From NCBI RefSeq assembly GCF_020740795.1, contig NC_067299.1, positions 11,667,333-11,731,332 of the forward strand: 64,000 nucleotides of DNA, given 5' to 3'. The notes beneath the pieces were generated by a model that was not told the DNA's origin, searched no databases, and saw only the letters and a program-made list of their open reading frames with translations. Position 1 is the stretch's first letter. Each line of letters opens with the position of its first letter. Below, in pieces: positions 1 to 64,000 of the stretch. This DNA comes from Apus apus (lineage: Eukaryota; Chordata; Aves; Apodiformes; Apodidae). Made by a program: the position numbers and the translations under genes.

Positions 1-5
1 CTTAC

Positions 6-122
6 ATTGATCACAGAATCCTTGAACTTGATATGAAGCCGGTAGTTGGAGATGGCAATCACAGCATCACTTGCATGGCCAAGATACTCCACCCCCTCGC
101 CCTGCAACACACTGAATGGGAC
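6..122 (-). CDS. MTMR4: MTMR4 exon, start of PH-GRAM domain
   Basis: This exon has 117 bases and encodes 39 residues, in phase 0 at both ends. The acceptor on the minus strand reads ttcccttccag before GTCCCATTC. The donor is GTAAG, whose complement is the cttac at 1-5. The peptide contains [17 protein letters not shown], the conserved beta-strand region of the MTMR3/MTMR4 PH-GRAM domain that contributes to phosphoinositide and membrane binding. Confidence 0.93.
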
Positions 123-3100
123 CTGGAAGGGAAACATCACTGACTCAAGACAATGCAGAGTAGTTTGTGCCCCACAAATGCCAAAAGCCACCCTTCTTAC
201 TGCCTCCACAGTGCATCTCCTGCGGGAAGTCACTCACAACAGTGAGTCCTTGTGCACTGGGACCAGGCAACACCACCAACCAGCACTGGTACCCACTGCT
301 CAGCCCCACAAGATGCATGTTCTTCCAAGGATGCCTCAGAAGCCACTGTACACCTCCTGAAGGATAATTACTCATGGAGGAGAATTGTGACCACAAATGC
401 TATGTACCCCAACCATGGGCATCTGGCAGTGAGGGTGCTGCATGGGGACAGAGGGCTTTATGGTCCCTGCTTTTTGCAGATGTTAAATGCAGCCGTGGCA
501 CAAGTAACGTGATACAGGAGACAACCTCAGGCAAACCCTGGACATGAGCTGGAGAGTGTTCTGCAGAGCGCCAGCCAGAGGCTGGTGTGATCAGAGTCAG
601 GGCAGAGTGTCACATACTTGATTCTGCTGTGTCATGTAACTGAAGGGGGCTCTGAGCAGCATGGTGAGACTCTGTGGTACCAAGCCAGGTAAGCAAATGA
701 ATCAAAGCTTTGCCCAGCTTCTACTGAGAAGGTTGCAAGAGAATCTCTATGTACAGTTATTTGTACGACTGAGGAAACTAATTAAGTTACCTGTATTAGA
801 ATGATGAAAAAAAATTAAAATCCAGCTAATCAAGAGTGTTTCTGGTTCTCCCTACCAGCCCAGACACACTGTAGCTATTTTTAAAACACAAGATCCTGGC
901 AGACGGCCAAGTTTGACTTTCGTTCCATTAAAAAAAAAAAAAAAAAAAAGGCAGCAGACCAGCCTAAAACTCACCAGGCTCCTCCTTCCTTAGCTAAGTA
1001 TACTCCTGAATGTCACCTACACCAGGTGATGTTGGTAACCAATTACGCAAAAATGTAATGAAGATTTATCATTTCAGCCAGAGCTCTTTACCTGCCAGAC
1101 AGGATATCTGATGAAAAAATTACACTATAATTAGTACAAGTCAGATCACCTTATCTTTATTTCCAAGCTGTTTCTATGGCTTGGGTATATTCTACCCAAA
1201 ATTTTCATTTCCTGGATATCAGACCTCATGTGCAAGTGACAATTGCACTAACAACTTCTCCTGAAGTTACTTGTGAAAAAATAACAATCTTAGATTGGCA
1301 TCTGTCTGAAAAATCTTAAAATGTTGATTATTTGACATTAAGGTAATATACTCTTTATTTCGGCAGTGTACTTATGCACACTTGCAGATCTGTTTTTAGT
1401 TGGTATGTGTTTTTTCTGCTTATGTGGCTCATTCACACAGCAACAGAAGGGAGACAGGTTAGAAAGCGATGGTAAAACTGCAAGAACTGACAGAGAGAAA
1501 TCCTGGAATAAAACTACATGTGCCTGAATACAGCTTCACTTTACACGAAGAGAATAACAATTCACTGGATGCAAATTACCCTTTGGCAAGGGTGAACTTT
1601 ACAGTCCTCCATGCAGAAGACTAAAGCAGATTCTGCTCTTCTCCACGTGGAAGCTCCAGGTCTCAGCTCAGTCATCTCAGCAGCTTCACCTCTCAAAGGC
1701 TGCAGCCCTGCAGCCTTGACCCTGTGCAGCCTATGTTTGCTCTTTTAAGTCCAGCCTCCTGTTGCCACATCTCAGCCCTTGTTTTTATCAGCACCATTTA
1801 CTAAGATGATGCCAATCACAGAACAAACACAAATACTGCAGAAGTGGATACATTCAGCAGGAGGCTCCAGCCACAGGAGGAGGATGACAAGCACCAGGAC
1901 AAGGTGGCAGTGTTAAAAGAAGCAATACACCCCAAGATGCTTTGGCTCTGCCCATTCAGAACACTGCCCTTGCTGCACAGCAGCAACCGTGCCTGGGTCT
2001 CTTTCAAGGGCCTTCTGCAGTAGGAGGCTGGCACCTCATGGAGATTTTTCTTCCCAATAGCTTTGCAGCAGGGAAATGCCAGGAGCAATGTATATTGGGG
2101 TTGGATCAGCCATTGCCATTGCAATTGCAATTGATATGTGACCTGTCCCAGCTACCTGTTGCACAGAGCTATGAAGGCAGTGTCATGATTTCTCTCTGTC
2201 AGCACAGACAGAGGATAGGGAATACCCAGGACTGCTCTGCACTGCATCATGCTCCAGCCATGTTTCCAAGCAGCAGATGTGACTCTGTACAAGCACCGTG
2301 GCAGGGCTAGGGAGGCAGGGCCAGGGCACAGAACTGCCCTCAGCAGCCTCCATGCACGTGGAAGGACTTGCTGGTCCCAAAGTGACCTTAGCCCTGGCTA
2401 GCCTACAGCCTCCAGAACATGTCCTGGGCTGGAGAACTGCTCTCAGGTTTCAAACCACCAGAGTCAAGCCTCCCACAGCCTGAAGCGGATGGTTTCGGTT
2501 TTCTTACTTCCTTACCTGCAGCGACTCTTCCTCCTTTACAAGCTCTTTCGGGGGGAACAAGTCCTTGGCCTGGATATACTCCAAACTGGGCGGGCCTTCC
2601 TCACCCTGTGTTGCAAACAAAGCACACATTGAGATAGGCCCCAGCCAGCAAATGTTATGAAAAAACCAAAAATCTAAGCTGTTGGATACTCTCGGCACTT
2701 CTGTATCCTGGAGATCCCCTGGACCTGTTCGTGGAAATGCCTGCTCTGCCTCGGGACCATCCTCTGGCACTGTAGGACCGCAGCAGTTCCCCTGGCTGTT
2801 GCAGAATACCCACAGCACAGTGAAAGCCCCAGGCAGGTCTCCAAGTCCCATCTCTTCCAAATGTGTGGTACTCGGAAAGCAAAGCAGAAGCACCTCGAGC
2901 ATGCATAGGATCTTGGACTGATGTGACAGGAATTTGTCACCTCAAATGTTACCCCATTACCTTCACTATGGCACCACAGCAGAAACACCATGACACAGTT
3001 CCCATCCAAAGTTCAGCTTTGGCCTACCCTTTCCCTTCTTATGTTCTCAAGGACTACATTCTTTTGAGAGTTTTCATTTTCACTCTTAGCCCAAAGAAAT

Positions 3101-6100
3101 CTTAGAAGAACCTGAAGCTTTTTGAAGAGAGTACACAAGTGTGAAATGTAGCCCTGTAACAACAGCTTCTCAGCACAGGAAATTCACAACACATTTGTGG
3201 CAGCAGCCAAGCAGGGCATGGGTCTTCAGGGCAGCTGAACGTGTCAAACCTGCTCAGATGCAAACCCTAGTAAGCCTGTGGAAGCCTCAGAGAAGTGGTC
3301 TGAGAGGATGCATGGAGCTTGGACATGCCATCCCTGAAGAAGTGGAGGGAATGTCTCAGTCTGGAACCTGTGAATCTTCAGTCACTCACTAGATTTTGGT
3401 TCTCTTTTCACCAACTTACCCAACAGTCTACCAAACCCCTGACTGGCTACATGAATGAGCAGCATCCAGATATTCAGCTAAGGATGCAACTCTTCTGGGA
3501 GACCAGGATGGTGTTAATTCCATGGCTATTCAGTGTGGGAATGTTTTCTTCAGAATGCCTTTTGCTTTCTAACTACAGCTCCTCTAGGCTGCAGCATTTA
3601 TTAGGAAATTCGCTTTTAAAATTAAATATCTTTTTGGTTGTCATCTGAGCCAGAACACCAAATTTTGGCGTGAAGGAATGAGAACCTAGATTCTTTTTGC
3701 TCAGTTATATTTATGTTGCTGACAGCCACCCAAGCCTCAGCACACACAGGTAGCTGAAGCACTCCCCAGACAGCAGAGTGGGGGCAGCCAGATCCCACCA
3801 CGCAGCTTGTCTCCTCCCTGGGTGCAGAGGTACCTGTGCACATACAGCTCATAGTGAGCAGAAAACTGTATCAACCCCAGCTGGAAGCACAGGCACTGCC
3901 CCTCACCCGCTCACCAGGTCCCTGTGTGAAGGCTGCCAGGGACACAGCCTGTGCTCCAGAAGCCACCAATTACTGGAGGCCACAGGGGGCTCAGGGGCTT
4001 CTCCAGCCAGCAGCTGAGGTGCTAGTCCAGGAGAGCACAAAGGAAAGGTGTGTGACTGTGTGCTGGTGTGGGAGCTGAGATACCCTCTTCTCCCATCACC
4101 ACTTTGCATCTCAGGAAGAAATCCCAGTGAGAAGCAGGAACTCCCCACTGCCTGGGTGTCCTTGAGTCCCTCCTTGCCTGCAGGATGGAATGGGCAGGAA
4201 GCTGAGTATCCCCCGTCCTGGGGCACTAGCAGGGCAGAGGGCTCAGGATCCTGCTGTCTCTACAAGACAGCCATCTTCTGAAGCCCTCAGAGCCTGTTTG
4301 GCCACATGTCCTTCTGGGGGTGCTTCTGCAGGAAGGGACATCAGATCTCCTCTGAGCAAGAACAACTCCTTTCCCCAAAGGTACAAAAGATGCAGAGATC
4401 AGGACTCCTCCCACTACAACCCATCCTGACAGTATCAGCACAGGAGGGGTCCTGCACACCCCTGCCTTGCACAGGGCAGCCATGGCAGGACTGCAGAGCT
4501 CCCCTGGGCTCAGCTGCTCTCACATGGCAATATTCCAGCTTCAGGCAAGGACCAGCCAGAGCTTGCATGGCACAGCATGCTCACCAGGGCTTTCTGCCTG
4601 ACCCAACCCATGGTGCTGGGGGCTGTGGTGCCCTTGGGCCCAGGGAGGGCAGCAGCACAGCAGTGACAGAGGTCACAGCATCCTTTGGCTGCGTGGGGGA
4701 GGGGGGAGATGGGGATGCCCTTTTGCAGCAGGGGCTGCACTCCAGGCCGGGTGGATCCAGGGCAGGAGGATCCCCATGCAGCCTGGCCTCAAGGATAGGC
4801 CAGATCTGGGACAGTCAGCTCAGCATGGGAGCTGGAGAGAGAAGCTGGCTTTCAGCCCCGCTCGCATGGAGGTGAGGAAGGGGAGAAAAAAAAAAGCAGC
4901 ACTTACAAAGCAGTTGAGCATGGAGCAGGTGACACGGCCCGGCAGACTCATGTTCATTTCCCAAGGCTGCAGCCGGGCCGGGCAGGCACAAGCAGCATCT
5001 CCTTCCTCCGGCCCTCTGCTGCTGCCGGCAGCAGATCCGCACCCGAGGCAGCGGGCCTGCGGCAGCCTCCGCACGCTGCCAAGGGCAGGAGCATCCCCGA
5101 GGCCCCGGGACTGCGGCAGCCTCCGCGGCCCGCCAAGGGCAGCAGCATCCCCGGGCCCGGCAGGTGGCCGCCGCGCCGCCGACAATGGCGGGAGGGAGGG
5201 CGGGGGACGGGCAGACTCCACCTCCCTCCCCGGGCCGCCGAGCAGGGCTCTGCCACCCGAGCGCAGCCCTGACGGGCGAGACAGAAAATGGAGACACCGA
5301 GGGAGGGATCAGCCCTCCTCCCCGCACGGAACGCCCGGGTGGACCCCGGCGCCGCGCCCGCTCCCTCGCCACGTCGTGACTTGCCGGGAGATGCCGACCC
5401 GGCCCACGCTTTCCTCCTCGCCGGCACCTTGTGCTGCACCGAGCTCCAGGAACAATAGCAGCCGAGAGTCTCTGTGTCCCGGCACCGAGCCCTCTGCCCA
5501 GCTGATGTTTTCGGGAGCCTCCGGATGCAAAGCTCTACCTGCGACCTCCCCACCGGCCTGGCAGTTCCCTTCCTGGCCTGGGAGGGGAGGACAAAGGGGC
5601 TGCCCTGCTGCTTCCATACTGGGGAATACTCCAGTCCCTCTACGTCCTCCTTCCCAGGAGCTCCTGTGCACGCAAGGAGCTGAATGTCTCTGGCTCCCAC
5701 CAAACCCCCTGTGCTGGGCTCGGCTCGGGGGCCGCTGCTCCTCGGATCCCGCGGCAAGTCTCACCACCTCCCGTGGAGCAGTGCTTGAAGACATCAGAGA
5801 AACGCCTCGGGGGCAGGAAACTCTGTGGGTTGAACACCAAGCCCTCCAGGAGCTCACTTTTACTCCCTGTCTGTTGTCAAGTCCACAAGCAAACATCAAG
5901 CTCCCCAAGTCACAGCACGTCCCAGAAGCCACAGGTCAGTAGCCTCTTGGGCAATGCCATCTCCACTTCCATCACCAGCTGCTGCTCCGCCCTCCATCTC
6001 CCACCGCTGAGCCAGAGTGACAACCTCTTTCTTAAAATGCAAAACTAAAACCCGGCCTCTCACTAATCCTCCAAGGCTCAGGCCCAACTGTTTTGCTCAA

Positions 6101-9100
6101 ATCATACCAGACCATCAGAGCACACCTAGGCAGGTTTGGAATGTCTCCAGAGCAGGAGACTCCACAACCTGTCTGGGCAGCTTGTCCCAGGGCTCTGTCA
6201 CCTTCACAGTAAAAAAGGTTTTCCTCATGTTTATGTGGAACCTCCTGTACTCCAGCTTGCACCCATTGCCCCTTGTCCTATCACTAAGCATCACTGAGAA
6301 GAGCCTGGCTCCATCCTCCTGACACTCACCCTTTACGTATTTGTAAACATTAATGAGGTTGCCCCTCGGTCTTCTCCAAGGTAAAGAGACCCAGCTCCCT
6401 CAGCCTTTCCTCATAAGTGAGATGTTCCACTCCCTTCATCATCTTGGTGGCTCTGTGCTGGACTCACCCAAGCAGCTCTGACCTCTCCTGAACTGCGGGA
6501 CCCAGAACCACAACCCCTGCTATTCTGTGACTCTGTGAAAACAGCACAGCCTGTAGCCATTAAGCTCCTCTTAGATGTGGTTGCCTCACAACCACTGAAC
6601 ACAGATTTACTAGCAATACCAACAAAAGGTTTTTCTCAAGTTAGAGAAAAGATTTTGTCATTTTCATCCACAAACTCATTAAGGGTTAGATTGTTCTGAG
6701 CTGCGTCGACCAAGGGACAGTTTGGCCATGCCCAGACCTGCTGCCCACTGTCACTGCAGGGCAGCAGTGCCCAGACAAAAAGCTGTTCAGTGAACTCCCT
6801 TGCTAAGGAAGCAAACAGAACCTACCCACCAACACAGGCTACAGCCACAAAGGCTTTGCTCTTCAGGTTAAAAGCACTAGAAGAAAATGTGACCATGCCT
6901 AGAGATGAGCCATGAGCTCCAGACCTCTTGACTGTTGAGCTGGTGCAAGGTGGGTGAACTTCAGGTGTTGTGAAGCCTCGAGTCACCTGACTGCAGCTGG
7001 CACCCACCAACTGAAACACATTTGCATTACATACAAATTCAACACAGTGAGAACAGAGGGTTATGGACAAGGTTACAGGTTTGTCTTGGCCAGAGAGGTG
7101 CCCAGCTCCCTACAGGTTCCCCTCTAGGGTGAAAGCTAGAGGTCTGCTGAGAAACCAGAGCAGCAAAAGGTGGAAGGAACCTTTTATACTGGAAAGAAAG
7201 TGTAGCTATAACACCTGCAAAACTGATTTATTTTTTTCCTGACATATAAGAAGACAAGCAAGAAAACACATCTGTCAATAGCAGCTGAAGCACAGAATCT
7301 CTTCAGTAGAGTCATAACATGCTTCACTATCTAATGATCTAAGCACATTCAACACAGAACCAGTGTTCATAACATATAAAAGTGTGTACAAGGCAAGTAA
7401 GAAATCTGCTCTTACCCACAGAAAGATTTTAGGACCAGAACTCAGTTCAAGGCCTGGCACAGGGACTGTTTCCAGCTCGAGTGGCAGAAGGACTTTTACA
7501 ACCCTAAGCTGCAGCTGTGCAGTTAAAAGGTCACTCATTAGATCATTACTTCAAATTTTCAACAAGCTGACCTGTACATCCACAAATAGATCTTCTTCTG
7601 CTTTCCCTGAAATATTTTTGAACTTTTAGCATTAGGAAAAGACTCACAAGTGGTTTAGAAACTTCTGCCCAAGAGCTGAGACTGGTGCAGTGCAGAAGTA
7701 GACCTTGCCCTGAAGTACAGCAGCACCTCAGAGGCTCACAGTTTCAGGAGGAACCAGATTCAGACTCCACCACTTTCACCTCTTCTTCCAACAGTTGACA
7801 AAATACCAGCTCTCATTTCCATGCAATGAAGCAGAGGAGGAAGGACAGTGGCAGTGAGATTGCCCAATGCTGGGCAGCTTGCTTGGCCAGGTGCAGGAAC
7901 ACCAAGCACTTGCAGCCTCCTTTAGCTGGCTTCGCTGGAGGGATTTCCTAAACCCCATGTCAGATGCCTCCCCAGCTGAACAGCTGATACTAGCTTCACT
8001 ACCACTAACCACCACCAGACAGAACAAAGAAGACAAGGTTATTGTCACATAACTGGGTTCCTCCAAGTGTCCTGCATATGCACATTCATGCAGGGGAAGG
8101 AAGAAAGATTTTCTCCAAATCACAGGAATCCAAAAGTCTCATGTCCTTTGAGGAAGAGAGGAGGTGAATATAACCTGGGCAACATGTCCTTAAGACGAGC
8201 AATAATTAACCCTTCTTCCTCCCACTAGCAATGCACACTGTTTACGCTGCAAGTAGCTTTCTCCTGTGCCGCTCCTCCCACCCCTCTGCACATCTCTGCT
8301 TTCACACCACAGGTAAACAGTTTGCAACCTTTCTTTATTACCCCTCAAAGTGATGGGGATCTGGAGGCTCTAAGATAGATCTTGGCAAAGAACTGGTGCC
8401 CAAGGGGCCATTCTGCAGCCTCCAAGGGAGGCTTACAGAGGCTTACATTCCTTACAGAGACATGCCTGCATCACCAAGAGCCCAGCCTGCAGGATGGAGC
8501 AGGGGGGTTCACAGGGGTGAGCTGCTGTCTGGTCCCATGTGCCCAGGGAATCCACACCGAGAGCACTGGACAGCCACCAAGATGCTGAAGTCTCTGCATA
8601 TTTTTGTCAACAACTAGTTCAGCTTTCTGCAAGAGACAGAAAGGGTGGTTCCAAGAGCAGCTAACACTCACCACTGGCAACACACGGGTGCTGGCAGAGT
8701 CTGTCACTCTCTGCAGGGAGGTGACACTGCCAGCACCATGGGCTGGGACTTTTGAATGCAGGTATAACCCTCCCAACCCTGACATATCTTTAACCTCCAT
8801 TTCTTTTTAGCACCACAAATAAAATTACTGTAACCAGTCATAAGGCAGAGGCCATCACTTCCAACCCTTCTAGGTAAGGAGGGTGGGCTTTTCATCCCTG
8901 CTGCGTGGTGCATCACCCCACAGATGGAGGAGGGAAAGTAAGGGGCTATAGCCATGGACGGCAGAGATCTGAAACTGCAGCCCTGCCCCTCGTACTGCAT
9001 CCACTGCATGGACTGCTCTGATCTGCCTCCAGCTTGAGATAAAACACTGGAATACTGGCAGAAGGTGACTGTCCTGGACAGACACTCCCAGGACATCAGA

Positions 9101-12100
9101 AGCAAGTTGAGGAGAGCCAGGGAGATCTACCTGGCAGCCTAGGGCTCTGGCAGTGCCCAGGCCTCCACTGGCTGCTATGAGCTGAGAGGCTCCCAGCAGC
9201 AGAGGTGTTATTAGGAACTCTAGTTTATATCTGTCCAGGTCTGAGTATTTTCAATGAAGATCAAGGAAGGAACTGGTTATCTAGCTCTTTTCACAGGTAA
9301 AGAGAGGGAGAGACTTGTAGCCTTTATCTCATCCTAAAAGTTAAAATGTATCCTCTTCCTGCTTAGCACATTCCTGCCTCAGGGTGAGATGAACTGCACT
9401 GACACATATTTCTTTTTCTCTCCACAGGGGATTTACATGAGCTGATGCAGAGAGCTGATGAGCTGTAGCCAACAGGACTTCTTGTTCCGAGTTCTCTACT
9501 TCTGTTGAACAAAGGTTTCAGGCCCCTCTGCAAAAATAGTTCATTTCCTCAAAGTCTAAGGAGATCCTTGAGTGAACTGAAAGGCTGCTGAGACACTGAG
9601 GTGGCCTCTCAGAAAGAAACCCCTTAACTTGTGTGAAGAGAAATTAGTATTTTATACCCTGTAAATCAGGACTCAGATGGTGAGTGCCATCGTCTCATCT
9701 TTACGTGAAGACAGCTTATAGATCTGTAATACTCTATTTAGTATTTGTTCAGAAAGCTGCCCAGAGGTGAGCAGGTAACAGAAAAATGAATCAAGAAGCC
9801 TTTGAGAAAAGGGACAAAAAGACAGAAGTCAGGGGCTACCAACTCCATATGCCATCAAGAGGGGGTGAAGGATGGCTAACCTGCAAAACCCCACTTATAC
9901 TAACAGTCATAGTTCCCTCCAAAGGCTGTGAAACACTGGAAATCCAGATGTCTACAGTCCTAATATCCCCAGCAGTAAGAAGAGAGAATGCTGCTGTGGG
10001 AACTAAGAGCTGAGCCACGAGCTGCTGTCAGAGCAGCACAACAGCTTGCACTCACCCCTCAGCTTAATTTTAAGTAATGTATTAAGGTGGTAGCTGCTCA
10101 TTAGGACTTCCATTAGCCAGAGTTAAGGATTAAACCACCGCTACTGCTGCCTTCAAGGTAATTTTCAGCAGCAGCTAGTCTTTGAGAAGGAAATGAAAAG
10201 TCTTACAATCAAATCAAGCAAAGCTCTTGAGCAACACTAGACCAAGCATTCACAACAGCAGAAAGGGGAAAAGCAGCTGATGATCCACATTTGAGGTGCT
10301 GCTGAGTAAGGAACAAGGCTTTGGGACATGCCCTTGCTAACCAGAGGGCATGGATGCTCTGCCCTCTGACTGCAGAGATCGTGGGTAATTGACTAAGCAT
10401 TCAGTATGCCCACAGGGAACTCGGTTTCCAGCCAACCCTACCAGCAGATGGCTGAAAAAGTCCAGCCCCTAAGTGCCCAGTAGGGAGCATCCCTCAACCA
10501 GCCACCAACCTCCACCCCTCCCTGCACAACCACAGTTAAACCAGAAGTCACAACTCCCCAGGGAGTCACAAAAGGACTCAAAGGAGGTTGTCAGGAGTTT
10601 ACATCAGCTCTCTACCTTCAAATCCTGACAGAAGCTCAGGTAAGTAGGTGGAGGCAAGTGCTTCTTTCTGCAGCTGGCAGTTCTAAGTTGCCTTCTCTCT
10701 TCCCAAAACAGTGGGTGCAGAGGTGGGGGGTTTTGTTGGTTGGTTTGTGTTTGTTTTTTTTCTCCAAAAGGAAAAAAAAAATACATTTAAAAAACCACAA
10801 AGGAACATTTTAATAATATATAAGAAACCCATAAATCCTTTTCAGAAGGTCCTTTGAAACTGTAAAGTCATCTTCAGGTATTCATAAGGAGCAGAAGACC
10901 CTCTTGTCTAGAAGAAACCACCTGTGGTTACACCTAAGGGCACGCCAGGGCCAGGTCAAGATAAGTATCTGTCAATACACAGGAAAGGACTAAGTGAAAA
11001 GCAAAAGCTTCCAAGTTTTAAGTCCAAAGTTCCAGTCTACACACCCCAAATAAAGTACAGGTTCAGAGAGAGGTGACAAGGATTAAAGACAGCTTCTCTA
11101 CAGAGAAGCATGTAGAAGACCAAAGCTCTTCAGATGTCTAAAGTGACAGACCTACAAAATCCCCAGCGGCACAGAGACGCGCACAGACAGCATCACACTT
11201 CACTGTTACTCCCAATACAAGAACTGGGGCCCATCAACTGAAACAACCCAGGGCAGGTTCAAAAACAAAGCAAAAGGGACTACTCTGCAGAGCTCAGCAG
11301 TGCAGATCTGCTGTAAAGTGTCACAACTGCAAATCTTCACTTGGTTTTGAAAAGCAGCTTGATGAATTCACAGAAGAAAAATCCACCCAAGGGCTCAAAA
11401 AACATCAATACATTGTTTCTGGATTACCATGGTGCTGAGCTACAGATCCTGACAGGTGAGGGCACACAACAGAGATGTTCCCCCAGGCTCTCCCTGCAGC
11501 ACTGACTGGTGGCCACTGGGGTATCTCACTAGCAACGCCTTCAGTGGACTCAGCAGAGCCTTTTCCATGTTACCTGGAGGGATTTTTTACGTATTTTCCA
11601 TATGTTTGTTCACTCATCTTTTTCATTCATGTCTGGGTATACCTGCATCACTCATCTCAACCCCACACAGAGAAGTTGTTGGGTCTTCTACACTTCCAGT
11701 CTGACAATGGGGCAATTCCAACTTGAGGTGTAAGACACTACCAGGTTACAAAGGCAAACTTTCACCTCTCCAGAACAAGTTCCTCAACCTGAAGCATGGC
11801 AAGAAGCTCTTCCAACAGAAAGCACAGAGTATCTTGAGGCAAAACCAGGGAGTATGAGAATAGGGACTACACCAAAAATGCTGTGTGCATAACTAGTAGA
11901 GCTGACAGTTCAATTAATGCAGACAGCACAGTTTCCTTTCTATTCCACTTGCTAATCAATCAGATAGGGACAATCCCATAGGAGATGTCACTGTTTCCTC
12001 AAACAGTCTGCCAGTTTATTATTTTTTAACATTTTTAACCTAAATTTTCACATCCTCAATTTGAATTTCCAGCCCTTTGACTGTTTCTGCCTCTCTTCTC

Positions 12101-12993
12101 TGCACTCCTTCCCACACAATGACACCCTGCTGGCAGTGGGGAGCACAAGGCTGATGCTAACACCGAGTTACTGCAACAACACTCGCGCTCCCCTGCCCAC
12201 ACACAGCCCAATATGCAGACCCCCATGTTGCCTTCAAATCCCTATTCAAACTACCACCCTAACAACACTTTCAGCCTATCTTTCAACATTCCTGGTTTCC
12301 AGCTCATCAGACCATTTGTATTGCAGGTTGTTTCTTGCTGGAGGCATTAGAGGCACTTTATGTGAGTTGATCAGCAATCTGGCTGGTCTGGCTACGCTTC
12401 AGTCTTTCCAGATTCTTTTAGAAGATATTTTTTCTGTGACTGATTATTGTGACATTTCTGCTACTTTGGTGGCACCAGAGCACATTATTAAGAAGGTGTT
12501 AAATCTTCATTGAGAGGTGACAGAGGAACAGAATTAGAAATCCCAGCATTAAGTTATAAAGTTAAAATAAATCAGTAAGCCACAAAAACTGGAGGACTAT
12601 GTCAGTAGCCCAAGGAAGCAAGAAGAAGATTCCAGTCTTACTTATTTTTCCCCCAGTATATTCCAACATGAAGTTTAGGGATAAACTTATCCTACTAACA
12701 GCATCTTGGCCACAGTAATAAAAGCTGTCTATATTATATTATATTATATTATATTATATTACATTGCATTACATTATATCACATTCTACAATACTATAAC
12801 ACTCTTCTTTCCCATTCTTATATTTATTTTGATCTGTTTAGCAGCAGTACAAGATTTGGACACACAAAGAAAGAATTAAACCACCCACAGCTGACAGAGG
12901 CAGACCAGAATATATACTCACCATCCTCAGACACCGTCCAAAAATCTCCTGGTTCAATCACAGCTCAGTCTGTTCTTCCACTTGTCTCACCTG
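6..12993 (-). CDS. MTMR4: MTMR4, 5' coding part (myotubularin-related 3-phosphatase)
   Basis: This is the N-terminal part of a myotubularin-related lipid phosphatase, which in the family removes the 3-phosphate from PI3P and PI(3,5)P2 on endosomes. Three exons join in phase: 12922-12993 ends in ATG, 2516-2605 encodes 30 residues beginning [15 protein letters not shown], and 6-122 encodes 39 residues ([15 protein letters not shown] ... KDSVIN) that start the PH-GRAM domain. Splice sites are GT/AG throughout. The match to mammalian MTMR4 as I remember it is nearly residue for residue; MTMR3 starts differently (MDEETRHSLECIQAN). The phosphatase core, coiled coil and FYVE domain lie beyond the left edge. 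The gene runs leftward from a CpG-island promoter near 34.9 kb, so its first intron is about 22 kb. A second promoter is likely inside the gene near 5 kb. Confidence 0.93.
123..2515 (-). other. MTMR4 intron
   Basis: Non-coding intron between the two N-terminal coding exons. It contains a short A-tract at 930-948 and no recognisable transposon or gene. Confidence 0.8.
2516..2605 (-). CDS. MTMR4: MTMR4 exon, N-terminal 30 residues after the start
   Basis: This exon has 90 bases and encodes [20 protein letters not shown] followed by [10 protein letters not shown]. The acceptor is tttgcaacacag before GGTGAGGAA and the donor is CTGCAG followed by gtaagg. It has no start codon of its own, so initiation must come from an upstream exon. 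Two candidates exist in this window, both in the correct phase. Confidence 0.95.
2606..4906 (-). other. MTMR4 intron
   Basis: Intron between the alternative first exon and the [10 protein letters not shown] exon. Open frames here are short, overlap on both strands and show no conserved motif. I see nothing else. Confidence 0.7.
4907..5400 (-). CDS. MTMR4: MTMR4 alternative first exon
   Basis: Within a second CpG-rich block the minus strand carries a perfect donor (CTGCTTT followed by gtaagtgc) at 4907. In phase with the 2516-2605 exon is the frame [17 protein letters not shown] (ATG at 4957-4955), which would continue as [10 protein letters not shown]. The start has G at -3. This would be a 17-residue alternative N-terminus replacing the lone Met of the upstream form. 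The upstream limit of the exon is not visible from sequence, and about 5400 is simply where GC richness falls. The frame stays open well upstream of this ATG, so a longer N-terminus cannot be excluded. Confidence 0.55.
4940..5450. promoter_or_regulatory. Intronic CpG island, candidate second MTMR4 promoter
   Basis: CpG density rises sharply against the AT-rich intron on both sides. The island spans the alternative first exon. It contains an imperfect direct duplication of about 52 bases (5050-5157, each copy with ctgcggcagcctccgc and agcatcccc). Confidence 0.6.
6105..6530 (-). mobile_element. CR1 LINE fragment
   Basis: The minus strand translates in broken pieces to the conserved tail of CR1 ORF2 (motifs like INVYKYVKG and FFTVRV). 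It is the same subfamily as the copies at 32.9 and 59.3 kb. The 3' tip with its short terminal repeats is missing, and several gaps and substitutions show it is old. Confidence 0.75.
6531..12921 (-). other. MTMR4 intron
   Basis: AT-richer intron sequence without recognisable genes. It includes a T/G-rich tract at 10728-10765 and a pentanucleotide microsatellite near 12.73 kb. Confidence 0.7.
12731..12775. repeat. (ATATT)n microsatellite
   Basis: About six perfect ATATT units are followed by decaying ACATT-type units up to about 12790. Confidence 0.9.
12922..12993 (-). CDS. MTMR4: MTMR4 exon with 5' UTR and start codon
   Basis: On the minus strand a strong acceptor (gttgtctctttgcag) is followed by 72 bases ending CTGAGGATG, then the donor gtgagtat. 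The exon ends exactly at ATG. Spliced to the next exon it gives ATG-GGT-GAG-GAA, which is Met-Gly-Glu-Glu, the N-terminus known for mammalian MTMR4. The start context is good, with A at -3 and G at +4. A competing acceptor three bases inside the exon (cagcag) is possible. Confidence 0.8.
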
Positions 12994-15900
12994 CTGCAAA
13001 GAGACAACCCAGAGCAGATGTTTACATCAACAAAATATGCATTATGATATGATGCATTATAATGAATAATAAAGAATTATAAAAGTAGAGGGGGGGAAAA
13101 TCAAGAGCCCAAAAGGCCAGCACCCTGTACCTATCACCGTTAAACCCTGTTTAGTGCCCTTTTCTGTGCTGGAAATCAGATTCAGCATCACAGGGGGGAT
13201 ACCAAACCCTTTTGGTCAGCCACTGTACACAGCATGCAGGGCTTGTCACCCATCAGCACACACCAGCCATGATCCCAGAGGTACAAAAAAAACCACTTTG
13301 GGGCAGCAGGGGAAGGAGATGAAGGAATAAAGACTTGCTTATTACGTTCAAGAACCTAGGAGGATCTGTCTTCATATGAAATTCAAGTGCTTGGAGAAGA
13401 CCACTGTGGTCTTGGGAGAAAATCACCTCTAAAATCACTTCTTGTCCTGCCTAGGAGGCAGGGCAGGACACAAGAGCTCAAAGTGCTACACACAAACTAG
13501 CAGCCCCTTCTGCCAGCTTTCCCCCCACTAGCAGCAGGACTGGTTCACAGAAGGCATTCCATAGGAGGGGAAAAGCCATGCAGCAAGACTTGAGCAAAGT
13601 CTTGCTCTGAGAAGATCCTTCCCAACAGTACTGGATGGTTCCACAGGTGATCCTGGGATTTCCATGGAGGAAGAGATCCTTCCTTGAGGTTTTAGGTATC
13701 TTCAGTATCTTCACCTGATCATCAAAATCTCTCTCATCTGTCCAAATTCTGTTCTGCTCTTTCAGTCCCACACAAGGGACTGAATCACAACCAATTAAAC
13801 GCTGCCATCAGAAATGGGTTGACAGCTCCACAGCTGCTCTGGGCACTCCCAGCCCTGGTGCCACTCACCCAGCCATGCAGCTCCTTCACTGTGCACACAG
13901 GTAGCATGGCAGCCAGCACACACATGTCCCAGTGGCTTTAAAAATAAGTGTTAGTATTTAAACATAGCCTGAAGTTGGCTTAGAGCTTATCAACCAAATC
14001 TGATTTCTGCCAGTCACCAGCAGCTCCAGGAACGCTCAAGGTGTTCAGTAAGTTTTGTCACGATTTATTTTAATCTTTTTCCTCCCTAGATGACATACAA
14101 ATGTCAACAAATGTGAAACTGGAGACTGTCTAAACATCTCACACAACATACTCCAGCTAAAAATTACTCCTTCTGCCACTGAGGAATCGGGTCAGCTAGA
14201 GAAGAGTTTCTGACACCTACTCAAGGCTTTCCTTCCACTCAGGGATTTCTTTCCCAGTCCAGAATTAAGTGAAGTGGGACACTCACATGTCAGAAAGCCA
14301 AGCTGAATGCCAGCACTAAGAATTCATTTTTAAAAGATAATCCTCAGCAGCACACAGTTCCTTCAGCCCTACTTGTGCAGTGCAGGAGGGAGCTGCCACC
14401 CTGCCCCAGCTGTGCTGTCAGGTAGGAATAAGTAACCTTGTACCTTCAGTTCATTTCTTGTGTCCTGCCATGCACTCCATGAGAAGGGACAGGAGAAAGG
14501 AACAGGAGTTCAGAAAAGATTAAAAACTGGGGACTTACAAATGAGGGTGAAAATCACAATTAACAAGGGAAGTAAAATGTTAAGTACATTTTGTTCACTA
14601 GCCTGGAGATACCTGAACTATTGGTAAACCGAATGACATACTTTTCCTGCAGCACATTTGGTACCAATTTATTAAATAATTGCTGATGGCTACTACAGTT
14701 TCTTACTTCCTTCCTTGTAGCAGAAGTAGGTAACGGCTCGAAACTGCAGCTCTCTTTGGCTACATCTTATTTGAGGATCTTCCTTCTCACTCTGATCCCC
14801 CAAGGTATTCTTGAAAGCCAGTTGCCCAAGAGGAAGGCAGTTCAGGCAGTGGGGATGCCCATAGCTGCATTAGCTCAGCCAGCAGGAATGTGGCAGCTCC
14901 TCTGCTCCTGAAAGGCTTCCTCATCCTGGCCTGACCAGGGACAAAGCTGAAGGGGATCCTGAGGATTTATGGGGTGAAGGAAGCCAGGAGATACCATAAA
15001 AACCCAGGTTCTGCTTGTACTGCCAAGGAAAGCTTTGGCCTCCAGCACTACCTGAATTACACTTGTTCCAGTCCATCCATCTGCAGGCAACTTCGCTCAT
15101 GCACTTGTGCAGCTCCAAGTGCTCCTCCACTGACATCTCAAATGCATTCCCCCATTTCAGTGCTGGCTGTGGTCCTTCCCCCTTCAGTGTTGGACTGGCT
15201 GCCAGTTCTGCTGCTGTGGCTTCCAGCCAGTCTCCAGCCACCAGGAGGGAGGATGGCAGCTGCCCAACACCTCTCCATGCTGGCACCCATTACCAGCTGC
15301 AGTTGTGCAGCTGCTCAAGGAGGTTTTTGCCATGCAGGAGGTTGGATTCCCACAAAACCCAGGCCAGAAGCTCCCTAAAATCTCAGTCACAGGGGATGTG
15401 CTGGAGCTGGCCACTTGCTAGCTCAGCCAAAGTAGAGGCTGAGTTAAACAAAGAGGGGACCAGAGATAGGGAAAGACAAGATAAAAGGGATGAAACTGGA
15501 GAGAAGATAAAAGAGCACAATGCACTTTCATGCAGATGGAAACCACAGTCCAGAATCTCAAGCTGTTCTGTTGCTGTGCAGTTGGGCAGAGTGCAGGGCT
15601 TGTGCCACAGGGCCAGGAACCAGCAGAACAAGCAGGCTGCTGCCCTCCCTGGGACGGATGACACTAGCAGCACTGGTCCTGCTGACCAGGTCAGTTGGGT
15701 GATGCTGCCTGACCTACTTTAGTTGGGGGAAGTAGAGAAAATAACTCACTTCACTTGAGCATTTTTATAGCCCATATCCTACCCTGGAACTGTTAATCCT
15801 AGAGCCAAACCCTCAGATAATAAGGAAGTGTCAAAGTTGAGAACACTAGTAAAAATCTTCATTTGCTCTCCCCATGGCCCTCTTGCCCACGTGAGTGTTA

Positions 15901-17500
15901 CACATTATTGCACACTTGGCTATGCAACCAGGGTATTTCCTCCAGGGATCTTTGCCTCTCCGAGTGCCAAACAGAGCAGCAGGGACCAAAGCAGCAGCCG
16001 TCTTGAAACCTCTGCCCTTGTTTGCCTCAGATGCTGGAAGAGATTCAGGGGCTGCAAGAAAAGAGCCTGGACAGAAGGACCAAGCTCTGCCTGCAGAGCT
16101 GGACGCACTGTCCTCCTCTGGGATGCTCAGCCACCACCCGAGGCAAACATTTCAGATGGTCAGTGACCATTCTCTGTTTTGTGAATTGCAACTCTGGTCT
16201 CAAATATCTGATGGCTGCAGCTGCAAGCCGAGCCAAGACAAGGTGATACAAACTGAACATGCCTTGGAAAACCCAGATACCCAAGCAAACATTTCGGCTG
16301 TCAAAAAATTGAGAGAAACCTTTACTCTCTCAGCCTGTGAAAGCCTCTCCCTGCTTCACAAGCGTACCAGTCTCACCAAAAAGCTTGTGAAAAGCTCAAA
16401 AATCTTCAGCACAGCTTGACTAACAACTGCAAAGCAGGCCTTGGAAATGCAGAATGATACAGAACAACAGGGTTGCTCCTTGTGATCACCTTCTGCTGGC
16501 AGAATCTGGTTGATGTGGTGGTGTCAGGTCATAGGCTGGACTTGATGATCTTAAAGGTCTTTTCTAGCCTTGGTGATTCTGTGATTTCAGATACAAATGT
16601 GGAGCTTCAGAAAGGCAGGAAACCAGCAAGCAGCAACTACAGCTTCCAGATGACAGCTTCCAGCCTCATTAGTGCTGCTGCAAGGCAGTTTTGGTGCATG
16701 CCCCAGGCAAGGTGGGTGGCCCCTCTGCCAGCTCTGCTCTCCTGCTACGAGATTCATTTTTAATTGCTTATAAAACTTTGCCAATTGTTTGCTCAGCGCC
16801 TGCCTCAGGCACAGATTTTGTTTTAATTTCAGCTAAAATGGTAGTTAGTCCTTGTGTACTTAGTGGGGAAAAACAAGTCCCATTATTAAACAGGGAGTGT
16901 TAGAAGAAGCAACCAGAAACCTTCTTAGTCTTGTTTTGATCTCAAGTGAAACAGAATGGACTTCTCAAGCCTCTCAACTAATTAGAGACTAAAAATAGTG
17001 TCTAGATCACACAGTTTCATGCAAAGTGGATTGTATAGGACAGTCTTTGTTATTTTAAGCAAAATTACATCCAAGGGCTGTTTCCAATGAAGGCCGTTAC
17101 CAGCTGGTCTTCAACAGCAAAAACTTCTACTGATGAATAACTATGAATAGAAAAGATTGGGCTACCAGAGCCTAGGAATGCCCCAGTAATACTAGGTGGT
17201 GACAACAAGTTGCCAATTATTTAGATTGCACTGCAACACTGAATATGGGTATAACCAGAGGCAAGGTATGAATTAGGGGATCCAGAACGACCCACCAGGT
17301 GAAGGGCTGCTGTTTTTCAGGTCATGTTCCTTAGAAGACTCCAGTCACCTCTGTGTGAGCTGCTGGAGATGGAACAGGCAATGGGACCCTCTCAACTCAG
17401 TATGTTCTATGATTCTATGACTCTAAGTCTCCTGCAATAAGACATCAAAGTAGTGAACAGCAAAGGTGGCAAACTGATGATGCTCCTGTCCCCAGTGGTG
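12994..17500 (-). other. MTMR4 first intron, left part
   Basis: Intron with no recognisable coding exon. A CR1 3' tip lies at about 16505-16590. Confidence 0.65.
16505..16590 (+). mobile_element. CR1 3'-end fragment
   Basis: A short copy of the CR1 terminal region reading ggctggacttgatgatctta, then aaggtcttttctagcc and gattctgtgat. Confidence 0.75.
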
Positions 17501-17559
17501 CTGGAGCCATGTCTTCAACTGCCTCCAGGTGAACAGAGCTCAGACAGCAAGTTTGAAGC

Positions 17560-18125
17560 AGAAAGGCAAAACCCACCTAATGATCCAAAGCAAAGCAAAG
17601 CAAGCTCACATCTGCAGCACTGGTGAGGCCCCACCTCAAATACTATGTCCAGTTTCGGGCATCCCAAGACAAGAAGTTCATTGAGGTGCTGCTGTGTGTC
17701 CAAAGAAGCTGATGAAGGGCCTTGAGAACAAGACTTCTGAGGGGCAGCTGAGGGAACTGGGGCTATTTAGTCTGAAGAAAAGGAGGGTGAGGGAAGACCT
17801 CATTGCCCTCTGCAACTGCATGAAAGGACACTGTAAAGAGGTAGCTGCCGGTCTCTTCTCACAAGTAACTGGTGACAGAACAAGAGGAAATGGCCTCAAG
17901 TTTCGCTAGGGGAGGTTTAGACTGGACATTTGGAAGAACTTTTTCACATTGGAACATGCTGCCCAGCAAGGTGGCTGAGTCATAATCCCTGGATGTGTTT
18001 AAAAGTCATCCAGAGACTGCACCTGGGGACATGGTTCAGTGCTGGATTTGGGAAAGTAGGGTTAATGGCTGGACTCGATCTTGGAGGTCTTTTCCAACCT
18101 AAGTAATTCTATGATTCTATGATAA
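17560..18125 (+). mobile_element. CR1 LINE, 5'-truncated
   Basis: The plus strand encodes a degraded CR1 ORF2 tail ([20 protein letters not shown], then [15 protein letters not shown]) and ends in the typical ctatgattctatgat octamer-like tail. It faces another CR1 just to its right in the opposite orientation. Confidence 0.85.
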
Positions 18126-18247
18126 GAATAGCTCAACATGTTTAAGTATTTATGCAAAGTATAGTCATCTCTGGGCAACTCCACTGACAAGGCTATGACT
18201 CAATGCAATTACTGATGGATGAAGTTTCAAAGCTGGATAGATTAATA

Positions 18248-19070
18248 TAATCATAGAATCATTAAGGTTGGAAAAGACCTTCAGGATCACCAAGTCCAAC
18301 CGTCCATCCTACAACCCCATGACCACTAAACCATCTCCTGAAACACCACATCTACCTGTTTTTTTAACACCTCCGGGGATGGTGCCTCCACCACCTCCCT
18401 GGGCAGCTGTTCCAAGGCCTCACCACTCTTTCTGTGAAGAAATATTTCCTAATATCTAATCAGAACCTCCCCTGGTGCAGCTTGACCCCATTTCCTCTTA
18501 TCCTATCACTCATCACCAGGGAGAAGAGCCCAAGTCCCACCTCACCACAACCTCCTCTCAGGTAGTTATAGCCAGCAATGAGGTCTCCCCTCAGCCTCCT
18601 CTTCTCCAGGCTCAACAGCCCCAGCTTCCTCAGCCTCTCCTCATCAGACCTGTTCTCCAGACCCCTCATCAGCCTACTTGCCCTTCTCTGCCCCCTCTCC
18701 AGCACCTCAATGTCCTTCCCATCCTGTGGTGCCCAAACCCGCACCCAATGCTCCAGGTGCAGCCTCACCAAGGCCAAGTAGAAGGGCAGGATCACCTCCC
18801 TGGTCCTGCTGGTCACACTATTCCTGATGCAGGCCAGAATGCTGGTGGCCTTCTTGGCCACCTGGGCACACGCTGGCTCATGTTCAGCTGCTGTTAATCA
18901 GCACCCCCAGGTCCCTCTCTGCTGGGCAGCACCAGCCACTCCTCCCCAGCCCGGAGACCTGCTGGGGGTTGTTGTGGCTCAAGTGCAGGACCTGACATTT
19001 GGCCTTATCGAAACTCACACAACTGGCCTTGGCACATCAATCAAGCCTGTCCAGATCCTGGTTACATCAA
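18248..19070 (-). mobile_element. CR1 LINE, 5'-truncated
   Basis: On the minus strand it encodes [20 protein letters not shown] and then [36 protein letters not shown] and [10 protein letters not shown], the C-terminal part of CR1 ORF2. The 3' tip (agaatcattaaggttggaaa on the plus strand) lies at the left end. Confidence 0.9.
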
Positions 19071-20604
19071 ACTTATGAAAGGAGCTGGCCTTTTACTGCT
19101 GAGAGTACTTAAAACAGATCAGATGTATTTTTTTGTCCAGGTTTAAACAGGTGAATCTCCACAGGCCTCAGGGAAAGCTGGGCTGCCCACAATGCCCTCA
19201 GCACACCCTATCTCCAGGTTCTTCTCCAACCACGTCCTGTCCAGGAACTGCATCACCCCAGCTCAACCACAGCCACTGCAGCAGCTGGTGAAGGGTCATG
19301 ACTTGCAAACCCTTCCAGGCCCCTCAGCCTGGAAGTTCAGGATTAAAATGCCTTCAAAATGCTTCCCTTCATACTAAAAAAAAAAAAAAACCCAAACAAA
19401 AAATAATCACAAAACAAACAAAAAAACCCACACATACAAAAAAATTTGAGACCTCTTTGAAGAGTGATGATGCTTCTCTTGCATTTAACTTGGGAACATC
19501 CCTGTCTCAACCACAGCACCCACACCCAAGAGATAGAGCAGGACACATCAAGTTCTTTGGAGCACTGCAGAGACCAAGGAAAGCTGCTGGAGCCAGAAAC
19601 ACTCCTGAATACAGTGCACCATCCTAAAGGAGAAATACACCTTCTGGCCCTCAAAAACGTACCCATATTTGTCTAGTGCTTTGCTAGTCCTCATGCACAT
19701 TCTCAGGTCAGATTTATAGAGCTGGACAGGCAAGGTGTCAGAGGCCAACCCCCCAGCCAGCGCTGTTACCAGCCACAGAGTCACAGGGGTGACACCAGGA
19801 CATATTGTCCAGCCCTGTCTGACAGTAGGCATGCAGGAGCAGAGAAACAGAATATGGATGCACCAGCTGCAAAGGAGGGGAGCTGAATGCATGCACATGC
19901 ACACAATTACACAGCACAACAGGAGGATGGAAACCGGAGCCACGCTGGGAGAGCAAATCTCTATGGAAGTGCTGAAGGATCTGCAGAGTGAGGGAGAAAA
20001 TAGGCAGAGTGAGTTCAGGGAAGGAATTTCATGAGCACAACTGCCATTAAGTCAGCCCTCCTGAATAGTGATGTGGGTGAGAATAATATGGAGATTTTGC
20101 CAAGCTCAAGGTTTTTGCACCAGCAGGTCTAGTAGAGCAGGTAAGATGTGCTGAGGACGTAAGGGACTTCAGTCTGAATGGGCTACATGGAATGGACTTG
20201 CCATCACAGTGGGGAAAAAAAATCAGTGACAGGAGGTGAGCAGGAGCAGAGGTGAACTTTGCTTTTAGCAAGGGAGAAACTACACAGCATGGGGAAGGAT
20301 TTAGAAGCAGGTAAGAAACTGATAATAAGGAAAAAGGAGGATGGTGTAACAGTGAGGAACAGACAGCTCAGGGTAAGAGGCAAGAGAACAAACCAGAGAA
20401 CTTGTGCCTGGTGAAGGGAAATGAGAAAAGTGATATCAAAAATGCAGAGAGGTAGGAAGAATATTGACACAGTGCTTTGTCCTTTTCCTGTAAAGAAACA
20501 AGGTCCTCTGCAGTCAAAAGGACAGGGAAAGTAGGCCACAGAAGTCATAGGTGTGCCTGGAGCAGCCACAGGCTCAATACCCAACAAAAGGGTATTGGAC
20601 CAGG
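19071..20604 (-). other. MTMR4 first intron
   Basis: Intron sequence with an A-rich low-complexity tract at 19376-19445 and no recognisable gene. Confidence 0.65.
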
Positions 20605-21158
20605 GATGTGATTCTCCTCCTGTACTCAGCACTGGGGAGGCCTCACGTCCAGTCCTGGGTGCAGTCCTGGGCCCCTCACTTCAAGAAGGATCTTGAGGTG
20701 CTGGAGCAGGTCCAGAGGAGACAATGAGGCTGGGGAAGGGACCGGAGGGAAAGTCTTACAGGGAGAGGCTGAGGGAGCTGGGGGTGTTGAGCCTGGAGAA
20801 GAGGAGACTCAGGGGGGACCTTCTCACTCTCTACAACCACCTGAAGAGAGGTCGTGCTCAGATGGGGTTGGGCTCTTCTCCCAGGCCAGCAGTGACAGGA
20901 CGAGAGGGCCTGGCCTGAAGCTGCTCCAGGGGAGGTTTAGGTTGGATATCAGGAAGCACTTCCTCATGGAGAGGGTGATCAGACATTGGGATGGACTGTC
21001 CAGGGAAGTGGTGGAGGCAACATCCCTGGAGGTGTTCAAGGAAAGGCTGGAGGTGGCAGTTGGTGCCATAGTCTGGCTGATGTGGTGGTGCTGGTCATAG
21101 GCTGGACTTGATGATCTTAAAGGTCTTTTCCAGCCTTGGTGATTCTGTGATGCTGTGA
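20605..21158 (+). mobile_element. CR1 LINE, 5'-truncated
   Basis: The plus strand contains [20 protein letters not shown] and a following segment like [20 protein letters not shown], the conserved C-terminal end of CR1 ORF2, and ends in ccttggtgattctgtgatgc. Confidence 0.88.
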
Positions 21159-24100
21159 AAGCAAAGCTGTTGTTCAGTGAAGATCCAACACGAGCCTTAA
21201 GCCCACAAGGCTACAGGCAGGCCTGGCCCCAGCCTGCTGAAATAGCTGCACCACTGCCAGGAGAGAGAATGAATGTGGGAAGCTTCAGAAAAGTAAATAC
21301 ATGCGAGAAGAGTTGGGAGGGAGACAGCAGAGCATGGGAAGAACAATGCAGACCTGGAGGGCAGAGACACTGGTAGCAACAGAGGTCTGTGCTTGAGCTG
21401 GGCTGGGGCAAGAGATCCAGGGCAGGAGCAGCACTGGGGCACAGGCAGTTTTTGGGTTTGTGCTCGTGAATGGTGTAGGAGCAAGGAGGGAGCTGAGGGT
21501 GGAAGAAGGAGTGAAAGCAGCAGCCGTGGAAGGAAAGATGCAGGAATGTAGAAGAGGGTGTGGAAAGAAAGTCAAACAAGACTAGAACTCAGGGGAGGAA
21601 TTTAAAAAATTCGAAAAATGCCTAACTCAAGAGGCTGGGCCAGAGATGTGCATGTAGTGAAGATGTGCCACCCATCTCTGTGCTTCCAAGGAATAGCTTA
21701 GCCTGGGAACACTACCAAATAGGTCTAATGACAACTTGCAGAGGAGTGAAGAGGAGGGAGAGATCCTTACGGTGCATCCATGCTGCAGGAGCACTTCTCC
21801 AGCATCGTTTTGTCTGTCCCAGCCTTCCCTCTGCCACAACTCACTCAGCCAGGAGTCAGGAGAGGGGTATACACAGAGGAGCCAAAAAACAGTTTACACC
21901 ACATGCAGGATAGTGGTGCACAGGCAGACAGACACTGACAGACTCCAGCTCAGAGGACACCTCCAGCAAGAAGGGTCCAGCAGCGCCTGCAACATGTTCG
22001 GGATTTCAAGGGCAGAGAACAGAGCCCAGCACTTTGCCAGACCCTGAGGAAGCACAGTATCCATCACTGCAATGATCTGAGGCATAATGAATTCCAGCAG
22101 CCTGCCTGCCAGCTGACTCCATGCTTTACCTTAATGACAGTGAAATCAGTTTCAAGGGGAAACCAGTAACTGTGAAGGAAGCCCCACACTCTGCAAGAGC
22201 AAGACCATTAGCATGCCTTACTCAAGACCATCTCCTTTCTCTTACCAAAGCTGTGGCTGCAAAATACCTTGCTCTGCAGCTGACACAGCCGTAGGGCTGG
22301 GGCAGCCGGTGGCACCAGGTGGCAGCAGCACACCAGGGATGCTCCCAGCCAGGTCAGCCTCTGCCTCCTCCTTTACCTTCCTAACCAGCTGGCAGAGAAC
22401 AGGGCCTGGCAATGACTTTGTGCCAGGCCACATGCAGCGCTGTTGCTGTGCTGGTTCCCCTCCCATCACAGCCAGTGAGAAGCTGGGACATCAGCAGAGT
22501 GCAGGACAGGCCCCTCATCCATTTCAATGGTACATGAAGGAAGAATGGACCTGCAGAGCCCACACTGCCCTGCCACCCTCAACCCTGTGCCATCCCCACC
22601 CTCCAGGCTTTTAATCATGAGCCAGCAGAGAAGAGACTCAAAGCCAAGGCTCCAAGCTGAACTTCATAACCACCAGACTGAGAGAGAGAGGAAGCACAGT
22701 TTTGGCAAACATTCCCAAAGCTCCCACTCCAGCCTGTTGTTCCCGTTTTGTTTGCTTTTCTTTAAAAATGCGGTTGGGACAGTTCAAATCACAATTAAGC
22801 CTTTATTCAAGTACAAACAATTGCCTGGTCCCTACCCAAAGCAGTGCAGATGGACCCATCTCAGCTGCAATCCAGGCTCCTGCCTGCTCCTGGTCCTCTG
22901 CCTGCAGCCCCAAAGAGACGTGTGGGTGCCAGGCTCACTCTGACCAGGCCACTGCCAGCCCAGTTACCTCTCTCCACACAGCACCATGTGCAGATTTTAA
23001 CTCAGTCTCAGGAAGGAAGCCAGCAAGGAAATGGCTTGCTTGCTTCAAGGCTTCAAGGAAATGGTGCCTACTCTACTGAGGTCACATCCCAAGTCCCCAG
23101 GCTGGAGAAGTGCTGTCTAAACTGGTCTCTGTGCAAACACTCATTTCTCCTTTTGCATTGGAAAAATTCATGCTTTCAATTCTGTCAAGTTGTGAAGTCT
23201 TAGACAGCCACAGTTTTCTTTGAAAGGCAGTCTTTGTGACTACAGAAAAAAGACTGAAATACATGACCCGAGTGCACCTGAAGGCTCAGGAATCAAAAGA
23301 GTAAGTCCTGGAGTTTGCCACTGCCCCTCTCCATCCTGCCCCAACTTTCCCAGCCAAGCTCGCACCTTTCTGAAGCACCCAGGTGCAATATTCTTCTTCT
23401 GGTCAAGTGTCCTTGAAAATAATTTCAACTAAGCAGCAGCAACACAACTTCAGCCCAGTTGCTATTACAAATATAACTATTATTTGTTTATACAGGTGCA
23501 TAAAACACATTCAGTATTATTTTGTAAGTCCTAAGTTTTCTCAGGCATCTGCCTGCAGCCAGAGGACAGGACAGATGAGGGAATTGCACTCCTTGGTGAG
23601 GTCAGCTGGAAGCCAGGCAGGATACCTTTGGCATCCAAACTGGCACTACACTAAACTGGCCTGCAAGTGTCTGAATCCACCCTGGAGTTCAACAGAAACA
23701 GTGTCTGAAAGAAGAAAATATTGCTGTGATTCCAGGTGATCAGATGCCCTATAATGGTCCTGCAATGCTACTGGGCTTGACAGCCCTGAGCTGGCCACAC
23801 TTCAGCTCTAGCTGTGCCTCCTCTGTGCTGAAACCTTTGGGCTTGTTCTGCATGTACTGCTGACCAGAGGCAGACCCCAGGCCACAGCCCACGTGCCATC
23901 ATCATTCACAGACAACATTTTTAGCAGAATCTGCTTCCTCCTTTCGTCCACAGAAAGAAAATGAACTCCTTTTTTGTTACCTGCATAAACATGTACCTAA
24001 AAAAAGCTACAACAAAACTAGGCAGGTGTGACAGGACAAGAGAGCATCAAGATTTCTTCTCTTGACTCACCCAAACCAAGCCCAGTTTCCCCAGCAGCCT

Positions 24101-27100
24101 CCCCATGATCAGCCACACTGACAAGGAGGATCCTGTGCCAGGGTCTGCAGCACTGACTGCAACATCCAACCACTTGAAACATGGCTGGGAATACACACAC
24201 CTGCTCAACACTCCTCCCTGTTCTTGGTGGACACCCAGTTCCTCTCTAAAACTCACAGCAGTTGCACCATTATCAAATTAAATACACAACTCCACCTTCC
24301 ACAGGAAGAACAGCTCTACAGCGGAGTGCCAAACACCTGCTCAGGGTTTCTACCATCAAGCTACAGGAGGACAGACGACAACAAGATGAGAGGATAACCC
24401 TTGAGAGTTATTAGTAAGTTAAGAGCTCAATTTGAATTACATGTTCAACTTGAAATGTCTTGGTTTTTGCTGAGCACTGTTATCCAATGGTCAGAGCTAT
24501 TGGCTCCTATGGGAACACCAGGCATGTGGGCAGCTTCTCAGGATAGTACATGATGACCACAGCCTGGATATCCTCCTTTCCTGTGACACTGCAGAGAGGA
24601 GCCCTTGCACGGCTTCGTGTTTCACTGCTGCTCTTCCCAACTGGGCATGTATGGCAATGAACTCTGAAGCCTGCACCTCATGAGGCATTTTCTAGGGGTG
24701 GTATCACACTGCTTCCTCCCAATACCAAGCAACACCTAACCTGGCCTTTAATAATTTCCCTTTCTGATCCCAAGCCTCCAAAATCTCTGGTGTAGGAAGG
24801 TTAAACTGGAGCCTCTGGTCTTTTAATTTATCTGGAGCTTTTTCTGGAGACAGGCAGGACACTTTCTCTCATGCTTCTGGAAATTCCTCTAGTAGAAACA
24901 CCTTTTGAAAATTAAAAGATGCAGGAAGGCAAGGAGAGAGGGAGTTTCACATTTCATCAAGTCTGTCTTTTACAGTAAGACAAAACTGTTAGTCCACTTT
25001 ATAGGACAAAAACACTTCTGCTTCCTCTTTTGCCTCACTTAGCAATGGCAATGAAAGCTCTGCACATTGTTTCCGAATGAGGCAGTTAGAAGATCTGCAC
25101 AGAACCTCTGCATTCAACAGTTTTATATAAAAAAATAATCTCCATTTACTTTCATTGCTGAACAAAACAGGCTCTGTCTAGGATCACTTTATCCAGCATC
25201 CAAAGGTGCTTGGCTACCCTCTTTGTGATGGAAATGCTGAGAACAGGCAGTAGAAAGGTACCCATCTGCCCACTGGCATGCCAGGAGGGGTGACACTCCC
25301 CAGAGAGCAGAGCTAGCAGACAAAACAACTACCTTTTAAAATTACAGAAAGGGCAAAGACCAAAGAAGGTAAGAAATTACCTTGTGCCAGTCCAAGGAAG
25401 TGCAAAGGACAGGAGTGACAAGTATGAGTTGCTTGCGGGCAAGGACCAGCCCTGGCATTCTCTCCCTGGGTAGATCTGCATCCAGGCAGTGCCAGCGCGT
25501 GCTGCCTGCTGCACACAGCATTCCCTCTGCAGCTTGCCTGCAATAGGACCCCAGGCTGCTCTATAACCAGCTGGGATCACCCACTAACTAGGGTAACTGC
25601 TGGCTCTGTTAACAGAAGCGGTCAGTGGTCACACAGGTACAAGGAAGGACACTACCAATTCTTCAGACAGAAACACATGGGTTTATTCCTTTCTTCTGGT
25701 CATTTATTAGTCATTAGATCAGGCCCAGCTCCTCTCTAAGCCCATCTTCAAATCTCAGCCTGAGGCAACTACATTAATTATCACTTCCTGTACCAAGTCT
25801 CATCCCTCACCTTCAGCAAGCACAACAGCTCCTCTTCAACACAGTTCTTCGTGCCACCACTGCTGTGCTACAAAAAGAAAGCATCTGAGCTTCTAGGATT
25901 GGCACCCTGGTTATTCACAGTATCACAATATTATACAGGAACTCAGAGACAATGTCTTAGCGTCTTCCACAGGGGTCACCCGGGCAGAATTAATCTTTTC
26001 CTTAAATTTTAAACTATCTCCCTACCCAAAGCTCTCACTCGTTTTTCTCATCAAGCACTGCAGATGCTCACAAGGATCACTGCTACCCAGCTGAGGAACA
26101 ACAATGAAGCTGTCACAGCCCTCAGGACAACATTAGCAGAAGGATGAGAGCAAAACTGCTGCAGCAACAACTTTGCTTAAGGTGCTGCTTCCACTCCAGG
26201 CAGAGGAGCACTTGACACTGCCTTATAAACCGGTGCAATCTGCCAAAGCTACAGGGAAAGTCTGGGACTTGCTCTAAGGTCCCTCAGGGATCTCTGCTCT
26301 TATCTCCAACACCTAGTAGTCTCCCAGCACAGCCCCTTCCCTTCCCTTACCACAGGACTTTCAGTGTAAAGGTTGTGTATTCTTGCTGTCATGTGCCCTT
26401 TGTTACAGCCAGCACCAGGATGACACACTGCAGGTTCAAAAACCCCCCCCAGGAAACAGGGACTTTACAGCTCAAACAAGCACTTCTCCTTTGAAACGAA
26501 GGTACTTTCTCTTCCCAAAGGCAGCTAAATCCAAACAGGAAAGCCCATTGTATATCAGTAACAGATATTCAGACCCCAATACACTTTTTCACCTGCCTGA
26601 GTTAGAGACAACTAGGCCCTGAGCAGAGCGGCAGTGTGGGAGCTGGAGCAGGAACAGAAAGGATACACAGCACTGGGTTATCCCAGGGGTGATACATAGT
26701 AATCAAATTAATTATAAAGACACTGTACTGCACAAGCTCTAGTGCCAGCCCAAGCCTAGCAGTGCCACAGTTTACATCAGTACCAAAACTCACAATCCCT
26801 TGGGTTAACAGCTCAGTTAGGCTACATCTTTGCCACAAGACCTCGCTGACCTCAGCTCTGTCCCTGGACACAGTTTTATTTCCTCTTCCTGCAAAATGGA
26901 AAAAGGCAGCTTGCAGAGCCTTGTGGAAAGTAGTCCACAGATGGAGGTGCCTTGCTGCAAGTAAGATGAGATTTCTGTTTGCTTAGACCCATCCCTTCTA
27001 CATCCACAGCTACTTGCTGGGTTTGCACACATATCCATGGCCTTTGGATAGCATCAGGTTGTGGAGAAAGTGCACAGAAACAGGGCGCACTGGAAGCTTC

Positions 27101-28020
27101 CCTTTCCTGGAGTAGTTGTGTCTTGTCAGCTGCTTGTAGAGAGTATGGATATGAAAAACACAAGCCAGTAGCTCTCCTGACAGAGAAATATCAAACACTA
27201 GCACTTTCTAGAAGCAGAAGATCTCCCCTCCATACCAGGCAGACAATGAACAGCATCGTGCAGGTGAGAGAGATGTTTGCAGAGGACTGAGAAGAACCAG
27301 GCACGTTGTCTAGATGCAAAGGATTCTACTACACAGAAAGAAAAGCTGATACCCCAGAAAAATGAGACAAAGTTAATGACCCTGCAGGGATCCCAGCCAT
27401 TATGCTATCTAACTCATTGGGACTGTAGGGAAATGTCTGCCCAGCAGCACAGCTGACAGGGACACAGAGACTCATCCCAGCAGAACGCAGCAGCAGTTCC
27501 CCAAGTCACAAGAACCTCAGCTTTAAAAGGAAAGAAAAAAAAAAAAAAAAAAAAGCACCACTGAACTATAACATCAAAGGAAATTAACTCCCACATACAG
27601 AAGACAAAAACATCAGGCTGTGACAAAGCCTGGAGTCACACCCCTTGTTATACTGGTGAGGGACTGAGAGGCTTACAAGGACCCAGACCTTTTCAAGAGC
27701 GCAGGGAAGTTGGCAACAGGACTCCAAGACATGAACTGTACTTCAGCCCAGACAGAGGGAAAATTTAACACCCCCAGGTCATGGGTAACATACAGTGGAC
27801 ACAGCATCCTCAGTGCTACATAAAGCATCTTTAAAAATGCTCTACTGCTTCCAGAGGAGATTACCACATCCCACTTCACTGTACATCTGCCCACCACCTA
27901 CCCCAAATACATTAGAGCTGTACTTCCCCCATCCAAGCAAGGCTTTCTGTCCCATGACATACAGGTTGCTCTATTTCACATCTGACTTCAGCTTTCCTGA
28001 GCCTCATGCTCATGAGCCGC
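21159..28020 (-). other. MTMR4 first intron
   Basis: About 6.9 kb of intron with no recognisable exon or transposon. A poly-A/poly-T tract at 27537-27554 lies just beyond mid-block. Confidence 0.6.
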
Positions 28021-28024
28021 ATCC

Positions 28025-28190
28025 AGGGAAGGTGTTGATGTCCCCTCCCTGGAGGTGCTCAAGGCCAGGTTGGATGAGGCTTTGTGCAGCCTGGGCTAGT
28101 GAGAGGTGTCCCTACTCATAGCAGGGAGGTTGGAACCTGATGACCTTTAAGGTCCCTTCCAACCTTCACTATTCTGTGATTCATTCTATG
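28025..28190 (+). mobile_element. CR1 3'-end fragment
   Basis: A terminal CR1 segment with tccctggaggtgctcaaggc, caggttggatgaggc and gacctttaaggtcccttcc. Confidence 0.8.
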
Positions 28191-31100
28191 CCTGAAAAAG
28201 GTTCACTTCCACTTACCTAGGTCTGACCTACAGGGCAGTATGGCCTTTTTGGTTTGCTCCAAAATCTTTAGCAAGAATAGAACATTTTAGCCTTTGGAAA
28301 ATTCAGTCAACCATTAGGGATGGAAGGCAGAAGTGCCTTTGGCACTGGGGCAGCTGCAGCCCTGACCTGGTGGGAAGCAGGAAGGGGGCTGTGCAGTCTG
28401 GCCAGAAAGCAGAAGCAAGTACAAGCCCAAACAATGCTGACTGGGATGAGAAGCAACGACTCCAGGGCGTCTTACATCCTAAACCTACCTCTGAACACCC
28501 CAGGTCACAGGGAGCCCATGGGGTGACAATGCTGCGAGATGGCACCAGCAGACAAGTGCTGCAGGAAGCACAGGCACCAACCCGAGCTCTGGGCTGGCAG
28601 CCACACTCTCCCTGAGTACCCTTGGTGAGACGTTCTCAGAACTGGGCATAGCTGCATCATAACCAAGACAGGACAACGGCTTCTCTCGTTCACATAAAAA
28701 TAATAAGACAGTTTTCCACCTGGGTCTGTCACGCTGAGCACGGTTGAGACCAAGAGCTACATGCCAGGCATGCTCCAGCAATAATGGACACTTCCACTGA
28801 TTGCTTTGAAAGATTTTAAACAAAAAACCTATTGTAAATCCAGGCAGTACAGTTGAAATAAGAGATATAACTTAAGAGATTTATGCTGGATTGCCACAAG
28901 ACACTTAGCCACTCAGAGAAAGCTGGCTCCTTCAAAAAGTTTCTAGAATGAAATAAAACAACAAAATGCTCTAAAGTTTCCAGAAAGAACAATGCAAACT
29001 GTGTCCCTTCCTTGGAGCAGTCCTCAGTTTCAACAGAGACCACCAGAGAAAGACTGGCAGAGTCTAAGCAATTGGACTGACTGTAAAGTAGAAACACTTT
29101 TAGGCTCCTTACCATAAAGCTGTCACTCACAAGCAATACCATGTCCAAGCACGTTCTGCCAGAGAGAACAACTCCACAATTTCATTTTGCAATGAAGAAC
29201 TGGTCAGGCTGGAAAAGAAACGACTCTGCTTTTCAGTCAGAGCTGTCTAGGCCATGAAACACAAGCAAGCTGAGCTCTAGAGAACACCCTGCCATGAATG
29301 TGGGCTTAAGTTCAGATACAAGACTTTGCCCTCCGAGCAGATAAATTGTGAGCTGTGCCTACCTATGTCTCTGCTGCCAGGACAGACTCCTCCAAAGAGG
29401 GTGGAGCTGCAGAGGTCAGCAACCTCATTAAAAGTCACCTTGGCTTCTTGCTGGGTCTTGGGCAGAGGTGCCCAACATAAAGTTTCCACTCTGCTATCAA
29501 AACAGTTCCACTCTCAGCAAACACCATTCCCAAGGCTCAGGTAGATCTCAGTCCTCGTCACCATCCCTCCCACCAATGCTGTGCCCTTCCTCCACATCCA
29601 GATCTGCACCTTTGCAAAAGACAGTACCGTGTGTCTTTTCCCCAGGAAAACAAATATTGGCAAAAGCAAAACTGTTGTGCACACTCAGGACAGCCAGCCT
29701 TTATAGGATTTTAGCACTGCATGTTGGCTGTTTCAAACATGCTGCTAAGCAAATGCTCCACTGAGAAGATAAACTATATGAGCAACAAGAGAAGGAAATC
29801 GCTTGAAATCAGCGACTAAAAGCAATAAGGCACCTACAAATACACACAATAAAAAAGGAAGCTTCTCAGGCCAGTAACTCAATATGTGTTGAAACAGAAT
29901 ATACAGATACGTAACTCTCCTCTCTTGGGACAGGCCCTGGTCAGGCTTCTCCCTCCTTAAAAGAAATTTGAGGCCATCTCTCAACGAAAGAAGAGCAACA
30001 AAGTCAAAATGAAAAGTAACAACAAAGTCATTACCGCTGCTAAGAGCAAGAACCACCTGTTTAGTTGTGTTGTTGCTCCCTCCTGTTAATGTGAACTCCC
30101 CTAGGGAAGGCAAGACACTGCTTTCCAATCTGCCATACACAGATTTCCCTGGTCTGGAGAAAGACACTGCAAAACAAATCCCATTCAAAACTATTCCCAG
30201 GATTCCATCCCCAGCAAAGCGCAGCACCCTGGGGAAGGGAAGGAGCTCCTCCAGCTCAGAGGCTGGTACAACAGTGAACAGAAGCTCCAGGGCAAAACCT
30301 CAGGATGAAGAAGGCAGCAGATAAACACTGCTGGAGAGCTGTCCCCGAGCTGTGTCTGAAGGATTCTGAACCTCCACACACATCAAACCCTCTCAGCAGG
30401 CATCAGACTGACCAAAGCAGAGATAAATGAAGCTGGAGGGAAAGAGTCAGCAGATACAGTGGAGCGATGTGTGCCCCAAAGGAGCTCAGGCTTGGAGAGA
30501 AGCTCCCTGGTAGCAGCACATGCTCTCTGGCAGGAAAACAGGCTTGTTTCAAACAGGATTTAACCACTTAATGCATTTCAGTTCCATTTCAGCTCACATT
30601 CCCAGTTGAAAGGACTAATCTTTCCGAGCAGGCAAGGCCTCAGGCACCACCTGGGTGCACACAGGAGACCATTACTGCTGCCACAGCCTTTCAAATCAAT
30701 CCCAATGCCTCAAGTTCTGCCTGCAAAGCTGAAACACCTCACACCATGGCAGCTTCCTTCCTCCCAGGAATTCATCATCTCTGATGGAAAGTACACCCAG
30801 TTTCCTTGGATTTGGTTCTGGGCTGCAAAGTGTGGATGCAGTTGTACTTGTTGCAAAACAGAGAACAAGACAGCAACCAAACAACACACCCGATAGTAGG
30901 CCTGAACAGGCATTTACTATTTATAAACTAATCATCTGATCAATCCTAAGGGAAATCCTATCCTTTTGGGCTGTGCAAAGCACGAGTAATTCCACAGTCT
31001 TGGAGGACTGCTAGGATGGAACAGAAGAGAATCACTTATATCAGCAAGGAGAAGACTCATAGCACCTGGACAAAATTCTTCCATTCCATAAAAGCACTAG

Positions 31101-31885
31101 AATCCCCCTGAAGAAAATACCAAGGATTACGACCAGGGATTAATCTGCTACGCTAATTTGCTAAGAGCAAAGTAATTTTTTTAATAGTCCTCTTCATCAC
31201 TATCTAAAAAGGGCTCTGGTTTAGTTCTGCAAATGCTGACCTTTTCCTATAAGCAGTGACAGAGAAGTCTCATGATAAAAGCCCACAGTGAAATACAGAA
31301 ATGCCTACAAGCAGAAAACTGTGGCTGGATGGAGCAGTCTTGGAGGCATGCAAGCAAGGATGGAAGAGAAAGGTATGAACTTTCATAATTGCTTGCTAGT
31401 TATTAATTCCTGGGGCATCATTCCTGTCCTGGGAAGTTGAGTATGACGCACAAGTATACAGCACAGTTTGGTGCTGTATTCTCCTGTCGCCTTTCTCCCT
31501 GATAAAAATAATCTGGATTAGATTATACTGCTTGATTTTCGTGTAAAACAATACTCGGTCATTTCCAACGCAACTGCACAGTTGCTTTTAATGCAAACAC
31601 ACATGCAGTTCAGAAAAAAAAATAAATCTCATTTTCCCTGTAGCTTCTTTATTTTTTCACTTATCAACTTCTGAGAACAACTGTCTCTCTCAGATGACAG
31701 CAGCCTCTAAAGATGAGCTGACAATACAAAATAGGAAGTAGGAACAGCTCTGTCTCAAAAAGCATAGCTTAAAGCAGTGTCTCTTGGAGGAGGAGGCCCA
31801 GCACCTCCCAAGCTGGGCAAACAAGAGCCATCCAGATCTGATGCTTGGCTTCAGGTGAACAAAGCTCAGGAGACTGAGGTCATCA
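28191..31885 (-). other. MTMR4 first intron
   Basis: Intron without recognisable genes or repeats. A frame on the minus strand at 29745-30227 contains hydrophobic runs but no family motif, and I do not treat it as a gene. Confidence 0.6.
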
Positions 31886-31887
31886 GG

Positions 31888-32270
31888 AATCACAGAATCA
31901 TCCTGGTTAGAAAGGACCTTGAAGATCATCAAGTCCAGCCATAACCTAAATCCACCAACCATAACCTCATCTACCCGCTCAGTGCTTAAATCCTGTTCCT
32001 CAGCACTATACCTACATTTCTTTGAAACACTTCCAGGGATGGTGACTCCACCACCTCCCTGGGCAGCTGTTCCAGTGTCCAACCACTCTTTGGATAAAGA
32101 AATTCTTTCTAATATCCAGTCTAAACTTCCCCTGGTGCAACTTCAGACCATTTCCTCTCATTCTGTCATTATTTAGCTCCTACCTTCCTACAACCTCCTT
32201 TCAGGTAGTTGGAGAGAACAATGAGGTCTCCCCTCAGCCTCCTCTTCTTCAAACTAAACAATCCCAGTTC
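31888..32270 (-). mobile_element. CR1 LINE, 5'-truncated
   Basis: Reverse-oriented CR1 3' end, with the terminal motif at the left (cacagaatcatcctggttag) and the UTR/ORF2 end to the right (ggtctcccctcagcctcctc). Moderately diverged. Confidence 0.85.
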
Positions 32271-32881
32271 CAGTAGGGGAAATGACTGCACTCATCACCC
32301 CTTTACTCTTGCCACAGCCAGGACAAGGGCGACTTTGAAAGCTCCATGTGTACAAAAAACAAAAGCGAGCCTGTGCACGTTTTGGCATATCGATATAACC
32401 ACAAAGCTGCCCCAGTGGCCTTCTCCACAGCCTCCATATCCTGGTAAGATTGAGCCCTAAAGCTTCCCTTAAATTTGGGGTTTTTTTCCTTCCAGCTTGC
32501 TACAGACAAATCTGACAGTTGACTAAGTGACCCCGTTGACCAGACAGAAGGGCTAGAAAGACATTGCCACAAAACCAACAGCAATGATACATTTGAAGAA
32601 ATCTCCTAGTTCAGGCTCTCTCAGAAAAATCAAATAACTGTCACTGCCAGTGTAAACAGATTCCTGTGCACAGCAAAGGCAAAGGGGAGCCAGATGTTCC
32701 TAGAAATTAATAACTGCAAGTGAAACTTCTACATTTATTTCCCAGTCTTCCATCACAGTTTGTTTACTGAGATATTCATCTTCCAGCGAACACCCTGAAA
32801 GACATTAGAGCCACCTTATAAACTCCCTAAAACAGCAGACCACAAAATTTCCCAGGCTGTTAGCCAAGCTGCAATACTTCA

Positions 32882-33230
32882 CAGAATCACAGAATGTTAG
32901 GGGTTGGAAGGGACCTCAAAGATCATTGAGTCCAACACCCCTGTAAGAGCAGGATCCCCTAGAGTAGGTCACACAGAACATGTCCAGGCAGGTTTGGAAT
33001 GTCTCCAGAGAAGGAGACTCCACGACCTCTCTGGGCAGCCCACTCCAGTGCTCTGTAACCCTCAGAGTGAAAAAGGTTTTCCTCATGTTGACATGGAACC
33101 AAATGTGCTCCACCTTGCACCCACTGCACCTTGTTCTACCATTAGACATCACCGAAAAGAGCCTGGCTCCATCCTCCTGATACTTGCCCTTTACATATTT
33201 GTAAACATTAATGAGGTCATTACTTGCCAA
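32882..33230 (-). mobile_element. CR1 LINE, 5'-truncated
   Basis: The minus strand reads [20 protein letters not shown] and then [21 protein letters not shown] and [13 protein letters not shown], the C-terminal end of CR1 ORF2. It is less diverged than the 6.1 kb copy. Confidence 0.9.
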
Positions 33231-34099
33231 AGGTTTTATTTAAAAATCAGAGGATTCATGTAAAAGTTGCTAGCAAATACAAAGTAATCTCTGACTTTGG
33301 GAAGTCTGTACTCATGCTCGAATCCCTATCACTTAAAAATATATGCTTTGGTTTCCATGCACAGTCAATACCACCACTGGCCCTTCTGAATTCCCACAGT
33401 CCAAATTCTGTCCTCCACAAGTATATAGACTGACCAAACCTTCTCATTGGATGAAGGAGATGGACTTCCCATCACCACACAGCAGTTTTTTTTCACCTTT
33501 CCTCCCACTCTCACACACAGTCTCTGAACTCTGCCCAGCTTTCCACCTGCCCTCACACCAGGCACCAAACCTGGGCACTGATACCTGTGAGAGCTGAGCT
33601 GACACACCCTCTCCTCCTTCTTCACAGCCAGGTATCCAAGACCACCTCCTCCTGTCCCTCTCCAGCCCTGCTCCATGTTCACAAACCCAGGAAAACCTAC
33701 TGCTTCTTGGGACAGGCCTCATTCCTTCCTCCCTTGTTTCCCTGCTGGTGTAACGGACTATGTGCTCCAGAGCAGTTTGCTTTCTCTGGTAATAAAGGTG
33801 CATGGCCTCACCAAAAGCACAGTGCCTAACTAATTAGACCACTGTATCGATCCTCATCTCTTATTTTCTGCTCAGCACTCCAGGCTCCTTGTGTACTCCA
33901 TCAGCCTTCAGCTGCAAACTTTCTTCAGGTCATTGACAAAATCTGCAGCCAGATCCTTATGAGATTGTTCCTGTAACCCCCTGGGAGTCCCTTATGGGTT
34001 ACTTTGAGCTTATCCCCCCTTCACTTAATTAATCTGGAAAACGCAAAAGCATTGTATCAAATGCCTTAAGGAAACCTGTGTTTACAACAGTTATCTGAG
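33231..34099 (-). other. MTMR4 first intron, promoter-proximal
   Basis: Intron sequence between the last CR1 copy and the CpG island. I see nothing recognisable. Confidence 0.6.
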
Positions 34100-34800
34100 A
34101 TTTTTTTAAAATAAATGCTAAAGGCCACCAGCTACAGAAACCTCCGGCGGCTGCAGCCCAAGGCGAGGAGGCACCTCCTCCAAAACAGAGCGCCGAGCCA
34201 GCTTCCCCAGGCGGGATGCAGGAGAGAGGGGTCCCTGGCAGAACATCCAGCCCCCGTCGCCACCGCAGCCGGTGGCACAGGGGTGGGATCTCCGCGGCTC
34301 CTGCCGGGTGGGCGGCCGGGGCGGCCCTTGGCCGTGGAAGCTGGGGGGAAGATCTCGTCCCGCGGCCGGAGGGTGGACCCAGCCGGGCCCGGAGCCTCTG
34401 CTCCAGGGCCCAGGTGTCCGGACGACGCGCACGGCTCACGCCGCCGGGCGCCGCTCGCCGCCGCGGAGCTGAAGGGCCGCCACTCCCGGCACGGCGGGGC
34501 GGAGGCCCCGCAGCGCCGCCGGAGCGAGCACGAGGGCCCGCAGCGGATGGGCAGCCTCCATCTCGAGCCCCACCCGGCGGGAGCCCCATGTCTCCTCTTC
34601 ATGTGGACCGGCCACACCTCGGGGCCGCGGGCCCGTCAGCGCCGCCTCAGCGCTGCCGCCACCGGGCCGGCAGCCGCCCCTCGCGGGCGGGCCCCGCTCA
34701 CCGGGCGACGGCGAGGAGCAGGGGGGCCCGGCCAGGAAAAGCCCGGGGAAGGCTGAGGGGCTCGGGCAGGGACCCGGCCCAGCGCCCGCCGGGGTCTCAC

Positions 34801-34900
34801 CTGGCTCCGGCCGCGCCGCTCCCGCCTCTACCGCGTGCAGCTCCCCGCCCTGCCCCGCCCCCCGGCCCGCTCGCAGCAGCCAATCAGCGCCCGGCAGCGC
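34801..34900 (-). other. MTMR4: Probable non-coding first exon of MTMR4
   Basis: On the minus strand the CpG island contains a consensus donor, GGAGCCAG followed by gtgagacc, with its GT at 34800-34799. It is the best donor in the island on that strand and lies just downstream of the first CCAAT pair. The 5' end of the exon is only estimated. A second possible donor (CGCCCG followed by gtgagc) lies near 34700. Confidence 0.5.
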
Positions 34901-35073
34901 CAGCCCTGCCGGCCAATCAGCGAGGTGAACGCGTCCCCGCCCCGCGCCACGGCCCGCCAGGCCCCGCCCTTCTCCTCCCGCGGGCCCATCCCGTGACCGG
35001 GCGCGGCGCGCGGGGCGGGACCCGGCGCCCGGCGCCCAATGAGAAATCACAGCGCGTCCCGCTCGCAGCCAAT
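34880..35073 (+). promoter_or_regulatory. Two pairs of CCAAT boxes, 33 bp apart in each pair
   Basis: CCAAT starts at 34880 and 34913 (33 bp apart) and again at 35036 and 35069 (33 bp apart). Three of the four sit in CCAATCRGCG contexts. NF-Y commonly binds CCAAT pairs spaced about three helical turns apart, so this looks like a duplicated NF-Y platform. Confidence 0.6.
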
Positions 35074-35230
35074 CGGCGGCCGGATCAGCCCCGGGCAGGG
35101 CGGGGCCGGGCCGTCCCACTGCCCCGCCTGCGCGCGCGGCCCCGGGGCCGGGGGGGGCGGCCCGAAGACGCAGCCGCGGCCTGAGGGCAGAGCCGGCCCC
35201 GCCCCCCGGGCCGCTCGGCAGCGAGGGACC

Positions 35231-35335
35231 CGCCCCGCCCCGCCCGGCACGGCACCGCCCCGCCCCGCCCGGCACGGCACCGCCCCGCCCCGCCCCCCAC
35301 GGCACCGCCCCGCCCCGCACCGCTCCGCACCGCCC
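35231..35335. repeat. 25-bp GC-box minisatellite
   Basis: Four consecutive 25-base units start at 35231, 35256, 35281 and 35306, each beginning cgccccgccccgc and mostly ending ggcacggcac, with a partial fifth. Each unit contributes one or two Sp1-type GC boxes. It lies inside the MTMR4 CpG island. Confidence 0.85.
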
Positions 35336-35400
35336 CGCCCTCCTCGGCGGGCAGCGCCCCCCGCGCCGGGGCCCCGGGCACCTCACAGCGCGGAGCCCTG

Positions 35401-36182
35401 GTCAGGGCAGGATGGCGCGAGGGTCTCGTCACAGGGTCGGTGTGGGCCTGTGGAAACCTTCGGGGTGGTTAAAAGACCTTTAGGTTTCCCCGTTTTCCTG
35501 TCCTGCTCCGCCGCGCTCTGCTCCCAGAGGGCTGGTGTCACTCTTCCCCACCGCTTGTCCATCGGTTTCCCCGTTACTGCGTTTCTTCTGCCGCTCCCAC
35601 CCGGGTCTCACCCTGCACAGCAGCCCTGCTGATACAGTTACGGAGCAGCCTCGGGCTCTCTTACAGATGTTACGTTTCAGGAGGGCTGCGCTGTGGGACG
35701 AATGACCCTGGGGTGGATGAGGGTGCAGCTGCCCCAGGACGGGTCTCCCTGCCAGCTCCTGGACGGCACAGTGCAAGGAAGGGATGAGCCAAGCTCGGCT
35801 CCAGACAGGTCTGGAGGTTTTGAGGGTGGGTTTTGGGGGTGTATGGACAAAGAGGATGTTGGTCCCTGGCACAGAACAGCCACCTCTGCCTGCCCCTGGG
35901 GCTGCAAGCGGAGCTGCCCTGTGCCTGTTTCTGAGAGCTGCAGGAGGGCTGGGAGCCTCCTCACCCTGTGGGTGCTGGGTGCTGCAGCGGTGGGGCCAGT
36001 TACACACGTTCCTGGTGCCCCAGTATCTCGAGGGTGTGCTGAGCACCCCCAGGAGGAAATGAGTGTGGCTGTCAAGGGCACAGGGGCTCTGGCCCAGCAG
36101 CGGGTGGGCTCGCCTGTGGGTGCTGGGCTGCAGCGGCCTGCGGGGGCTCGCGGGCAGGACAACGGCAGCATCCCCGGAGCAC
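35401..36182. other. Intergenic, MTMR4 promoter to caspase fossil
   Basis: GC content falls off from the CpG island. No conserved exon is visible on either strand. Confidence 0.6.
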
Positions 36183-36183
36183 A

Positions 36184-36217
36184 GGAAACGAAGTTGGGAT
36201 GAACGCTTTCGTTTTCC
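36184..36217 (+). promoter_or_regulatory. ISRE/IRF-like element upstream of the caspase fossil
   Basis: The sequence ctttcgttttcc (36206-36217) matches the interferon-stimulated response element core TTTCnnTTTC. Twelve bases before it is a near inverted copy, ggaaacgaag (36184-36193). It lies about 55 bp upstream of the exon-1 ATG, where a promoter is expected. Mammalian CASP1 is interferon/IRF1-inducible, so the site fits a relic inducible promoter. Confidence 0.5.
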
Positions 36218-36272
36218 CTTCGCAGAAGAGTAAGACCTTGTAGTTCTTCGGCAGGCTGGGGACTGAGGGGTG

Positions 36273-36279
36273 ATGGCAG
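36273..36279 (+). pseudogene. CASP1: Caspase fossil exon 1 (Met-Ala-)
   Basis: ATGGCAG is followed by a consensus donor gtgagtgtg (GT at 36280). Joined to the CARD exon it gives Met-Ala-Asp-Lys, the same first four residues as mammalian caspase-1 (MADK), with the same split of the Asp codon. Confidence 0.75.
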
Positions 36280-36439
36280 GTGAGTGTGACCAGCAGTGCT
36301 GGGGCTCGGTGGTGGGACTTACCCAGGTTCACCCAAGTTCTTCTCACCATGGCCAGCTTGAGTAGCGGGGACATGACGCAGCACGGCAGGCTGGGGCCGG
36401 GGATGCTATTCCTGAGTAATTGCCGCCCTACTTTTTCCA

Positions 36440-36720
36440 AATATGTTCCCTAGGAGGTGGGCCATGGCAGGGGAAGCCCCGGCCTAGGCAATGAGGGAGG
36501 GAGCAGCAGCCTGGGTGGGCAGTGGGGGAGCAGGAGAAGCCAGGTGGCTGTGGGAGGAGGGATCAGCAGCTTGGGGGAAGGCAGCAACAGGGAACATGGC
36601 AGCACCCAGGGGAGGCAATGGGTAAGAAAGAGCAGCTAGAGGGGTGACAGGGAAGGGAGCAGCACCCTGGAGAGGTGATGGGGAAGAGGAAGCATCCAGA
36701 CCAAGCAGTGGGGCAGCAGG
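36440..36720. repeat. Degenerate tandem repeat in fossil intron 1
   Basis: Seven or more diverged copies of a unit of roughly 36 bases, built around gggagcagcagcctgg and ggcagtggggaag. The units vary in length and sequence. Confidence 0.6.
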
Positions 36721-36765
36721 AGCCGTGGCGTGGAGGCTCGTGGCACTGACAGGGCTGCCCTGCAG

Positions 36766-36960
36766 ACAAGCTGCTCCTGAACGTTCGGACAGCCTTCGTG
36801 CAGCAGTGAGCACACCAGTCATCTCTGGGCTGCTGGATGACCTGCTGGCCAAAGGACTGCACAAAGCAGCTGCTACCAGCCTCAGGAGTGGTGCAGAGGC
36901 CTTCGCGTGCACTGCTGATGCAGGCTCAGGCAGCACAGGGTCATCTCTGTCTCCTGTGGC
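36766..36960 (+). pseudogene. CASP1: Caspase fossil CARD exon with frameshift
   Basis: After the acceptor ccctgcag the frame reads DKLLLNVRTAFVQQ, then hits TGA at 36807-36809. Moving one base restores homology: STPVISGLLDDLLAKGL, matching the CARD helix GLLDELL. One base is therefore missing near 36807. The second half of the CARD is hard to follow; a third frame gives SRALLMQAQAAQG, which weakly resembles the TRALIDSV...GAQA stretch, suggesting another shift. The exon end is approximate. Confidence 0.75.
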
Positions 36961-37045
36961 AGTGGCTCCTGGCCAGAGCTAGTGACTGGATCTTCACACT
37001 GTTGGTCACAGGTGGCTGATGTCCCTTCCTTGTGCTGGTTTATAG

Positions 37046-37298
37046 GGGATGGCTACGGTCATGGAGGAATCTGCAGATCGCAAAGAGCACCGCACCTCTG
37101 ACAGCACCTTCCTAGTCTTCATGTCTAATGGAGTCAGGGCTGGGCTCCGTGGGACCAAGAGCAGAAGCAAGACCTCAGACATCCTTTCCCTCAACACCAT
37201 CTATGAGAAATTCAACAACAAGCACTGCCAGGCACTGCTGGGCAAACCCAAAGTGGTCATTTCCCAGGCCTGCCGTGAAGGAGAGTCCCTGGGACAAG
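37046..37298 (+). pseudogene. CASP1: Caspase fossil p20 exon with active-site changes
   Basis: The acceptor is tttatag. The exon encodes the second part of p20: EHRTSDSTFLVFMSNGVRAG, then DILSLNTIYEKFNNKHCQAL, KPKVVISQAC and REGESLGQ. The nucleophile Cys codon remains. The catalytic His codon at 37127-37129 is AAT (Asn). One extra codon follows the Cys-Arg pair. The donor that keeps phase is the GT at 37299; a stronger-looking donor at 37310 would put the next exon out of frame. Confidence 0.9.
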
Positions 37299-37409
37299 GT
37301 GCCTGCAGGGTGAGTGAGCAAGCCAGGCTCTCCCAGGTCACGTGAGCCCCAACCACAGGGTGGGGACAGGACACCCCATCATCACTGATGGCTGGCCCTG
37401 CCTCCCTAG

Positions 37410-37562
37410 GCAATACAGGGTCTGTGATGGTGAGCAACTCCGAAGAGTCTGACAGGTCCACTCCAAGCTTGACTGATAGCATCTCTGCAGGGCTGGAAGA
37501 TGATGCAGTCCGTGAAGTCCACCTGGAGAGTGATTTTTCCACTTTACATTCCTCCACACCTG
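37410..37562 (+). pseudogene. CASP1: Caspase fossil p20/p10 linker exon
   Basis: The acceptor is cctccctag and the donor gtaagcc. The frame is open: GLEDDAVREVHLESDFSTLH then SSTP, equivalent to the caspase-1 [23 protein letters not shown]. The Cys of the CSSTP motif is His here. The exon spans the region where the inter-subunit linker would be cleaved. Confidence 0.88.
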
Positions 37563-38158
37563 GTAAGCCATTCCTAGGGATGGTTGCCCTGTCCGAGGGC
37601 AGGTGAGGGTGACAGGACTCCCTATGGGTCTCCTCCACACCTCCTCCTGCTTGGGGCTGGTCCCCGAGTGTCCTTCCATCTTGTGACTGCTTGGGTGTCA
37701 CTCCAGCACAGCCTCTGGAGGAGGCAGTGTCCCCTGATGCCAGAGTATAAGGCTGTTCCAGGACACCAAGCCAGATCCCTCTGGCACCAGGGCCAGAGCT
37801 TTGTGCCCCTGCCTGGCTGCCTTCCCTTACCCCTTCCCCACTGGCGCTGCCTGCACTCCTTCTCCAGCCAGTTTATCTCACTGCAGTGGCTGGCTGGGGG
37901 AACTTGTCTTCTGCTGGCTCACAGATGGCTCCAGACTATGCCAGCCGGCATGGCTGGGACCATGGAAGAGCAGAGAGGCTTGAAAAAAATATAATTTCTA
38001 TTTGTCTGGGATGCCTTGTCCTTTTCCAGTGCTGTGGGTTGGACAGGCCAGTGATCTTGGAAAAGGTGCCCCAGTCTCCTGCTGTAGCACCCAGCATTAA
38101 TCACTGTTACAGTGAGGGACATCAGTGAAATCAGACTTGTCATCTTCTGTCTCCCCAT

Positions 38159-38262
38159 ATACTGTGTCCTGGAGACACCCAGTAACAGGCTCCCTTTTCA
38201 TCCGGAGCCTGATAGAGCAAAACCACGCCTGTACCAGCAGCTTACAGGAACTCTTCTGAAAG
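38159..38262 (+). pseudogene. CASP1: Caspase fossil p10 exon with lost acceptor and stop
   Basis: The frame reads (D)TVSWRHPVTGSLFIRSLIEQ, then NHACTSSLQELF, TGA and Lys before the donor gtgaga. Phase predicts the exon starts at 38159, after a good pyrimidine tract, but the two bases where AG is required (38157-38158) are AT. TGA at 38257-38259 stands where mammalian caspase-1 has Arg (EEIFRKV), a one-base change from CGA. Confidence 0.88.
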
Positions 38263-38600
38263 GTGAGACTTTGTAGGTAAGTGTAGGTGTCAGCAGATGC
38301 AGCCGGCCAATGGTCAGAAATTCTGCTGGGAACAGAGCTTTGGCCAGGGTAGGCCCTTCTGGAGCAGGCTCTGTCAAAAAGGGGTCTGGTATGGCCTGGG
38401 AAGTCAGCTGGGTCTCTGGAGATATCAGCACCCTGCCACATGGTCATGCAAGAGCCTGATGTCTTGGCACAGCCTGTGGCCCTTGTGCCAGCAGACACAT
38501 GCTTGGGGATGGCCCTTGAGATGTCTCCTGGCTCCCTGCACTCTTCCCAGGCTAGGAACAGAGCTGCTCTCATTTCTCCTCACACTCTCTCTCCTCGCAG

Positions 38601-38693
38601 GTCCAATATTCCTTTGACAAATTCCCTCAGCAGTTGCCATCACAAGAATGGACTACAATGCTCAGGAAGTTCTACTTTTTGCCAGGCCACTGA
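38601..38693 (+). pseudogene. CASP1: Caspase fossil terminal exon
   Basis: The acceptor is ctctcctcgcag. An open frame of 30 residues begins VQYSFDKFPQQL and ends LRKFYFLPGH before TGA. FYFLPGH is the near-invariant caspase-1 C-terminus (FYLFPGH). This exon by itself is undamaged. Confidence 0.93.
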
Positions 38694-39345
38694 TCTACCC
38701 ACAGTGAGTCTCTTCTCCTCACACCTCTGCAGCAGCTTTTTATCTGTGCCCCAATCCCTGCATCCAGCAAGGAGGAGGAGGGAGAAATTCCCCACCACTC
38801 CTGGGCTCCAGAGCTTGTGGCTCAGAGAAGAGATCCAAAGCATTTGTGTGCTGGTAGCTGGGGCTGGGCAGTGGCCTGACTCCATCCCCACCTCCCAGCT
38901 AGCTGTAGGAGAGCCAGGGGCTCCAGGAACTCCTTTCAGGAGCCTGGATCTCAGGAGCTTCTCTAATGTTCTTCACAGGTGAAAAAAGAATATGTGGGCA
39001 GAAAATGTGTTTGAATTTTAGGGTAACACAGCAGAAAGTTAAAGCTCAAGAAAGATGTGCTTCTTCATGTCATGTCAGAGGAAAAGCCAAGAACAGCTCT
39101 ACAGAAGCACAGGGCTTGTTATTCTCTTCTCTCTTCCTTTTGCAGCCTCCAGATGACCCCAAACTGAGCAAACTTCCCAGGGAGTAGCAGAGACACATGT
39201 CTCTGCAGCATCAAATGCACAGCTGGTTAGTGTCTGTCAACTGTCCCCAGACAGACCTTGTCCCCAGTTGTGACAGAGACGATCCGTCACCCCCCGAGCC
39301 ACTTCTGCCCCATCTCTGCCTTTACCCATTGTCTAATAAAGGGAT
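38694..39345 (+). other. Downstream region of the caspase fossil, with poly(A) signal
   Basis: AATAAA at 39335-39340 follows a sensible distance from the terminal exon and may be the original poly(A) signal. Two acceptor-like sites (ttcttcacag near 38978, ttccttttgcag near 39145) precede short frames, the second being PPDDPKLSKLPRE then stop. I cannot assign these to a gene. Confidence 0.45.
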
Positions 39346-39840
39346 TTTCACAGCAGATGGCACCACTCCTCTGCTGGTAGCCTGCCCTGGGTGGGTGGTG
39401 GTTATGGCTGGCAGGGGCTGCTGTGACATTGCTTCTTGGGGACACTGTGAGAATACAGGAGGTGAGAAATTGGGCAGGAGCTTATGGGGCAGGAGTTGCT
39501 CACCTTCAGGGCAGGCAAGGCAGCCACACCCCAGGGAGACTTCCATGCCTCCCTCTTGCAGGCTGGCAGCATCTCCTGCGTTAGGAGGCAGCTTGGCCCA
39601 CTCCCCAGTCCTGCCTCTGAGCTGAAGGAAGGATGCGATTCCCCTGGGAGTCATGAATGAGCCTCAAATCTGTGTCTACCACACACTGCTCTCACAGCTT
39701 GACGTGTCCTGAGCTCAACCCAGTTGCCACCTACCACCAGCATCCCCACTGGTAAGTGGGACCCCCTCCCTGTTCTCACCACCATGCTCCCTGTCAGCCA
39801 TGGACACATCCAAAGCACTTTCTGCCTTGGCATGTATTCA
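39346..39840. other. Intergenic, between convergent 3' ends
   Basis: Separates the plus-strand caspase fossil from the minus-strand ABHD11. No gene seen. Confidence 0.6.
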
Positions 39841-39842
39841 AC

Positions 39843-39848
39843 TTTATT
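39843..39848 (-). terminator. ABHD11: ABHD11 poly(A) signal
   Basis: AATAAA on the minus strand (tttatt on plus), about 370 bases past the stop codon. Confidence 0.65.
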
Positions 39849-40216
39849 GCATGTTCTGCAAAGTCACAGCCAGATCCACAACCAGGTAGTCTGGCAGCAG
39901 GAAAACAACAGGGCTCTCCTGCCCCCTCCGAGTGTCTGAGGCACTCCAGCACAGGCAGGACAGGCTGCACAGCAAGGGCAGTGTCCTGGGCTGGTGTCAC
40001 CCTGTGTCCCTGCAAGGCGGCAGGAGAGCTCAGCAGGACAGAGGTCCCTCTCTGCTCCAGCTCCAGGAGACCTGGGGTGGGATCCTACAGGCAGGATCAA
40101 ACTGCACAGCAGGCAGCCAGTCCAGGCCAAACTCCTCACAAAGCCCAGAGCCCTGTGTCACTGCCTGGAACTTCTCAGGTCCCATGTCGTCTTTGCAGAA
40201 ACCCTGGTTCCCAGCG

Positions 40217-42469
40217 CTATGGTGGTGGCAGGAAATTGAGGACAGCAGTGATGAATTCTTCAAATTTATCCTGATGGACTATGTGGCCTGCACCTTCAAT
40301 GTACTGGACATCCGCCTTGGGGAAGAGGCGCTGGATCTCTGGGTAGTCTTTGGGGCTGCAGGACAAGGGAACACACCATGGGAAGCATGGTCAGAAGTCC
40401 ATCCAGGCGTCTTCCCTCACCCTCCCCAGGCAGAGGGAGATCCCAGGTCTGACCATGTCCCTTTCGCTGCTGGGAAAGCCCAGGGCTGCCCCCAGATTGC
40501 CCCTCGCTCTCCAGCGTGTTGGTGTCACCAGCTGCTGGAGGCACAGAGGTTGCTCCAGGACCACCCCCATCTCAGGGGCTTCCTCCCACCCTGGAGAGCT
40601 GCAGGAGATCACAAGGGGTCAAACCACAGACTTCAACCTGCTTCTCTCCAGTCCCACCTGATATAGGGTGAGTTGGATCCCCCCAAGAAGAGCGCAGGGC
40701 CAGGATACGGCTTGTGGAAGGCAGGGAAGTTCATGATATCTGCCAAGTGGTGGGAAATAGCCTCCAGGTTCACTCGCCAGACATAGCGGCCTTCCACCTC
40801 TACCAGGTTGGTGAGGAGGAACTGTCTCAGCTGCGGGAGCTGCCACAGAAAGGGAACATGGCAGGGAAATTGTACACTTCAGTAAGGAGCAACAAGCCCT
40901 CAAGATGTCCTGGTGCCCTGCATCCTCCCCTCCACCTGGTTCTGACCATCTCCTATGCTGTCACATTCCCATCACTCCTGCAGCCCTGGTGTGATGTTCT
41001 CCAGCTGCCCACAACAGCAGTGAGTCAGCAGGGGTGGAAAGAGTCCTGCTGGGACCATGGCTCTGAAGACCTGTGCTCCAGTCTCAGGGACAGGTTGGGA
41101 GTGCAAACCCTATCCAAGGAGTGGGACTTCCTACCTGGACCACCGGACGCAGCTGATCGTCAGCCAGCTGGCGAGCTGCAGAGCGTGACAGCCCATCCGG
41201 GAGCTTCACAGACTTCATGGCAGAGATGTAGGCAGAGAATTCGGAGACAGGTGTGGTTAAGACAGGACTAATATCTACAGAGATGAGGCGCTCCACAAGG
41301 TCTGGCTGGGGACACAAGAGGGGCAGATGGATGCCAGCCAAGACCTCCCCAGCAGGACTGGGCACAGGGCTCTGCTGGAGGCTTCAAGCTCCCTCCTGCC
41401 TCAGCAAAGACTCCATGTGCCCTTCCCTGCATTTCTGTTTCCTTGTGCCTTGGCATGGGAGATCTCCAGTTCCCTTGAAATCAATGTGGAGGGACAGGGC
41501 AGAGCATGGAGGGACAGGGCAGAGCGTGGAGGGACAGGGCAGAGCGTGGAGGGACAGGGCAGAGCGTGGAGGGACAGGGCAGAGCGTGGAGGGACAGGGC
41601 AGAGCGTGGAGGGACAGGGCAGAGCGTGGACTACCAGAGACTCCTGCTTCCACAGCCTGGTTTAGAAGCTAAGCAGGAGAGGCAGCACCCCAGACCTTGA
41701 CAGAGAAAAGCCACCTCCTGCGGGACTGCGGGCAAGGCCAGCACCCACAGGTGTCACCTCCCTCCCCACAGCCCCCCGGGCCAGCTGCCCCCCAGCCCCG
41801 AGAGCCCTGCGCTGCCCACCCGCTGCAGGGCCAGCACCATGGCCGTCTTGCCCCCCATGCTGTGTCCTAGGAGGATGCACTTGGTGATGCCCAGGCGGGT
41901 CAGGAGGTGCTGCACATCCAGGCTCATAGCTTCGTAGGTCATCAGCGGGCTGTGGGGGCTGCTGCCATGGTTCCGGGCGTCCAGCGTCAGCACCTACCTG
42001 GGCCGGAGCAGCGGGTCAGCCCCTCCCGCGGCACTGCGCCCCCCCCTCCCCCTCCCCGTCTCTCCCCGCAGCGAGGGTCTCACCTTGCCCCCGCCGCGGC
42101 GCGCCAGGGCCTTGGCCACCGTCTGGAAGTTGCCGCGGCTGCCGAAGAGCCCGTGGAGCAGCACCAGGGGGGGCCGGGCCCCGCCTGCCCCCACCTCCGC
42201 GTGGGCCAGCGGCACCGCGCTGCGGGGGAGAGCGTGGGGAGGGCGGGGCCACGGCCGGCCTTGCCGGGGCGGCGGGGCCGGGCCACAGCAAGCCCAGCCT
42301 GTGGGGGAACCGTGCGACCTCCAGGGAGCGGCCCCGCCCCGCCCCGCCCCTCCCCCCGGGACCCCTCCCGCCCCCGCCCCGCGCGGCCCGGCCCTTACGT
42401 GGCGGCGGAGCGCGCGCTGCCGGGCGGGGCGGCGGGGCCGCGGGGCAGGCGGCGCAGCACGGCGGCCAT
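40217..42469 (-). CDS. ABHD11: ABHD11, mitochondrial alpha/beta hydrolase
   Basis: Six exons in phase give a 290-residue protein: 42399-42469, 42084-42219, 41820-41993, 41135-41305, 40658-40839 and 40217-40355. All sites are GT/AG. The N-terminus (MAAVLRRLPRGPAAPPGSAR) is Arg-rich and lacks acids, like a mitochondrial presequence. HGLFGSRGNF is the oxyanion-hole region. GHSMGG, with nucleophile Ser114, is the elbow. GAGHIVH gives the catalytic His (about 269). The segments LDARNHGSSPH, LVERLISVDISPV and LLTNLVEVEGRYVWRVNLEA are close to human ABHD11. The human protein is a mitochondrial matrix hydrolase reported to protect 2-oxoglutarate dehydrogenase lipoylation. The start has ATGG context inside a CpG island. 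Length is slightly under human (about 315), mostly at the N-terminus. Confidence 0.95.
41486..41630. repeat. 20-bp minisatellite in ABHD11 intron
   Basis: Seven nearly perfect head-to-tail copies of gtggagggacagggcagagc, starting at 41486 and every 20 bases to 41606, with a partial eighth. One copy differs by a single base (atgga). The period is not a multiple of three and the array lies in an intron, so the frames through it are not coding. Confidence 0.95.
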
Positions 42470-43200
42470 GGCGGGACGGGGCGTCACGTGACGCGCGGGC
42501 GGCCCCGCCCCCCTGCCTGCCGCAGGCGCCCCCTGGCGGCGGGGGGTGGAGCGGCGGGCGGCGCGCGCTCGGCAAGGTCACCCGGCCTGGCGCGCGCTGC
42601 CCGCCCCGCCCCCCGCCCCGCGCGGTGTCGCTGCTGCGGGAGCCGGGACGGGCTGGGCCGCCCCGCTCCTGCCCGCGGGGCTCCTCCTGCCCGCGCCCGC
42701 GGCCAGGCCCGCACCGCCCCCCGCGGGCAGCGCTTTCCCCGTCCCGGGGCGGGAGCCCTCGGGGCCGGCGGCGGCCGCCGCGAAGCCGCCAGGTCCCGCC
42801 GCCCGCGGGCAGCGCAGGGTCCGTCCCCGCCCCGGCAGCGGCTCCGTCCCCTTTGTCCGTGTCCGCTGGAGCGCGGCGGCGGGCGGGGCCGCCCCGGGCC
42901 GGGAGCGGCTTGAGCGAGGCGGCCTTGCCCGGCCGCTGCTCCGGGGCCAGGGGAGCGCCCCGAGCTCCCCTCGACGCCGCCGGACTTTGGACCGGGCGGG
43001 CCGGCAGCGCGGCCGCCTGCCATTGCCTCCCGCCATTGCCTCCCGCCGTTCGGCTCCGGGTCCCCGCCCCTAACGGGAGGGGGCGGCGGCCGCCCCCGCA
43101 GAGGCCCCTGGCGCGGGGGGCTCTGGCCCCGGAGCTGGAGCCGCCGGCCCGGGGCGGCCCCGACCCCCCTCCCGCCCCCGGCAGGATCCTGCCCCTCCGC
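42000..43200. promoter_or_regulatory. CpG island and promoter of ABHD11
   Basis: Very CpG-rich sequence over exons 1-2 of ABHD11 and about 700 bases upstream, ending where the CLDN3 3' UTR begins. Long open frames here on both strands are compositional. Confidence 0.8.
42483..42492. promoter_or_regulatory. Palindromic GTCACGTGAC E-box (CLEAR/USF type)
   Basis: A perfect ten-base palindrome 14 bases upstream of the ABHD11 start codon. It equals the CLEAR consensus bound by TFEB/TFE3 and also fits USF. It overlaps the expected 5' UTR or start-site zone. Confidence 0.6.
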
Positions 43201-43232
43201 CAAGTGTACTCGGGCTACCAAAACAGGACAAG

Positions 43233-43238
43233 TTTATT
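43233..43238 (-). terminator. CLDN3: CLDN3 poly(A) signal
   Basis: AATAAA on the minus strand (tttatt on plus), about 330 bases after the CLDN3 stop codon. Confidence 0.75.
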
Positions 43239-43568
43239 GACAAATGTAACCGATACAGACCACGCGTAACAGGGACTGACGGTGTCCGGCCGGCGACGAC
43301 GAGAGGGCACCGGGGGGGACACCGTCCCCGTGTCATCCCGCCGGCGCGGGGGGAGCGAGCCAGCCGCCGCTTCTCCCGCCGACCCGAAACCGCCTCTTGT
43401 TTAACCGAAACCGTCTCTATTTACACAGCCCGGCCCTAACCCCGCGGTCGGCCCCGGCCCCCCTTCGCACCCCCCCGCCCGCTGCCGCTGGCCCCGGGCC
43501 CCGCGGGGGGAGGGTGATGAGGGTCCCGGGGTGGGGGTGGGGGATGTCGGGGGGTTCGGGGGGGGCGC

Positions 43569-44213
43569 TCAGACATAGTTCCTCTTGTCGTAGCTGGTGA
43601 CTGCGGAGCGTGGGGCAGAGTAGGCCACCTTGCCGGTGGGGTACCTGTCATCTTTGGGGGGGCAGGAGCAGCAGAGCAGGGCCCCCCCCAGCAGCAGGAG
43701 GGCAGAGGCCGCCCAGCCCACGTAGAGCGAGGTGCCCAGCTCCCGCTTCTGCGCTTCGATCACCAGCGGGTTGTAGAAATCCCGGATGATGGTGTTAGCC
43801 GACCAGGAGACAGGAATGAGGTTCATGACGCCGGAGAGGAGGAAGATGACGCCGGAGACGATGGTGATCTTCGCTTTGGTGCTCTCGTCTTCCACGCAGC
43901 GGGTGCACTGGGCACCCACAATGGCCACCATTAAGCCTAGGACGGCCAAGACAATGGCCACCACCAGGAGGGCACGGGCGGCTTGCAGGTCCTGGGGCAG
44001 GGCCAGCATGGAGTCGTAGACCTTGCACTGCATCTGCCCTGTGCTCTGCACCACGCAGTTCATCCACAGCCCTTCCCAGATGATCTGGGCCGTCACGATG
44101 TTGTTGCCGATGAAGGCCGTCACCCTCCACATGGGCAACGCGCAACAGATGATGCTGCATAACCAACCCAGCACCGACAAGGCTACTCCACCGATCTCCA
44201 ACCCCATCGACAT
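43569..44213 (-). CDS. CLDN3: CLDN3, claudin-3 tight-junction protein
   Basis: Single-exon frame of 214 residues starting [17 protein letters not shown]. The start is the ATG in gccaccATGT (44213), an ideal context; the nine in-frame codons upstream begin at a TTG and are not used. Four membrane segments are visible. The first extracellular loop carries the claudin signature W-EGLW-C-C ([18 protein letters not shown]). The second loop has [16 protein letters not shown]. The cytoplasmic end is [17 protein letters not shown], with the final YV expected to bind ZO-1 PDZ domains. The N-terminus and GAQCTRC segment fit claudin-3 rather than claudin-4. It is transcribed away from CLDN4, with about 6.8 kb between start codons. 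Confidence 0.95.
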
Positions 44214-44319
44214 GGTGGCCGGTTTGCTGCTGCGCTCCAAGTGATGGCGGAGAAGAGCCTACGGACCGAAACTGTCGCCGTCACCCTTCGCTGCTTGCAG
44301 CCCTTGGGGGATCAGCTTA

Positions 44320-44345
44320 CACCTGGGTGCACCTGCGCTTTTAAG
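44320..44345 (-). promoter_or_regulatory. CLDN3: CLDN3 core promoter with paired E-boxes
   Basis: CACCTG (CAGGTG on the minus strand) lies at 44320-44325 and 44330-44335, next to a TATA-like cttaaaag at 44338-44345, 107-132 bases upstream of the ATG. More CACCTG copies lie at 44414-44419 and 44492-44497. Snail and ZEB repressors bind CAGGTG, and claudin-3/-4/-7 are known Snail targets. Confidence 0.5.
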
Positions 44346-44509
44346 CCAGCTTGAGCGCCTGCCTGGGGTGGGGTTTCGCTGCTGGACGCTCCTCTCCACT
44401 CCTCCGTCACCGTCACCTGCGTCCCACACCCTCCCCTTTGTTTGCAGAGATGGCGCCGGTTGCCAGAGAAGGGCGGGAGGGGGAGAGAGGCCACCTGCCA
44501 CAGCCATCC

Positions 44510-45380
44510 CCTTGGCTTAGGGGTGATGTGTGCTGGGAAGCACGGCCACCGTCTTATTCGGACCCACAGAACCCTGCTGGGGATCTGGAAACCCCCCAGC
44601 TTCACCATTGCTCCCCTAGAGGAGCTGGGGGGTCAGGGTTTGGTTTGTTTCTGGAGTGTCTTATCAGCGCTCACGTTTCACTGAGTTTCAGTGAGCACCG
44701 GGCACCTTTGCATCACTGTGCAAAGTGCAACCCTTTTGTCGTGCTGTGATGCTTGTTGCTTCAGCACCACCATCCCAGGTGACCCATGGGTGCTCCCTGC
44801 CAGCAGGTTGGAAGCAGGAGGGGGCCAGGTAGGGGAGACCCCCTGCCTTGACCCCCTCCTTCCTGCTCCCACCCAGCTGGGCAGGAAGCGCCAGCGGGAA
44901 TCCCCTGACCATTACTCATCCTGCTGAAATATTTTGGCCTTGAAGGAAGCAGATAATGCATGTAACTGCCCTGACAACATCAACAAAGTGAAAAAAACCA
45001 AACAAGGCAGGGGCAAGCAGGCTGCCCTCAGCCACACTCAGACCTGGCAGCAGCAACCCCATGGCTGTGGGGCACATGTTTGTCCCCCATCACTTGTCTC
45101 CCCAGTCTCACATGCTGGTGTTGGTGCCAGCATTTCCAGCCCCCCAGGCCCCCAGGAATGTGGTCACCATCCCCTGCTGAACACGGGCTTGCTCCTGCCT
45201 GTTCCCTGTCTGCGCCAAAATCTCCCCTACAGCTCATTAACTACTCGAGAGTGTGGTGGGATGCTGGCAGGGAGTGCTGGGGAGGGGGCCCTCCCTGCTC
45301 GGCCACCCAAGGTCTACCATGAGGGGAACTCCATGTCTGCCCAGCTATACCCCACAGGTCTTGACACCCCACAGCGAGGG
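44510..45380. other. Intergenic, upstream of CLDN3
   Basis: No recognisable gene or repeat. Confidence 0.55.
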
Positions 45381-45389
45381 GGCAGCTTC

Positions 45390-45720
45390 AGATCCCCCAT
45401 AGTGCCCTGAAAGCCTATATATGGCTGGGTCAGCTTCGGCTGCCCTGCAGCGCTCTGAAGCCATATAGCCAGTGGGGTCAGCCTCTACCATCCCACAGCA
45501 CCCCAACACCCCAAATCTGACTCGGTCAGCTGTTGTCACTCCATGTCACCCCAGCACCCTGTTCCCATCTGGGTTGGCCTCTGCCCTCCTTGTCACCCCT
45601 GTGTCTGACCTCTGACACCCTGTGATGCCCAATATTCAGTCAGGTTAGCCTCTGCCAACACATGACACACCAAAAATACCCTGTGTCTGGGCTTCTGTCA
45701 CCCCACTGTACCCTGATCAC
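45390..45720. repeat. Degenerate tandem repeat, about 55-65 bp unit
   Basis: Diverged units each contain a form of gggtcagcctctgcca and caccccagcaccc. At least five units can be followed. Confidence 0.55.
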
Positions 45721-45742
45721 CCTGCCAAGGGCACCCCCACAG

Positions 45743-45924
45743 CTGCCCAAGACCGGTGGCTGTGTGGGTACCCAGAGGTGACCCTGTATGTGCTGCTGAG
45801 GGGAGAGCCATGCAAGCAGCACCCCAGGGCCTTGTGCCCTTTTTGCTGGGGGGTACTGGGGGTCCCAGCCCTCGGGAGCACCTTAGAGTGTCCATGGTGC
45901 CAGTGCTGCCAGCACTGGTTGGTG
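45743..45924 (+). other. Exon-like frame with two CPxC knuckles
   Basis: A good acceptor (ggcacccccacag) and an excellent donor (gtgagtac at 45925) bound a 182-base open frame encoding 60 residues. It includes CGYPEVTLYVLLRGEPC and CPFC, 15 residues, then CPWCQCCQHW. Paired CPxC motifs look like a zinc knuckle. I do not recognise a family, I see no partner exon, and there is no ATG. A chance frame in GC-rich DNA is equally possible. Confidence 0.2.
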
Positions 45925-46239
45925 GTGAGTACAGGGCCCCCCAAAACAGAGCAGGGTCTGGGCTGGCCTAGGGCCCCCAAGATCTCCTGGCAAAGGTTCT
46001 GGCAGCACACATCTCAGGCAGGGCTCCAGGGTGCAGATGTGTGCAGAAGCACACAGACATGCACAAAATCACACCCCCTCTGCCGGCAGGGATATCCTGA
46101 CACACAGCTGCACGTGCAGGGAGACAGAGAGACAGACAGACAGAGGCAAACAGGCACATGATGGCAGTACGAGTGCACACGCACACCCCACGGTGTGCCA
46201 ATACACCCACAGCTGCACAGACACACATGGCTGGAGGGG

Positions 46240-46600
46240 CTGCGGGGCTTGGGGTACTCCAGGCAGGGCTGTGGGGCAGGGGGGCAGCCCAGACAAGGTT
46301 GTGAGGTGGGTTTAGGGGCAAGGGGATACCACAGGTAGGTGTGTGGGGCAAGGGGAGAATCACATGCAGGGTGTGGGACACAGGGAACTCAGCAGGAAGG
46401 ACTGTGGGGCAGGGGTGTACACCATGCAGGGCTGTGGGTCAATGGGGTAACTTCAGGTAGGGCTGTGGGGTAGGAGGGGGTAGTCCTGGCTGTGGGGCAG
46501 GGGAAGAAGGGGATATCCCTGGCACGGGTATGGGGCGTGGGAATACCTGTGGTGTGGGGCCTACCGGGGCAGGGATAGGGTGAGATACAAAATGCAAAGC
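46240..46600. repeat. Degenerate G-rich minisatellite
   Basis: About nine imperfect copies of a unit of roughly 36-40 bases built around gcagggctgtggggcagggg. The array is G-rich on the plus strand and could form G-quadruplexes. Confidence 0.65.
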
Positions 46601-47350
46601 ACTGCAGCCCCCAACCCTGCAATCAGAGCCCCGTGTGCTGTGTTCCCACTTTGTCATCTCAAATTGCCCAAAGTACAGGCTGCACAAGGTGCTATGCTGG
46701 CCCAGGGCAGCTGCTGCTGCCTGACTCATGGTGGAGGAAGGAGCAATCTCTGGAGCTTTGGGGTGCTGGCTGTCACCACATGCTGCAGGATGCATTCTTG
46801 TGGCAAGCAAGTCAGCTTGCTGGTGTTCACTGAAAGCAGCAGAACGGGGCCAGAATCCTGCAGGGGTCCTGGGAGCATCCCCATCCCTCCTGCTGCTATG
46901 TCCTCCCACCCCACTGAAGCCCCTCTGCTCCCCTCTGGCATAGCTGGGAAGGGATGGGGAGTATCTCCCACAGCAAGTCTCCTGAGATAGAGACAAGGTG
47001 GGGTGGCTGCATGGATCCACCAGTGACATGGGGACAGGTTTGCACCCCCACGATGTGGTCATCCTGGACAAAGGCCAGACCCAAAGGTCACGAGAGCATT
47101 GCCAGTTTGGTGGCCCCCCAGTAGCCAGGTGGGGGACACACATCATGGGCATCCCCATGTTCCCACCGTGTACCCAGCGCCCAGTACCCTGGGGGTGAGC
47201 AGGAGGTGACAGCAGAAACTGCCCCTGGTGCCACGGGGCCACGTCCCACTCACGTGTGCCTGGCAGCTGGGTCAGGGTTTGGGGTGTTCCCCCTCCCCTG
47301 GGGCCTCAGCAGTGACGGCACGTTTCCCCCTGGGGGAGCTGGGCTGGGAC
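46601..47350. other. Intergenic, CLDN3-CLDN4 interval
   Basis: No recognisable gene or repeat. Confidence 0.5.
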
Positions 47351-47370
47351 GCTAAATGCTGCCTCGGCTG

Positions 47371-47600
47371 CTTATATTTCAGATGCGGGGCTGCTGGCTC
47401 TGCCCCGGACAGGGCACACAGGCAGCCCATTGTTGAAGCCCCTTCGGCGGCGGCGGGGAGCAGGTGAGGCGGCTCCGAGCATCAATGGCAGCTCTGTGCG
47501 CCGGCGGGGCGGGACGGGGCTGCCGCAGCGCCCGGCACAGCAGCGAGCGTGGGGTGGCGGGGGCCACGGGCCGGAGGAACCCGGTGGGGGGCCTGGCAGC
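47371..47600 (+). promoter_or_regulatory. Candidate TATA/CpG promoter with first-exon donor
   Basis: A TATA-like tatattt (47373-47379) sits just before a short CpG-rich block. About 85 bases downstream is a consensus donor (cggggagcag then gtgaggcgg, GT at 47464). This could be a non-coding first exon of CLDN4, which lies 3.5 kb downstream on the same strand, or a non-coding RNA. Confidence 0.3.
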
Positions 47601-50600
47601 TTGCCCAGGGGATGCTGGGACGCCCAAAATGTCAGCACGCCCGGGGCATCCCCACCCCAACGGCTTCAGATCGGCTTCCCCGGGGCTTTGCCGCAGCAAC
47701 CCGCTTCCTCCGAGCAACCCCCATTGCACCTTCCCGAGCCCTGGCCGTCAGCTCCACATCCCTGTGACAGCGCGTGGGCTTATATTCCCCATCCAGAGCC
47801 ACTTGTTGCTCAGCAAAGCAGGCAGGGTTTTTATTTCCAGAGCGACTGCGGGCCGAAGGTCCCATTTCTGGCAGCAGCCCCTGCTGCGTCCCCCCAAGCC
47901 CCTGCAGCTCCTGGCGCACGGCTCCTCTCCTGCCCAGCTGATAAGACTTTGCTTTCCCATAGCAGGAAACAACCTGACTCTGCATATTTGAGCCAGTTGG
48001 GGCGGGGGGGTTATGTTGGGCAAGGACTTTTTTTGGGAACATTCAGTCTCCATCCTGTCGGTAACTAATCCCTGGCTGTCCAGCTCTGTGCCGATGGAGC
48101 GGTTGAATTGGTGGCTGTGCTGGCTCAGTGGATGTGAAACTGGAGATCCCAGTGGATCACCACTCACTGACAAGTCTTGCCAGCCCAAAATGACCTCAAG
48201 GCAGCCAGGGCAGTGAGCTCGTGTGCAGTTGCTGGGGGTATGCATGGGTGGGAATGTCACCCATGTCCTGACTGGGGATGTCCCTAAGTCCTTTGGCAGA
48301 GGATTTGTGCCTCAAGCTCTCTCCTGTGGGGTGTCCTCTGCCCTGAGCAAGGTCAGGGTGGCACAACCTCCTCTGTGCACCCCGTGGTGCCTGGCATCAT
48401 GGTAACACTGGGTTTAATGCCACCTCCCTGCCCAGGGATGGCCTTGCTGTCTAGCCATGGGGCTGCATGTCCTTATCCTGATGAAGCAGGGATGATTGGC
48501 AGAGGGTATTTTGTGAGCCACAAAAAGTCAGTGGCCAGTGTAGCAGGATGGAACCTCAGTCCTCCCTGACCCCATTAGTGTGCTGTGGAGCAGGGGCTGG
48601 GTGGATCCCCTCCTACTGCAAACCCTGCTGGATTCAGGGCAGGGCTCCCACAGCCAGCTGGATGCTGCGGCAGGTGCTGGGTGGTGAGAGCTCAGAATGG
48701 GGCAAGTATTCTGTTTTGGGGTGGAGTTCCCCACTGAGTGAGCGGGCTGTGGTCCCGTGTCCCTGAGCTATGTCCGCTTGCACTAGGACAAAGCCAGGGC
48801 TGAGGTCCTGCAGGGTGATCCAGGAATGGGCAGCTGGGATGGGGCTGTGGGGCTCGGGTCCATGCAGTGATGGCCCTGAATGGCACTCAGTGGTGCTGTG
48901 GTCCCACCTGTGCTCCACCAGCATCCTCTGGCTCAGTGCAAGTTGATGATAGGGTCCTGCCCTGAGGGTCATTGGCTGCTCCTCCACTCCCTCCTGAATC
49001 CATGTTCTTCTGTCCTGCTGGACACTGGGCTGACAGGGTGAGTGCATCAGTGGGGGATGTGGGGAAGGGCGTGGGGGCTGTTCCTGGGTGGCAGCCACCA
49101 GTTTGAATATATGTCACGTTCTGGATTTAGTTACAGTAATTGGCTGTTGGAGGGCTGTGCTGGTGCCTGCCCTGGCTCCAAGGGCGAGTGTGAGCAGCTC
49201 AGGTGTTTGATACTCTGCACACAGAGAAGTCCCTGTCCCTACCTTGCTATTTGTCCCAGAGCCCAGAGGCCTGCAGGGACACAGCCCATGAGAGGTGCAC
49301 ACACACGGGTGGGTGCCTCTCTCCAACCCCAGATAATTTGATGGTTATAGCAGCCAGCTGGGACATGAAAGCCATGCTCAGCCTCTAGCAGAGTCCAGCC
49401 CCAGCAGGGATGCTCCAGAGCCCCACAGATTACAGGGAACCCTTGACCACAAGGCTCCGGCCCTGGGGTGTGCACTCTGGTATGTGAGCAATGCAGGCAC
49501 TCCTGCAGGACAGAGGGACAACAGAGCATCCCAGCTGGGCTGGGCATCTGGCAGGCAGGACCCCAGCTCGTCCCCATGGGCCAGGGTCCCTGTGAGCACC
49601 TGAGCTCTGCCCTGCCCATTCCTGCCATGCTGGGCTCTAGCATCCCCAGCCCATGAACTGTTGGCATCCTCATGGCACCACAGTGCATGGACCACCCTGC
49701 ATATCCCACAACCTTGGGACACAATGCGTGGGCACATACTGGCATGGGCAATGGCAGTTCTCACCAAACAATTAGCACAAGTGATTGGATCCTATTGGTA
49801 AACCCAGTGCTCAGGAAAACAAAGATAATCTTGGTCCCTCTTATCTTTTCCAGAGGCCCAGGATTAAGGTCAGGTGGTGAAACAGTGCAATGTCCATCCT
49901 TGTGGTCTGTCTGGTCTTGTGCTGCTCCTGTGCAGATGCTGGAGGGCCTTTGGAGGGATTGGGGAGGGGACAGGAGGAGGGGAGCTCATAGATGAATGAA
50001 GGAAGGGTTGGGCAATGCCCAAAGCATCAGCACCAGTATTGGCATTGGCATTTTCATTGGTACAGCCTGGCCAGTGGGTATAACCAGTGCCACATGGCCC
50101 TTCTGGTCCTGCTGTCCTGCCTGTGCTTGGCACCCTGGTCCCCAGTGGGGCAGCAGTGGCACTGGGACACCTTTAGGTCACCTCTGCCCCTGACCCACCA
50201 AGCCAGGCTGGCAGTGCAGGCAGCAGGATGCTGGCAGGGCTGGGACCAAAGAATGCTGTGTGAATGCCAGCTTGGTGGTGGAGCACAAGGTGAGGTGGGT
50301 TTTGGGGTTGGCTCCCCCCTTGCCCTGGGCAGCTCTGTCTCTCCTCTGTGGGGAGCCAGCAGCTACTCCAACCGGTTTGTGGGTCTGGGCGGTGACACCT
50401 CCTGCCCCAGGCCTGATGGAGGGCTGGGAAAGGCTGGTACAGATGCCAAGGAACAAACAAGAGCTGCTTGTGTCCTGTCAGGCACGGAGCCCAGCAGCGA
50501 AGCAGGGATGGTGTGCTGCTTCTCTGGCATGGAGCAGTGGGGTGCCAGAGGCTGGAATGCCACAGGAGCTCCATGAGCTGGGGGGAAACTGAGGCACAAA

Positions 50601-50940
50601 AACATAGAGGAACTCCATTCAGGTGATGGAGCAGGAGGTGCTGGCAGTGATGGCAGAGACATCCCCATTCCTGTACTGTGGCTGTTGCCCTTCAGCATCC
50701 CAGCCTGAGACCCAGCAGCTGCCTTTGGCATCTCCAACCTGCCCACAGGCAGTGGTGGGACACACTCCTGTGCCTGGGTGGCCTGATCCAAGGCTTCTGT
50801 GTCCTTTTTCATGGGAGCAGCCAGGATATTAAGTGTCATTGCTTCGGGGAGAAATGCAAGTGGAGGAATCCCGGGAAACTGGTTTTACCCCTCCATCTGG
50901 TGCAGGCGGCAGGACGGCTGGGGCAGTGCTCCTCCCTCAG
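47601..50940. other. Intergenic, upstream of CLDN4
   Basis: I see no conserved exon. Open frames are short and unsupported. Confidence 0.5.
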
Positions 50941-50947
50941 CGAAGGC

Positions 50948-50954
50948 ATATAAT
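50948..50954 (+). promoter_or_regulatory. CLDN4: TATA-like box of CLDN4
   Basis: atataat about 70 bases upstream of the CLDN4 start codon, inside gcatataatgcc. Position and orientation suit a core promoter with a short 5' UTR. Confidence 0.45.
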
Positions 50955-51020
50955 GCCTGCCATGGTCCTGGTGGGTGGCACTGTGCTGTGAGAAGCGGGC
51001 AGGGGTGCCGGCAGTGAGCA

Positions 51021-51650
51021 ATGGCCTCCATGGGGATGCAGGTGCTGGGCATTGCCCTCTCTGTCATCGGCTGGTTGGCCTCCATCCTCTGCTGTGCATT
51101 GCCCATGTGGCGGGAGACGGCATTCATTGGAAACAACATCGTGGTGGCCCAGATCATCTGGGAAGGGCTGTGGATGAACTGCGTGGTGCAGAGCACAGGG
51201 CAGATGCAGTGCAAGGTCTACGACTCCATGCTGGCCCTGCCACAGGACCTGCAAGCTGCCCGTGCCATGGTGGTCGTGTCCATTGTCTTGGCCATCTTGG
51301 GCACCCTGCTCGCTGTCACTGGTGGCAAGTGTACCAACTGCGTGGAGGACGACACCGCCAAAGCCAAGGTCATGATTCTCTCTGGCATTATCTTCATCAT
51401 CGCTGGCATCCTTATCCTCATCCCCATCTCTTGGTCAGCCAATACCATCATCCAGGACTTCTACAACCCGCTGGTCACCGAATCCCAGAAACGGGACCTG
51501 GGGTCATCCCTCTACGTGGGCTGGGCAGCCTCTGCGCTCCTGCTGCTTGGAGGGGGGATCCTCTGCTGTACCTGCCCACCCCAGGGCGAGAAACCCTACT
51601 CTGCCAAGTTCACAGCTGCTCGCTCGCTGCCAGCCAGCAACTATGTCTAG
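51021..51650 (+). CDS. CLDN4: CLDN4, claudin-4 tight-junction protein
   Basis: Single-exon frame of 209 residues, exactly the human length. It starts [18 protein letters not shown] (human MASMGLQVMGIALAVLGW). There are four membrane segments. Loop 1 has [18 protein letters not shown] and loop 2 has [16 protein letters not shown]. The C-terminus [19 protein letters not shown] closely follows human KPYSAKYSAARSAAASNYV and ends in the PDZ-binding YV. In epithelia this claudin tunes paracellular ion permeability. The start gcaATGG has G at +4. Loop-1 residues are identical to those of the CLDN3 copy over a long run ([20 protein letters not shown]), as expected for a tandem duplicate or gene conversion. 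Confidence 0.96.
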
Positions 51651-52514
51651 GAGCTGCTGCACCCGCCTGGACCCCCCCAGCTGCTCCAGTGAGCTGGGAC
51701 CTCTCGGGGCACCCCTGGCCTAGAGACCCCCTCGGCCGAGCTGGGGGCTGGCCAGGAGCCAGGGCAGGGAGGGCTGCGGCGGTGCGAGGGAGGGCAGACA
51801 GAGCTGCCTTTGTTCACTGGGGGATTGAAGCTGATTCTTTAATCTCGGTTGAGACAGAGAACAGGGAGGTCCTGTCTTGGCTGCCCCCCCTGCGGGGGTC
51901 CTGCTCCCGCCGGAGCAACCAGCTGCAGCATCTACTCTGACAAATCCCCCAATCTCCCCTGGGGCATCTCCTGGTATCGGGCTGTGCCCTGCGGTGACAC
52001 AGCTCCCGGGAGCCCGTCCCGCGGGTGGCACTGGGCGCTCGCTGGGTAAAAGCCCCCGGACGCGTTCCTAGGGGTGGGCAGTGGTGCGGGTGGGGACACC
52101 AAACCTGTCCCACGCGGCCAGGAGGACGCGGCGGCTCCGCAAACCCCGGCAGGGTCTCCAGGGGCGGGGCTGCCTGTTCCCTAAATCTTGTCGTTGACCT
52201 AATTCAGGGGTTCGGAGGGGCCGCACAGAGCTGGGATCCCCCGCGGCAGCTCCCCGGGGCGGGGGCATCATTATCCTGGGAGTGGGAAGGTAGCGGCCGG
52301 GCTGGGAGAACCGGTCGGGGAGGAGGGAGTGGAGCAGGCCTGTGCGCCCGAACGGAGCCGGGCCACTCCCGCAGCCGAACCTGTGGGGATGTGCCCCACC
52401 TCACAGCCCCCCGGCATCTCCCCAGAGGGGTGCCCGGGCTGGGGCAGGAGGGCCCGCTCCCGGTGCTGCCCCCCGGCTGCGCCGCCACCCTCCCCCGCCT
52501 CGCCGCCTTCCCGC

Positions 52515-52520
52515 ATTAAA
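52515..52520 (+). terminator. CLDN4: Probable CLDN4 poly(A) signal
   Basis: ATTAAA, the common variant signal, followed by a GT-rich stretch (cctgctgtgcttcgtgttct). It would give a 3' UTR of about 870 bases. Confidence 0.45.
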
Positions 52521-52529
52521 CGGCCGCTG

Positions 52530-54420
52530 CTCTGACCTGCTGTGCTTCGTGTTCTTTATCCTCCCAACACCCGCCTCGGGCGTGGGACACCCCGGTGCTC
52601 CTGTGCTGCAGCCTCCCCTCCCCCGGAGATCCCCAGATCTGCTCTCTGGAGCCTCTGCGAGACAGGCTGACATGGGTGCCCCGGCGGTGCCAGCCGCGGC
52701 GCTGGGGCTGCCCCACGCCTGTCCCGGCGCCTCTGTCCCAGCCGAGCAGGAAGAAAGGCACGGGGGCAGCGAGGGCGGCTCGGGGCGCGCTGGCCCTGGG
52801 CCCACCCGGCAGCCCCGTCTGGGAGCCCCCGGGGGCCGGCTTGGGCAGAGCCGGCTGTTCTGTCTGTCTTGTTTCGGGCGAGACAAGCTGTGCCGGGGCT
52901 CAGCAGTTGTTGCACCAGCTTGGGAACGTCCTTCCCTCGCCCCTCAGGGTGTGCAGGGATGGGGAGGTGACACCAGCTGCCTGCCGAGTGCGAGGCTCTG
53001 AGTGCCTCACCCAAGTCTCAGGGCTTGAGGACTCCCAGCTCCCCTGCCCCATTGCTGGAAGCAGGACTGATGGAAAATGCTCCTGTGGCCCCGTGGTGCC
53101 AGTGACCAGGTAGAAATGTGGGCGTGATGCTGGGATGAGCATCCCTGCCAGAACCGACAGGGAACAGCTGGTCCCTGCTGCTGACTGTTGTGTGTCCCGA
53201 TCTGGGTGTTTCTTGTGGTGCAGGTCACATTAGCCAGGAAGAGTGCCTGGGGCGACTTCCCATTGTCCTGGCTCCCTGAGCTCCCAGGAGGCTTGGTCTC
53301 CCTTTCTCTGGGAGACAAACACTTTATTTTTGGCCCAAAGAGGATGCTGATTGTTGAGAAAGGGGAAGGAGAGGGGATATCATAAGGCAGGAGAGGCTGA
53401 AGAAACTGAAACTGGGACCAGAGAAACCACAGTGAAACCTCTGTGCCGCAGGGCGTGCCAGGCACAGCCGATACCGCGCTGCTGCTCGGGGCTCATAAAA
53501 ACTCAGCTGGTCCTGGCTGCCAAGCGTGGGTGCCAGCACCCGTGTGTGCACTCTGCCTCATGGCAGTATGGGGGCTCTGTTCCGTGGGGGCTGAGTAGTG
53601 AGTTGGGCCATGGAAGCCATGTGTAGAGCCATCGGTGTGTCTGGTGTGTCCCCCTGTACCAGCCATCCCTCTTATCTGGGACTTACAGGGGTGATGCCCA
53701 CAGTGATCCCATGCTCCGCAGCCCCTTCCTTGCCAGGGGTTTGTCCTCTCAGTGTTGCTCCTCGTGTGAAGGAGGAGCAGGTATCACTGAAATTGCTGAG
53801 CACCACAGCCATGTTGGAGGCAGACCTGAGCTCTGACCCATCTCCTGCACCCCAGAGAGGAATCCTGGGTCCAAAGGGCGCTGCAGCACGGCTGCGAGGG
53901 CAAAGCCAAGCCTGCCCTTGGCTGGGAGCAGTCGGTGCTGCAGGAAGGGTAGGGAAACTGCAGCACCAGGCGTGGGGTGAGCACAGTCTGGGGCTGCCGT
54001 GGCAGGATGTGGGGGGAGCAGGTGGGGGGATGTCTGCACTTTGGAGCATGCCAGGATGGGCACCTTGTCCTGCTCCCCGACAGGAATCCCCCTCCCTTGC
54101 CATGCACATAGCCCAGCTGGGCTGGGAAATAGCAGAGGACAGCCCTGAGCTATGAGGATGTTGCAATGGGGGTCCCGCATCTCAGCCTCCTTGGGACTCA
54201 GGTGCTCAGTGCCACACATGTCCCCATGCTGTCTTGCAGCACTGCCCCATGCCACTTGTGTCCCCATGCCATTCTGCAGCATTACCTCATGCCACATGTG
54301 TCCCCATGCTGGTCTGCAACTGTTCCCACCCCATGGGGCCCAGGACACACCAGCATGAACTCCATGCTCTCCAGCAAGCCCCTCAGCTCTGGGCTGTGCC
54401 CGTGACTCTCTGCCCTATCC
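52530..54420. other. Intergenic between CLDN4 and the third claudin
   Basis: No recognisable coding exon. An ISRE-type element lies at 53402-53413. The right end probably holds a 5' UTR intron of the next gene. Confidence 0.5.
53402..53413 (+). promoter_or_regulatory. ISRE-like element
   Basis: GAAACTGAAACT matches the IRF/ISRE consensus GAAAnnGAAAnn perfectly, with more GAAAC copies following (53423 and 53434). It lies about 1 kb upstream of the third claudin. Confidence 0.35.
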
Positions 54421-54435
54421 CTGCAGGTGCTGTCA

Positions 54436-55080
54436 ATGGCTGTGATGACGATGCAGCTGGGTGGGCTGATGTTGGCCGTGCTGGGCTGGCTGGGCTCCAT
54501 CCTCACCTGTGCGCTGCCCATGTGGAAGGTGACGGCCTTCATTGGCTCCAACATCGTGGTGGCCCAGGTCTTCTGGGAAGGCCTGTGGATGAACTGCGTG
54601 TACGAAAGCACAGGGCAGATGCAGTGCAAGGTCTACGACTCCCTGCTGGAACTCACCTCTGACCTGCAAGTGGCTCGTGCCTTGGTCGTAACCTCCATCT
54701 TTGTTGCCTTCTTTGCCTTCCTCACTGCCGTCTCAGGTGCAGACTGCACCCACTGCATGGATGACAAGGGCACCAAAACCAGGATCTCCATTGTGGCAGG
54801 TATCATCTTCGTCCTGGCCAGCATCTTGTTGCTCATCCCTGTCTCCTGGTCTGCTAACAGCATCGTCAGCAACTTCTACAACCCCATGGTGCCTGAGGCT
54901 CTCAAGAGAGAGCTGGGGGCTGCCCTCTACATTGGCTGGGCCTCCAGTGCCCTCCAGCTTTTTGGTGGGGGCATCCTGTGCTGCTCAGGACCCCCATCCC
55001 AGCAGGACTCCTACCCCAAGAAGTACAGAGCAGCGAAAACCTGTGAGCCAATGGGCTACCCCATGCAAGACTATGTGTGA
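54436..55080 (+). CDS. Third classical claudin next to CLDN4
   Basis: Single-exon coding frame of 214 residues. The start chosen is the ATG at 54436 ([18 protein letters not shown]), which puts the GW motif at the same distance from Met as in CLDN4. An acceptor (tatccctgcag) ends 9 bases earlier, so the 5' UTR is probably spliced. It is a clear claudin: four membrane segments, WEGLWMNC-8-C in loop 1, [17 protein letters not shown] in loop 2 and a terminal DYV for PDZ binding. It differs from CLDN3/4 in loop 1 (VYESTG for [17 protein letters not shown] for [11 protein letters not shown]), in [11 protein letters not shown], and in its longer tail. I cannot assign it to a mammalian claudin. It may be a claudin absent from mammals. 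It follows CLDN4 in tandem and converges on METTL27. Confidence 0.93.
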
Positions 55081-55255
55081 GTCACCATGCCTGGGTGCCA
55101 GCCCACAGGAGAGCACCATCATCCCCCTCCTGCCTCTACATGCCACCCCCTGCCCATGTGCTGCCTCCTCCTGCCTGTCCTCATGCTGACTGCTCCCCCA
55201 GCACACTCCTCCTGCATGTCCCCTCCCTGGTGCAAGGGCTGTGCTCATGATGGAT

Positions 55256-55261
55256 GATAAA
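55256..55261 (+). terminator. Possible poly(A) signal of the third claudin
   Basis: GATAAA, a weak variant, about 175 bases after the stop codon. No AATAAA is nearer. Confidence 0.35.
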
Positions 55262-55530
55262 CATCTTGGTACCACCAAAACTGCCTGGGCTCATTTTCAA
55301 GCAGCGCTGTGTGGGGAGGATGGTGAAATGTCCTATGGGTGTTATGCCCTGCCAGCTCAGGGGCTGCTGCCCCAGCAGTGCCTGGCACGTCCCTGTGTTC
55401 CTGTGAGAATGTGGTTGTGGTCAGTTAGGATGCTCCCTGTGTGTCCCCCAGCAGGGAAACTGAGACAGGGAAAGGGGGCTGAGAGCCAAGAGTGACACAC
55501 AAAAGGCAGGCAGGTAATGGGGACAGGGGC

Positions 55531-55536
55531 TTTATT
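55531..55536 (-). terminator. METTL27: METTL27 poly(A) signal
   Basis: AATAAA on the minus strand, giving a 3' UTR of about 1.05 kb. It lies only about 270 bases from the end of the convergent claudin. Confidence 0.6.
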
Positions 55537-56587
55537 CAACAGCCAAGTGTGGGGGACAGCCACAACCCCCAGCTGCCTAGGGGACAGTGCTGGGGACAAA
55601 TGGCAAGAGGGGAGCAGGGCAGCTACCCCCAATGGCTGCAGGGACCCGAGGAGGCCACGTGGAGGGTGACAAGAGCCATGGGGAGGGTGTGTGGGAGATG
55701 TGGGATGCCCAGGGTGGGGGAATGGGAAGAGCTCACGAGGAAAGAAGTAACCCATTGCCCAAGGCCATGGGAACAAGACAAGCAGGGACAAGTCTCATGG
55801 AAGAGAAAAGGAAAAAAAGGAAGTATCCCAGCAAGAGATTTGGATAAAAAACTTCCCAGGGGAGCAGTCGAGGAAAGGGGGGTGGAGGCAGCATGGCAAG
55901 GGGCTTGTGGAACAGGCTGGACAGGCTGCTTCTGGGTGAGAGCAGCCACTGGCTCCTGAAGTCTCTTCCAGCCCCATCTCCCACCCAGACCACTAACTAC
56001 AAAGGTGTAGGAAAATGAGACTTAAGCAGCTTTTGCAAGATGAAAGGCTGATGTGGTGCTTGGAAAGCTTCTCTGTCTGGGTGTCACACTGGCACAGCTG
56101 CTCCTGGTTTGGATGTAGAGGTCTCCTGCACCTCATGGTGCACTGGGCTCGTTTCTGGGGACACGGCAAAGGGGACCCACCTCCAACAGTCCTCACGTAA
56201 AGGCCATGGGGGTGTAGAGTGGGGAAGATGAAGTTTTTGACCGTGAGGGCCGAGAGTGGGCAAGGCAGGGAGAAGATATCCCAGACAGGAGATAGCTCTG
56301 AACAGTCTGGTGACTGGCGAGGGCCAAGGTGTCAGGGACAGTACCTGAATGTCAGAGCTAATGGTGCTGCCCAGGAGACCTTGGTGAAACCAGGAGACCC
56401 ACCTATGCTGGGGGCCCAGCAAGGCCCCCAGGGCCCAGACTTCAGGGGGAAGGAACTTGGGAAGGGAATGGGGACGCTCCCTCAAAACACCGTCACACCC
56501 CAGCAGGTGCCCTGCCCTGGGAGGGGGTTGCTGGGTTTTCAAAGGGGTCAGGTGCTCACCCCCTGCTCCCCAGAGCCACACCAGCTC

Positions 56588-57858
56588 TCAGCCTTCCTCG
56601 AGGGGGAGCATGGGACATTTCCGATAGATGTAAACCACCCCAGAGATGTAGCCGGTGCCCTGGGTGCTCTCCTCCTCAGAGGTGGCCTTTTCCCAGCAGT
56701 CCACCTCCTGGGCTAGCACCTTCTGCCAGGCCCCTTGCCTCTCCAGCCGCTCCAGCACTGCCTCCAGCTCCGCCTTGTACTGCAGATTGGAAGGGTTGCT
56801 CCTGGTCGTCAGGCAGAGAAAGCCACCTGCAGGGAGAGGGGACAGGCAACACCGCTGCTGGGCGTCCCCCGCCGGGGATGGCAGCCCCTCGGGAAGGGGG
56901 GAGCAAGGCGAGGCAGAGAGACCCTGCCAGGAATCAGCTGGCAGGCCAGCGGGCAGGGGACGGGCAGGTCACGCCTGAGCACAGGCTGTCACGCCTCAGG
57001 GGCCACCGCCACCTCCCGGCAGTGCCGGGTCCCGAGGTGCCACTGCAGGGACAAGGCCCCGTCCCGGCCGTGCCACGGGCCAGCGCCCAGCCGGGCACAC
57101 AAGCCGTCGGGACCCAGTGTCCTCCTCCCCACCCCGGGGTCCCGCCGGCGAAGAGGACAGCGGGGACCCTCTCACCCGGCCTGGTGACACGCAGCAGCTC
57201 CGGCAGGGCCGCGCTGGGGACCTGCCCCTCGCCCAGGGCCCCCACCAGCGTCACGGCGTCGTAGTGTTCTGTGGGAACACGCGCGGCGTCACGGGGGGCC
57301 CTCCGGGGCAGCCCCCCCACGCCCGGTGCTGGCCCGTTACCTGCGGGCGCGGGCAGGGGCTCCTGGCCCAGGACGCACTGCCGCAGCTCACGGTACAGCC
57401 CGGTGCTCCGCGCCCGTTCCAGCATCCCCGCGCTGCCGTCCACGCCGTGCAGGCAGCGGAAGCCGCGGCGGTGGAGCTGCGGGACAGACGGACACACGGC
57501 GCCCTCAGCTCCCCGCCCTGCCCCGCAGGTCCCCGCCCGCCCCGCACGGTACCTCCCGCGCTACGAGCCCGGTGCCACAGGCCACGTCGAGCAGCCGCGC
57601 CCCTGCGGGCGGGCCGGGGAAGGCGTTGGCGAGCGAGGCAGCGGCCAGGTGCGGTGCCCGGTACTGCAGCGCCGCCACATCCTGCGGGGACACGGTGGTC
57701 AGCGGCGCCGGGAGAGCAGCAGAACGGCCCGGCGCCCCCGGCTCCCCCGGTACCTGCTCGTAGCAGGCGGCCCAGCTGTCGTACAGCCGCAGCCGCTCGG
57801 GCAGCTCCGCCGCGCCGTGCACCGCGGCCACCCGCGCCGCCGCGCCCGCCAGCGCCAT
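56588..57858 (-). CDS. METTL27: METTL27, SAM-dependent methyltransferase
   Basis: Five exons in phase encode 233 residues: 57754-57858, 57553-57681, 57341-57476, 57176-57268 and 56588-56826. All sites are GT/AG. It starts MALAGAAARVAAVHGAAELP; YDSWAACYEQ follows and matches the family's YDxWAxxYDQ entry. LLDVACGTGLVARE (Asp67-Gly73) is the class I SAM-binding motif I, and GVDGSAGMLERAR is motif II. HYDAVTLVGALGEGQVPSAALPELLRVTRPGG forms the next strands. The tail ends CPMLPLEEG. Human METTL27 (WBSCR27) is about 245 residues, in the same place after CLDN4. It binds SAM, but its substrate is not known to me. The promoter is GC-rich with a GC-box minisatellite right at the start codon. Confidence 0.93.
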
Positions 57859-57861
57859 CCG

Positions 57862-57997
57862 CGCCCGCCCCGCCCCGCGGACACGCCCCGCCCCGCGGAC
57901 ACGCCCCGCCCCGCGGACACGCCCCGCCCCGCGGACACGCCCCGCCCCGCGGACACGCCCCGCCCCGCGGACACGCCCCGCCCCGCGGACACGCCCC
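57862..57997. repeat. 18-bp GC-box minisatellite at the METTL27 promoter
   Basis: Seven copies of an 18-base unit (gcggacacgccccgcccc), with gcggacac at 57877, 57895, 57913, 57931, 57949, 57967 and 57985. Copies are essentially identical. Each provides one Sp1/KLF GC box. The array begins just upstream of the METTL27 ATG. Confidence 0.95.
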
Positions 57998-58049
57998 CTG
58001 CGCCGCCGCCGGGTCGCTCCGCTGGCGGGAAGGGCGGGCCGGGCGCGAC

Positions 58050-59330
58050 CAAGTGCGCCGGAAATGGGGGGGGGGAAGGAGCGGGTGGTCTGGGTGTAAC
58101 CAAGTGCCCTGGGGGTGGCCCAGGGGGTCTCTCCCTGCAGAGTCCCGAGGCCCCGTCCCACTGCGCTTCGCCCGCAGCTGTCCTGCTCTGTCCCGTGCAG
58201 GGGCAGGTGCTGCCTTCTCCCGCCTCATCGCTGGTGTGCCAGGCACTGTGACCCTGCTCCCTGGACAGGCCAGCCCCTGCCCAGCCCCATGTCCCAGCGC
58301 CAGCTGACCTTGCGCTGTCACTTCCCTGCTTGCATCTGCATCTTCTGCCCTTCAAACCCACCATCCAGTGCTCAGCGAGTGGTGACAACACTCTTCTGCC
58401 ACCACCTGAACTCATCCTGTCCCTCCATGTGTAAAGGTGACATCCTAAGGCTGAACAGCTCTCCCAGTCCCCAGGGAAGAGGGCACTGGAGCAGGTCCTA
58501 CCCATCTCCACTTGCCCAGCCACTCCCATAGGGTGCTCGTTCTGCACTGCCCCTTGCCCATGGACAAGGCGTGTAGCAGCAGGAAGGGCTTGGGGACAGA
58601 GGATCGGAGCATGGATCCTTGAGGCTGGGAAGGAGGAGGAACATCTTGCCTATATCGAGTTTGGGTTTTGCTCCTGGGAAGTGGGACAAGAAATATCACT
58701 GAGTGCCAACGTGATGCATAGGGAGGTGATGTCTTCTCCGGGTCATCTCTGCAATGCTTGATCCAGATGCCCAGTATTTGTGATGTTCAGTATCCAGCTG
58801 ATTAACGAGATGTTAATTAGCTCTTGGGTAGATAGGACCTTAGTGAGTCTCCGCTGCCTTGGGAGTGACTTTTCTGCTAAACCAACCTCAGATGTTCACA
58901 GCAGAGGACGTGGGACAAACTCCAGTTTGTGGGACCACCCTTAAGCGTTGTGACTCCTCCCTTGGTTCTGCCTTTTTCCGGGAGAAAACAAGACACATCC
59001 AGCTGCTAATTAACGACAGAAGGAAAATGAAGGTGCTCTGAAGGAGGAGCCGGTGGCTCCACTCGGCTGCTCCTGGCCCGGTGGCCGCGTGGGGACCTCC
59101 CCCCGGCCGCGGCGGGGGTGGCCGTGCCCGCGGCGGGCAGTGCCGGGCGGGGCCTCGGGAGGGAGCCCTCGGCCCGGGCACGCGCAGGGGCCGCAGCAGC
59201 CGTGGGGCCGCCCGAGGGGACGGGCGGGACGGGTCGGACCCGGGGAGCAGCGATCACCCCCGGCCCGGCACGCGAAGGGCTCCCCGGGGGCGGGTCGGCC
59301 AGGGCACAGCCCTGCCGCGGCTTCTTTGGG
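58050..59330. other. Intergenic, right of METTL27
   Basis: No recognisable gene. A second CpG-rich patch lies at 59060-59310, immediately before a CR1 copy, and could be an unassigned promoter. Confidence 0.5.
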
Positions 59331-59925
59331 TGCGTTAGAAAGGGGGTGGTTAGTCGGTCAAGAGAGCTTCTCCTCCCCCTCTATTCTGCATTGGTGAGGC
59401 CGCATCTGGAGTGTTGTGTCCAGTTCTGGGCCCCTCAGTTCAGGAAGGACAGGGAACTGCTTAAAAGAGTCCAGCGCAGAGCCACAGAGATGATTAAGGG
59501 AGTGGAACATCTCCCTGATGAGGAAAGGCTGAGGGAGCTGGGTCTCTTCAGTTTGGAGAAAAGGAGACTGAGGGGTGACCTCATCAATGTTTACAAATAC
59601 GTAAAGGGTGAGTGTCAAGAAGATGGAGTTAAGCTTTTTTCAGTGATGACCAGTGATAGGACAAGGAGTAATGGATACAAATTGGAGCATAGGAGGTTTA
59701 AGGTGAATATCAGGAAAAAATTTTTTACTGTGAGAGTGACAGAGCCCTGGGACAGGCTGCCCAGAGAGGCTGTGGAGTCTTCTTCTCTGGAGACATTCAA
59801 ACCCGCCTGGACACGTTCCTGTGTGATGTGCTCTAGGTGACCCTGCTCTGGCAGGGGGGTTGGACTAGATGATCTTTCGAGGTCCCTTCCAACCCCTATG
59901 ATTCTATGATTCTATGATTCTGCAC
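59325..59925 (+). mobile_element. CR1 LINE, 5'-truncated
   Basis: The best-preserved CR1 here. An open frame runs [20 protein letters not shown], then [59 protein letters not shown] and [20 protein letters not shown], the C-terminus of ORF2. It ends with gattctatgattctatgatt. It appears young. Confidence 0.93.
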
Positions 59926-59929
59926 TGTG

Positions 59930-60760
59930 TCCCCGCTGCAGCCGCCGGCACGGGCCGGGTCCTGCCCCCGAGCTTCACATCTCCTGTCCCCAGCGCTGCG
60001 GTGACCTCTGGACAGCTCTGTGGCCGGGCCGGGCCCGTAATTAGCGGCTTTCAAGGTCCCAGCAGGGTTTCCACCACTAACTGAACCTCGATAAACCGTA
60101 GGCAGGGTACGGACAGCATCCCGACCCCAGCCCCTGCCCGTGCTCAGCACCCCCAGCCCCAGCCCCGCTCAGCCGGTGCTTTCCCGGCACAGCCGGCCCG
60201 TGCTTCACTGCTGCACGGCAGCTTTGGGCCGGCCTGAGCCCGGTGCCAGAGCCCGGGATTGGGACCAGACCAAGTGACAGCATCACAGGCCCCAGACCAC
60301 GCATCCAGGATGGATGGTGGGATGGTAGTGGCAGCTGGTATAGTGGGGAAGACCCTAATCTTCTTCATCAGGGTGGAGCCACAGGATGCTGGGTCTCACA
60401 ACATTGTGTGCCCTAGAGAGTTGCTAGGTTGCCCATGCAGCAGTGTGTGAGCCAAGTGGCATTGATTAGTGATGGACAGCTGGTTCCCAGCAAGAGCTGG
60501 TATGTCCAGGTGGTTTGAGTTAATCTCCATCACACAGGTGCCCTGGTGTCCTGGGCCATCAGCAGCCACGATGGCTGTGCTCATGGAGTGAGGGATGGGA
60601 CATGGACTGAAGGCTGTGATGAGCATCCCTGTCAGCACCCTGTGCCTGTCCAGCTCCTGCTCCAAGCAGCTCCTGCTGGCATCATCTGCTGGGAGCTCAG
60701 AGGAGCTGCAGGCACACCAGCCTGAACCCAGTCCCCCTGCCCTGCCAGGGGGGCCTTGGC
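59930..60760. other. Intergenic
   Basis: No recognisable gene or repeat. Confidence 0.5.
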
Positions 60761-60792
60761 ACCCACGCCCATCCCCTGGATTTATGGAGCCA

Positions 60793-61488
60793 TTAGACCC
60801 CTTGTGCTTGTACTTCACCAACATTCACAGGTGCCTCCCTCCTGCTCACCCTGACCCCAGCACTGCAGCCCGGTGCATCACCCTCCCCCCAGAGCTGCCC
60901 TGATCCACACATTGGGACAAAGACTCTGAGCACCACGATGGCCAAAAGGCCACCCCAGAGCAGCATGATGTTCACCAGCAGCTGAGTGTCCAGCTTTTCA
61001 TGTAGCCTTTAGACACAGCCAACGGGCAGGAGCCACGTGCTGCAGGGGCTGGGGTGTGCTGTGGGGACACTGTGGGCTGCCTGGGTGGCTCTGTGCTGTG
61101 CAGGGGTTTGCATGAGCTTCTCTGGTCCCAAATATTCACACTCATGGGTGCTCAGAGCCTGGTAATTGGGTGTTTTCTGGCTGTAGAGTGGATGTGATCC
61201 CTGGGGTCGGGCAGGGGCACAGATGCTTGATGGGGCCAGCTGCAGTTTCTGGCTCAGGGGACTTTGGTGACAGTCATGGTGACTGTCACTGAAGGCTGTC
61301 TGGTCATGGACTGCATGTCTGTACCCTTCTCCCTCCTCCAGGTCTTCCTTGGTGGTGCAGGGAGGATGCCAGTGCCAGAGAATGTCCTCAGTGCTCCCCA
61401 AGGCAGGCACAGTTCTGTGAAGGGACATTTCCAGGTCCTCCATGCTCTCTGCTACATGTCCTGAGCCTGGAGGAGCAGGGACAGCCAT
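60793..61488 (-). other. Candidate membrane-protein reading frame, unassigned
   Basis: A minus-strand frame starts at 61488 (MAVPAPPGSGHVAESMEDLE) or at the internal MEDLEMS. It runs 159 residues to TAA at 61009-61011. In the same frame just after it is a strongly hydrophobic stretch, LLVNIMLLWGGLLAIVVLRV followed by FVP, that looks like one membrane span, then a donor-like gtgagc near 60849. No family is recognised. It could be two exons, a small membrane protein, or chance. TMEM270, expected here in mammals, does not match. Confidence 0.2.
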
Positions 61489-61489
61489 C

Positions 61490-62930
61490 CTGTGGGGTAG
61501 CCAAGTTCCACAAGGTGCAGGCCTTGCCCTGCTGAAGAGGGGTGCTCCTCAGGGTGCAGAGGTGGGGCAGGAAAACCCTGTGGGATGCCAGCCAGGTGGG
61601 ATCTGGAGAGCCCCTGTGGGGAGGCAGAGGCTGGAGAGTCCATCTCCCCATGGCTGAGAGGGTGGCAGATAGCAGATGGATGGGGCAGCTGGTGGGGTTT
61701 CAAGCTCTCATGCTTAGAGGACGCAGCGTTTTCTTTTCCCAGCATCCAAACAAGGCTGGAGTCCATCAGCTCCTGAGCTGTCCAGTCCTTCCATAAAACC
61801 CAGTCCTCTGGTGTCCAGGGACAAATGGATTTTGCCCCCATCACACACCACTCAGCACCACAAGCTGCCCCCTCCCTCGGATCATTGGACTCCTGTCCAG
61901 CTTCTCAGTTTGTAAATCTCAGTTTTTTAAACTTGCTGTGATTGATGGTGGCCAGGGCTGCTGTCACTAAACCATCCTCACTGGTCCCAGATGCCCCCAT
62001 GGCTCCCAACCAGGGAGCAAGAAAAGGCTGAGACACAAATCAGCGTGGCATGGTGCAGAGTTCGAGATCTGACCAGCAGAGCAGGCAGGCTGGGGGAGCA
62101 GCTCATGTAGCTGATTCATGACTGCTTGCATGGCTGGTTGTCCTCTCACCAGTGATCCATGCTGCTCCTGCCACATGCAGCCCCCACGGTCCTGACGTGT
62201 TCCCCAGCTGCAGCTGGTCACCCTCCAGGGCCCTGAGCATGGCTGCTCCCCAGGGCTGGGTTGCAAGCAAGATGTCCCTGCTGCACCGAAAATACTCCCA
62301 GGCCCTGTACATATTTCACCTGCATCCCACCCCCTGCACTCCCAATCCCTGGTGCTTCCACCCCCTTGCACCCCACCGCCTCGTGCTCCCACCCCCCTAC
62401 ACCCTCCAGGACACAGCTGTCCTACCATAGCACATCACGGGGACACGGTGCTCTCTCTTTGGTGATGTCCCCATTTGTCACTGTCCCCACTCCAAATGCC
62501 AGCAGCCCTGCTTGCAATGTCTGCTCCTTCTGCAGCTCCACCCAAGCACCCACTGCCCGGCTCAGCCCCATTCTCATCAGCCCCCCACAGTCCATGCCCA
62601 CCCCCCACCCATGGACCTCACTCCCATCTCTGCCCCAGCAGCACTTTCCCCTTTCCCCCTCACTCTGTCTTCTTGCCCCTGTTGCCATCTGCTCTCTCCT
62701 CCCAAACCAGGGACTTCTACTTCCCCCATGGCCACCTCCAACACTCCTTGAGAGCTGGTTCCTTCTGCTCAGCACCCACCCTCACTCACCACCCCCACCC
62801 ACTCTGTCTCACCCCAACATCTCCCCTGCCCATTTCTTCTCCCTCACAGCCCATTTTGCACCCGGGCACCCCAAACTGCTGCTTCCCCACCCACACAATC
62901 ACCATCATACAGTGACCACCTTGGCATTGC
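61490..62930. other. Intergenic, C/T-rich
   Basis: Low-complexity pyrimidine-rich sequence, especially 62330-62900, producing long Pro/Ser-rich open frames that are not credible genes. Confidence 0.55.
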
Positions 62931-62936
62931 TCAGCC

Positions 62937-63030
62937 CTGTGACTCAATGTCCCTGCTGGGACACCACCCTTGTGACTTGGTGTCCCTTATGGGACAGCAC
63001 CCCTATGACTCAGTGAGTCACCCGACCAGT
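62937..63030. repeat. 33-bp tandem repeat, left part
   Basis: Two and a half copies of a unit of about 33 bases with tgtgactcagtgtccctt and atgggacagcacccc. The same unit reappears after the CR1 element at about 63697-63745. Confidence 0.7.
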
Positions 63031-63039
63031 GACACGTGG

Positions 63040-63697
63040 AGCTCCTCAAAGGTCAGTCCTGGCACCAGTGCTGTTTAACATCTTGGTTGGCAATAAGGAC
63101 GGTGGGGTTGATGCACCCTCAGAAAGTGTCACCAGCAGCGTGGCCAGCAGGGCCAGGGAGGGGATTGTCCCCTCTGCTCTGCTCTGGTGAGACCCCCATG
63201 CAGGGCTGGGACCAGTTCTGGAGCCCCCAACACAAGAAGGACATTTGGAGCGAGTCCAGAGGAGGCCACGGAGATGATCCAAGGGCTGGAGCAGCTCTGC
63301 TCTGGAGCCAGGCTGGGAGAGCTGGGGTGTTGAGCCTGGAGAAGAAAAGGCTCCAGGGAGACCTTAGAGCAGCTTCCAGTGCCTGAAGGGGCTCCAGGAA
63401 AGCTGGGGAGGGACCAGGGACAAGGGCAGAGAGGAATGGTTTCAAAAGAGGGGAGAAAGAGGGGAGACTGAGGTTGTATATTAGGAAAAAATTCTTCACT
63501 GTGAGGGTGGTGAGATCCTGGCCCAGGCTGCCCAGGGAAGCTGTGGCTGCCCCATCCCTGGCAGTGTTGGAGGCCAGGTTGGATGGGGCTTGGAGCAGCC
63601 TGGGCTGGTGGGAGGTGTCCCTGCCCATGGCAGGGGAATCTAGGTAAGTTTTCAGTTCCTTTCCAATCCGAACAGTTCTTTAATTCTATGATTCTAT
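63040..63697 (+). mobile_element. CR1 LINE, 5'-truncated, internally shortened
   Basis: It begins with an RT-domain segment (ggtcagtcctggcaccagtg, ctgtttaacatctt), jumps to the ORF2 end (SLEKKRLQGDL-like) and 3' UTR, and ends ttaattctatgattctatg. Part of the region between is shortened relative to the family. Confidence 0.85.
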
Positions 63698-64000
63698 GTC
63701 CCCTCATGGGACAGCACCCCTTGTGACTCAGTGTCCCTCTCTGGGCACACCTCAGGTGCTCCCTGTTCCTAACCTTGAGACAGAGCATGACTTATGATCA
63801 TGTCCCTGCCCCTTAGTGTGAATCCTGAAGCATGTCCCTGGGACACCTGGTAGAGCTGCAGACCCAACCCTCCACAACCACCTCCTCTGCCACAAGCTTG
63901 GTGCCTAGACGGCACCTGCAGGACTCTGCCCAGTTCCAAGATTCCATCCCACTCTTCCTGGTATCCCAGGAATTGACTGCCACCTGGGAAGCATCAGGGA
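63697..64000. other. Window end: tandem-repeat remnant and unassigned DNA
   Basis: Starts with the right-hand copy of the 33-bp unit, then nothing recognisable to the window edge. Confidence 0.5.

What the first reader, a model, noticed from the sequence alone, without database searches (positions are those of the whole stretch)
36273..38693. Fossil caspase-1: likely loss of the canonical inflammasome protease
Exons of an inflammatory caspase are present in order, yet both catalysis and expression are broken by several independent changes. I recall comparative work reporting caspase-1 loss in songbirds while IL-1beta, IL-18 and gasdermin A remain. This locus would show the decay in place, with a readable history, and points to another protease doing its work.
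Basis: partly seen in the sequence, partly recalled or inferred. Interest (0 to 1): 0.88.

Follow-up and report, generated by a model that had tools for sequence, protein, structure and literature searches.

The report
Broken caspase-1 gene in a bird
This bird carries only the ruins of its single caspase-1 gene, a key switch for inflammation, while a protein that caspase-1 normally cuts still has its cutting site, so another enzyme may have taken over or the site may have lost its use.

Summary
Window 36273-38693 (+) contains exons of one inflammatory caspase in order; its caspase exons match caspase-1 best. Separate lesions disable it: a stop after 16 codons, no detectable linker or N-terminal p20 exons, catalytic His to Asn, altered QACRG, a poor splice donor, an exon without its acceptor AG, and a stop in the small subunit. 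Two whole-genome searches found no other caspase-1. It is a unitary CASP1 pseudogene at high confidence.

The songbird framing is not supported. BIRC2 and CRADD share one 206-Mb chromosome (that passerines split chromosome 1 is recalled), GSDMA carries FVSD rather than YVAD, and a CASP17-like gene is present.

The same genome keeps open GSDMA, IL1B exons, two IL18-like exons, and an NLRP-type NACHT gene. GSDMA (448 codons, 9 coding exons) retains FVSD|G between its pore and inhibitory domains, one of two tetrapeptides named in print as commonest in bird GSDMA outside the YVAD group; chicken caspase-1 was shown to cut the other, FASD. The substrate outlives its protease. Caspase-8 is my best guess as replacement; untested.

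The parts
36273..36279 (+). CASP1 exon 1 remnant, ATGGCAG then GTGAGT donor
   Evidence: sequence; that human CASP1 has the same seven-base first coding exon is recalled
36766..36847 (+). CARD exon remnant; the ATG frame stops at TGA 36807-36809, similarity goes on in another frame and fades after 36847
   Evidence: not listed in the genome-wide CARD search
36848..37045 (+). 198 bp where the rest of the CARD, the linker and the N-terminal p20 exons would lie; none recognisable
37046..37298 (+). p20 C-terminal exon, open; catalytic His replaced by Asn (37127-37129); QACREG at 37265-37282; phase-1 donor reads GTGCCT
37410..37562 (+). interdomain/p10 N-terminal exon, open in one frame, donor GTAAGC
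38159..38262 (+). p10 exon; no AG acceptor directly before it; TGA at 38257-38259
38601..38693 (+). last CASP1 exon, open, ends FYFLPGH stop
41766..41945 (-). flanking ABHD11-like exon (GHSMGG, alpha/beta hydrolase); the name ABHD11 is recalled
43572..44258 (-). flanking claudin gene with an open frame
34120..35400 (.). G+C-rich, CpG-island-like stretch, possibly the promoter of the MTMR gene to the left; that assignment is inference
   Evidence: by eye; MTMR exons at C19:11646483-11656859 on the minus strand

Best explanation
A working caspase-1 should not come from it: a message spliced from the ATG stops after 16 codons, the N-terminal half of the large subunit is not found, the catalytic histidine is asparagine, and the small subunit is cut short. 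Inferred, not shown: the bird has no caspase-1 inflammasome output, and GSDMA pyroptosis and IL-1 family release run through another protease (caspase-8 first, caspase-10 or -18 next), are triggered by microbial proteases at the same linker site, or no longer run.
For: Orthology: caspase-1 is the best PDB hit of the p20 exon and of the small-subunit pieces. Lesions. Uniqueness: of 25 Peptidase_C14 matches at E 0.001 or better (31 candidates), 24 lie in 13 fetched stretches assigned to CASP2, 3, 6, 7, a CASP9-type gene, a CASP17-like gene, three CASP8/10/18-type genes, a CFLAR-like gene and three paracaspase-like genes (several labels recalled). Human CASP1 at E up to 10 gave 12 matches: two in the window, seven in the caspase-type genes just named, two in CARD genes (L010, L014 places) and one at E 5.7 on C7 that was not followed up. 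Internal control: the His and Cys motifs are both visible in 8 other active-type caspase genes, in the CASP9-type gene only the Cys motif was seen; both are absent from the CFLAR-like gene, and the His is lost in the window gene. The window has no N.
Against: Three of the four surviving caspase exons are open, which suggests modest age or some residual constraint. Loss of the p10 exon's acceptor is not decisive because an in-frame AG lies 24 nt upstream, and an early stop can be bypassed by a later start. No RNA, second individual or other bird genome was available, so fixation, age and reach are unknown. The linker and p20-N exons are missing by search with a human query; a very divergent remnant could be overlooked. 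The genome searches score only their best candidates.
Confidence: 0.92

Rival explanations
1. Remodelled gene: a shorter message starting at ATG 37049 makes a catalytically dead p20-C/p10 fragment that acts as a decoy, as CFLAR does for caspase-8.
For: An open frame runs from 37049 through exon 6 if the weak donor is used, and on to the TGA at 38257 if the upstream AG is used (by eye).
Against: Needs a poor donor and a poor acceptor; lacks the N-terminal half of p20 and the last 31 residues of p10, so a stable fold is unlikely (inference; no structure was predicted); Ser stands just before QAC where human has Ile.
Confidence: 0.04
2. Assembly or sequencing artefact; the real gene is intact.
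For: GC-rich genes on small bird chromosomes are often missing or damaged in assemblies (recalled).
Against: Assembly of 110 contigs with chromosome-size pieces, no N in the window; the lesions are base changes, a missing block and a frame change in the CARD exon that does not lie in a run of one base (by eye); three claudin frames further on are open.
Confidence: 0.03
3. The window copy is a dead duplicate and a working CASP1 sits in an unassembled stretch.
For: The assembly has many small loose contigs and may be incomplete.
Against: This copy keeps introns and lies on C19 near an MTMR gene and an ABHD11-like gene; no trace of a second copy in two searches that recovered many other caspase genes.
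Confidence: 0.03

Closest known systems
Zebra finch CASP1 'not found' (PMC2865498, 2010; passages read)
   Same: No group I caspase found in a bird genome, compared with chicken, which has one.
   Different: There no sequence was found and a gap was thought likely; here the broken gene itself is in hand, in a different bird lineage. CASP17, not found in zebra finch, has a like gene here.
Carnivora loss of caspase-1 function with caspase-8 carrying the rest (PMC8411117, passages read; PMC9144055, listing only)
   Same: Caspase-1 output compromised in a lineage that keeps IL-1beta and a gasdermin.
   Different: Carnivora keep a caspase-1/-4 fusion; no second inflammatory caspase was found in this bird.
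Bird caspase-1/GSDMA axis (PMC10948149; sections 6, 9, 14 and passages read)
   Same: GSDMA here has FVSD|G in the linker, one of the two sites named there as commonest in birds outside the YVAD group.
   Different: [quoted passage not shown] here the protease gene is broken.

Membership tests
Functional caspase-1 | N-terminal CARD in one open frame with the protease | tested here: not met
   TGA after 16 codons; CARD barely detectable
Functional caspase-1 | catalytic His in SHG | tested here: not met
   SNG, AAT at 37127
Functional caspase-1 | catalytic Cys in QACRG | tested here: inconclusive
   Cys kept, motif altered to QACREG
Functional caspase-1 | complete p20 and p10 | tested here: not met
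   p20 N-terminal part not found, TGA in p10
CASP1 ortholog (by descent) | closest to caspase-1 among caspases | tested here: met
   best hits only, no tree was built
CASP1 ortholog (by descent) | bird CASP1 neighbourhood | tested here: inconclusive
   an MTMR gene and an ABHD11-like gene are near; the chicken neighbours are recalled, and the main text of PMC13076529 does not name MTMR4, ABHD11 or CLDN
Unitary pseudogene | introns kept, several lesions, no working copy found elsewhere | tested here: met
Unitary pseudogene | lesions fixed in the species and shared with relatives | not testable with these tools
   no other bird genome held
Songbird caspase-1 loss | genome is a passerine | tested here: not met
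   BIRC2 and CRADD on one 206-Mb chromosome (that passerines split chromosome 1 is recalled), FVSD GSDMA, CASP17-like gene

The most novel reading that the evidence does not exclude
A protease hand-over: in a bird lineage without caspase-1 the FVSD|G site of GSDMA is still kept by selection because another host protease, most likely caspase-8, now cuts it, or because it serves as a direct sensor of microbial proteases, which chicken GSDMA can be at the same tetrapeptide (PMC10948149).
Probability: 0.4. Interest if true: 0.78.

Novelty: new member of a known kind. Interest (0 to 1): 0.62.

Why it matters
Chicken has one inflammatory caspase (PMC2865498), and this genome shows remains of one, so its loss would remove the caspase-1 inflammasome output altogether. 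The published scheme for birds (caspase-1 cuts GSDMA) could then not hold here, yet GSDMA, IL1B and probably IL18 remain. That makes a concrete question testable: what activates GSDMA and releases IL-1 cytokines without caspase-1, and in which lineages.

Tried and rejected
Songbird identity: rejected on karyotype, GSDMA tetrapeptide and the CASP17-like gene. Species name: the last contig, C110, is 17,037 bp, a mitochondrial size that I recall for the common swift; its content was not analysed and a library search for an assembly name gave 0 papers, so I make no claim. Missing exons, 36280-38600: on the plus strand the linker/p20-N query scored 41, one point above the best of 20 shuffles (none reached it), but ending at 37456 inside exon 6; on the minus strand 38, reached by 2 of 20 shuffles. 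I count both as nothing. tblastn of that query in the whole window: best E 0.15. Pfam did not recognise the two IL18-like pieces at E 0.01, so IL18 rests on a recalled chicken query (E 1.2e-6 and 2.2e-5). Whether the NLRP-type gene on C23 is NLRP3 stays open: its best PDB hits are NLRP7 and NLRP2. PYRIN search unanswered. Age of the loss could not be estimated without a related species. caspase-1 with hummingbird gave 13 listings, none about bird CASP1 by title; none was opened.

Full report
What is there. The window lies at C19:11667333-11731332 of a 1.10-Gb genome of 110 contigs. At 36273-38693 (+) stand, in order, a seven-base ATG exon, a CARD exon remnant, a p20 C-terminal exon, an interdomain exon, a p10 exon and a last exon ending FYFLPGH. 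The p20 exon is closest to caspase-1 in the PDB (E 1.5e-21; caspase-2 3.6e-7), as are the small-subunit pieces (E 2.8e-22). Genome-wide, human CASP1 finds this place first (E 8.2e-19). The CARD remnant is weak by sequence, is not among the 15 matches of the genome-wide CARD search, and rests partly on position and phase.

Why it is dead. (a) Spliced from its ATG it reads 16 codons and stops. (b) The linker and N-terminal p20 exons are not recognisable; 198 bp separate the end of CARD similarity from the next exon. (c) The catalytic His codon is AAT, Asn. (d) QACRG is QACREG, and Ser stands before QAC where human has Ile (alignment). (e) The phase-compatible donor is GTGCCT; a consensus-like GTGAGT 11 nt on shifts the next exon into a stop. 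(f) The p10 exon has no AG directly in front; an in-frame AG 24 nt upstream, without a clear pyrimidine tract, could substitute (by eye). (g) TGA in p10 at 38257. Points b, c and g would each be expected to remove normal caspase-1, and a does so unless a later start is used; d to f are supporting.

No other copy found. The Peptidase_C14 search gave 25 matches at E 0.001 or better from 31 candidates. One is the window gene. The other 24 lie in the 13 stretches fetched. With recalled human CASP1, 3, 6 and 7 queries, a PDB search for CASP2 (E 8.4e-56) and motifs they are CASP2, 3, 6, 7, a CASP9-type gene, a CASP3-like gene that I call CASP17-like, three CASP8/10/18-type genes, a CFLAR-like gene, and three paracaspase-like genes. 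The labels CASP8/10/18, CASP9, CASP17, CFLAR and paracaspase are recalled; the three paracaspase-like stretches had no match to the four queries at E 0.01. CASP1 was also the best of the four queries for one exon of the CASP2 gene, which settles as CASP2. Human CASP1 at E up to 10 gave 12 matches: two, both in the window, CASP1-like; seven in caspase-type genes named above; two in CARD genes; one at E 5.7 on C7, not followed up.

Not a songbird. BIRC2 (PDB E 1.8e-35) and CRADD (RAIDD, E 4.6e-36) both lie on C1, 206 Mb long. That passerines carry these on split chromosomes 1 and 1A is recalled. GSDMA has FVSD, whereas the YVAD-like group is described as monophyletic, and crow, a passerine, has YVAD (PMC10948149); that the group is the passerines is my inference. 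A CASP17-like gene is present; none was found in zebra finch (PMC2865498). Budgerigar, a parrot, has expressed CASP1 transcripts (PMC12503942, passages).

What the genome keeps. Gasdermin search: 6 matches from 10 candidates at three places; the C26 gene is closest to GSDMA3 in the PDB. GSDMA was rebuilt from nine coding exons at C26:1165610-1169902: the eight donors between them are GT (one weak, GTTTGA), the eight acceptors AG, 448 codons without a stop. Pfam sees the pore domain at 1-237 and the PUB domain at 254-421. FVSD at 242-245 followed by Gly lies between them; chicken is cut at 240-FASD-244 (passage). A DRID|G motif at 94-97 may match the caspase-3 inactivation site described for birds, by analogy only. 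An IL1 family gene on C27 has open exons that I read as IL1B (one Pfam match from 6 candidates). Two IL18-like exons lie on C23. NACHT search: 5 matches from 17 candidates, a family that also rings in 11 of 14 control genomes; the C23 gene is NLRP-type with the exon split by an intron-like gap.

How it most likely works. Shown: the protease gene is broken and no other was found; GSDMA is open, IL1B exons are open. Inferred: no caspase-1 output. Candidates for cutting FVSD are caspase-8-type enzymes, by analogy with Carnivora, where caspase-8 carries what activity remains (PMC8411117), and microbial proteases, since SpeB cuts chicken GSDMA at the same tetrapeptide. IL-1beta may matter less: chicken IL-1beta is said to lack the caspase-1 site and the activity of chicken caspase-1 has been doubted (PMC13076529), although PMC10948149 shows it active on GSDMA. 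This lowers the cost of losing caspase-1 and is an argument against a dramatic phenotype.

Novelty. Lineage-specific loss of an immune gene is a known kind. The useful new fact is the pair: dead protease, kept cleavage site, in one non-passerine genome.

Noticed in passing
L080, C26:1165610-1169902: Intact GSDMA with FVSD|G in the linker and a DRID|G motif in the pore domain, in a genome where no working caspase-1 was found.
   Followed up: yes
L021 (C27:5.21 Mb) and L089 (C27:5.39 Mb): A CASP17-like gene with SHG and QACRG kept lies about 174 kb from IL1B on the same small chromosome.
   Followed up: partly
C5: 8.9, 61.3 and 81.9 Mb: CASP7, CASP6 and CASP3 share one 115-Mb chromosome; in chicken CASP7 is on another chromosome (recalled), so a fusion is possible.
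   Followed up: no
L088, C23:5374808-5375179: NLRP-type gene whose NACHT exon is split by a stretch of roughly 400 bp that looks like an intron.
   Followed up: partly
window 18460-18897 (-) and 59031-59840 (+): Reverse-transcriptase-like frames that resemble CR1 retrotransposon remnants (recalled motif).
   Followed up: no
window 41486-41630 and 57866-57997: Tandem arrays of a 20-bp unit (98% matches) and an 18-bp unit (100% matches).
   Followed up: no
window 36468-36722: Degenerate repeats with spacings of 27 to 96 bp occupy part of intron 1 of the CASP1 remnant.
   Followed up: no
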